DNA from: Bacteroidaceae bacterium
GTDB taxonomy: Bacteria > Bacteroidota > Bacteroidia > Bacteroidales > Bacteroidaceae
NCBI GenBank assembly: GCA_017469685.1
Contig: JAFUFW010000023.1
Coordinates: forward strand, 1 to 38,612
DNA length: 38,612 nt
Reading direction: 5' to 3'
Shown here: positions 1 through 38,612 of the stretch, one piece after another
Position numbering within the stretch: the stretch's first letter is position 1
Layout: every line of letters starts with the position of its first letter
Notes under the pieces: generated by a model
Databases searched by the model: none
Seen by the model: only the letters and a program-made list of their open reading frames with translations
What the model was told of the DNA's origin: nothing
Position numbers and translations under genes: made by a program

Positions 1-169
1 CTCCAACGCCGAAGCTCTCGGCGTAGACTACAATCGCGAGCTCCATCGCGTGATCATCCACGGCATACTCCACCTCTGCGGCCTCAATGACAAAGGCCCG
101 GGCGAGCGCGAAATCATGGAAGCAGCCGAGGACAAGGCGCTGGATTTAATTGACAAGTTGAAAGATTAA
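1..169 (+). CDS. ybeY: YbeY endoribonuclease, C-terminal part (5' end outside window)
   Basis: This is the end of a reading frame entering from the left and closing with TAA at 167-169. The visible 55 residues include HGILHLCGLND, the zinc-binding HxxxHxxxxxH region that defines the YbeY/UPF0054 family; the third ligand position is Asn-Asp-like, as often seen in Bacteroidetes. In the family, YbeY is a metal-dependent RNase acting in 16S rRNA 3'-end maturation and late 70S quality control. The C-terminal charged helix (EREIMEAAEDKALDLI) is also typical. The N-terminal half cannot be judged. The next gene starts 49 bases downstream on the same strand. Confidence 0.9.
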   Translation, partial: SNAEALGVDYNRELHRVIIHGILHLCGLNDKGPGEREIMEAAEDKALDLIDKLKD

Positions 170-218
170 TAAAGGAGAAAGATTTATTTATATATTATTC
201 ATCTAAAAACATACGACA

Positions 219-1319
219 ATGAAAAAGCTTTTATCTTTAGCACTCGCTGCGGCAGCTATTTGCTTCGCAGCCTGCACGGGCAACGGTTACAAGATCACCG
301 GCACGGCTACTGGCGCTGTCGACGGCGACACCGTAACGCTGAACACGTTTGACTTCGAGACGCTCGCCACGACCGTCGTCAAGGACGGCCGCTTCGAGTT
401 CACAGGCGTTCAGGACACGGCCGCCATGCGCCTTGTCGTATGGACTTCCAGCACTCTGCCCGACACGCGAATAGCCACACACATAGCTCTCGAGAACGCC
501 AACATCACGGTCGAACTCGATACAGCCGCAAACACTGTGGCCAAAGTCTCTGGCACACCGGCCAACGAGGCTCTGACGAAACTCGGAGAAGCCGAACTGA
601 CTATAAACCAGCATGGCGACGAGATCTATAAGGTCATGATTGACCAGACTGCCACCGAGGAACAACAAGCCGAGGCCAAGAAACAGCTGGAGCAGCTGCA
701 AGATGAGTTCATCAACCTCTACAAGGACTTCATCAAGGCCAACATCTCAAATGTGGCCGGAACTACATACCTGCAGCAGTATGCCTCCATGCTTCCCGAC
801 GAGGAAGTTGCCACGTTGCTCACGCAGGTGCCGGCTGAACTCGAAAATGAGCAACTGAAAGAGCTTCGCGAGGTCTATGACGTGAAAGCACAGACAGCCG
901 TAGGCAAACCGCTGAAGGACATCACTGCCGCCACGCCCGACGGCAAGCAGCTCTCCGTGGCCGAAGTGGCCAAGGATGCCAAGGTGCTGCTCATCGACTT
1001 CTGGGCCAGCTGGTGCGGCCCCTGCCGCGCTGAGATGCCCAATGTCAAGGCCACGTACGAGAAATTCCATGCTCAAGGCTTCGAGATCGTGGGCGTAAGC
1101 CTCGACAGCGGTGAGGATGCCTGGAAACAGGCACTGACCGACCTTGGCATGACATGGCCTCAGATCTCCGACCTCAAGGGCTGGGAATGCGAGGGTGCTG
1201 CCGCATACGGCGTGCGTGCCATTCCAGCAACGGTGCTCGTCAAGGACGGAACAATCGCTGCACGCGACCTGCGCGGCGAGGAACTAACAGCTAAAGTTGA
1301 AGAACTCTTGAAAGATTAA
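219..1319 (+). CDS. TlpA-like thioredoxin-fold lipoprotein with DUF4369-type N-domain
   Basis: Predicted 366-residue lipoprotein. Residues 1-19 form a signal peptide ending in a lipobox-like FAAC, so the mature protein should be anchored at Cys19. Residues about 24-120 are beta-rich and match the DUF4369 domain common in Bacteroidetes thiol-disulfide proteins (GYKITGTATGAVDGDTVTL). Residues about 225-366 form an AhpC/TSA-TlpA thioredoxin fold with the redox motif WCGPC at about 264-268 and the cis-proline segment AIPATVLV. Family members reduce or exchange disulfides in the periplasm; the partner is unknown. The start has an A-rich upstream region and no clear promoter box. The gene is followed after 2 bases by the PG_1098-like methyltransferase, which suggests co-transcription. 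Confidence 0.9.
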   Translation: MKKLLSLALAAAAICFAACTGNGYKITGTATGAVDGDTVTLNTFDFETLATTVVKDGRFEFTGVQDTAAMRLVVWTSSTLPDTRIATHIALENANITVELDTAANTVAKVSGTPANEALTKLGEAELTINQHGDEIYKVMIDQTATEEQQAEAKKQLEQLQDEFINLYKDFIKANISNVAGTTYLQQYASMLPDEEVATLLTQVPAELENEQLKELREVYDVKAQTAVGKPLKDITAATPDGKQLSVAEVAKDAKVLLIDFWASWCGPCRAEMPNVKATYEKFHAQGFEIVGVSLDSGEDAWKQALTDLGMTWPQISDLKGWECEGAAAYGVRAIPATVLVKDGTIAARDLRGEELTAKVEELLKD

Positions 1320-1321
1320 GC

Positions 1322-2521
1322 TTGACCGAACAGTTCATACGCGACAATGCCTCGGCCGACGTGCGGCAACTTGCGCTGCAACGTCCGCCCGAGGGCGTGG
1401 ACTTGCGCTGGGCGCTGCAGCAGATCGAAGGGCGGCAGACGGCCAAGCGCAAGTTGCCGTTTTGGGCAGCAGCGGACGGTATATGGTTTCCCCCTCGCAT
1501 CAACCTCGAACAATGCTCCAGCGAAGCCACGGCCAGCTATAAGAGAGCTCTGGCTGCGCGGCTGCTGGCCTCGTCCCGGAACACCTCCTTCGTAGACCTC
1601 ACCTCCGGCTTCGGCGTTGACTTCTCAACGATGGCGCCGCTTTTCGACAAGGCTACGTTCGTAGAATGCGACGAAGAACTCTGCCGGCTGGCCCGCCACA
1701 ATATGCCCTTGCTGGGACTTGAGCGGGCTGAGATACGGAATATGCTGGCCGAGGATTATCTTGCCGAAGAGTGGAGGGCAGACATCATTATGATAGATCC
1801 TGCGCGGCGCGACACGGCCGGACGCAAGACTGTGCTTGTCGAAGACTGCAAGCCCGACGTCTGCGCTCTGCAAGAGCAGCTGCGCTCCCACGCGCTCCAC
1901 ACCATCATCAAGCTGTCGCCTATGCTCGACATCACAGCTGCCCTGCGCCGAATGAGCGGCGTCAGCGAGGTACACGTCATAGGCTCTGACGGCGAATGCA
2001 AGGAACTCCTGCTCGTGCTGCAGTCGCTTACTGACAAGCGAAGCCCTGCAATCTCAGACATACCCATTTTCTGCTCCACCGACTCGGCCTCCTTCAGTTT
2101 CACCCTCGCTGAGGAGGCTGCAGCACCATTGCCGCTGGCCGAGGGTCTCGGGACATACATCTACGAGCCGGCGGCAGCAGTCCTGAAGGCGGGAGCTTAT
2201 CGCACCCTCTGCAAACTCTTTCCAGAACTGACAAAGTTAGCCCCGACGACCCACCTCTATACGTCCGACGTACTCCTGCCTGACTTCCCCGGCCGCACGT
2301 GGCGCCTCATGGACAGTTCCACGTTTGCCAAGGCTGATCTACGCCGTCTGCTCTTTAACATCAAGGCAGCCGAGCTGAGCGCCCGCGGATTCCCCGTAAG
2401 CGTGGCAGCCCTGCGCCGCCAGCTCCACCTGCGCGAGGGAGGCACAGCCCACTTCATCGCCACTACTCTCGCCGACAGTTCACGCCACCTGCTGAAAGTG
2501 GAACTCATGTCATCACGCTAA
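1322..2521 (+). CDS. PG_1098-family SAM-dependent methyltransferase with THUMP-like domain
   Basis: 399-residue protein of a family found in Bacteroidetes, with an N-terminal ferredoxin-like/helical part (QFIRDN...ALQQIEGRQTAKRKLPFW), a class I methyltransferase core at about residues 85-230 and a THUMP-like C-terminus. The SAM-binding strand is visible as FVDLTSGFGVD (about residue 90). MIDPARRD (about 158) resembles an acidic catalytic or adenine-binding motif. The substrate is unknown; a nucleic-acid base is an inference from the THUMP similarity. The start is a TTG two bases after the upstream stop: the frame is closed by TGA at 1298-1300 and holds no ATG before the conserved region, so TTG is the only plausible start. 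A hairpin terminator follows at 2608. Confidence 0.85.
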   Translation: MTEQFIRDNASADVRQLALQRPPEGVDLRWALQQIEGRQTAKRKLPFWAAADGIWFPPRINLEQCSSEATASYKRALAARLLASSRNTSFVDLTSGFGVDFSTMAPLFDKATFVECDEELCRLARHNMPLLGLERAEIRNMLAEDYLAEEWRADIIMIDPARRDTAGRKTVLVEDCKPDVCALQEQLRSHALHTIIKLSPMLDITAALRRMSGVSEVHVIGSDGECKELLLVLQSLTDKRSPAISDIPIFCSTDSASFSFTLAEEAAAPLPLAEGLGTYIYEPAAAVLKAGAYRTLCKLFPELTKLAPTTHLYTSDVLLPDFPGRTWRLMDSSTFAKADLRRLLFNIKAAELSARGFPVSVAALRRQLHLREGGTAHFIATTLADSSRHLLKVELMSSR

Positions 2522-2607
2522 TTCCTATGAACAAGACTCCTCTGAAAATTATCACGCCCTGTGGCGCGGGGAGAAGAGGTGAGGGTTAGGCTCGACAGGG
2601 AGGAGTT

Positions 2608-2642
2608 AAAATCAATTGTTTTTAAAAAGCATTTGATTTTTT
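2608..2642 (+). terminator. Rho-independent terminator after the PG_1098-like gene
   Basis: The arm starting AAAATCAA and the arm ending TTTGATTTT pair as an AT-rich hairpin whose inner part (TTGTTTTT / AAAAAGCA) also largely pairs. It is followed by a T-run on the plus strand and lies 87 bases past the stop codon of the upstream methyltransferase gene. The stem is AT-rich, so strength is uncertain. Confidence 0.55.
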
Positions 2643-2713
2643 GCGAGGCTTGTTCTTGGAAAATAGCCTAAGACTTTCAGGTGGATCACCATGGTGGGAC
2701 ACCTCACACATAC

Positions 2714-2757
2714 GGACGTGCAGGCGGATGCGACCGGACGTATAGGCGGATGAGACC
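2714..2757. repeat. 22-bp imperfect tandem duplication
   Basis: Two adjacent 22-bp units (2714-2735 and 2736-2757) match at 19 of 22 positions. Each begins GGACGT, contains GGCGGATG and ends GACC. It lies in a non-coding spacer with no obvious function. Confidence 0.75.
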
Positions 2758-2789
2758 GCATGAGTTGGCACTTTCTAACGTATGTGTTG

Positions 2790-2841
2790 AAATATTTAAG
2801 CGGCGCAGGCTCCCATTGGAGTCTGCGCCGCTTAAATATTT
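2790..2841 (-). terminator. Strong inverted repeat next to tRNA-Gln, probable terminator
   Basis: Two 19-base arms (2790-2808 and 2823-2841) are exact reverse complements, with a GC core GCGGCGCAG and AT-rich ends AAATATTTAA. The interior (GCTCCCATTGGAGT) adds further pairs. On the minus strand it starts three bases after the tRNA 3' end, so it most likely terminates the tRNA transcript; the T-rich segment is inside the arm rather than after it. The stem is symmetrical and could act on either strand. Confidence 0.75.
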
Positions 2842-2843
2842 GG

Positions 2844-2914
2844 TTGGGATACCCGGATTCGAACCAGGAAAAACAGAACCAAAACCTGTTGTGTTACCAT
2901 TACACCATATCCCA
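2844..2914 (-). tRNA. tRNA-Gln (anticodon TTG)
   Basis: The minus strand folds as a complete 71-nt cloverleaf. It has a 7-bp acceptor TGGGATA/TATCCCA with discriminator A, a D arm GTGT-AATGGTA-ACAC, an anticodon arm ACAGG-TTTTGGT-TCTGT giving anticodon TTG, and a T arm CCTGG-TTCGAAT-CCGGG. CCA is not encoded, as is usual in Bacteroidetes. The anticodon reads CAA, and CAG by wobble. Confidence 0.95.
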
Positions 2915-3085
2915 ATCCCGTGGCTTTTATCGCTAAAAGCGGGGCAAAAGTAAGCAATAAAACTGAAAAACGAAAAATGAAAAATGAAAAAATGCCTACG
3001 AAGGTCACATTTAACTTTCTTTCACGCTGGAGAAGTTAACTTTACCCTCATGTCACACATTATAGGGGCTTCCTGTCAACAAAAA

Positions 3086-3131
3086 ATTCTCGCCAAACAC
3101 TCTGAGATGCCTTGGAGTGCTTGGCGAGAAT
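3086..3131 (-). terminator. Rho-independent terminator of tyrS
   Basis: Arms ATTCTCGCCAA / TTGGCGAGAAT are perfect complements and are extended by CACTC/GAGTG with one interruption. On the minus strand the stem is followed by a run of six T (A-run at 3081-3086 on plus). It begins about 50 bases after the tyrS stop codon. Confidence 0.85.
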
Positions 3132-3181
3132 GGGAAAAAATGTTGCTGCTTAAGTATGAGGGCGCTCTTTTGCCGGGATCT

Positions 3182-4483
3182 CTACTCGGCGATGAGCAGG
3201 AAATAGTTCTTCTTGCCGCGCTGCACGAGCAGGTAGCGGCCGTCGATGAGGTCGGACTCGGTGACGGGCTGGTCGAACTGTGCGAGACGTTCCTTGTTGA
3301 GGCTTACGCCACCGCCCTGCACCATCTTGCGCATCTCGCCCTTCGAGGGAAAGCACTGCGTCTCAGCGGCCATGAGTTCTACGGCCTTGATGCCTTCGCC
3401 CTCGAGGAGGCTGCGGCTGATGCGGAACTGAGGCACGCCGGCGAAGACGTCGAGCAGCGTCTGCTCGTCGAGCTTCACGAGGCTTTCCTTCGTAGCCTTG
3501 CCGAAGAGGATAGCGGAGGCCTCGAGGGCCATCTCATAGTCCTCGCGACCATGCACGAGGATGGTCACTTCCTCAGCCAGGCGCTTCTGCAGCACGCGGC
3601 GGCTGGGGTCTTGACGATGCTCTTCGATGAGGGCGTCGATGGTTTCCTTATCGAGCGAGGTGAAGATCTTGATGTAGCGCTCGGCCTCCTCGTCGCCCAC
3701 GTTGAGCCAGAACTGATAGAAGACGTAGGGCGAGGTGCGACGACGGTCGAGCCACACGTTGCCCTGCTCGGTCTTGCCGAACTTCTTGCCGTCGGCCTTG
3801 GTGATAAGGGGACAGGTGAGGGCGAAGGCCTCATTCTCGGCGCCCAGCTTGCGGCGGATGAGCTCGGTACCGGTGGTGATGTTGCCCCACTGGTCGCTGC
3901 CGCCCATCTGCAGCTTGCAGCCCTTGGCCTCATAGAGGTGGAGGAAATCGTAGCCCTGCAAAAGCTGATAGGTGAACTCGGTGAACGACATGCCTTCCTG
4001 GAACTCGCCGTTGAGGCGGCGCTTCACGCTGTCCTTGGCCATCATGTAGTTGACGGTGATGCACTTGCCGATGTCGCGTGCGAAGTCGAGGAATGTGAAG
4101 TCCTTCATCCAGTCGTAGTTGTTGACCAGTTCGGCGGCATTGGGCGCATCGCTGTCGAAGTCGAGGAAGCGAGAGAGCTGCTCGCGTATGCAGGCCACGT
4201 TGTGGCGCAGCGTAGCCTCGTCGAGCAGGTTGCGCTCCTGGCTCTTACCCGAGGGGTCGCCGATCATGCCGGTGGCTCCGCCCAGAAGGGCGATGGGCTT
4301 GTGGCCGCAGCGCTGCAGGTGGCGCAGCATCATCACGCCGCAGAGGTGCCCGATGTGGAGGCTGTCGGCCGTGGGGTCGATGCCAACGTAGGCCGTTACT
4401 TGTTCTTTCTGGAGTAGTTCTTCGGTGCCCGGCATCATCTGGTGTATCATGCCGCGCCATGTGAGTTCTTCAACGAAGTTCAT
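3182..4483 (-). CDS. tyrS: Tyrosyl-tRNA synthetase
   Basis: 433-residue class I aminoacyl-tRNA synthetase that charges tRNA-Tyr with tyrosine. Visible marks are the nucleotide-binding HIGH at residues 43-46 (SLHIGHLCG), tyrosine-pocket segments ([34 protein letters not shown]) and the KMSKS-equivalent loop KKFGKT near residue 231. A C-terminal S4 RNA-binding domain covers about residues 370-433 ([19 protein letters not shown]). I take the ATG at 4483 ([11 protein letters not shown]), which fits the family N-terminus; an in-frame ATG at 4528 would add 15 residues and would lie at or before the predicted transcription start. A promoter box lies at 4526-4533, giving a leader of about 40 nt. Confidence 0.96.
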
Positions 4484-4525
4484 CTTATTATAATAATTTA
4501 TTTTCAATTTGCAATCTTGCGGGCG

Positions 4526-4533
4526 CAAAGGTA
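4526..4533 (-). promoter_or_regulatory. Bacteroidetes -7 box of tyrS (TACCTTTG)
   Basis: The minus strand reads TACCTTTG, matching the Bacteroidetes sigma consensus TAnnTTTG, about 43 bases before the tyrS ATG. No good -33 TTTG is visible; that region is the AATCC/TAATC tract shared with the tRNA-Leu and prmC promoters. Confidence 0.65.
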
Positions 4534-4597
4534 ATAAAAGATTGGGGATTAAGGATTAGAGAATAGATGTTTTTTGAAAGATTTTTGTTTTTTTACT

Positions 4598-4627
4598 TGA
4601 CATCGGCATTTTGAGGTTGTATCTTTG
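4598..4627 (+). promoter_or_regulatory. Promoter of miaB
   Basis: TTG at 4598-4600 (within TTGACA), a 19-base spacer and TATCTTTG at 4620-4627 fit the Bacteroidetes -33/-7 pattern TTTG-N19-TAnnTTTG. The predicted transcription start is about 30 bases before the miaB ATG. Confidence 0.7.
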
Positions 4628-4660
4628 CATCCGAAATTTTGCTGATAAGCCAACTGACGA

Positions 4661-5965
4661 ATGAAAAAACTACTCATAGAAACATACGGCTGCCAGATGA
4701 ACGTGGCCGACTCTGAGGTGGTAGCCTCCGTCATGCAGATGGCAGGCTACGACGTCACCGACGACATCAACCTGGCAGATGCTGTATTCCTCAACACCTG
4801 CTCGGTGCGCGACAACGCCGAGCAGAAGATACTCTCGCGCATGGAATACCTGCGCAGCATAAAGCGCCACAGGCCACTCATCATAGGCATTCTTGGATGC
4901 ATGGCAGAGCGCGTGAAGGACGAACTGATGGAGCGCCACGGCGCCGACCTCGTCTGCGGCCCCGACTCGTATATGTCGCTGCCCGAGCTCATAGCGCAAG
5001 TTGAGCTGGGACATAAAGCCATCGACGTAGAGCTCTCCACCACCGAGACCTACCGCGACGTAGTGCCACAGCGCCTGCACGCCAACCACACGGGCGGCTT
5101 CGTGAGCATCATGCGCGGATGCAACAACTTCTGCCACTACTGCATCGTGCCCTACACACGAGGCCGCGAGCGCAGCCGCGACGTGGAGAGCATACTACGC
5201 GAGGTGCGCGACCTGCGCGACCGCGGCTTCAAAGAGGTAACGCTCTTAGGGCAGAATGTGAATTCGTACGAGAGTGCTTCAACAAATTTTGCAAATCTGC
5301 TGAGACGCTGTGCCCGCGAAGTTCCTGAGATGCGGGTACGCTTTACGACGAGTCACCCGAAGGACATGAGCGACGAGACGCTGCGCGTCATCGCCGAGGA
5401 GCCCAACGTATGCCGCCACATCCACTTGCCGGTGCAGAGCGGATCGGACGCCGTGCTCGCGCGTATGAATAGAAAGTACACGCGCGCGTGGTACCTCGAC
5501 CGCGTCGAGGCCATACGACGTATCATTCCAGACTGCGGCCTCTCCACCGACATCTTCGTGGGCTACTGCGGCGAGACCGAGGAGGACCACCAGCTCTCGC
5601 TCTCCCTTATGCGCGAAGTGGGCTACGACTCGGCCTTCATGTTCAAGTACAGCGAGCGCCCGGGCACCTACGCCAGCAAGCATCTGCCCGACGACGTGCC
5701 CGAGGAGGTGAAGCTGCGCCGGCTGAACGAGCTCATCGCCCTGCAGAACGAGATGTCGGCCCTGCGCAATGCCGCCCAGGTGGGCAAGACGGTGGAGGTG
5801 CTCGTGGAGGGCTACAGCAAGCGCTCGCGCGACCAGCTCTTCGGCCGCACAGAACAGAACCGCGTCGTCGTCTTCGACCGCGGCAGCCACCACATCGGCG
5901 ACCGCGTCCGCGTCAGCATCACTGACAGCTCCTCAGCTACGCTGAAGGGAGTGGAGTATGTATAG
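4661..5965 (+). CDS. miaB: tRNA-2-methylthio-N6-dimethylallyladenosine synthase MiaB
   Basis: 434-residue radical SAM methylthiotransferase that converts i6A37 to ms2i6A37 in tRNAs reading UNN codons. The N-terminal MTTase domain carries its three cluster cysteines at C11 (YGCQMN), C47 (NTCSVRDN) and C80 (LGCMAER). The radical SAM CxxxCxxC is C154/C158/C161 in RGCNNFCHYC. A C-terminal TRAM RNA-binding domain occupies about residues 370-434. The signature CSVRDNAEQK argues for MiaB rather than MtaB or RimO. Length is normal for the family. The gene has its own promoter at 4598-4627 and is transcribed away from tyrS. Confidence 0.96.
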   Translation: MKKLLIETYGCQMNVADSEVVASVMQMAGYDVTDDINLADAVFLNTCSVRDNAEQKILSRMEYLRSIKRHRPLIIGILGCMAERVKDELMERHGADLVCGPDSYMSLPELIAQVELGHKAIDVELSTTETYRDVVPQRLHANHTGGFVSIMRGCNNFCHYCIVPYTRGRERSRDVESILREVRDLRDRGFKEVTLLGQNVNSYESASTNFANLLRRCAREVPEMRVRFTTSHPKDMSDETLRVIAEEPNVCRHIHLPVQSGSDAVLARMNRKYTRAWYLDRVEAIRRIIPDCGLSTDIFVGYCGETEEDHQLSLSLMREVGYDSAFMFKYSERPGTYASKHLPDDVPEEVKLRRLNELIALQNEMSALRNAAQVGKTVEVLVEGYSKRSRDQLFGRTEQNRVVVFDRGSHHIGDRVRVSITDSSSATLKGVEYV

Positions 5966-6005
5966 CTTCTCATTCCGAAGAGTCTTAATAAAGATGTGAT
6001 GACGT

Positions 6006-6674
6006 ATGATAACTGATCAACTAAAATCTCTTGGCAAGGCTTTTTTGTTGTGTATCGGCGTTATATTCATCTTATTAATTGGCTCAATAGGAATTGTCTG
6101 CAACAACAATATGAAGTATCAATATCCTGTGGATTTTAGTATTGATAGTATAAGAATGATTAATATCGAAATTGATGACAGTCTCTTTGCTGACAAGGAC
6201 TGCTATCTGTTGGATTTTGATGCTTCCTATGTACATTACAAGCAAAGGCAGAAGCTCGAAATAGTAGCAACAATGCGAAAGCCTATTCAATGTATTGACA
6301 GTATTGTTGATATTGGAATCTATTCCGTACTTCCAAATGACAGCACCATAAGTATAGAGGCCTATTCAAATAAAGCATTTGATGCGATAGAAAGTGTCGC
6401 TATATATGATGCAGAATCAAAAGATAGCACGTTGATGCTTTGTGATAAATATTCTACGTTAGATGACTTAAAGTACACCATACAGGAAGGTATCCATAGG
6501 AATCAGCTCCACCGCATGGAGATTACAGATGAAGGCTTCTGCCTTATTTGCTTCGATAAGGTGCAACCCCGCCCCAACTATGTTATTATAGAAATGGGGG
6601 ATAAACGTTTACGCGGCGAAGTAGTAAACGCCGGCAAGCCACATAAGTACAAATTGCATGAGATTAATTATTAG
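6006..6674 (+). CDS. AT-rich hypothetical membrane-anchored protein
   Basis: 222-residue protein I do not recognise. Residues about 12-32 form one hydrophobic segment (AFLLCIGVIFILLIGSIGIV), probably an N-terminal anchor with the remainder outside the cytoplasm. The rest is beta-rich and acidic (YPVDFSIDSIRMINIEIDD, IDSIVDIGIYSVLP) with no motif I can name. Base composition and codon use are clearly more AT-rich than miaB before it or ftsX after it, which suggests later acquisition or relaxed constraint. It starts 40 bases after miaB and stops 12 bases before ftsX, so it may be co-transcribed with either. The frame is long for its composition, which supports a real gene. Confidence 0.6.
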   Translation: MITDQLKSLGKAFLLCIGVIFILLIGSIGIVCNNNMKYQYPVDFSIDSIRMINIEIDDSLFADKDCYLLDFDASYVHYKQRQKLEIVATMRKPIQCIDSIVDIGIYSVLPNDSTISIEAYSNKAFDAIESVAIYDAESKDSTLMLCDKYSTLDDLKYTIQEGIHRNQLHRMEITDEGFCLICFDKVQPRPNYVIIEMGDKRLRGEVVNAGKPHKYKLHEINY

Positions 6675-6686
6675 ATTCTTATAACA

Positions 6687-7559
6687 ATGAGAAAGAAACG
6701 TCATAAGATTTTTGGGCGTATGCAGTGGCTTACATCCTGCATCAGCACTACGCTGGTGCTGCTGTTGCTGGGCCTCGTAGTGCTCTTCGGGCTGTCGGCC
6801 CGCGAGTTGTCGAAGAACGTGAAGGAGAATTTCACCGTGACACTCCTGCTCGACGACGACCTCGAGACGGCCGAAGCACAGAAGTTCCAGAAACGATTGA
6901 ACGCGCAACCTTACGCCCGCGCCACGACGCTCATCACCGCCGAGCAAGCCCTGCGAGAGGAAAGCGAGCGCATGGGTACAGACCCCGCCGAGTTTCTCGG
7001 CGGCGAGAACCCCTACACAGCCAGCATAGAGATGAACGTGGCAGCCGACTATGCCTGCACCGACAGTCTTCTGCGCATCACCCGCGAGCTGAAAAGCCTG
7101 TGGCAGGTGGCCGACGTCATCTATCAGCGCGACATCATCGACAGCCTCAACCATACGCTGCGCAAGGCTACGGTTGTGCTCGCCGTGCTGGCCGTGCTGC
7201 TGATGATTATCTCCGTAGTGCTCATCAACAACACTGTGCGGCTGAGCGTCTACGCCCGCCGGCAGACGATCCACACGATGCGCCTCGTGGGAGCCTCGTG
7301 GGCTTTCATTCGCTGGCCCTTCCTCAAGCGCAGCCTCGGCATAGGCCTCGTGGCTGCCATCATTGCCGACACGCTGCTGCTCTGCGGCGTGCAGTGGGCT
7401 GTAGCCAAGGACGCTTACATCGCTACCATCGTCACACGCGAGACCGTAGTCGCAATGACCACCACGGTGCTCGTGGCAGGACTGCTGCTGACCTTCGTCT
7501 GCACGTGGTTCAGCGTAGGCCATTTCCTCAGGATGAAAGAGGATGAAATGTACAATTGA
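6687..7559 (+). CDS. ftsX: Cell-division ABC-type permease FtsX
   Basis: 290-residue membrane protein. One transmembrane helix lies at about 20-40, followed by an extracytoplasmic domain (about 45-165; VTLLLDDDLETAEAQ is the typical FtsX_ECD start) and three C-terminal helices (about 170-190, 225-245, 255-280). The cytosolic loop VYARRQTIHTMRLVGASWAFIRWPF is the FtsX contact region for FtsE. With FtsE, FtsX couples ATP hydrolysis to activation of septal wall hydrolases. No ftsE lies beside it; in Bacteroidetes the two are often separate. It leads a tight run with DUF3098, uppP and truB. Confidence 0.92.
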   Translation: MRKKRHKIFGRMQWLTSCISTTLVLLLLGLVVLFGLSARELSKNVKENFTVTLLLDDDLETAEAQKFQKRLNAQPYARATTLITAEQALREESERMGTDPAEFLGGENPYTASIEMNVAADYACTDSLLRITRELKSLWQVADVIYQRDIIDSLNHTLRKATVVLAVLAVLLMIISVVLINNTVRLSVYARRQTIHTMRLVGASWAFIRWPFLKRSLGIGLVAAIIADTLLLCGVQWAVAKDAYIATIVTRETVVAMTTTVLVAGLLLTFVCTWFSVGHFLRMKEDEMYN

Positions 7560-7613
7560 TTATCAAGACCTGTGTATGTAGCTTAATTTTTAAGGTATAA
7601 AGTTTAAAGCGAT

Positions 7614-7844
7614 ATGGAAAAGAAAAAAGATTTTGCCTTCGGACGGATGAACTTCATCCTGCTGGCAATTGGCATGATTGCCGTAGTGCTCGGCTTCATC
7701 CTGATGTCGGGCTCAGGCTCTTCGGAGCATGAGTTCAACCCCGAGATATTCTCGGCCCTGCGCATCAAGGTGGCACCCATAGTTTGCTTCCTCGGTTTCG
7801 CCTTCATGGGCGTAGCAATAATGTATAAGCCTAAGGATAAATGA
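7614..7844 (+). CDS. DUF3098 family small membrane protein
   Basis: 76-residue protein with two hydrophobic segments (about 13-31 [20 protein letters not shown] and 51-69 [19 protein letters not shown]) and a short loop containing [15 protein letters not shown]. This is the recognisable pattern of the Bacteroidetes DUF3098 family, which is usually found between ftsX and uppP. Function is not established; the constant position suggests an envelope or division role. Its stop codon overlaps the uppP start by four bases (ATGA), pointing to translational coupling. Confidence 0.88.
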
Positions 7845-8650
7845 ACACGTTCGAAGCACTACTTATGGGCCTGTTGCAGGGCCTTACGGAGTACCTGCCG
7901 GTGTCGTCGAGCGGACATCTGGCCATTGCGGCTAACTTGTTCGGCGTCAACGGCGAGGACAACCTGACGTTCACGATAGCTGTTCATGTGGCTACGGTGC
8001 TGTCGACGCTTGTCATCCTGTGGAAGGAAATCGTGTGGATATTCAAGGGTTTGTTCCGTTGGAATGGCGCTCTCAATGCCGAACAGCGCTATGCCCTGGC
8101 CATCATCGTCTCGATGATCCCCGTGGGCATCGTGGGTCTCTTCTTCAAGGACTATGTCGAGGATATCTTCGGCGCAGGGCTGCTCGTCGTAGGCTGCTGC
8201 CTGCTCGTCACTGCCGCCCTGCTCATCTTCAGCTACTATGCCCGCCCGCGTGAGAAAGAAGAGGTGTCAGTTACGGATGCTTTCATCATCGGTCTGGCTC
8301 AGGCCGTGGCCGTGCTGCCCGGCATCTCGCGCTCAGGAAGCACGATAGCTACGGGCCTGCTCCTCGGCAACAAGAAGGAGCGGCTGGCACAGTTCAGCTT
8401 CCTCATGGTCATCCCCCCCATCCTTGGCGAGGCGCTGCTCGACGTCGTGAAAGCGCTCAAGCATGGCGCCGAGGCCGCCACAGCCGGCATAGGCACACTG
8501 CCCCTGCTGGTAGGCTTTGCCGCAGCCTTCATCAGCGGCTGCGTAGCCTGCAAGTGGATGATAGGCATCGTGCGCCGCGGCAAGCTCGTCTACTTCGGCA
8601 TCTACTGCGCCATCGTAGGGGCAATTCTAATCACGACGCAACTGCTATGA
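7841..8650 (+). CDS. uppP: Undecaprenyl-diphosphatase
   Basis: 269-residue polytopic membrane protein of the BacA/UppP family, which dephosphorylates undecaprenyl diphosphate to regenerate the lipid carrier for peptidoglycan and glycans. Both active-site segments are visible: [14 protein letters not shown] at about 14-27 and [13 protein letters not shown] at about 159-171. About seven hydrophobic segments are present. The start overlaps the DUF3098 stop and the stop overlaps the truB start, both by ATGA. Its partner UppS is encoded at 24027 in the same window. Confidence 0.96.
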
Positions 8651-9522
8651 ACTTCCAAGAAGGCGAAATACTTTATATCGACAAGCCCCTGCGCTGGACA
8701 TCCTTCGACGTGGTGAACAAGGTGCGCTGGATGCTGTGCCGCAGGCTCGGGACGAAGAAGCTGAAGGTGGGGCATGCCGGCACGCTGGACCCGCTGGCCA
8801 CGGGCGTTATGATCGTGTGCACAGGGCGCGCCACCAAACGTATCGACGAGCTACAGGCACACACCAAGGAATACGTAGCCACGCTGCGCCTCGGAGCCAC
8901 CACACCCTCATTCGACCTGGAGCATCCCATCGACGCCTACTACCCAACGGAGCATATCACCCGCGAGCTGGTGGAGCACACGTTGCAGCAGTTCATCGGG
9001 CGCATAGAACAAGTGCCTCCGACATACTCTGCCGTGAAGGTCGATGGCAAGCGAGCCTACGACCTCGCCCGCAAGGAAAAGGATGTTGAGCTAAAGCCCA
9101 AAGTGCTGGTTATCGATGAGATAGAGCTTCTGGAATATAAGCCCCTCTCTAAATCCCCTCTTGGTGGAGAGGAAGCCTATTCCAATAAGCAGAATGCCAG
9201 CGGAAACTCCCCTCTCCCCCACACTGGTGAAGGTGCAGAGGGGATTCTCCCCCGCACTGGCATGCGCAACAAAGCCTTCCTCACGGCCCCGTTGCAAGAG
9301 GTGGAGGCCGAGGACTACCCGACCATCACCATCCGCGTCGTCTGTTCCAAAGGCACATACATCCGGGCTCTGGCTCGCGACATCGGACAAGCCTTGGGCA
9401 GCGGAGCACACCTCACGGCCCTGCGACGCACTCGCGTCGGGGACGTCAGCGTAGGCAACTGCCTCACGATGGACGTCTTCCCCGGCTGGCTCGAAGGACA
9501 GGACATCATAATTGATAATTGA
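8647..9522 (+). CDS. truB: tRNA pseudouridine-55 synthase, with in-frame repeat insertion
   Basis: 291-residue TruB that isomerises U55 in the T loop of tRNAs. The catalytic Asp is D48 in [14 protein letters not shown]. The KRY-type motif ([20 protein letters not shown], about 119-138) and a C-terminal segment ([17 protein letters not shown]) are in order. I choose the ATG at 8647 because [14 protein letters not shown] is the family start and it overlaps the uppP stop by ATGA. Between about residues 164 and 210 lies a stretch rich in Pro, Gly and Ser ([28 protein letters not shown]) that does not belong to the TruB fold and is encoded by G/C-rich palindromic repeat DNA (9139-9280). The frame stays open, so the enzyme is probably functional. 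Confidence 0.94.
9139..9280. repeat. Palindromic repeat element embedded in truB
   Basis: The segment contains CCTCTC...GAGAGG (about 9144-9171) and CCCCTCT...AGAGGGG (about 9212-9243) inverted arms, with AAGCAGAATG between them. Its minus strand shares CATTCTGCTT, followed within ten bases by AATAG, with the insert in ribD (about 21529-21547), in opposite orientation. It adds roughly 45 codons in frame at a point where other TruB proteins have a short loop (family comparison from memory). Confidence 0.6.
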
Positions 9523-9529
9523 AATAAGA

Positions 9530-9555
9530 CGCAATAACAGAATAACGCTATTGCG
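9530..9555. repeat. Short inverted repeat between truB and queA
   Basis: CGCAATA (9530-9536) and TATTGCG (9549-9555) are perfect complements around a 12-base loop in the 80-base spacer. There is no T-run, so it is not a standard terminator. It may be a processing or stability hairpin. Confidence 0.45.
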
Positions 9556-9602
9556 AAATACCGCGAAACATGAACAACGAATAACACAAAAAACTCACAT
9601 AT

Positions 9603-10667
9603 ATGAAACTCTCACAATTTAAGTTCAAGCTCCCGCAGGAGCGCATAGCCCAGTACCCTATGCCTTTCCGCGACGACTGCCGCCTGATGGTGCTGCACAA
9701 GAAGAGCGGCGTGATTGAGCATCGCGAGCATTTCTACGACATCCTCGAGTACTTCGACGAGCACGACGTCTTCGTGTTCAACGACACCAAGGTCTTCCCC
9801 GCCCGCCTCGAAGGCAACAAGGAGAAGACCGGAGCCAAGATCGAGGTGTTCCTGCTGCGTGAACTGAACCCCAACATGCGGCTGTGGGACGTGCTTGTGG
9901 AGCCCGCCCGCAAGATCCGCATCGGCAACAAGCTCTACTTCGGGGAGGATGAGAGCATGGTGGCCGAGGTCATCGACAACACCACCAGCCGCGGCCGCAC
10001 CCTGCGCTTCCTCTACGACGGCCCACATGAGGAGTTCAAGGAGGCCCTCTACGCCCTCGGCGAGGCTCCGCTGCCACGCCAGATGATCACCCGCAAGGCC
10101 GAGCCGCAGGACATGGAGGACTTCCAGTGCGTCTACGCCAAGAACGAGGGAGCCGTCACTGCACCCGCCTCTGGGCTCCATTTCTCGAAGCACCTACTCA
10201 AGCGCATGGAGATCAAAGGCATCGACATGACCTACATAACCCTACACTGCGGCCTCGGGAACTTCCGCGACATAGATGTCGAGGACCTTTCGAAGCACAA
10301 GATGGAGAGCGAGGAGATGCACGTGGGAGCCGAGGCCTGCGCCATGGTCAACGGAGCCAAGGAAGCCAGGCACAAGGTGTGCGCCGTAGGTACAACCGTG
10401 CAGCGCGCCATCGAGACAGCCCTCGGAGCCGACAACCGCCTGAAAGAGTTCGACGGATGGACCAACAAGTTCATTTATCCCCCCTACGACTTCGGCCTTG
10501 CCGACGCCATGGTGGCAAACTTCAACCTGCCCTACTCCACGCTGCTGATGCTCACATGCGCCTTCGGAGGCTACGACCTCGTGATGACAGCCTACAAAGA
10601 AGCGCTCCGCGACAACCGCTACCGCTTCGGAACTTACGGCGATGCCATGCTCATCATCAATGACTAA
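9603..10667 (+). CDS. queA: S-adenosylmethionine:tRNA ribosyltransferase-isomerase
   Basis: 354-residue QueA that transfers and rearranges the ribosyl group of SAM onto preQ1 at tRNA position 34, giving epoxyqueuosine. Family segments in order: [17 protein letters not shown] at the N-terminus, [14 protein letters not shown] (about 56-69), [19 protein letters not shown] (about 188-199), [17 protein letters not shown] (about 213-229) and a C-terminal [17 protein letters not shown]. Length is normal for the family. It sits 80 bases after truB and 91 before folK; queA, truB and miaB give this stretch a tRNA-modification theme. Confidence 0.96.
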
Positions 10668-10758
10668 TCGACCATATTAACAGGGTAACACACAAACGAA
10701 AGCCCATTAAACTGTTAATCTGCTCATTTGTCAACGTGCCAACGTGTTAACGTTCAAT

Positions 10759-11202
10759 ATGTCCTCCGTCTATCTCAGCCTTGGCAGCAACCTTGGCGAT
10801 CGACATACGTTGCTGCTCTATGCCATCGAGGCGCTCGCCCACCGCGTGGGACTGCTCGTGGCGTCATCGTCGTTCATCGAGACCAAGCCATGGGGTTTCG
10901 ACAGCCCCAACCGCTTTCTCAACGCCGTCGTGATCATGCAAACGGAGCTCACACCACGGCAGTTGCTCAACGTGACTCAGGACATCGAGCGAAAACTCGG
11001 GCGCACACATAAAAGCGAGAACGGGCACTACACCGACCGCCCCATCGACATCGACATCCTGCTCTACGGCAATGAGCACATCAATGAGCCCGACCTCGTC
11101 ATCCCCCATCCGCGGATGCAGGAACGGGATTTCGTGATGCACCCACTCATGGAAGTGAAAAAGCATTATTCTCAAATCCCTGATTCTCCCATAGACCTTT
11201 GA
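10759..11202 (+). CDS. folK: 2-amino-4-hydroxy-6-hydroxymethyldihydropteridine diphosphokinase
   Basis: 147-residue HPPK that transfers diphosphate from ATP to the pterin in folate synthesis. The motifs are all visible: VYLSLGSNLGDR at the N-terminus, FLNAVVIMQT (pterin side), YTDRPIDIDILLYG (metal-binding Asp pair, about 92-105) and DLVIPHPRMQERDFVMHPL. I choose the ATG at 10759 because it places VYLSLGSN in the family position; a GTG at 10744 would add five residues. It is slightly shorter than the usual 155-165 residues. A strong terminator follows at 11239, so it closes the ftsX-folK series. Confidence 0.94.
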   Translation: MSSVYLSLGSNLGDRHTLLLYAIEALAHRVGLLVASSSFIETKPWGFDSPNRFLNAVVIMQTELTPRQLLNVTQDIERKLGRTHKSENGHYTDRPIDIDILLYGNEHINEPDLVIPHPRMQERDFVMHPLMEVKKHYSQIPDSPIDL

Positions 11203-11238
11203 ACTCATTTAGGTCTAATTAATTAACCAAAAGTATTG

Positions 11239-11288
11239 AAAAGAGGAAAATATCAGTCAGCGAACTGAATATTTTCCTCTTTTTTTTT
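11239..11288 (+). terminator. Rho-independent terminator after folK
   Basis: The arms AAAAGAGGAAAATAT and ATATTTTCCTCTTTT pair almost perfectly, with an inner CAGT/ACTG extension, and the stem runs into a tract of nine T. The end of this T-tract also supplies the -33 TTTG of the GH127 promoter, so the two signals are fused. Confidence 0.9.
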
Positions 11289-11316
11289 GGTGCAACACTA
11301 TTAAGTGTTATTTTTG
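11286..11316 (+). promoter_or_regulatory. Promoter of the GH127 gene
   Basis: TTTG at 11286-11289, exactly 19 bases, then TATTTTTG at 11309-11316 is a perfect fit to the Bacteroidetes consensus TTTG-N19-TAnnTTTG. The predicted start of transcription is about 30 bases before the ATG at 11351. Confidence 0.8.
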
Positions 11317-11350
11317 CACCAAATAAATCACTCAAGCCAAGATATTTCGT

Positions 11351-13774
11351 ATGCGAATCCTCTTTACTCTTGCTCTCGCCCTCTCGGCCATGAGCTCCGT
11401 GCAAGCCAAGCCATCCAAGACGATTTCGGCAGGCTATCCCATCACCCCCGTGCCCTTCACAAGCGTAAAGGTTACAGATTCTTTCTGGGGCCAGCGCCTG
11501 AAAGCCAGTCGCGAAGTGACCATACCGCTCGCCTTCTCGAAGTGCGAGGAGACGGGACGCTACAAGAATTTCGAGAACGCCGCCACACACATGAAGGACG
11601 AGTCGAAGGTCTTCAAAGTGAGCGGCTACTCGTTCGACGACACCGACCCCTACAAGACCATCGAAGGTGCAAGCTACCTGCTCCAGACCTACCCCGACAA
11701 GAAGCTGGAAGGCTACCTCGACTCAGTCATCGCCATCATAGGTTCCGCACAGGAGCCTGACGGATACCTCTACACCTCACGCACACAGAATCCGCAGCAC
11801 CCGCACGACTGGGCCGGAGACCGCCGCTGGGTGAAGGAAGAGGACCTCTCGCACGAGCTCTACAACCTGGGCCACATGATTGAGGGCGCCATCGCTCACT
11901 ACCAGGCAACTGGCAAGCGCAACTTCCTCGACATAGCAATTAAGTACGCCGACTGCGTCTGCCGCGAGGTAGGCCCTAACCCCGGGCAGGCCTGCGTAGT
12001 GCCGGGGCACCAGATTGCCGAGATGGCACTTGCAAAACTATACCTCGTCACTGGCGAGAAGAAATACCTTGATGAAGCCAAGTTCCTGCTCGACTACCGC
12101 GGCAAGACAACCATCGTGCACGACTACTCGCAGGCCCACAAGCCCGTCGTAGAGCAGGATGAAGCCGTAGGGCACGCCGTGCGCGCCGCCTACATGTATG
12201 CCGGCATGGCCGACGTTGCAGCCCTGACGGGCGACGAGGCCTACATAAAAGCCATCGACGCCATCTGGGAGAACATCGTAGGCAAGAAGCTCTACATCAC
12301 AGGCGGTATCGGAGCCACCTCGAGCGGCGAGGCTTTCGGCCGCAACTACCAGCTGCCTAACATGAGCGCCTACTGCGAGACCTGCGCCGCCATCGGCAAT
12401 GTCTACGTCAACCACCGTCTGTTCCTTCTCCACGGCGAGTCGAAGTACTACGATGTGCTTGAGCGCACACTCTACAACGGCCTCATCAGCGGCGTTTCGC
12501 TCGACGGCAACGGATTCTTCTACCCCAACCCCCTTGCCTCCATTGGCCAGCACCAGCGCCAGGCATGGTTCGGCTGCGCTTGCTGCCCGAGCAATATCTG
12601 CCGCTTCATCCCCTCGCTGCCAGGCTACGTCTACGCAGTAAAAGACAAGAATGTCTACGTCAACCTCTTCCTCGCAAACAAGAGTGAGCTCAGCGTCGGC
12701 GGTAAAACCGTGAACATATCCCAGCAGACAGAATACCCATGGAACGGCGACATCACTCTGAACATCGACAAGAATTCCGCCGGGCAGTTCACGCTCAAGA
12801 TCCGCATCCCCGGATGGGTGCGCGGCAGCGTAGTGCCATCTGACCTCTACGAGTTCACCGACGGCCGGCGTATGGGCTACACCGTAAGCGTAAACGGCAA
12901 CAAGATCGATGCCACACCCACTGCCGACGGCTACTGCACCATCGACCGCAAATGGAAACGGGGCGACCGTGTGACCATACACTTCGATATGGAACCCCGC
13001 ACAGTGCGAGCCAATGCCCGCGTACAGGACGACCGCGGCATGATAAGCATTGAGCGCGGCCCCATCGTCTACTGCGCCGAGCACCCCGACAACAACTTCG
13101 ACATCGCCGGTTCGCTCATAAACCAAGAGCCGCGCTTCGAGCTGGGCGATGCCCAGATTGCAGGCACGCCCGTAAAAACCATCATCACAGATGCCCAATT
13201 GCTCAACTTCGACAAGAACGGACGCCTGACGGCCGAGGACGTACACCTCACCCTGATACCATACTACGCCTGGTGCCACCGCGGCAGCGGCAAGATGCAG
13301 GTGTGGCTCGCCCAAGACCTCCTCGCCACAACCCCAGCACTGCCCGCCACACTGGCCTCAGAGAGCAAGGTCGCTTCGTCATCCCGCATACCATCCATCT
13401 CCAGCCTCAATGACCGCCTCGTGCCGAAGGGAGCCGACGATCGCAGCGTCCCCTACACCCACTGGTGGCCTAAAGAGGGCACAACGGAATGGCTCTCCTA
13501 CACCTTCCCCCACGCCGCAACAGTAAGTTCGAGCACCGTATATTGGTACGACGACCAGCCTTGGCAGGGATGCAAGGTGCCCGACAGCTGGCGCCTGCTC
13601 TACCTCGACGCCGCAGGCGAATGGCAACCTGTGAAAAACCCCGATAAGTACCCCACCACCAAGGGCGCAGCCTGCACCGTGAACTTCGACCCCGTCGAGA
13701 CCACAGCCGTGCGCCTCGAAGTGACGATGGCCGCCGACAAATCGGCTGGCATCTTTGAGTGGAGCGTCAAATAG
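11351..13774 (+). CDS. Glycoside hydrolase family 127 (DUF1680), probable beta-L-arabinofuranosidase
   Basis: 807-residue secreted enzyme; residues 1-19 are a signal peptide (LFTLALALSAMSSVQA). The (alpha/alpha)6 catalytic domain covers about 35-430. GH127 active-site positions are all present: the acid/base Glu in SGEAFGR (about 326), the zinc-site Glu and Cys in YCETC (about 342), and the Cys pair in CACCPSN (about 410) that supplies the catalytic cysteine nucleophile. A beta-sandwich follows to about 650, and a C-terminal discoidin-like module (EWLSYTFPHAATVSSSTVYWYDD) to 807. GH127 enzymes remove L-arabinofuranose from plant arabinans or glycoproteins; the exact substrate here is inferred. 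It has its own promoter and no SusC/D pair beside it. Confidence 0.93.
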   Translation: MRILFTLALALSAMSSVQAKPSKTISAGYPITPVPFTSVKVTDSFWGQRLKASREVTIPLAFSKCEETGRYKNFENAATHMKDESKVFKVSGYSFDDTDPYKTIEGASYLLQTYPDKKLEGYLDSVIAIIGSAQEPDGYLYTSRTQNPQHPHDWAGDRRWVKEEDLSHELYNLGHMIEGAIAHYQATGKRNFLDIAIKYADCVCREVGPNPGQACVVPGHQIAEMALAKLYLVTGEKKYLDEAKFLLDYRGKTTIVHDYSQAHKPVVEQDEAVGHAVRAAYMYAGMADVAALTGDEAYIKAIDAIWENIVGKKLYITGGIGATSSGEAFGRNYQLPNMSAYCETCAAIGNVYVNHRLFLLHGESKYYDVLERTLYNGLISGVSLDGNGFFYPNPLASIGQHQRQAWFGCACCPSNICRFIPSLPGYVYAVKDKNVYVNLFLANKSELSVGGKTVNISQQTEYPWNGDITLNIDKNSAGQFTLKIRIPGWVRGSVVPSDLYEFTDGRRMGYTVSVNGNKIDATPTADGYCTIDRKWKRGDRVTIHFDMEPRTVRANARVQDDRGMISIERGPIVYCAEHPDNNFDIAGSLINQEPRFELGDAQIAGTPVKTIITDAQLLNFDKNGRLTAEDVHLTLIPYYAWCHRGSGKMQVWLAQDLLATTPALPATLASESKVASSSRIPSISSLNDRLVPKGADDRSVPYTHWWPKEGTTEWLSYTFPHAATVSSSTVYWYDDQPWQGCKVPDSWRLLYLDAAGEWQPVKNPDKYPTTKGAACTVNFDPVETTAVRLEVTMAADKSAGIFEWSVK

Positions 13775-13778
13775 CATT

Positions 13779-13801
13779 GAAGATTGAAAATTGAAGATTG
13801 A
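13779..13801. repeat. ATTGAAG-type tract, copy 1 of an exact 23-bp dispersed repeat
   Basis: A 23-base purine-rich run built from GAAGATT/GAAAATT units. An identical 23-mer occurs at 35745-35767 in the same orientation. It lies between the GH127 stop and the next start. Confidence 0.85.
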
Positions 13802-13823
13802 AGATTTAAGCCATCCATTTAAT

Positions 13824-14222
13824 ATGAATTACAAATTATACATTTCCGTTCTCTTATTCGCCCTGCTGCCGGCTGTATTGCCGGCTCGCGAACTGGTGAT
13901 AACGCTTAAGAACGGCGAGCGCGCAGCCTTCCATTTGAGCGAGGACAACAAGCAGACAGCCTGCCTGACCCTCACCGACGATGCCGTAACGATAAACGGT
14001 GTGAACTACGCCCGCAGCGACTTCAAGGAACTGCGAATATACAAGGAGCTGCCCGAAGGTGTCGACATCGTCGATGCCGTGCAAGGCATCAATGCCGAGG
14101 CCCCGGCCGACAATGCCGTCTACGACCTCAGCGGACGCCGGATAGGCCAAGGTCTGAGCAAGCAGAAGCCACTCCGAAAAGGCATATACATTGTTAACCA
14201 TAAAAAAGTAGTGAAGCCATGA
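13824..14222 (+). CDS. Small secreted protein with T9SS C-terminal tail
   Basis: 132-residue protein with a signal peptide (residues 1-23, LYISVLLFALLPAVLPA), a short beta-rich body (ELVITLKNGERAAFHLSEDNKQ...DAVTINGVNYARSDFKELRIY) and a C-terminal tail VYDLSGRRIGQGL...KGIYIVNHKKVVK. That tail is the type IX secretion sorting signal type common in Prevotella, so export to the surface is predicted. The body resembles the short domains placed before such tails in larger proteins. I take the ATG at 13824; an in-frame ATG at 13791 would add residues from repeat DNA. The stop overlaps the start of the metallopeptidase-like gene by ATGA, so the two are probably coupled. Confidence 0.78.
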   Translation: MNYKLYISVLLFALLPAVLPARELVITLKNGERAAFHLSEDNKQTACLTLTDDAVTINGVNYARSDFKELRIYKELPEGVDIVDAVQGINAEAPADNAVYDLSGRRIGQGLSKQKPLRKGIYIVNHKKVVKP

Positions 14223-15883
14223 AGAAGATTGTTTTTATATGCTGCATGGCTCTCGCCACGCTTTCAGCCAACGCACAGAGCATCTGGGTGGAAGGTTCCG
14301 ACCGCTACACCGTACCCAAAGGCTACGACATCAGCGGCGTAGACTCCATCGTCTTCCGCAACACGCAGATGCTGTTCTACACTCCCGACGCCACTCTGCG
14401 CTACACTTACTCGCGCGAAAAGATAATGACGGCCGACGCCGACTCCAGCCTGGCCATAACCTTCGAGGAGCCCGCCGACAAGCGTGTCATCTGGAAGCCG
14501 ACTACCAGCGACAACCAGTACAACAACGACTACACCAACCCCGAGTCGAAGTGGAGCTTCAAGCGCTCCAAGGAGAGCGAACACTTCATCGTCTATTGGG
14601 ACAAAGCCTTCGGCGACAATCCCAACGCCTCAACCGTTCCCTCGAACCTGCGCGTAGACATCGACGACCTCCTGCAGAAGGCCGAGAAGTTCTACGACAC
14701 CAATGTCAACAAACTGCGCATGGCTATCGAGGGCGAGTCGCAGGTGGACAACTACAAGATGATTATCCACGTTCTCTATCAGTCCGAATGGCTGGCCACG
14801 GGCTCCGGCTACGACGACAAGATAGGTGCCCTCTGGGTGAACCCTTCGACCTGCAAGCCCGTAGGCCACACCATAGGGCATGAGATAGGCCACTCGTTCC
14901 AGTACCAGGTTGCATGCGACCATCGCTACAACCTCGTCGGGGCCTACACGCAGCGCGGCTGGCGCTACGGCTTCGGCGCGAACGGCAGCGGCGGCAACAG
15001 TTTCTGGGAGCAGTGCGCCCAGTGGCAGGGCTTCCAGGACTACCCCTCTCAGGTCTTCGGCTACGACGTCACCGTATGGCTCTACAACTACCATCGCCAC
15101 TTCAACCACGAATGGATGCGCTATGCCTCCTACTGGTGGCAGTATCACCTCGTAGAGAAGCACGGCTACGAAGCTTTCGGCCGCCTCTGGCGCGAGAGCA
15201 AGTACCCCGAGGACCCGTTTGAGACCTACACCCGCCTCTTCTGCGACGGCAACTGGGAGACGTTCTGGGACGACTATTTCGAGTATGCCACCAAGCTCCA
15301 GAACTACCAGTTCACGGACATCCACAAGTACATAACCAGCAACTACAGCGCCCGCAACTATAAGACTCAGATGTACAAGACCGACGACGACTTCTGGCAG
15401 GTGGCCTATGCCAACTGCCCCGAGACGAGCGGCGTGAACTTCATCCAGGTCAACGGTTTCAAGCAGGGCGAGGAAGTGAGTGTGAGCTTCGAGGGTCTGA
15501 ACCCCGGCGACGCTCTCCATGCTTCCGACCCGGGCAAGGCCTTCAAGGGCGACCCCATGTCCAGCGAGAACGTCAACAACTTCACGAAGGTCAGCACCTA
15601 CAACAACGCTGGCAAAGCGGCCAACCGCGCATGGCGCATAGGCTTCGTGGCCGTGGTACAGGACGGAACTACAGGCGGCAACACGATAGTGTCTGACCTC
15701 GTCAAGGTCAACGACAACGGCACGCTCACCTGGACCGTACCTGAGAAGACTATCCGCCTCTCGCTCTGCGTAGTAGCTACCCCCAAGGTCTACAACCGCC
15801 ACGAATGGAACGAGAAGGACATCGACGACGTCCAATGGCCCTATCGCGTCAAGTTCGATGGCTGCAAGCCCGTAGGGCTATGA
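14219..15883 (+). CDS. Secreted HExxH gluzincin-like metallopeptidase (DUF6055-type)
   Basis: 554-residue protein. Residues 1-20 are a signal peptide (IVFICCMALATLSANA), then a short VDSIVF domain (about 20-75) of the kind often joined to Bacteroidetes surface proteins. The main domain (about 115-390) contains the zinc motif HEIGH at about residues 221-225 (IGHEIGHSFQYQ), with Glu-rich helices after it (SFWEQCAQWQGFQDYP) that could supply the third ligand. A beta-sandwich (about 395-545) ends the protein. I relate it to DUF6055 from the overall pattern; proteolysis or a glycan-associated role is not proven. No T9SS tail is seen. It is coupled by overlap to the T9SS-tailed protein before it. 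Confidence 0.72.
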   Translation: MKKIVFICCMALATLSANAQSIWVEGSDRYTVPKGYDISGVDSIVFRNTQMLFYTPDATLRYTYSREKIMTADADSSLAITFEEPADKRVIWKPTTSDNQYNNDYTNPESKWSFKRSKESEHFIVYWDKAFGDNPNASTVPSNLRVDIDDLLQKAEKFYDTNVNKLRMAIEGESQVDNYKMIIHVLYQSEWLATGSGYDDKIGALWVNPSTCKPVGHTIGHEIGHSFQYQVACDHRYNLVGAYTQRGWRYGFGANGSGGNSFWEQCAQWQGFQDYPSQVFGYDVTVWLYNYHRHFNHEWMRYASYWWQYHLVEKHGYEAFGRLWRESKYPEDPFETYTRLFCDGNWETFWDDYFEYATKLQNYQFTDIHKYITSNYSARNYKTQMYKTDDDFWQVAYANCPETSGVNFIQVNGFKQGEEVSVSFEGLNPGDALHASDPGKAFKGDPMSSENVNNFTKVSTYNNAGKAANRAWRIGFVAVVQDGTTGGNTIVSDLVKVNDNGTLTWTVPEKTIRLSLCVVATPKVYNRHEWNEKDIDDVQWPYRVKFDGCKPVGL

Positions 15884-15901
15884 CAGTAATAAACAGAAGA
15901 C

Positions 15902-15968
15902 AATTCATGAGAAATTCGTGACAGATTCATGGTTATTTGTGTTCCAGAGAACACGGATGCCATGAATT
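15902..15968. repeat. Intergenic inverted repeat before the DUF4859-like gene
   Basis: AATTCATG (15902-15909) and CATGAATT (15961-15968) form outer arms; GTGTTC (15939-15944) and GAACAC (15949-15954) form a perfect inner hairpin with loop CAGA. The 144-base spacer has no other clear signal; a weak TAGTTTTT lies near 15996. Confidence 0.6.
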
Positions 15969-16027
15969 ACCCACAGATAAAAGTATATTACTATAGTAGT
16001 TTTTATTAACCAACTTAATTAACGCGT

Positions 16028-18496
16028 ATGAAAAAGTTATTTACTCATTTCCTGGCGCTCGTTGCTTGCTTAGGCATCAGCATGAACGCCAATGCGCAGT
16101 TCAGCGCAACGATTGAAGCCTATCCTCTCGGATATGACGATGGAATACAAAAGGTTTCATTCTCTTTCGAAGAGATTGGCACACAGCTTGGCGTTCCCGC
16201 TACTGAGATCGCACAGGCCATGAATGACTGGCTGTCGAGCGAAGAAGAGCCGGCTGAAAACCTTTTCTTCCTGAAACTCGAGGATGGCACACTCTCAGCA
16301 GACTACACTCAGGGAGGACTCGGCGGCTTCTGGATGACCAAGAATCCCGCTACTCCCGTCGGTTGGACCGGTGAAGTCGGCGATGATGCCTGGTACAATA
16401 TTACCAGCGTAAGCGATGAAGAGCTGACCATAGCTATTGGTCAGCATCCGGATGCTTTCACTGTAGGCGAAGAGGTTAATGCTACGTTTGTACTCCAGTA
16501 CAACAGCAAGCAGGCCACATTCGACATTACCTTGAAAATCATCGAGAAGCCCAGCACCGACAAAGATCTTTCGTCGCTCGTTGTTCTGGGCGAGGTTAAC
16601 CAGAATCTCCCCCAATATCAGGGCGGTGCCACAAAGCAGCAGATCAACATCTCGGGCGTAGCTGCCACCATCGGCATTACCGATGAAGAGCTTGCTGCAA
16701 ACCTTGAAAACTACCTCTACACCGTAGACATGGAACTGCGCGGCGAGGACGAAGAAAGCCAGAGACCTTACAAGGCCAACACTCTGAGCAACAAGTCCAC
16801 TGCCAACGGCATTGGCTTCTGGCTCGCAGCCGTATGGGATGCTGAGAACGAAGCCTTCTCTAACGAGACAGCACGCTGCGTCTGGAGCGATCACGCCGCC
16901 TTCCGAACAATGTATGCTCAAGGCTTTGCCTACAACGCAGAGACTCACGAGCTGAGCTTCGAGACAGGTTTCGAGAACTCAAATCTCGAGTTGGGAACCC
17001 AGTATAAGTTCGACCTCTACTTCGTTAATGGTGTAATGGCTTTCCACATCACCAACACAATGACAATGACAGAGAAGCCTTATGTGGATCCCAACGAATA
17101 TGTCGAGGTCGGTTCTGAGGACGTTGAGATTGAATTCGACTATAGTTCTTCTCAATATGCCGGAGGTAATTTCACTGTTGACCTCGATGCTATATTGACA
17201 TTTATGGAGTGTGAGGCTTCCGACATTACTCTCTATGGTCTCCAGGATGAAGAGGGCAACTGGTCTGACGACTATGATGCCGTAGACTTCCGCGGCTTCT
17301 GGTTTACAGCCGAAGGTCTGGTATGCAAATATGCCAGCGGCTACTTCTATGCCGGCCCGACCTCTGAAAACGGGTGGGGTGAATGGCTTGTAGGCCAATA
17401 TCCCGGCAAGAATGAGGAAGGCGCAGACTTCTCAACGAAGCTCTTCCTCTTGAGCGGCAACAAGTATTATACCATCAACCTGAAGGTCATCATCAAGAAG
17501 GAAGACAACAGCGGCAATGTGGATCCTGAGGACTGGGAGAGCGTAGCCACCTGGAACATCAGCGCTTCCACAATGCCAAACACTTCCGGCGGATACGGTT
17601 GTGATGAAGAGCCTGCTATTGATGTCGATGCCCTCGAAGAACTCATCGGCTCAACAGGTACTCTCTATGGTCTGAAGAAGACCGAGGAAGGAGAGGTTTA
17701 CACCAAGGCCTGGAACTGTAATCCCACTCCGGGCTTCTACCTCACCGAGGATGGTTGGGTAGGTAGCTGGAGCGATGGCGACCCCTGGGCATTCTCCTAC
17801 CTGCCCGACGGCGAGCACGTGATCCGCTTCTTCCAGTATCCTGGCAAGAACGAGCTTGGCACAGTGCGCAAGGGAACCTTCTTCCTCGTCAACGAGAAGA
17901 CCGGCAAGATGGTGACCCTGAACCTCACGCTCATCTTTGGCGAAGCAACCAACTATGAGGACGTAGGCTCTACCGACGTACTTATCCCCGTAGCTAACGA
18001 GGACATTGACGTAGACCTCACCGCAGCCGTTGAAGGTCTGGGCATAGCAGCTGTCAGCGACGTGCTGGGCACCAACATGCGCGTAGTGCTCGACGACGGC
18101 CAGTGGAGCGAGGTTATGGGCGCCACCGACGGCGCTGCCATCAACATCAACGGCGGTCTCGATCTCAGCGACGGCAATGCTGATGCCTTGGTTTACATCT
18201 ATCCTATGCCCGGCAACGACGACAACACCCTCGTCCTCGAAGTAGAGAAGGGCAACGTTACACTCGAAGCTGGACAGAAAGTGCAGACGAAACTCTCCTT
18301 CGAGTATGAGGCAGAGGAAGGCACCCTCAAGCGCTACATCCTCAACATCACCATCGTAGACAAGGATACCTACGACGGCATCTCGAACGTAGCCACAAAG
18401 GCCGTGGCCGAGAAGGCTTACGACCTCAGCGGCCGCCGCAGCGACATGAGCCAGAAGGGCGTCTACGTTGTCAACGGCAAGAAGATTGTGAAATAA
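16028..18496 (+). CDS. Large multi-repeat surface protein (DUF4859-like) with T9SS tail
   Basis: 822-residue secreted protein. Residues 1-23 are a signal peptide (FLALVACLGISMNANA). The body is made of four or five homologous beta-rich modules of about 150 residues. Each has a GGFW/GFY-type core and a closing strand of TFDITLKII type: GGFWMTKN (about 98), GIGFWLAAV (about 260), RGFWFTAEG (about 421) and PGFYLTEDGW (about 566), with a more diverged module at 655-785. QYPGKNE recurs in modules 3 and 4. This resembles DUF4859 modules of Bacteroidetes surface proteins. The tail AYDLSGRRSDMSQKGVYVVNGKKIVK-like ending (from about 797) is a T9SS sorting signal. It is acidic and may be an adhesive or glycan-binding stalk. 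Modules have diverged too far to look like recent duplications. Confidence 0.75.
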   Translation: MKKLFTHFLALVACLGISMNANAQFSATIEAYPLGYDDGIQKVSFSFEEIGTQLGVPATEIAQAMNDWLSSEEEPAENLFFLKLEDGTLSADYTQGGLGGFWMTKNPATPVGWTGEVGDDAWYNITSVSDEELTIAIGQHPDAFTVGEEVNATFVLQYNSKQATFDITLKIIEKPSTDKDLSSLVVLGEVNQNLPQYQGGATKQQINISGVAATIGITDEELAANLENYLYTVDMELRGEDEESQRPYKANTLSNKSTANGIGFWLAAVWDAENEAFSNETARCVWSDHAAFRTMYAQGFAYNAETHELSFETGFENSNLELGTQYKFDLYFVNGVMAFHITNTMTMTEKPYVDPNEYVEVGSEDVEIEFDYSSSQYAGGNFTVDLDAILTFMECEASDITLYGLQDEEGNWSDDYDAVDFRGFWFTAEGLVCKYASGYFYAGPTSENGWGEWLVGQYPGKNEEGADFSTKLFLLSGNKYYTINLKVIIKKEDNSGNVDPEDWESVATWNISASTMPNTSGGYGCDEEPAIDVDALEELIGSTGTLYGLKKTEEGEVYTKAWNCNPTPGFYLTEDGWVGSWSDGDPWAFSYLPDGEHVIRFFQYPGKNELGTVRKGTFFLVNEKTGKMVTLNLTLIFGEATNYEDVGSTDVLIPVANEDIDVDLTAAVEGLGIAAVSDVLGTNMRVVLDDGQWSEVMGATDGAAININGGLDLSDGNADALVYIYPMPGNDDNTLVLEVEKGNVTLEAGQKVQTKLSFEYEAEEGTLKRYILNITIVDKDTYDGISNVATKAVAEKAYDLSGRRSDMSQKGVYVVNGKKIVK

Positions 18497-18532
18497 CACC
18501 CACCGCAGGCACAGAGTCTGCTGAATACGGGG

Positions 18533-18570
18533 AAAGGGAGTGAGCCACCGAGGCGTGGCGCACTCCCTTT
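18533..18570. terminator. Hairpin after the DUF4859-like gene
   Basis: AAAGGGAGTG / CACTCCCTTT are perfect 10-base arms, with inner GCCAC/GTGGC making a nearly continuous stem around a six-base loop. No T-run follows on plus, so it may act with the next hairpin or in mRNA stability. Confidence 0.6.
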
Positions 18571-18591
18571 CTGCATGTATCAGAAAACAAG

Positions 18592-18670
18592 CCCAAGGGT
18601 TTTTGGGAAAAGGCTTAAGGGTTTTGGCCAAAACCCTTGGCCTAATTGCCCAAAACCCTTAAGCCTTTTT
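18592..18670. terminator. Bidirectional terminator built from four AAGGGTTTTGG units
   Basis: Arms 18608-18627 and 18650-18669 are perfect 20-base complements (AAAAGGCTTAAGGGTTTTGG), ending in a T-run. AAGGGTTTT(T)GG occurs at 18595-18606 and 18617-18627, and its complement at 18628-18638 and 18650-18660, with 22-base spacing. The loop copy can also pair with the left arm (GGGTTTTGGCCAAAACCC, 18619-18636). It lies between convergent genes, so it would stop transcripts from both sides. Confidence 0.8.
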
Positions 18671-18676
18671 TTAACA

Positions 18677-19816
18677 TTACTTAAACATTCTCATCACATT
18701 GGCCGGCGGCCTGCCAGCAAGGAGCTCTGCGCGCATGAAATCCATTGCGGGTGCGACGTATGCGAAATAGCGGCGATAGCCATCGCAGAGATAGTTTTGG
18801 TGCTGGTCGCCGTCGGCCCCTGTAACGAAACGGTTGCGCAGGCACTCGCCATGGCAGGCGAAGAGCCACTGGCAGCGGCGGCATCGCTGCGAGAGTGCGT
18901 CGCGCTTGCTTCGCCCGAAGGTTTGCTGTTGCTGGCTCTGCAGCAGGGTGAGCAGGGGTGTCTGGCGAATATTGCCGAGGCGGTGGTCAGGGAAGACGAA
19001 GTGATCGCAGGCGTAGACCGAGCCGTCGGCCTCTATCGCGGCGGCGTGGCCGCACGTGCGGGCCAGCGTGCAGACGCCAGGTTCCACGTCCATCCACCCA
19101 GCCAGCGTAGCATCAAAAATCTGAACAAACATCTCACCCACATCGCGGCGCACCCACTCGTCGAAAACCGTGCACAGGAACGAGCCCCAGGCCTCGGGCG
19201 TAACGCTATAGGATGCCACACGGCCCTGCTCGCGCTCCACTACGGGCGTGAACTGCAAGTAGCGGCAGCCCAGCTCGCGGAAGAAGCGGTAGAAGGCCTG
19301 GGGTTCGAGGGCGGTGGCCTGGTTGACTGTTGCCATGGCGTTCCATTCCACATCGAACTGTCTGAGGCGCGCTATGCCGCGCATCACTTTGCCGTGAGTG
19401 GGTGCCCCGGCCGCATCGCGGCGGTAGGTGTCGTGTAGGTGCTCAGGGCCGTCGATGCTTATTCCCACGAGCCAGCCCTCGTCGCGCAGGAAACGGCACC
19501 AGTCGTCGGTGAGCAGTGTGCCGTTGGTCTGCAGCGAATTATCGATGCGGCGTCCTCCGGCATACAGGCGCTGCAACTTCACCACGCGGCGGTAGAAATC
19601 CAGCCCTCGCAGCGTAGGCTCGCCGCCATGCCATGTAAAGAGCACGCTGTCGGTTGTCTGCAGCTCGATGTACTGCCTTATGAATTCCTCGAGCAGCTCG
19701 TCTGTCATCACCTGGCGGGGCTTGTCGATATAGTAGCAGTAGTTGCATCGCAGGTTGCAGGCCGAGCCAACGGGCTTTGCCATGACGTAGACGGGACGAG
19801 AGAAGGGAGTTAACAT
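18677..19816 (-). CDS. Radical SAM/SPASM protein, anaerobic sulfatase-maturase type
   Basis: 379-residue radical SAM enzyme. The CxxxCxxC cluster is C20/C24/C27 (ACNLRCNYCYY). GGEPTLRG, SLQTNGTLL and GISIDGPEHLHD follow in the usual order. The C-terminal SPASM region carries the cysteines for auxiliary clusters (CTLARTCGHAAAIEADGSVYACDHFVFP; CRRCQWLFACHGEC). In this family, anSME enzymes oxidise a Cys or Ser in sulfatases to formylglycine in an O2-independent way. No sulfatase lies in the window, so its client is elsewhere or the enzyme modifies another peptide. It starts 14 bases after the prmC stop and is probably expressed from the prmC promoter. Confidence 0.9.
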   Translation of the reverse strand: MLTPFSRPVYVMAKPVGSACNLRCNYCYYIDKPRQVMTDELLEEFIRQYIELQTTDSVLFTWHGGEPTLRGLDFYRRVVKLQRLYAGGRRIDNSLQTNGTLLTDDWCRFLRDEGWLVGISIDGPEHLHDTYRRDAAGAPTHGKVMRGIARLRQFDVEWNAMATVNQATALEPQAFYRFFRELGCRYLQFTPVVEREQGRVASYSVTPEAWGSFLCTVFDEWVRRDVGEMFVQIFDATLAGWMDVEPGVCTLARTCGHAAAIEADGSVYACDHFVFPDHRLGNIRQTPLLTLLQSQQQQTFGRSKRDALSQRCRRCQWLFACHGECLRNRFVTGADGDQHQNYLCDGYRRYFAYVAPAMDFMRAELLAGRPPANVMRMFK

Positions 19817-19830
19817 ATATGCAATGGTAG

Positions 19831-20667
19831 TTAAGGACGTTGGGCCGTCAGGATGCGGGGGCGGGCGAGCTGGTCCTGGTGGATTTCCACGTCGGCATAT
19901 CCGGCCTCGAGGAAGACATGGCGCGTCTCGGAGTGCAGCGCGGCGTTTATTTCCAGGGCAAGGTGCCCGTCATCATGCAGAGCCATGAGGCCGATGCGGG
20001 CTATGGCCCGGTAGAAAAGGAGCGGGTCGGCATCGGGCACGAAGAGGGCGAGGTGTGGCTCGTGGTTGAGCACGTGGGCCGACATGTCTGCCGCCTCGCT
20101 CTCGCGGACGTAAGGCGGGTTAGAGACGAGGAGGTCGAAACGCTGCCCTAAGGGCGGTTCCCAATCAAGGACGTTGCAATGAAAGAATCTTACATTCTCA
20201 GCCTCGAGAGCCGAGGCGTTTTCCTGTGCCACGGCAAGAGCCTCGCTGCTAACATCCACGCCCATGACTTCAGCCTCGGGCATGGCCTTTGCCAGCGAAA
20301 TGGCTATGCAGCCGCTGCCGGTGCAGAGGTCGAGGACGGTCTGGGCAGAGGGCTGGATTTCACATGCCAACCGCACCAGCTCCTCGGTCTCAGGCCGCGG
20401 AATCAGCACGTCGGGCGTCACTTTGAAACGGTGGCCGCAGAAGGGCGCGAAGCCCAGTACGTGCTGCACAGGTTCACACTCTGCGAGGCGCTGCGCGATT
20501 TTTTCAAAATCCTTGCGCTCGTCTGCAGATAAAGTTGTATCTTTGCCGAGCAAAAGGTCAGTCAGCGTGAGGCCGAAGCGCTCTTCCATGACCATGCGCA
20601 CTATCGCACGAGCCTCGCCTGCGCCGTAGGCGGGCGTGAGTAGCCTTGTGAGTTCATTGGCATTCAT
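19831..20667 (-). CDS. prmC: Peptide chain release factor N5-glutamine methyltransferase
   Basis: 278-residue PrmC/HemK that methylates the GGQ glutamine of release factors RF1 and RF2. There is an N-terminal helical domain (about 1-75) and a class I methyltransferase domain with VLDLCTGSGCIAISLA (about 114-129) and the NPPY motif in LLVSNPPYVRESE (about 182). LGFAPFCGHRFKV and VLIPRPETEELV are typical linker segments. The ATG at 20667 lies only four bases after a TAACTTTG promoter box, so the mRNA is probably leaderless or nearly so. It is first in a two-gene unit with the radical SAM gene and diverges from ribD. Confidence 0.94.
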   Translation of the reverse strand: MNANELTRLLTPAYGAGEARAIVRMVMEERFGLTLTDLLLGKDTTLSADERKDFEKIAQRLAECEPVQHVLGFAPFCGHRFKVTPDVLIPRPETEELVRLACEIQPSAQTVLDLCTGSGCIAISLAKAMPEAEVMGVDVSSEALAVAQENASALEAENVRFFHCNVLDWEPPLGQRFDLLVSNPPYVRESEAADMSAHVLNHEPHLALFVPDADPLLFYRAIARIGLMALHDDGHLALEINAALHSETRHVFLEAGYADVEIHQDQLARPRILTAQRP

Positions 20668-20671
20668 AGTG

Positions 20672-20679
20672 CAAAGTTA
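20672..20679 (-). promoter_or_regulatory. -7 box of prmC (TAACTTTG), leaderless arrangement
   Basis: The minus strand reads TAACTTTG, then CACT, then the prmC ATG. With the Bacteroidetes start site a few bases after the box, transcription would begin at or next to the start codon. The -33 region is a TAATCCC/TAATCTC repeat tract (20685-20716). Confidence 0.6.
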
Positions 20680-20684
20680 TGAAA

Positions 20685-20716
20685 AGATTGGAGATTAGGG
20701 ATTAGAGATTAGGGAT
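20685..20716. repeat. Telomere-like GATTAGGGATTA tract upstream of prmC
   Basis: Repeated GATTRGRGATTA units run directly upstream of the prmC promoter box. Related tracts precede the tyrS box (about 4540-4560) and the tRNA-Leu box (35468-35500) in the same relative orientation. Confidence 0.75.
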
Positions 20717-20771
20717 TAAAGAAAAAAATATCCGTTTTTTTTTGCTTAATAGCCTTAAAAGGAGTGATTTT

Positions 20772-21824
20772 ATGACTGAAGAAGAGAAATATATGGCCCG
20801 ATGCCTGCAACTGGCACGCCACGGAGAGCTTACCACGGCGCCCAACCCGATGGTGGGAGCCGTAATAGTCCACGGCGGACGCATAATAGGCGAGGGTTGG
20901 CACCGGCGCTACGGCGGGCCCCACGCAGAGGTGAACGCCATCAGATCCGTGAAGGCGGCCGACGAAGGGCTGCTCGCCGAAGCCACCATCTACGTCAGCC
21001 TCGAGCCATGCTCCCACTATGGTAAGACGCCTCCCTGCGCAGAGCTGCTCATAAGCAAAGGGCTACGCAGGGTGGTAGTAGGTTGCCTCGACCCCAACGA
21101 GAAGGTGGCGGGGCGCGGCATAGCCATGCTGCGCGAGGCAGGAGTGGAGGTCACGGTGGGCTGCCTCGAAGAGGAATGCCGGCAGCTCAACCGCAAATTC
21201 ATGACCTTCCACAGCCTACACCGCCCATACATAACGCTCAAATGGGCCGAGAGCGCCGACGGCTTCATCGACCGCCGCCGCCAGAGCTGTGCCGACGGCC
21301 CTGCCGTGCGCTTCTCAACGCCCTGGACACAGATGCTCGTTCACCGCCTGCGCGCCACCCACGAAGCCATACTCGTAGGGCGCCGGACGTGGGAACTCGA
21401 CCTCCCGAGCCTGACCACAAGGGAGTGGCCGGGCCCGAGTCCGAAGCGGATTATTCTTACAGCGAGGGGCTCACTCCTCACTCCACAGCCCCCCCTCCCC
21501 GAGCCCCAACAAGGGAGCGAGTGGTCGCATTCTGCTTCAAAAAGAATAGTTCAGACAGATGAGCGTGAAGAAAACAATCCCACAACAGTATCCAACCTCC
21601 CCCTAAGCGGGGAGCCGGGAGGCTGGCAGAAGAACCGGGAAGGAGAGATGCCCTCTTCTTTGTTAGTCGAAGGCGGAGCCAAAACCTTGCAGTCGTTCAT
21701 CGATGCAGACCTGTGGGATGAGGCTTACATTGAGCGCACAGAGGCCGTTTTAGGCGACGGCGTTAAGGCTCCAGAAATGAAAACAGACCTAAAAGGACGC
21801 ACCGTTCACGTTAATTTTGCCTAA
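20772..21824 (+). CDS. ribD: Riboflavin biosynthesis deaminase/reductase with in-frame repeat insertion
   Basis: 350-residue bifunctional RibD: deamination of the pyrimidine intermediate and reduction of its ribose. The deaminase domain (about 1-145) has the zinc site HAEV (H51, E53) and PCSHYGKTPPC (C80, C89). The reductase domain begins near ITLKWAESADGFID (about 160) and includes ILVGRRTWELDLPSLT and LLVEGGAKTLQSFIDADLWDEA. Between ILTARGSLL (about 237) and LLVEGG (about 297) the expected roughly 40-residue stretch is replaced by about 60 residues of Pro/Ser/Glu-rich sequence (TPQPPLPEPQQGSEW, NLPLSGEPGG) encoded by palindromic repeat DNA. This may alter reductase activity. The start at 20772 has a good AAAAGGAG before it; an upstream in-frame ATG at 20742 lacks this. 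Confidence 0.9.
   Translation: MTEEEKYMARCLQLARHGELTTAPNPMVGAVIVHGGRIIGEGWHRRYGGPHAEVNAIRSVKAADEGLLAEATIYVSLEPCSHYGKTPPCAELLISKGLRRVVVGCLDPNEKVAGRGIAMLREAGVEVTVGCLEEECRQLNRKFMTFHSLHRPYITLKWAESADGFIDRRRQSCADGPAVRFSTPWTQMLVHRLRATHEAILVGRRTWELDLPSLTTREWPGPSPKRIILTARGSLLTPQPPLPEPQQGSEWSHSASKRIVQTDEREENNPTTVSNLPLSGEPGGWQKNREGEMPSSLLVEGGAKTLQSFIDADLWDEAYIERTEAVLGDGVKAPEMKTDLKGRTVHVNFA
21470..21660. repeat. Palindromic repeat element embedded in ribD
   Basis: Inverted G/C-rich segments are visible, for example CCTCCC and CTCCCC...GGGGAG...GGGAGG (about 21597-21622), and a C-rich block near 21487-21505. CATTCTGCTT (about 21529-21538) followed by GAATAG matches the reverse strand of the truB insert. 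The reading frame is kept throughout. Confidence 0.6.
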
Positions 21825-21884
21825 TAAATTGCAGAAAAAAGGTTTTTTAATACTCTCAAATTTCGCGCGCGCCACATTTATATG

Positions 21885-21892
21885 TACCTTTG
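21885..21892 (+). promoter_or_regulatory. -7 box of the DUF6242-porG operon (TACCTTTG)
   Basis: TACCTTTG fits TAnnTTTG and lies 27 bases before the ATG at 21919. A weak TTTC at 21861-21864 is near the -33 position. It should drive the envelope gene series. Confidence 0.7.
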
Positions 21893-21918
21893 CACCCACT
21901 TGTAAACAAAAACCATCA

Positions 21919-23241
21919 ATGAAGCAACTCACATACGTCCTCGCAGCAGTGTTTGCTGTAGCCTCAGCTTTCGTCGCTTGCAAGAGCGACGACGAATTGG
22001 AATACAGCAGTGACTGCTACATAAAATCCGTGGTGCTGGGCAACCTCTCTCGTACGATATATTCAAAAACCTCCTCGGGAGCTGACACTACTTACAGCGT
22101 AACCGTCACCGGTTCTTCGTTCCCGATGAGCATCAACCACGTCGAAGGCACAATAACCAACGCTACCCCACTGCCCATCAACACAGACCTCACGCGCGTG
22201 ACAGCCACCGTAAGTTCGCAGGGTCTCGTGGTCTATGCCACTGACGCCGACGCAGAGTCCTGGGCGCAGCTGACCTCAAAGGACACGCTCGACCTGTCGT
22301 CGCCTCTGCTGCTACGCGTCATTGCCACAGACGGGCTGAGCCACCGCGACTACCACATCTCGCTGAAGATGCGACAGGACGAAGCCGACAAGTACACATG
22401 GACACAGCTCTCAACGGTCAGCCGATTGGGCGAGCACACGGCAGTTAAGATGCTCGTGCCCGCCAGCGGCGGAATGGAGGCAAGCCTGCCACTGATCCTA
22501 AGCTCCGATGCCGACGGGGCCTGCTATGTCAGCAGCACTGCCAGCGCATCATCAGACTGGGCCGAGACACCCTGCAAGGGTCTGCCCGCAACAGCCGATG
22601 TCAGCACTGCCGTCTGTTTCGGAGGAGCCTACTGGCTCACCAGCACCGACGGACACCTCTACACCTCAGCCGACGCTGTAGAATGGGATGAGGAGCCCCA
22701 GACCGAAGGGCTCGCTCCAAAGCTCTTCGCGGCATCCAGCTCAGCGCTTTATGCCTCTGTGGCTGTCAGCGGCGGCACGGCCGTGGTCTGCTCAGCCGAC
22801 GGCTCTACATGGCAACAGATGCCGACAGAGGACACCATAGACGGTGAGATAGAAGCCGGAGTGACCTACACACAGGCCAACGGCAACCGGCGCGTGCTCG
22901 TTGCCACGGCTGCCGGCGCTGCCCAGACGTTCGACATCTGGAGCCTGCTCGAAGGCTACGAGAAGACCTGGACCCTGTTCTCCGACGACGAGCTCTACAC
23001 CTACCGCCTGCCCAAGAGCGGGCAACTCAGCATAGTAGCCTACAACAACCGGCTCTTTGCTTTCAACGGAACAGCCCTGCACATCAGCGACGACAACGGC
23101 ATCAACTGGAAGACCGACAGCTATGCCACGCTGCCCGACGGCATCGATGAAGTGCGCTCCGCAGCAACAATAGGCGAATATATCTACCTGCTCGCAGGCA
23201 ATCAACTCTGGCAGACACGGCTCAACAGCTACGGCGAGTGA
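21919..23241 (+). CDS. DUF6242-type lipoprotein
   Basis: 440-residue lipoprotein: signal peptide with lipobox FVAC at about residues 15-19 (LAAVFAVASAFVACKSDDE), then an N-terminal beta domain (about 25-150; YIKSVVLGNLSRTIYSKTSSGADTTYSVTVTGSSF) and a C-terminal propeller-like part with repeated short strands (YWLTSTDGHLYTSADAVEWDE, LHISDDNGINWKTDSYATLPDG) resembling BNR/sialidase-type blades. This matches the DUF6242 family, which I recall next to porG. I start at 21919, not at the upstream ATG 21817, because only this start gives a signal peptide and it follows the promoter. Function is unknown; outer-membrane association is inferred. Confidence 0.82.
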   Translation: MKQLTYVLAAVFAVASAFVACKSDDELEYSSDCYIKSVVLGNLSRTIYSKTSSGADTTYSVTVTGSSFPMSINHVEGTITNATPLPINTDLTRVTATVSSQGLVVYATDADAESWAQLTSKDTLDLSSPLLLRVIATDGLSHRDYHISLKMRQDEADKYTWTQLSTVSRLGEHTAVKMLVPASGGMEASLPLILSSDADGACYVSSTASASSDWAETPCKGLPATADVSTAVCFGGAYWLTSTDGHLYTSADAVEWDEEPQTEGLAPKLFAASSSALYASVAVSGGTAVVCSADGSTWQQMPTEDTIDGEIEAGVTYTQANGNRRVLVATAAGAAQTFDIWSLLEGYEKTWTLFSDDELYTYRLPKSGQLSIVAYNNRLFAFNGTALHISDDNGINWKTDSYATLPDGIDEVRSAATIGEYIYLLAGNQLWQTRLNSYGE

Positions 23242-23290
23242 GCCACAGACACCGACATACACAGCACCACTTAAGGCCGTCTCAACCACC

Positions 23291-24013
23291 ATGCACCGCA
23301 TAGCTGCCATAACAACAATCCTGCTCATAGCCTGCACCGCGCAGGCGCAGGACGGCGAGCTGCTGGATTATCAGCAGGAGATAGGCGGAGGCATAGGCCT
23401 GATGAGCTACATAGGCGATGCCGGCGGCGGAGTGCTCAAGAGCCCCGGAGCCATGGGCACACTCCTCTGGCGGCGCAACTTCAACCCGCGCATGGTGGTA
23501 GGCACAAGCCTCGGCTTCGGGAAGCTGCGCGGCAACAGCCACGGGCAGTTCTTCCCCGAAGACCCGCTCAGCCATTCGCCCGAAGGCGGCACGCCGGCTG
23601 CCGACATACGCTTCAGCCGCAACCTCGTGACGGCCGGCGCACAGTTCGAATTCAACTTCCTCGGCTACGGCATTGGAGCAGCCTACAAAGGCCTTTACCG
23701 CTGGACACCATACCTGCTCGCCGGAGCAGGCATCACGCTGGCCACGGGCGGCGGAGGCTCCGCAGCAGGAGCCTTACACATACCGCTTGGCTTCGGTCTG
23801 CGCTACAAACTGCGTCCACGCCTCAACGTCGGGCTCGAATGGAGCTTCAACTTCACCACCTCCGACCGCCTCGACGAGACTGACGCTGCCACGAAGCTCA
23901 ACGACCCATACGGCATAGAGAGCGGAATGTTCAAGAACAAGGACTGTTTCACACGGACATTCCTGTTCCTGACCTACGACATCTCGCCTAAATATCGGAA
24001 ATGCAATAATTAA
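23291..24013 (+). CDS. porG: Outer-membrane beta-barrel protein, PorG-like (DUF6089)
   Basis: 240-residue protein with a signal peptide (residues 1-19, [16 protein letters not shown]). It has alternating beta strands typical of a small outer-membrane barrel ([75 protein letters not shown]) and a C-terminal [12 protein letters not shown]. The [12 protein letters not shown] start and its position directly before uppS and bamA match PorG, a type IX secretion component in Porphyromonas. The T9SS role is inferred from family and position; tailed T9SS cargo is encoded at 13824 and 16028. It is 49 bases after the DUF6242 lipoprotein and 13 before uppS. Confidence 0.85.
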
Positions 24014-24026
24014 CGCAAAAAAAATA

Positions 24027-24821
24027 ATGGAACTCGACCTCAACAACATACCCCACCACATTGCCATCATCATGGATGGCAACGGACGCTGGGCCAAGCA
24101 GCGCGGACTGCCACGCACGGCTGGCCACGCAGAAGGCGTAGAAGCCGTGAAGCGTATCACCGAAGAGTGCGTACGCCTCGGGGTCAAGTTCCTCACGCTT
24201 TACACCTTCTCAACCGAGAACTGGAACCGGCCCACCGACGAGGTGAGCGCCCTCATGGGCCTCGTGCTCGCCAACCTCGAAGAGGAAATCTTCATGAAGA
24301 ACAACGTCCGCTTCCAGGTCATCGGCGACACCAAACGCCTGCCCGAGAATGTGCAGCAACGCCTCTGGCAAGTGATGGAGCACACCGCCGACAACGACTC
24401 GATGACCATGGTGGTGGCCCTTAGCTACAGCTCTCGCTGGGAGATTACGAAGGCCGTGCGCGACATCGTCTGGGAGATGAAGAAGACAAGCCTCACACGC
24501 GCCACCATCGATCCCGACGAGATTACGGAAGACACCGTCGCTCAGCACCTCGAGACCTACTTCATGCCCGACCCGGACCTGCTGATCCGCACAGGAGGCG
24601 AGCAACGCATCAGCAACTATCTGCTGTGGCAGATCGCCTACACCGAGCTCTACTTCTGCGACACCTTCTGGCCCGACTTCGACGAGAACGCTCTCCACCA
24701 CGCCATAGCTGACTTCCAGCAGCGCGAACGCCGCTACGGCAAGACGAGCGAGCAAATAAAAAGCCTCAACCCAGCCCCGACAACGACGGGCAAAGGTAGC
24801 GGCAACACCGACATTGAATAA
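24027..24821 (+). CDS. uppS: Undecaprenyl diphosphate synthase (isoprenyl transferase)
   Basis: 264-residue cis-prenyltransferase that elongates farnesyl diphosphate with isopentenyl diphosphate to the C55 lipid carrier. The catalytic motif [17 protein letters not shown] gives Asp17. [12 protein letters not shown] (about 60), the RxG-type [26 protein letters not shown] (about 190-215) and FWPDF are in order. Slightly longer than usual because of a short polar tail. The product is the carrier that UppP (7841) recycles. Confidence 0.96.
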
Positions 24822-24842
24822 CAGCAGAATCGACATAAATAC

Positions 24843-27545
24843 ATGAACAACGTACTCCAATATAAGTATTCATCACATAGACTACACTGCCTCGCGGCCC
24901 TACTGCTACTATGGTATCTGCTCCCCTCGCCCTTCGCAGAAGGAGCGGGGGCAGGACTTCAGGGAACGCAGCTGCACGCCCAGATACAGGAACGCCTTGT
25001 AAAACCCACTATTGACTACTCCCGTACGCCTGGGCAATACTATATCGGAGGCATCACCGTCGATGGCGTCAAGAGCTACGACGACTACGTGCTCATCGGA
25101 CTCTCAGGCCTCTCCAAAGGCCAGCGCATATCCATCCCCGGCGAAGAGATAAGCAAAGCCATACGGCGCTACTGGAAGAATGGCCTCTTCTCCAATGCTT
25201 CCATCAGCGTCGACAGCCTCGTGGGCGACTCTGCCTACCTGCATATCCAGCTGGCCACGCGGCCACGCATCTCGCAGATCAACTACAACGGCGTGAAGAA
25301 AAGCGAGAAAGAAGACCTCGAGACCAAGCTCGGGCTCATCAAGGAAGCGCAACTGACGCCCAACATGCTCGACCGAGCCCGAATATGGGGTAAGAAGTAC
25401 TTCGACGACAAAGGCTTCAAGAACGCCGAAATACTCTTTGAGCAGCACGACGACCCCGCAGAAGAGGGCCGTGTTATCCTCGACGTCAACGTCGACAAGA
25501 AAGAGAAGGTCAAGGTCAACAGCATCACCGTAGAGGGCAACAACGCACTGACGATGAAGCAGATCAAAGGTTCGCTGATAAAGAACGGAGCCTTCAAGAA
25601 GACCCACGAGAAGGGGCTGCTGAGCAGTTGGTTCCGCTCCAAGAAATTCATTGACGAGAAATGGAAAGAGGACAAGGAACGCCTCATAGAGAAATACAAC
25701 GAGTTCGGCTATCGCGACGCACATATCGTGGCGGACAGCGTCGTTGCCCACGACGAGAAATCCGTGGATATCTTCGTGCATGTAGAGGAGGGCCAGAAGT
25801 ACTACATTCGCAATATCGACTGGGTGGGCAACACCATCTACACTACCGATGTGCTGCAAAAAGTGCTGCGCATGAACAAAGGCGACGTCTACAACCAGAC
25901 GCTCCTCACCAAGCGCGTGAAGGACGATGATGATGCCATAGGCAATATGTACTACAACAACGGCTACCTCTTCTACAACCTCACCCCCGTAGAGGTGAAC
26001 ATCGTGGGCGACAGCGTAGACCTCGAGATGCGTATCGAAGAGAACCAGCAGGCTTACATCAACCGCGTCATCATCACGGGCAACGACCGCGTCTACGAAG
26101 AAGTGGTGCGCCGCGAGCTCCGCAACAAGCCGGGCGACCTCTTCTCGAAGTCGGCCCTCGAGCGTTCTTATCGTGAGATAGCGTCCATGGGGCATTTCGA
26201 TCCCGAAGCTATAAAATACGACCTCAAGCCCGACCTCGACAACGGAACCGTGGACCTCGAATGGGCACTCTCGCCGAAATCCAACGACCAAGTGGAGTTC
26301 TCACTGGGCTACGGGCAGACGGGCGTCATCGGAAAAATTGGCCTTAAGTTCAGCAACTTCTCGCTCGCCAATCTCTTCGCTAAGAACGGCCTGCGCCGAG
26401 GCGTCATGCCTCAGGGCAACGGCGAGACGTTCAGCATCAGCGGACAGACCAACGGGCGCTACTATCAAGCCTACTCTATCAACTACCTCAACCCGTGGTT
26501 TGGCGGCAAGCGGCCCAACTCACTCCAGTTCTCTGCTTTCTTCTCAAAGCAGACCGACGTGAGCGACCGTTACTACAACTCAGCCTACTACAACTCCTAC
26601 TACAACTATCTCTACGGCTACGGCTCAAACTACGGCAACTACTACGAGAACTTCTATGACCCCGACAAATATATTAAGGTCTACGGCTTCTCGCTCGGAT
26701 GGGGCAAGCGCCTCTCGTGGCCCGACGACTATTTCCAGCTCTCTGCCGACCTGAGCTACACCCGCTACTCGCTTAAGGATTGGGAGTACTTCATGATTTC
26801 CAACGGCAACTGCAACAACATAAGCCTCAACCTTAACATCTCCCGCGGTTCCACCGACAACCAGATCTATCCCCGCAGCGGCTCGGAGATTCTGTTCTCA
26901 GCCAGCCTTACGCCGCCCTACTCGCTCTTCGACGGGCGCAACTATGCCGACCTGGCCAACAATTCACAGGCCAGCACCTACCAGGATGAGCTCAAGAGCA
27001 AGTACCAGTGGATTGAATACCATAAATGGAAGTTCAAGGCCCGCACCTTCACGGCACTCACAGGCCACGACAAATGCCCGGTGCTGATGACACGTGTAGA
27101 GTTCGGAATCCTTGGACACTACAACAAGAATAAGCGCTCGCCCTTCGAGACATTCTATGTCGGCGGCGACGGCATGAGCGGCTACTCCTACAACTACGCC
27201 ACCGAGACCATCGGCCTGCGCGGCTATGACAACGGCTCGCTCACGCCTCGCGGCTACTCAGGCTACGCCTACGACCGCTTTACGCTGGAGCTCCGCTACC
27301 CCTTCATTCTGGGCAACTCTACCAACATCTACGGCCTGACATTCGTTGAGGGCGGTAATGCGTGGAACGACGTCAAGAAGTTCAACCCCTTCGACATGAA
27401 GCGCTCGGCCGGCGTGGGCGTGCGCATCATGCTCCCGATGGTGGGTCTGCTCGGTATAGACTGGGCCTATGGTTTCGACAAGGTGTTCGGCAGCAAGACC
27501 TACGGCGGCAGCCAATTCCACTTCATCCTCGGACAGGAATTCTAA
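24843..27545 (+). CDS. bamA: Outer-membrane assembly factor BamA
   Basis: 900-residue Omp85 protein that folds and inserts beta-barrel proteins. A signal segment occupies about residues 1-45, then POTRA domains (about 55-455; GGITVDGVKSYDDYVLIGLSGL, ISQINYNGVKKSEKEDLETKLGL, VNSITVEGNNALTMKQIKG, YINRVIITGNDRVYEEVVRREL) and a C-terminal barrel (about 470-900) ending in a hydrophobic FHFILGQEF. The loop-6 region lies near SPFETFYVGGDGMSGYSY. The signal peptide contains an odd stretch (SPFAEGAGAGLQG, about residues 28-40) encoded by a small G/C palindrome (about 24921-24957). Barrel segments are rich in YYN repeats (about 578-605). Confidence 0.95.
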   Translation: MNNVLQYKYSSHRLHCLAALLLLWYLLPSPFAEGAGAGLQGTQLHAQIQERLVKPTIDYSRTPGQYYIGGITVDGVKSYDDYVLIGLSGLSKGQRISIPGEEISKAIRRYWKNGLFSNASISVDSLVGDSAYLHIQLATRPRISQINYNGVKKSEKEDLETKLGLIKEAQLTPNMLDRARIWGKKYFDDKGFKNAEILFEQHDDPAEEGRVILDVNVDKKEKVKVNSITVEGNNALTMKQIKGSLIKNGAFKKTHEKGLLSSWFRSKKFIDEKWKEDKERLIEKYNEFGYRDAHIVADSVVAHDEKSVDIFVHVEEGQKYYIRNIDWVGNTIYTTDVLQKVLRMNKGDVYNQTLLTKRVKDDDDAIGNMYYNNGYLFYNLTPVEVNIVGDSVDLEMRIEENQQAYINRVIITGNDRVYEEVVRRELRNKPGDLFSKSALERSYREIASMGHFDPEAIKYDLKPDLDNGTVDLEWALSPKSNDQVEFSLGYGQTGVIGKIGLKFSNFSLANLFAKNGLRRGVMPQGNGETFSISGQTNGRYYQAYSINYLNPWFGGKRPNSLQFSAFFSKQTDVSDRYYNSAYYNSYYNYLYGYGSNYGNYYENFYDPDKYIKVYGFSLGWGKRLSWPDDYFQLSADLSYTRYSLKDWEYFMISNGNCNNISLNLNISRGSTDNQIYPRSGSEILFSASLTPPYSLFDGRNYADLANNSQASTYQDELKSKYQWIEYHKWKFKARTFTALTGHDKCPVLMTRVEFGILGHYNKNKRSPFETFYVGGDGMSGYSYNYATETIGLRGYDNGSLTPRGYSGYAYDRFTLELRYPFILGNSTNIYGLTFVEGGNAWNDVKKFNPFDMKRSAGVGVRIMLPMVGLLGIDWAYGFDKVFGSKTYGGSQFHFILGQEF
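24921..24957. repeat. Small palindromic insertion in the bamA signal sequence
   Basis: CCCC-T-CGC-CCTTC...GAAGG-A-GCG-GGGG arms pair around a short loop. It encodes SPFAEGAGA in frame between the hydrophobic core and the LHAQ-type cleavage region. Style resembles the larger inserts in truB and ribD, though sequence identity with them is not shown. Confidence 0.45.
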
Positions 27546-27695
27546 AGGATGCAAGTAAAAGATAAAAATGAATAATCGGAATAAACCTTTTGGCCGTTGA
27601 TTTCATCAAAGCAATAAATGCTGCGCAAGCAAAGGCCGCAAACTAATTCTTAACCGCATTAGCCACCAAAGCTAAAACAAAACCAGACAGACAAT

Positions 27696-28217
27696 ATGAA
27701 AAAGCTATTTATCATTCTCATGGCCGCCCTCACATTCGGAGTGAGCGAGCAGGCATCAGCCCAGAAGTTCGTGCTCATCGACATGGAGTACATTCTCAAG
27801 AACATTCCGGCCTACGAGCGCGCCAACGAACAACTCAACCAAGTATCGCGCAAATGGCAGGCAGAGATTGAGGCCCTGGCCACCGAGGCACAGAACCTCT
27901 ACAAAGCCTATCAGGGCGAGACTGTATTCCTCAGCGCCGAGCAGAAGAAAGAGCGCGAGGCTGCCATCGTAGCAAAGGAGAAAGAGGCCGCCGACCTGAA
28001 GAAGAAATATTTCGGCCCCGAAGGCGAGCTTTTCAAGAAACGCGAGAGCCTGATGACACCTATCAACGACGAGATCTACACCGCCGTGAAGGAAATCTGC
28101 GAAGCCAAAGGCTACAGCCTCGTGCTCGACCGCGCATCCGACGCCGGCATCATCTTCGCATCACCGAAGATCGACATCTCTGGCGAAGTGCTCCAGAAGA
28201 TGGGATACGGATATTGA
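27696..28217 (+). CDS. skp: Skp/OmpH-family periplasmic chaperone (copy 1)
   Basis: 173-residue protein with signal peptide (residues 1-22, LFIILMAALTFGVSEQASA) and a mature part that starts KFVLIDMEYILKNIPAYERANEQL. A long charged helical hairpin (about 45-120; EIEALATEAQNLYKAYQ, KKEREAAIVAKEKEAADLKKKY) follows, then a C-terminal beta-strand part (GYSLVLDRASDAGIIF). This is the OmpH/Skp fold: trimers with tentacle helices that hold unfolded outer-membrane proteins for BamA. It lies 150 bases after bamA. The first of three tandem paralogues. Confidence 0.92.
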   Translation: MKKLFIILMAALTFGVSEQASAQKFVLIDMEYILKNIPAYERANEQLNQVSRKWQAEIEALATEAQNLYKAYQGETVFLSAEQKKEREAAIVAKEKEAADLKKKYFGPEGELFKKRESLMTPINDEIYTAVKEICEAKGYSLVLDRASDAGIIFASPKIDISGEVLQKMGYGY

Positions 28218-28262
28218 AAGTCGACAGTTGAGAATTAATAACCAATCAATAACAAAACAAAA

Positions 28263-28760
28263 ATGAAAAAGATTCTATTTGCAGCCCTGATGCTGCTCGC
28301 ACCGCTGACAATGTCAGCCCAGAAGTTCGGACACTTCAACTCCAACGAAATCGTGCCTCTCATGCCTGAGTACACCACCGCTCAGAACGAGCTGCAGACA
28401 CTCGGCAAGCAGTATGAGGACGACCAGAAGCGCATGCAGGACGAGCTGCAGAAGAAGGCCGACGACTTCCAGAAGGAGCAGGCCAACATGCTCGAGAACC
28501 TTCGCGCACGCCGCGAGCAGGAGCTCAATGACCTCTATCAGCGCTACCAGCAAAGCGTGGCCGACAACCAGCAGGCCTATCAGAAAGCTTACGCCGAGAA
28601 GATGCAGGCCATCTCTGAGAAGATAACGGCAGCCGTGAAGCAGATTGGCGAAGCCGGCGGCTACGTCTACATCATGGACGTCACCTCAGGCATCCCATAC
28701 ATCTCAACGAAGCTCAGCACTGACATCACTCCAGAGCTGAAAAAAGCTTTGGGCATTTAA
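28263..28760 (+). CDS. Skp/OmpH-family periplasmic chaperone (copy 2)
   Basis: 165-residue paralogue: signal peptide (residues 1-19, ILFAALMLLAPLTMSA), then KFGHFNSNEIVPLMPEYTTAQNELQTLGKQYEDDQKRMQDELQKK, a long coiled helix rich in Gln, Glu and Lys, and the closing VYIMDVTSGIPYISTKLSTDITPELKKALGI. The last segment (YIS.KLSTDIT) is characteristic of the Bacteroidetes OmpH group. It is 45 bases after copy 1 and followed by a hairpin terminator, so most transcripts of the bamA series probably end here. Confidence 0.92.
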   Translation: MKKILFAALMLLAPLTMSAQKFGHFNSNEIVPLMPEYTTAQNELQTLGKQYEDDQKRMQDELQKKADDFQKEQANMLENLRARREQELNDLYQRYQQSVADNQQAYQKAYAEKMQAISEKITAAVKQIGEAGGYVYIMDVTSGIPYISTKLSTDITPELKKALGI

Positions 28761-28772
28761 TTAAAAAAGGAG

Positions 28773-28818
28773 AAAGAGGAATGAAGAGCGACAACCGCCG
28801 CTCCTCGTTCCTCTTTTT
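28773..28818 (+). terminator. Rho-independent terminator between skp copies 2 and 3
   Basis: AAAGAGGAA / TTCCTCTTT arms with an inner AGAGCG...CGCTC stem, followed by TTTTTGTTTT. It separates copies 1 and 2 from copy 3 and murI. Confidence 0.75.
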
Positions 28819-28871
28819 GTTTTATTCTGTTCGTCGTTAATCATTAATCACCTCAATCCCACACGTAACCC

Positions 28872-29465
28872 ATGAAAAAGCTCATCGCCATCCTCTGCAT
28901 AGCTGTGGTATCAACAGCCTCATGGGCACAAACGCCCGTAGCGCAAGGTGCCGTACAGGTCCCAAAGTTCGGTTACCTCAGCTACGACGCCGTCTTCAAG
29001 CGCATGCCTGAGTATGCACAGGCACAGGCCGACTTTGCCGCACTGAAGGCAAAGTACGATGCCGAGGCCGAGCGCTCCGAGGAGGAATTTCAGCGCAAGT
29101 TCACCGAGTTCATCAACGGGCAGAAGGACTTCCCGCAAAGCATCATGCTTAAGCGCCAAGCCGAGTTGCAGGACCTCATGGACCGTAGCGTAGCATTCCG
29201 CAAGGAGTCTGCACGCCTGCTGGCAGAAGCCGAAAAACGCATGCAAGAGCCTATTGCCGCGCAGCTCAACCAAGCCATTTACGACGTAGCTGCAACACAA
29301 GGACTCATCTACGTCCTCAACACCGACGGCAACGCCGTGCCTTTCATTCACCCTCAGGTGGGCGTCGATATCACCGAAGCCGTACTCACCAAACTTGGAG
29401 TGAAGCAAGGCGAAGCAGCCGAGCCTCAGCAGCCCTCGCCCGAAGAACCGACTGCCGAGCCCTAA
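28872..29465 (+). CDS. Skp/OmpH-family periplasmic chaperone (copy 3)
   Basis: 197-residue paralogue: signal peptide (residues 1-19, LIAILCIAVVSTASWA), KFGYLSYDAVFKRMPEYAQAQADFAALKAKYDAEAERSEEEFQRKF, a helical hairpin to about 135, a C-terminal strand region (GLIYVLNTDGNAVPFIHPQVGVDITEAVLTKLGV) and a Pro/Glu-rich tail (EAAEPQQPSPEEPTAEP) absent in the other two copies. It follows a terminator, so it needs its own promoter or readthrough; I see no clear TAnnTTTG box in 28819-28871. murI starts 57 bases downstream. Confidence 0.9.
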   Translation: MKKLIAILCIAVVSTASWAQTPVAQGAVQVPKFGYLSYDAVFKRMPEYAQAQADFAALKAKYDAEAERSEEEFQRKFTEFINGQKDFPQSIMLKRQAELQDLMDRSVAFRKESARLLAEAEKRMQEPIAAQLNQAIYDVAATQGLIYVLNTDGNAVPFIHPQVGVDITEAVLTKLGVKQGEAAEPQQPSPEEPTAEP

Positions 29466-29522
29466 GGCTCAAGCTCACGAAGAACTCCTAAACTCTTATT
29501 TTTAAATTTATATTCTCACCAC

Positions 29523-30338
29523 TTGTCACCTATCGGAGTCTTCGACAGCGGCTACGGAGGACTGACCGTTCTCCGCGAGATACGCTCACTCATGCCCCAG
29601 TACGACTATCTCTACTTGGGCGACAATGCTCGTGCCCCCTACGGGCCGCGTTCGTTTGAGCGCGTCTACGAGTTCACGCTCCAAGCTGTACGCTACCTCT
29701 TCGAACAAGGCTGCCAACTCATCATCTTAGCTTGCAACACGGCATCAGCCAAGGCCCTGCGCTCCATCCAGCAGCACGACCTTCCCGCCATCGATGCCTC
29801 ACGCCGCGTGCTCGGCGTGGTCCGCCCAACAGTGGAAGCCGTTGGGGAACTTACCCACTCGCGCCACATCGGCATCGTAGCCACCCAAGGCACCGTCAGC
29901 AGCCGCACCTACGAGCTCGAGATGGCCAAGCTCCACCCCGACATCGTCATCAGCAGCCGTGCTTGCCCTATGTGGGTACCCCTCGTTGAAAACTACGAAT
30001 TCGACAGCCCTGGTGCCGACTATTTCGTCCGCAAAGACGTCGAGGCCCTGCTTGCCACCGATCCTGCCATCGACACCATCATACTTGGCTGCACACACTT
30101 CCCGCTATTATATAATAAGGTACGCACATACACGCCCGCGCACGTGAAACTATTATCACAGGGCGAATACGTCAGCCGAAGCCTCGCCGACTACTTGAGC
30201 CGCCATGCTGACTTAGAGGCCCGCCTCTCTCGAGGTGCCACGGCGCGCTTCCTCACCACCGACGATGCCCTGCACTTCGCCTCCGCAGCCACCCTCTTCC
30301 TCGGCCAGGCGGTGGAAGCCAGCCAGATAAGCTTATAG
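29523..30338 (+). CDS. murI: Glutamate racemase
   Basis: 271-residue MurI that interconverts L- and D-glutamate for peptidoglycan. The two catalytic cysteines are visible: C71 in ILACNTASAKALRS and the second near residue 189 in IILGCTHFPLLYNKV. The substrate-binding start GVFDSGYGGLTVLREI (Asp8, Ser9) is intact. The start is a TTG at 29523 that places this motif at the normal distance; no in-frame ATG precedes it at a sensible distance. The gene ends the envelope series and has a strong terminator after it. Confidence 0.95.
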   Translation: MSPIGVFDSGYGGLTVLREIRSLMPQYDYLYLGDNARAPYGPRSFERVYEFTLQAVRYLFEQGCQLIILACNTASAKALRSIQQHDLPAIDASRRVLGVVRPTVEAVGELTHSRHIGIVATQGTVSSRTYELEMAKLHPDIVISSRACPMWVPLVENYEFDSPGADYFVRKDVEALLATDPAIDTIILGCTHFPLLYNKVRTYTPAHVKLLSQGEYVSRSLADYLSRHADLEARLSRGATARFLTTDDALHFASAATLFLGQAVEASQISL

Positions 30339-30408
30339 GCTGAAAAAAGGGACAATAAAAAGGAAGGCATTTGCTTAACGCAAATGCCTTCCTTTTCATT
30401 TTTCAGCT
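30339..30408 (+). terminator. Strong nested terminator after murI
   Basis: Core arms AAAAGGAAGGCATTTGC / GCAAATGCCTTCCTTTT (30358-30396) are perfect complements. Outer GCTGAAAAA / TTTTTCAGC arms enclose them, giving one long stem. It lies directly at the murI stop codon and could also stop transcripts from the minus-strand gene at 30471. Confidence 0.9.
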
Positions 30409-30430
30409 AAGCGCCCATCGACGCATCTTG

Positions 30431-30465
30431 CCCCCCTCTTCAGAAAAGAGGTGGTCGAGGAGGTG
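30431..30465. repeat. Intergenic C/G-rich palindrome remnant
   Basis: CCCCCCTCTT-CAGA-AAAGAGGTGG followed by GAGGAGG forms a short hairpin. The style (CCCCTCTT...AAGAGG) is like the repeat DNA inserted in truB. Confidence 0.5.
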
Positions 30466-30470
30466 TGTCT

Positions 30471-31274
30471 TTACTTAGGCTGCTTGCCGATATAGGCCAG
30501 AATACCGCCGTCGACATAAAGAATGTGTCCGTTAACAGCGTTAGAGGCTTCTGATGCCAGGAACACGGCAGGTCCTGTCAGTTCTTGCGGGTCGAGCCAG
30601 CGGCCTGCGGGCGTCTTGGCGCAGATGAACGAGTCGAAGGGATGGCGGCTGCCGTCGGGCTGGCGCTCGCGCAGGGGAGCCGTCTGTGGCGTGGCTATGT
30701 AGCCCGGGCCGATGCCGTTGCACTGGATGTTGTACTCGCCATACTCCGAGCAGATGTTGCGCGTGAGCATCTTCAGTCCGCCCTTGGCAGCAGCATAGGC
30801 ACTGACCGTCTCGCGGCCCAGCTCGCTCATCATAGAGCAGATGTTGATGATCTTGCCATGGCCCTTGGCCATCATGTCGGGCAGCACAGCCTTCGAGACG
30901 ATGAACGGGGCGTTGAGGTCGATGTCGATGACGCGGCGGAAATCGGCAGCCTCCATCTCGTGCATAGGCACGCGGCGGATGATGCCTGCGTTGTTCACGA
31001 GGATGTCTATCGTGCCAACCTCCTCCTTGATGCGCTTCACAAGAGCCTGCACAGCGGCCTCGTCGGTCACATCACAGACATAGCCGTGCACCTTTATGCC
31101 CTTCTCGGCATAAGCCTTCAGGCCACGGTCCACGAGTTCCTGGTTGATGTCGTTGAAGCAGATTGTAGCGCCCTGCTCAGCAAAGGCGCTGGCAATGGCA
31201 AAGCCGATGCCGTAGCTCGCACCGGTGACGAGGGCAACCTTACCCTCAAGCGAGAAATTCAGATACGGATTCAT
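30471..31274 (-). CDS. SDR oxidoreductase, gluconate 5-dehydrogenase-like
   Basis: 267-residue short-chain dehydrogenase. The NAD(P)-binding TGASYGIG lies at about 18-25, NNAGIIRR at about 95-102, and the catalytic Ser-Tyr-Lys appears in ICSMMSELGRETVSAYAAAKGG (Tyr about 165, Lys about 169). GPGYIATPQTAPLRERQ and FICAKTPAGRWLDPQEL are characteristic of the gluconate 5-dehydrogenase/2-deoxy-D-gluconate 3-dehydrogenase group, acting on sugar acids such as 5-keto-gluconate or ketodeoxyuronates. Neighbours do not reveal the pathway, so the substrate is uncertain. A promoter box at 31329-31336 gives a 55-nt leader. Confidence 0.88.
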   Translation of the reverse strand: MNPYLNFSLEGKVALVTGASYGIGFAIASAFAEQGATICFNDINQELVDRGLKAYAEKGIKVHGYVCDVTDEAAVQALVKRIKEEVGTIDILVNNAGIIRRVPMHEMEAADFRRVIDIDLNAPFIVSKAVLPDMMAKGHGKIINICSMMSELGRETVSAYAAAKGGLKMLTRNICSEYGEYNIQCNGIGPGYIATPQTAPLRERQPDGSRHPFDSFICAKTPAGRWLDPQELTGPAVFLASEASNAVNGHILYVDGGILAYIGKQPK

Positions 31275-31328
31275 AGGTTCAATGTTGATTTATGAATAAT
31301 TAATAATGGTTAGCACCTTTTTCGGCTA

Positions 31329-31336
31329 CAAAGATA
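31329..31336 (-). promoter_or_regulatory. -7 box of the SDR gene (TATCTTTG)
   Basis: The minus strand reads TATCTTTG, matching TAnnTTTG, about 55 bases before the ATG at 31274. A second TTTG lies immediately upstream (31337-31340), but no -33 element at the right distance is clear. Confidence 0.6.
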
Positions 31337-31418
31337 CAAAGAAATTGAAATGGAATAATGTAAAGGATTGAAAATTTTTTTATTTGTCCATTAAAGTTTC
31401 AGGTTTCAGGCGTAAGCG

Positions 31419-32651
31419 TCAGCCAAAGAAAGCGAGGGCCACGATGACAGCGGCCACCATGGAGGCGAAGTCGGCAAAGAGGCCGCAGGGCAGGGCGTAG
31501 CGCGTGTTGCGAATGCCTACGCTGCCGAAATAGACGGCAAGGATGTAGAACGTAGTGTCCGTTGAACCTTGGAAGATGCAGGAGAGGCGGCCGGCAAACG
31601 AGTCGGGGCCGTAGGTCTGCATACACTCAAGCATCATGCCGCGCGCACCGCTGCCGCTGAGAGGCTTCATGATGGCGGTGGGCAGGGCGGCGGTGATGTC
31701 GGCATTGCCACCGCAGGCTTCCACGATCCAGCCTATGCCGCTGAGCAGCCAGTCCATGGCACCTGACGCGCGGAAGACACCGATGCCCACAAGGATGGCA
31801 ATAAGGTAAGGAATTATGCTCACGGCTGTGGTGAAGCCGCCCTTGGCACCCTCGATGAAGGCGTCGTACACATTAATCTTATTACGCACGCCCGCGAGGA
31901 TGAAGGACACGATGATGCCCAGAAGGATAATGTTAGCCAGGTTGGCCGAGAAGATGCCCATCTGCGCCTGCGTCAGCGTGAAAGAAGCCCAGGCCATGCC
32001 TGCCACCAGTAGCGAGAGCACACCGAGGGTGATGAGCACTGGGATGTTCAGCAGCTTGATGCGCTGTATGGCACCGGTAAGCATCACGCCGAGGACGGTG
32101 CTCGTCATGGTGGCAAGGAGGATGGGCACGAAGACATCGGTGGGCTGCGCGGCACCCATAGTGGCGCGGTAGGCAAGGATGCTTACGGGCACGATGGTAA
32201 GTCCTGCGGTATTGAGCACCATGAACATTATCATGGAGTTGGACGCCGTGTCCTTCTTCTGGTTCAGCTCCTGCAGGCCCTCCATTGCCTTAAGGCCGAG
32301 GGGCGTGGCTGCATTGTCGAGGCCCAGCATATTTGCCGAGAGATTCATGAAGATGTTGCCCACTACAGGATGACCTTCAGGAATCTCGGGGAAGAGGCGC
32401 CGGAAGAGTGGGCCAAGCCAGCGGGCGAGGGCGTTGACGACACCTCCGAGCTCGCCTATCTTCATCACACCCATCCACAGCGAGAGGACGGCAGTGAGGC
32501 CGAGAGAAATCTCAAAGCCGTTTTTTGCCGATTCCATTGAAGCGTTCATGATGGCGGGGAACACTTCCACGTCGCCGAAGAACACGAGTTTCACCAATGC
32601 CACAGCGGCAGCGATGACGAAGAATGCTATCCAGATATAGTTGAGAGCCAC
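31419..32651 (-). CDS. Fused SpmA/SpmB-like nucleoside-recognition (Gate) membrane protein
   Basis: 410-residue polytopic membrane protein made of two Gate domains: an SpmA-like N-terminal half (about 1-200; ISLGLTAVLSLWMGVMKIGELGG, NLSANMLGLDNAATPLGLKAME) and an SpmB-like C-terminal half (about 235-410; FIEGAKGGFTTAVSIIPYLIAILVGIGVFRASGAMD, PLSGSGARGMMLE, IFQGSTDTTFYILAVYFGSVGI). In spore formers SpmA and SpmB are separate and affect core dehydration; here no sporulation is expected, so the role is probably transport or unknown. The fused form is common in Bacteroidetes. About eleven hydrophobic segments are present. A promoter box is at 32736. Confidence 0.88.
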   Translation of the reverse strand: MALNYIWIAFFVIAAAVALVKLVFFGDVEVFPAIMNASMESAKNGFEISLGLTAVLSLWMGVMKIGELGGVVNALARWLGPLFRRLFPEIPEGHPVVGNIFMNLSANMLGLDNAATPLGLKAMEGLQELNQKKDTASNSMIMFMVLNTAGLTIVPVSILAYRATMGAAQPTDVFVPILLATMTSTVLGVMLTGAIQRIKLLNIPVLITLGVLSLLVAGMAWASFTLTQAQMGIFSANLANIILLGIIVSFILAGVRNKINVYDAFIEGAKGGFTTAVSIIPYLIAILVGIGVFRASGAMDWLLSGIGWIVEACGGNADITAALPTAIMKPLSGSGARGMMLECMQTYGPDSFAGRLSCIFQGSTDTTFYILAVYFGSVGIRNTRYALPCGLFADFASMVAAVIVALAFFG

Positions 32652-32671
32652 GAGTAAAGTAGATTGATAAT

Positions 32672-32694
32672 GGTGCTTCGCTGAGCGAAGCTAC
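32672..32694. repeat. Small palindrome upstream of the SpmA/B fusion
   Basis: GCTTCGCT-GAGCGAAGC with flanking GG/CC forms an almost loop-free hairpin in the leader of the minus-strand gene. A related GCTTCGCTCGAAG occurs near 35725. Confidence 0.5.
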
Positions 32695-32735
32695 CTTAGG
32701 TCAAGTGGGAAATTGAAGAATGAAGTATTTTGCTG

Positions 32736-32743
32736 CAAAAGTA
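32736..32743 (-). promoter_or_regulatory. -7 box of the SpmA/B fusion (TACTTTTG)
   Basis: The minus strand reads TACTTTTG, about 85 bases before the ATG at 32651. The upstream region is a TTAAACTTTAAAC repeat tract (32750-32781) shared with the divergent promoter. Confidence 0.5.
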
Positions 32744-32786
32744 CAAAAAACATTAAACTTTAAACTTTAAACATTAAACTTTTTCA

Positions 32787-32794
32787 TATCTTTG
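32787..32794 (+). promoter_or_regulatory. -7 box of the NfeD-like/flotillin unit (TATCTTTG)
   Basis: TATCTTTG matches TAnnTTTG and lies about 108 bases before the ATG at 32903. The spacer upstream consists of TTAAACTTTAAAC-type repeats. The long leader has a weak ATTG...CAAT inverted pair (about 32872-32887) and no ORF. Confidence 0.55.
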
Positions 32795-32902
32795 TGCCCA
32801 AACGAGGGTCACTTTACCATTTTCATCCCTATAAAGGGCAAAGATAGACGCCCCCGGACGTCAAATAGCATAATTGTAAAATTGCAATAGTCTCATTCTA
32901 CT

Positions 32903-33568
32903 ATGTTTACTCAAATCTCCACATGGTTCTCAGGCCTCAGCGCCACGATGCAAGTCTTCTGGGCTTGCGCTATCGCCGCCACGATAGTCTTTATCATCCA
33001 GAACCTGCTGATGCTCTTAGGCATCGGCGATATGGACTCCGACGTGGATGCCGACGTAGGCACCGACTTCGACGTCCACAGCGACTTCGACACCTCTGGC
33101 GCGGATGCCGACACCGACCTCTCCACAGGTCACGGCGGCCACGAGGGCACGCTGGGCTCTGCCGGCATCTTCTCGCTGTTCACGCTCCGCAACTTCATCA
33201 ACTTCTTCCTCGGCTTCGGCTGGGGAGGCATAAGCTTTGCCCCCGTCATCCACAGCAAGGGCTGGCTCGTATTCGTTGCCTTCCTCTGCGGACTGGTGTT
33301 CGTGGCCGTGTTCGTGCTTATGTTCCGTGCCATCATGCGACTCGAGACGAACGGGGCATTCCGCATCATCGACTGTGTGGGGCAGACCGCCAGCGTCTAC
33401 CTTCGCATACCTGCAGCCCACAGCGGTTCGGGCAAGGTGCAGATTAGCATCAACGGTTCGGTGCACGAACTCAATGCCTTCACCGACGGCGACTTCCTGC
33501 CAACAGGCTCCCGCGTACGCGTCGTAAAGGTCATCGATGCCGGCTCGCTCCTGGTGGAAAAGCTTTAG
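32903..33568 (+). CDS. NfeD-like membrane protein with OB-fold (flotillin partner)
   Basis: 221-residue protein. Transmembrane helices lie at about 15-40 (MQVFWACAIAATIVFIIQNLLMLLGIG) and at about 90-108 and 118-142. An Asp-rich linker (about 43-75; DMDSDVDADVGTDFDVHSDFD) lies between helix 1 and helix 2. The C-terminal OB-like domain (about 150-221; GQTASVYLRIPAAHSGSGKVQISINGSVHELNAFTDGDFLPTGSRVRVVKV) is typical of NfeD/YuaF proteins, which work with flotillins at membrane microdomains. Flotillin follows at 33893, supporting this. The acidic DxD linker is likely to bind cations, an inference. Confidence 0.85.
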   Translation: MFTQISTWFSGLSATMQVFWACAIAATIVFIIQNLLMLLGIGDMDSDVDADVGTDFDVHSDFDTSGADADTDLSTGHGGHEGTLGSAGIFSLFTLRNFINFFLGFGWGGISFAPVIHSKGWLVFVAFLCGLVFVAVFVLMFRAIMRLETNGAFRIIDCVGQTASVYLRIPAAHSGSGKVQISINGSVHELNAFTDGDFLPTGSRVRVVKVIDAGSLLVEKL

Positions 33569-33596
33569 ACTTTAAACCTTAAACTTTAGACATAAT

Positions 33597-33680
33597 ATGG
33601 GCATTTTTGGAATCCTCGCAATAGTAGTTATCGTCGTAGCATGGGTGCAACACATCCGCAACCGCCGCCGCTACAAGTAA
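33597..33680 (+). CDS. 27-residue single-span membrane peptide
   Basis: A short open frame, ATG 33597 to TAA 33680, encodes a peptide with a hydrophobic core GIFGILAIVVIVVAWVQ (residues 2-18) and a strongly basic tail HIRNRRRYK. This pattern (N-out, positive-inside) is that of a small membrane protein. It lies 28 bases after the NfeD-like gene, in the same direction and 212 bases before flotillin. The hydrophobic/basic division is unlikely in random sequence, but no family is known to me; a microdomain accessory role is an inference. Confidence 0.6.
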   Translation: MGIFGILAIVVIVVAWVQHIRNRRRYK

Positions 33681-33710
33681 CCTCATTAAACTTTCAGAAG
33701 TTGTATTTTC

Positions 33711-33836
33711 ACCACAGATTACGCAGATTGAACAGATTATCATTTCACTTTGCTATCTAAATTGTATGCTACTAATGCGTTACAAAAATATCACACCCAG
33801 AGGACTTGAATCCGTGTAATCTGCGTAATCTGTGGT
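33711..33836. repeat. Intergenic inverted repeat (ACCACAGATTACGCAGATT type)
   Basis: Arms 33711-33729 and 33818-33836 are perfect 19-base complements, enclosing 88 bases of AT-rich sequence without a gene. This 'cacagattacgcagatt' style of repeat is a recurring intergenic element of Bacteroidetes as I recall. It separates the 27-residue peptide from flotillin. Confidence 0.85.
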
Positions 33837-33892
33837 TAAGAATATCAACCGAAACTTCAGTAACCTCATAAAACTCTAAACTCTATAAAACT

Positions 33893-35272
33893 ATGGAACT
33901 TTACTTCATCGTAGCTTTGGCCATTGTGGCCTTCTTCCTCGTAGTGGCGCTCATCAACCGCTGGCGCCGTTGTCCGTCCGACAAGATTCTCGTCATCTAC
34001 GGTTCGTCGGGAGCCAAGGGTTCAGCCAAGTGCGTGCACGGCGGCGGTGCCTTCGTATGGCCCATCGTGCAGGACTACGCCTACATGAGCCTCACCCCTA
34101 TCTCCATCGATGCCAACCTCACCAACGCCCTGTCGCGCCAGAACATCCGTGTCGACGTTCCCTGCCGCTTCACCGTAGGTATCTCCACCGAGCCCGACTA
34201 TATGCAGGCCGCCGCAGAGCGCTTGCTGGGCCAGACACCACAGCAGATTCAGGAGCTGGCGCGCGATATCCTCTTCGGTCAATTGCGTCTGGTCATCGCC
34301 ACGATGTCCATCGAAGAGCTTAACTCCGACCGCGACAAGTTCCTCGAGGCCATCTCCACCAACGTGGAGGTTGAGCTCAAGAAGATTGGCTTGCGACTCA
34401 TCAACGTCAACGTCACCGACATCAAGGACGAGAGTGGCTACATAGAGGCTCTCGGTCGCGAAGCTGCCGCCAAGGCCATCAACGAGGCTAAGGTGCGCGT
34501 TGCCGAGCAGGACAAGATTGGTGAAATCGGTAAGGCTGAAGCCGTCCGGGAGACCCGCGTACGTACCGCCGAAGCCAACGCGCAGGCCGTGAAGGGTGAG
34601 AACCAGGCCAAGGTCGAGATCGCAAACTCCGAAGCCTTCCGCCGCGAGAAAGAGGCTGAGGCCGCACGCATAGCCAACGCTGCCGAGAAGGTTCAGCAGG
34701 CTAAGGCTCTCGAAGAAGCTTACGCTGCCGAGCAGCAGGCTGAGACAGCCCGTGCCGACCGCGAGCGTGCCACCGAGACGGCCAACGTGCTCGTGCAACA
34801 GGAGATTGAGAAGCAGCGACTCATCATCGCCGCCGAAGCCGAGGCTGAGCAGAAGCGCGCCATAGCACGAGGCGAGGCCGACGCCGTGTTCGCCAAGATG
34901 GAAGCCGAGGCTAAGGGCCTCTACGAAATCCTCACCCGTCAGGCTCAGGGTTACGACAAGATGGTGCAGGCCGCCGGCGGCGACGCCACCGCAGCCTACT
35001 CACTCCTCCTCTTAGAGAAGCTGCCCGAACTCGTAAAGACACAGGTCGAGGCCATCAAGGGCATCAACATCGACAAGGTCACCGTCTGGGACAGCGGCGC
35101 TGCCGGTACCGACGGCAAGGGCTCCACGGCCGGCTTCGTCAGCGGACTCATGAAGAGCATCCCTCCCCTCAACGACCTCTTCGACCAGGCCGGCCTCAAC
35201 CTGCCCGAGTACCTCGCCAAGAAAAAGGCTGAGCGCGAAGCCGACGCTGCTGAGGCGAACGCTGAAGAGTAA
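33893..35272 (+). CDS. Flotillin-like SPFH-domain protein
   Basis: 459-residue protein. An N-terminal membrane helix (about 4-24, FIVALAIVAFFLVVALI) is followed by the SPFH domain (about 28-205; KILVIYGSSGAKGSAKCVHGGGAFVWP, FGQLRLVIATMSIEELNSDRDKF) and a long Ala/Glu-rich coiled coil (about 215-365; repeated AEAxR units such as AEANAQAVKGENQAKVEIANSEAF). The C-terminus (LPEYLAKKKAERE) is polar. Flotillins oligomerise under the inner membrane and organise lipid microdomains, usually with an NfeD-like partner, present here at 32903. Length is normal for bacterial flotillins of the YuaG/YqiK group. Confidence 0.94.
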   Translation: MELYFIVALAIVAFFLVVALINRWRRCPSDKILVIYGSSGAKGSAKCVHGGGAFVWPIVQDYAYMSLTPISIDANLTNALSRQNIRVDVPCRFTVGISTEPDYMQAAAERLLGQTPQQIQELARDILFGQLRLVIATMSIEELNSDRDKFLEAISTNVEVELKKIGLRLINVNVTDIKDESGYIEALGREAAAKAINEAKVRVAEQDKIGEIGKAEAVRETRVRTAEANAQAVKGENQAKVEIANSEAFRREKEAEAARIANAAEKVQQAKALEEAYAAEQQAETARADRERATETANVLVQQEIEKQRLIIAAEAEAEQKRAIARGEADAVFAKMEAEAKGLYEILTRQAQGYDKMVQAAGGDATAAYSLLLLEKLPELVKTQVEAIKGINIDKVTVWDSGAAGTDGKGSTAGFVSGLMKSIPPLNDLFDQAGLNLPEYLAKKKAEREADAAEANAEE

Positions 35273-35320
35273 TGGCTGACGACTGACGCTGAACTCACTT
35301 ACGTTTCGCTGTGTATATAA

Positions 35321-35359
35321 AAAAGGCTCGGGGCTTCTGATGAAGTTCCCGAGCCTTTT
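35321..35359 (+). terminator. Rho-independent terminator after flotillin
   Basis: AAAAGGCTCGGG / CCCGAGCCTTTT are perfect 12-base arms around a 15-base loop, about 50 bases after the flotillin stop. Confidence 0.85.
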
Positions 35360-35467
35360 CCATTGCCCTCCTCAGTTTTCATTACCATTCTCAAGCCAGA
35401 ACAAAATGAGTTCGGAATAGATTATTTGCCCACTAAAAGGCAAAAAAAACAACTATTCGCAAAAAAA

Positions 35468-35511
35468 ATCCCCAATCCCTAATCCCAATCCCTAATCTTT
35501 TATTACCTTTG
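35468..35511 (+). promoter_or_regulatory. tRNA-Leu promoter with AATCCCT tract
   Basis: TACCTTTG at 35504-35511 fits TAnnTTTG, 25 bases before the tRNA. It is preceded by the repeated AATCCCTAATCCC tract (35468-35500). The stretch from AATC to CTTTGC is nearly identical to that at the tyrS promoter. Confidence 0.7.
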
Positions 35512-35535
35512 CAACCGCAAACAGCGCAAGAACAG

Positions 35536-35617
35536 GCCCAGATGGCGGAATCGGTAGACGCGCTGGTCTCAAACACCAGTGGGGAAACCCGTGCCGGTTC
35601 GACCCCGGCTCTGGGTA
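35536..35617 (+). tRNA. tRNA-Leu (anticodon CAA)
   Basis: 82-nt class II tRNA: acceptor GCCCAGA/TCTGGGT (first pair G-T), D arm GGCGGAATCGGTAGACGCGC, anticodon arm CTGGT-CTCAAAC-ACCAG giving anticodon CAA, a long variable arm (TGGGGAAACCCGT) and T arm GCCGG-TTCGACC-CCGGC, with discriminator A. It reads UUG codons. CCA is not encoded. Confidence 0.95.
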
Positions 35618-35633
35618 CTTGCCAACAACGACG

Positions 35634-35659
35634 GGGGAGTCTTCGGACTCCCCTTTTTT
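35634..35659 (+). terminator. Terminator of tRNA-Leu
   Basis: GGGGAGTC-TTCG-GACTCCCC with a UUCG tetraloop and six T after it, 17 bases past the tRNA. Confidence 0.93.
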
Positions 35660-35744
35660 ATACCCACTGAAAAGGCGGCTATCCTCACTGACGGCTGCCT
35701 TTTCGTAGAATGACTACTCTCGCGCTTCGCTCGAAGTGAAAAGT

Positions 35745-35767
35745 GAAGATTGAAAATTGAAGATTGA
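35745..35767. repeat. ATTGAAG-type tract, copy 2 of the exact 23-bp repeat
   Basis: Identical over 23 bases to 13779-13801 and in the same orientation, then continuing with related GAGGATTGATGATT units. Confidence 0.85.
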
Positions 35768-35891
35768 GGATTGATGATTTTGCTTTCAGCACTGATTTCT
35801 TCACCCAAAAGCTCGAGAACTCTCAACTTTGCTCTTTTCCCGAAGCTTTTGATGAGCAATTTACAAATCTAAAAAGTTTTTTTTCATATTT

Positions 35892-36360
35892 TTCCCTCAA
35901 TCCCTCAAACTTTCAGATACTCAGACCGTTATAACTGAGGGAAAACTGAGGGGTAGCTGAGAGAAAGCTGAGGAATTGAGGGAAAGTTGAGAGAGTTGAG
36001 GGAAAACTGAAGGAAAACAGGGGGGAAAATGAGGGACTGAGGGATTGAGGATCAGAGGGATTGAGGATCAGAGGGAAAGAATGATAATATGAGTGGAATG
36101 CCTGATTCGGCCTTATCTTAGTGCGTGAAGAGTCAAGGCTTTCGGGGAATTCCATTGGTGGAACTCGCAAATTCCACCGATGGAACTCCCCGAAAGATAT
36201 AGGTGTTTTCTCCTTCCATCGACTCTCTCTCGACTCTCTCTCAGCTTTCTTTCAGTTTTCTTTAAGTTTTCTTTAAGTTCTTCCTCTGTTTTCTCTCAAC
36301 CCCTCAGCTTTCCCTCAGCCTTAACAAGTTGACTGCCAAAAAGTTTGAGAGGTTGAGACT
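35892..36360. repeat. Giant imperfect inverted repeat made of opposed TGAG arrays
   Basis: Left array 35936-36080: degenerate direct repeats beginning TGAG with periods of 11 or 8 (TGAGGGAAAAC, TGAGGGGTAGC, TGAGAGAAAGC, TGAGGGAC). Centre 36139-36196: a palindrome with 25-base arms matching at 23 positions and an 8-base loop (CTTTCGGGGAA...TTCCCCGAAAG-like). Right array 36218-36320: the complementary units (GCTTTCTTTCA, GTTTTCTTTAA, GCTTTCCCTCA). Flanking TCCCTCAAACTTT (left) and AAAGTTTGAGAGG (right) extend the symmetry. Left strand is purine-rich, right strand pyrimidine-rich. Confidence 0.85.
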
Positions 36361-36570
36361 TATTTGCATGAAAAAAATTTGCGGATAAATACCTACGCAC
36401 ACGATGCTATTTATTTGAGCCTGTAGAGCAATCAATGAGTTCAACGTGATAGATATTTCTCATCTTTTCGACCTCCTTTTTTTCGGGCTTTTTCTGGCTT
36501 TCACCTCAAAAAAAGGCTTGAATTGGATTAACTTTCATAAGTAATCATCGGATTAAGTTATTTATGGTTC

Positions 36571-36604
36571 AAGGCGGCAGTCCTTGAGGATTGCCGCCTT
36601 TTTT
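36571..36604 (+). terminator. Orphan rho-independent terminator on plus strand
   Basis: AAGGCGGCAGTCC-TTGA-GGATTGCCGCCTT followed by a T-run that continues the stem's last TT. The T-run is only on the plus side, yet no plus-strand gene precedes it since tRNA-Leu, which has its own terminator. It implies an unannotated plus transcript or a relic. Confidence 0.8.
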
Positions 36605-36658
36605 CATCCGATGGCGTCGGATGAATCTCAGCAATCAATTTGTCCGATGGCGTCGGAC
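36605..36658. repeat. Two copies of a TCCGATGGCGTCGGA palindrome
   Basis: CATCCGATGGCGTCGGATG (36605-36623) and GTCCGATGGCGTCGGAC (36642-36658) share a 15-base palindromic core, 37 bases apart, each able to form a hairpin. The second encodes the last residues of the orphan ORF. Confidence 0.8.
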
Positions 36659-36934
36659 TTTTTCATTGGAATCTAGTCCAATTCTTTTGTAATATAACTG
36701 AAAGAGTTCATTTATATGAGGTATATGTTTCTTGCTACAATCAGAGAAGAGTGATCGTTCATTATCAGGAACATGCATATTACCATAATGGAGACTAAGA
36801 ATAGCCGCCATTCGAAGAAGTGTATTACGATTATAGAGTTTTAATGTAGCAGGTATATCAATGGGGGAGGCATCTTTGAAAAACTCACTGTATTCAAGAA
36901 CTCTTCTTATATGGTATGTTGTCTGTTTAGGCAT
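36635..36934 (-). CDS. Orphan hypothetical protein, possibly a fragment
   Basis: 99-residue frame from ATG 36934 (a longer start at 37003 would overlap the HTH gene). The sequence is mainly helical and polar (TTYHIRRVLEYSEFFKDASPIDIPATLKLYNRNTLLRMAAILSLHYG begins it, in shorter pieces), with no motif I know. The last nine residues (EKVRRHRTN) come from the palindromic repeat, so the natural end may have been lost. It is AT-rich like its neighbour and starts 26 bases after the HTH gene's stop, so it may belong to the same transcript. Confidence 0.4.
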   Translation of the reverse strand: MPKQTTYHIRRVLEYSEFFKDASPIDIPATLKLYNRNTLLRMAAILSLHYGNMHVPDNERSLFSDCSKKHIPHINELFQLYYKRIGLDSNEKVRRHRTN

Positions 36935-36959
36935 ACATTGCTTTGGCTTTAGGGAATGA

Positions 36960-37928
36960 TTATGTGTTAAGCACCCACACCCCATCATTGTCCTTGCCTT
37001 CACGCTTTAGAACACCTTTCTTCTGCATTGCAGAGAGGTCGCGTTCGATGGTACGCTGGCTCACCGACAAAGTCTCCGACATTTGTTTGCCGGTGATTGT
37101 CGGAGATTCTTTGATAAGATTGAGTATTTGATGCTGACGCTCAGTGAGTTTCGTCTCCGTCAAGTCTCCGTCATGGTCTCCGACATTCGGGGTGTCGGTG
37201 GAAGCGAAGATGATAGTCTGAAATTGAGTTGGAGTGGACTTGAATATGGGCTTCAACTCGTCTTTATATCCCTCCAAAGCTTTTGTCTCGTTACAGATGC
37301 GTGTAAGTCCGCTCCCTCGCTTTTCCATATAGTCAAGCTGAGCCATCACATTCGCAAGGATAGGATTGCGTCTTTCGGAAGAAACATCTTTGATGTCCAT
37401 GTCCTGTATCAGCATACCATTGTACATTCCTCCTGGAGAAGTGACGGTTAGGCGATCATCGTAGATGTCAAGTAGCATGAGGACATTGCCTGTAAACTCT
37501 GCATCGTTGATGGCATCACCCTTTTCCATTCCGTCCCAACGTGTGCAGTATAGGCGAGATTGCCACAATGGGCAGTCATCGGCAAACAGTGCTCCTGCAT
37601 TTGTAAGGTTCCCTGCACCTGTTACAAGTCCAAACGACAAGAGATATTTTTTGTCCCATTCTTGTTTAGTGCGGTCTTTGAAAGAATTTGCTAATATCGT
37701 GAAAGAATAGTCTTCAGCTTTATAATCCGTGTGAAGGGAATCATAGGTTTTATTAGAACCTTTCAGTACCAAGCGTACCATTGGCTCTGCCGTGGCAGGA
37801 AGACTCTCATCACCAACACGGACAAAGGCTATACGTTGACCATCGCCAACATAGTAATACGGAGTGTAATGCCCTGCATTGACTTTGAGTTGCAAGATAT
37901 GTAAGCAATCTATATCATGGGGGATTGT
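36960..37928 (-). pseudogene. 5'-truncated ATP-binding/HTH regulator (AlbA_2-type, RecG-like C-part)
   Basis: An open frame runs from about 37928 (just after an in-frame TGA) to 36960; the first ATG-like start is not obvious and a TTG lies at 37895. The product starts in mid-domain: YTPYYYVGDGQRIAFVRVGDESLPA is the end of the AlbA_2 region of putative transcriptional regulators. It continues with the typical GSGLTRICNETKALEGY segment (about residue 195-210) and ends with a winged-helix (LTERQHQILNLIKESPTITGKQMSETLSVSQRTIERDLSAMQKKG). The usual N-terminal roughly 150-200 residues with the SExxxxEFK motif are absent. Probably a decayed gene of an accessory region. Confidence 0.7.
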
Positions 37929-38256
37929 TTTGTAAATTCACAAGTAATTGCAGCACAGATATTTACGCAACACCCTCAAAGTTGAAAGGTACAAAAAAGT
38001 GCATTTGCGGATAATGGCAAATCTAAGAGTTTTGCAGAGCAAAACCAGCCTTCAAAGGTGAGAAAGATTTAACAATCCGTTAGGATTATTTAACTTTTAA
38101 TTTTGGGGCATTTTTGCCATTTGCCAAATCGGGTTGACATTAAAAGCTCATTTGAGAGTAAAATGAGCATAACATCATGTTAAAGTCTGTCATTCCTGTA
38201 ATACTTTGTGGAAAAAGTCGTAACTTTGTACCAATAAATTCATTTGATTATTGATA
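37929..38256. other. AT-rich intergenic region upstream of the Bro-N gene
   Basis: No gene seen. It contains ATTTGC-N8-GCAAAT (38003-38022), GGCATTTTTGCC (38107-38118) and a perfect GCTCATTT...AAATGAGC hairpin (38146-38168) 53 bases before the promoter box, possibly an operator. ATTTGCGGATAA (38003-38014) also occurs at 36377-36388. Confidence 0.6.
38221..38228 (+). promoter_or_regulatory. -7 box of the Bro-N gene (TAACTTTG)
   Basis: TAACTTTG fits TAnnTTTG and lies 29 bases before the ATG at 38257. No clear TTTG at -33. Confidence 0.6.
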
Positions 38257-38612
38257 ATGAACGATAACTTCGCCATACAACTTTTTGAGGGTAAAAAAGT
38301 CCGCATCGCATGGGATGCAGAGCAGGAGAAGTACTATTTCTCTGTAACAGATATTGTACAGGTCCTGACAGATTCTGTGAATCCACGTGATTACATAAAG
38401 AAGATGCTTAGGCGTGACCCTGAGCTGAAATCCAAGTGGGGGACAATTTGTCCCCCTGTTGTAATGCTGGCTCCAGATGGAAAGAAAAGAAAGACCCAAG
38501 CTGCTGACCTTGAAGGCATTTTTCGTATTATTCAGTCAATACCATCTAAAAAAGCTGAACCCGTAAAAAAGTGGTTGGCAGAAGTCGGAGCTCAGCGCAT
38601 AGACCAGATGAT
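38257..38612 (+). CDS. Bro-N domain protein, DinD-like antirepressor family (3' end outside window)
   Basis: The first 118 residues of a longer protein. FAIQLFEGKKVRIAWDAEQEKYYFSVTDIVQVLTDSVNPRDYIKKMLRR is the Bro-N DNA-binding domain found in phage antirepressors and DNA-damage-inducible protein D. PDGKKRKTQAADLEGIFRIIQSIPSKKAEPVKKWLAEVGAQRIDQM is the conserved second part of the chromosomal DinD-like group. The role in Bacteroidetes is unknown; such genes are frequent in accessory and prophage-like regions. The C-terminal half cannot be seen. Confidence 0.88.
   Translation, partial: MNDNFAIQLFEGKKVRIAWDAEQEKYYFSVTDIVQVLTDSVNPRDYIKKMLRRDPELKSKWGTICPPVVMLAPDGKKRKTQAADLEGIFRIIQSIPSKKAEPVKKWLAEVGAQRIDQM

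Follow-up and report, generated by a model that had tools for sequence, protein, structure and literature searches.

REP/BIME sequences with RAYT transposases are palindromic dispersed repeats thought to depend on a trans-acting protein. A second kind of dispersed repeat, the MITEs, is represented by BrickBuilt of Porphyromonas gingivalis, which the relevant sections of its description present as short, bounded by inverted repeats, multi-copy, and intergenic (PMC4596501). Where the published accounts treat replication of phage-satellite islands, SaPI origins are placed just downstream of the helicase gene, at iterons that Rep binds (PMC7581432), and PICI origins are described as two sets of iterons flanking an AT-rich region (PMC6092414). 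BT4734-like is a named primase family, and VirE/VapE domains are predicted helicases that replicate mobile elements (PMC5862659); in the available portion of that account of archaeo-eukaryotic primases of mobile elements, terminal repeats are not mentioned, and the words "inverted repeat" and "transposon" are absent from its main text. Our searches found no open-access paper on DUF6078 and none linking Prevotella and inverted repeats to VirE or virulence-associated E. Likewise, no description of a VapE-bearing element family of the kind reported below was found in the accessible portions of the open-access literature on VapE/DUF3874, BT4734, and Prevotella MITEs, a scope that left subscription journals mostly outside.

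A giant hairpin in the window, by which we mean the entire 38,612-nucleotide stretch of Bacteroidaceae DNA analyzed here, invites comparison with all of these systems. We conclude that it is probably a nonautonomous, MITE-like copy of a Bacteroidales mobile family whose ends each serve VapE as an iteron origin. The ends of the repeat fit positions 35886–36366 under a model (R1) built from sequence only, using the ten ends present in this genome. No gene was recognized inside that interval, as a prior sequence-only reading had proposed, and one 85-aa open reading frame on the minus strand crosses the array. Both the left terminal repeat (35886–35967, plus strand; 72.8 bits, E = 4e-21 over 59 sources) and the right (36287–36366, minus strand; 74.2 bits, E = 1e-21 over 59 sources) belong to the training set of the model.

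Reading inward on the plus strand, an A/T-rich tip at 35873–35894 (a T-run, 4–5 nt, and an A/T-run, with similar tips before most other ends) is followed by an outer pair of words, CCTCAATCCCTCA, 8 bp apart at 35895–35907; both features were read directly in the sequence. Next come a spacer measured at 27 nt (35908–35934) and an inner array of TGAG units, mostly 11 and 8 bp apart and expanded in the window copy (35935–36068). On the minus strand, the right end comprises an outer word pair (TGAGAGGTTGAG on the plus strand, 36346–36357), a 27-nt spacer (36319–36345), and a largely decayed inner array (36217–36318). Between the arrays lies the central palindrome (36139–36196, no strand assigned), whose arms at 36139–36163 and 36172–36196 pair at 23 of 25 positions around an 8-base loop, exactly as the sequence-only reading had it; the outer arms it described can also be read in the sequence. 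Its left array with periods of 11 and 8 stands out clearly, with 11 TGAG in 35926–36070 against a mean of 0.53 and a maximum of 3 in 145-bp bins over positions 1–35,500 of the window. Successive spacings in this array are 11, 11, 11, 8, 11, 9, 33, 8, 8, and 16. For the opposed array on the right, the proposed polarity is correct, but the array is much more decayed than its counterpart. Only four exact CTCA occur in 36220–36345, and by exact words alone the array is unexceptional because bins elsewhere in the window reach 5. The tRNA-Leu named as a neighbor is present as tRNA-Leu(CAA) at 35536–35618 (plus strand), outside the element, with its end 268 bp upstream.

BLAST searches of the same genome located the hairpin ends and the palindrome at other loci. 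The ten strong ends form four pairs and two single ends (L032 and L033): copy A is the window, and copies B (L029), C (L030), and D (L031) measure 408, 288, and 2,094 bp, respectively. In copy D, the same ends enclose a DUF6078 gene (PF19555, 9e-29) and a gene for a 392-aa VapE-like helicase (PF05272, 1.5e-29) that has a DUF3874 tail and lacks a primase domain. From its own genome, model R1 recovered the ten training ends and nothing else convincing. Of 139 genomes searched in the genus, 11 had ends at E ≤ 1e-3, with 32 ends in the genome designated G059. In a family-wide sample, the model identified ends in only 2 of 301 genomes; the source genome is counted in both cases. From 126 matches in total, 100 were kept by hand, the remainder being mostly weak or opposite-strand overlaps. 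In all, 40 paired elements of 195–2,116 bp were available, 25 of them in G059 and 32 shorter than 600 bp; VapE-bearing copies occur in G000, G059, G108, G125, and G132. Like a MITE, the repeat is short, noncoding, bounded by terminal inverted repeats (TIRs), and multi-copy (40 paired copies).

The palindrome at the center of the hairpin belongs to another short repeat, which also occurs alone. Its TTCCAYYGRTGGAA units stand by themselves at two places in the source genome (L034 and L035, on C69 and C46) and in tandem in genomes G092 and G019. This different repeat is nested in copies A–D: the two genes of copy D flank it, and in copies A, B, and C it is present and the genes are absent. The hairpin shows its perfect-looking tip because these three copies keep the palindrome without the genes. 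A palindromic repeat like GAGTTCCACYRGTGGAACTC, single or in tandem, was observed at L034:2540–2620, L035:545–565, L010:1485–1567, and L011:1498–1566. By eye, the G092 repeat is perhaps within a coding region, and tandem gttaacag-like units occupy an intergenic region of G094 (L013:1795–1900).

A scan of named bacterial genomes yielded 342 VapE relatives. Only the loci of the best 80 were taken for analysis, and these therefore lean toward near relatives of the query. They derive from metagenome-assembled genomes (MAGs), many of them from rumen or other gut samples according to their titles, and from isolates such as Prevotella sp. MA2016, P5-92, and ne3005. An inverted pair at E ≤ 1e-3 was found in 55 of these best 80 loci and in none of the other 25, some of which have too short a flank; P5-92 (L219) is among those without a pair. 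When the count was confined to the 65 loci with enough flank, 49 were paired at E < 1e-3 and 34 at E < 1e-10, leaving 16 without a pair. Moving the right-hand region outward reduced these numbers to 2 of 57 and 0 of 57. A same-strand control scored in 13 of 65 loci, probably because the ends themselves hold inverted words. The TIR-bounded VapE elements span ~1.6–3.3 kb, and their borders are the iteron ends.

Inverted repeats also accompany DUF6078–VapE loci that lack TGAG words (L150–L153, L163, and L165, the last of these weak at E = 0.004), and several of the six share a common layout built on different words. Beyond the rumen, a Parabacteroides distasonis locus with DUF6078 carries an inverted pair (E = 1.5e-4). 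So do an unannotated fecal contig (1.4e-14) and a Bacteroides finegoldii locus (4e-12) whose stretch, as shown, lacks DUF6078; two further such records (L258 and L259) gave one weak pair and none. DUF6078 was present in 45 of the 55 elements with an inverted pair and had no match in the other 10, and it was also found without a VapE match in several of the 7–11 kb stretches examined. The Pfam families retrieved from selected element proteins were DUF6078, VapE-like, DUF3874, DUF5906, and BT4734-like_N, with no transposase or recombinase recognized among the proteins scanned and no HUH nuclease domain among the matches. Judging by these domain assignments, full elements encode a VapE-type AAA+ replication helicase with a C-terminal DUF3874, often with a fused BT4734-type primase domain and usually preceded by DUF6078. 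DUF6078 is zinc-finger-like by its cysteines and possibly a helix-turn-helix (HTH) protein. Nothing in the PDB matched its predicted fold (pLDDT 89) at E ≤ 0.001; many lambda-repressor-type HTH domains are among the 36 weak matches up to E 10, which is suggestive only, and the best sequence match in the PDB had an E-value of 0.49.

Across these loci, an end consists of an A/T tip, two words 8–9 bp apart, a spacer of set length, and inverted words 11/12 and 7–9 bp apart. The word itself differs by subfamily (TGAGGG, GGTGGCAG, GTGTAGG, GTGGTAGAT, and others). A script with an author-set score returned a word for 52 of 55 elements, and L223, L233, L235, L236, and L239 were then dropped by eye; the words it found include TGAGGGAA, GGTGAGGG, TGGCAGTT, GTGTAGGT, GGTGACAG, GTGGTAGAT, TTGCAGATT, TGAGGAAAT, GTGACGGA, and GTGTATGCA. 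The 43 well-scored elements (word score of at least 9, also the basis of the spacing counts for these words) reduce to 33 word strings, many of which are shifted or one-letter variants of one another. Among ten MAGs with several loci, listed by hand from the set of VapE relatives, four each contain two elements whose words can be read clearly and differ. The word therefore belongs to the element and not to the genome.

In G059, the spacer is exactly 38 nt in 52 of 52 ends though its letters have diverged. TGAG-type ends outside G059 (loci below L110 plus the window) have 27 nt in 31 of 37 cases, and the difference of 11 is about one helical turn. These counts took 89 of the 100 kept ends. The eleven further TGAG ends, at L110–L119, were counted separately and gave 27 nt twice, 26 nt six times, 42 nt once, and two unmeasurable spacers; two of the three ends with 42 nt or an unmeasurable spacer are fold-back palindromes. 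Inner words in G059 are 10–11 bp apart in 152 of 153 steps. For elements with other words, the outer pair is spaced 8 or 9 bp in 58 of 60 cases, and the 114 inner steps include 55 of 11–12, 30 of 7–9, and 22 of 18–20, the longest looking as if a middle word had decayed. Both ends have an equal spacer in 26 of 41 of these elements and an unequal one in 15. The periods of 8 and 11 in the window are these two steps of the family layout, which is the layout of protein sites on duplex DNA.

In two minimal copies (L118:2035–2120 and L117:181–273), one terminal repeat is fused to an opposed copy of itself, producing a near-perfect palindrome. By eye, the spacer letters match in both arms, as if a single end had folded back.

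We read the ends as iteron origins of VapE because of the relation of this protein to 7pds, the position of one end behind the VapE stop, the GC content of spacers and tips, a winged-helix-like C-terminus, and the correlation between word and VapE. Searching the PDB with a profile of 54 VapE proteins gave one solved relative, 7pds (3e-10, "similar to D. nodosus vapE"), which we take to be the Rep of SaPI5. In 48 elements, the median distance from the VapE stop to the start of the right end, as aligned, is 8.5 bp (range −44 to 80), and two word sets around a spacer lie directly behind the helicase gene, as in PICI and SaPI origins. The tips have a GC content of 0.27–0.30 (the 25 nt outside the words average 0.30 over 98 ends), and the spacer, at 0.42 against 0.51 for the whole loci rather than an intergenic baseline, is moderately AT-rich. 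The DUF3874 region, modeled as helix, helix, and two strands, is winged-helix-like by our reading. For Mantel tests, words with a score of at least 8 plus two set by hand (L175 and L203) made a set of 49, of which 38 had both proteins. Word similarity correlated with similarity of VapE (rho 0.30, p 0.001, n = 38), DUF3874 (0.21, p 0.001), the BT4734 domain (0.14), and DUF6078 (0.10, p 0.02); the correlation with VapE is weak and could also arise through linked inheritance. DUF6078 is less well supported than VapE as the reader of the word (partial correlations of −0.14 versus 0.31; absent from 10 of 55 elements).

We infer from these features that each end would act as a two-sided iteron array composed of an outer word pair, a set-length spacer, and inverted inner words. 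VapE would bind the words, open the DNA at each end, and initiate copying of the element there, much as SaPI Rep works from a single origin. For short copies such as the one in the window, the VapE encoded by copy D of that genome may supply this function in trans. On this account, arm pairing is no more than a consequence of the ends being inverted copies of each other. Among the several functions that the sequence-only reading had left open, those that fit are a mobile-element end and a replication site.

Near-full-length alignments between loci bear on mobility. In 15 of 21, only the element itself aligns, and nothing beyond it matches at E ≤ 1e-30; the closest such case (L206–L209, RUG13469 versus Prevotella sp. 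MA2016) is 88% identical over 2,764 bp. Because homology stops at its borders in these 15 alignments, the element moves as a unit. In some of the remaining pairs the flanks match as well, as expected of orthologous sites (L208–L210, L236–L239, and L242–L245). No target-site duplication was detected in 40 + 48 pairs, the best z being 3.0 among 385 length-offset tests per set, and flank searches returned no clean or exact empty site, hence neither excision nor insertion was seen. Five relatives were examined for the tRNA-Leu site: three (L251, L252, and L253, in G017, G018, and G011) have no hairpin in the 0.7–1.2 kb beyond the tRNA, and in the other two no tRNA was found in the stretch.

If the family behaved as MITEs ordinarily do, the tips would be acted on by a DDE or HUH transposase that escaped notice, and VapE would be only cargo or a passenger replicon. 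The copies are indeed bounded by TIRs, mostly short, and located between ORFs (as judged by a simple stop-to-stop rule), and IS-derived MITEs are known in Porphyromonas from the sections of PMC4596501 that concern them. We nevertheless regard this explanation as unlikely. No transposase was recognized in the full elements examined, from which selected proteins were scanned with Pfam; their content is VapE and usually DUF6078. There is no target duplication, the words and their helical spacing reach far inward, and the repeat starts directly behind the VapE stop. BrickBuilt, as far as its published description was available (PMC4596501), shares with this family the short, inverted-repeat-bounded, multi-copy, and intergenic form; it differs in that the parent here has a helicase and no recognized transposase, no target duplication is seen, and the ends are iteron arrays in place of short IS-type tips. 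The resemblance to REP/BIME–RAYT systems similarly extends to dispersed palindromic repeats, but no RAYT was recognized here, and the ends are much larger and have set spacing.

A remnant of a PICI-like phage-satellite island that lost its integrase is quite improbable. The relation of VapE to 7pds and the resemblance of the iteron layout to PICI origins are what such a remnant would display, and the elements share with SaPI/PICI Rep–ori modules a related VapE helicase, often with a primase domain, and two sets of short iterons around a spacer directly downstream of the helicase gene. However, the VapE elements of ~1.6–3.3 kb are bordered at the iteron ends themselves, and each element ends in an origin-like block, the two blocks being inverted relative to each other, in place of a single origin. 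No int, terS, or repressor was recognized among the ORFs examined, nor any integrase with att sites or packaging or interference gene, with one or two recognized genes inside each element. Also unlike SaPIs and PICIs, many different words are found within one bacterial group.

Selection for the hairpin itself, as a structured RNA or bidirectional terminator, is very improbable. The RNA fold of 35890–36365 is strong, as the sequence-only reading anticipated, at −200.5 kcal/mol on the plus strand (z = −8.5) and −182.6 kcal/mol on the minus strand (z = −8.1), with 0 of 100 shuffles as good in either case, and an A-run and a T-run flank many stems. Against this, the arms show no excess matching outside the words. 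In the 25 elements of G059, arms matched at 0.531 within an element and 0.525 between elements (p = 0.34), and in 15 other elements at 0.496 and 0.504 (p = 0.51). Resemblance within an element thus does not exceed that between elements, and pairing looks like a by-product; what is kept across ends is word sequence and helical spacing. This result gives no support to the proposal that the hairpin functions as one long cruciform or as a structured RNA, and conserved arm symmetry, put forward as its test, was not borne out when that test was run in this simple form. For 35 of the 40 copies, ORFs could be called to the left and to the right; their arrangement was convergent in 10, divergent in 6, and same-strand in 19, hence without strong gene-end bias. 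The common ends also flank gene-bearing elements of 2–3 kb. In Rfam, only the tRNA reached its curated gathering score; another 15 matches, with E-values up to 1, fell short of theirs. On the arm-matching test, the Rfam result, and gene orientation, we rejected an RNA hairpin, terminator, or riboswitch. Chance simple-sequence drift is barely credible: low-complexity purine tracts drift easily and the right array holds only 4 exact words, but the same ends recur in 11 genomes, loci with other words have a similar layout, and the outward-shift control contradicts it (49 of 65 versus 2 of 57).

The reading that we favor, a mobile family whose inverted ends are VapE iteron origins, accommodates a bolder possibility. 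These may be transposons that move without any recombinase, in which a primase-helicase would replicate from two inverted terminal origins and host repair would join the copy; we offer this tentatively and lean somewhat against it. If it is true, many incompatible versions would coexist, sometimes two per genome, and DNA would spread in a genome through a replication initiator in place of a transposase. The VapE, BT4734, and DUF6078 genes of gut and rumen Bacteroidales would gain a role, and the purine-rich giant hairpins in Bacteroidales intergenic regions would be dead ends of such elements. Since the protein–word pair is often recoded and the layout largely kept, the family would constitute a natural library of initiator–iteron specificities. 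With many word–helicase pairs in one recurring layout, how an initiator reads its origin would become directly testable.

Several observations concern individual sites. Elements L190, L191, L193, L180, and L227, together with the end of L231, adjoin alternating CG runs (CGCGCGCG), perhaps reflecting a target preference. Two ends, L032:3701–3781 in G000 and L087:12–99 in G059, occupy the same site, with outer flanks 84% identical over 1,365 bp, and are of different word subfamilies (GCTGAGGG and GGTGAGGG). At L098:2007–2956, two left-type ends in the same orientation lie 0.87 kb apart around what appears by eye to be a toxin-antitoxin pair; each follows a shared ~50-bp sequence, which is likewise found ahead of ends in L099, L100, and L106. 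In G059, one copy (L069:2059–2150) is separated by ~210 bp from an 83-bp match, at 97.6% identity, to the tRNA-Leu of the window, much as the window copy lies ~270 bp from that tRNA; the G059 match to the upstream gene of the window is on another contig. Lastly, copies A (window:36960–37895) and B (L029:3440–4372) both adjoin a gene for an AlbA/HATPase_c_4-type regulator with a similar C-terminal HTH, assigned by Pfam for the window gene and by eye for that of L029.
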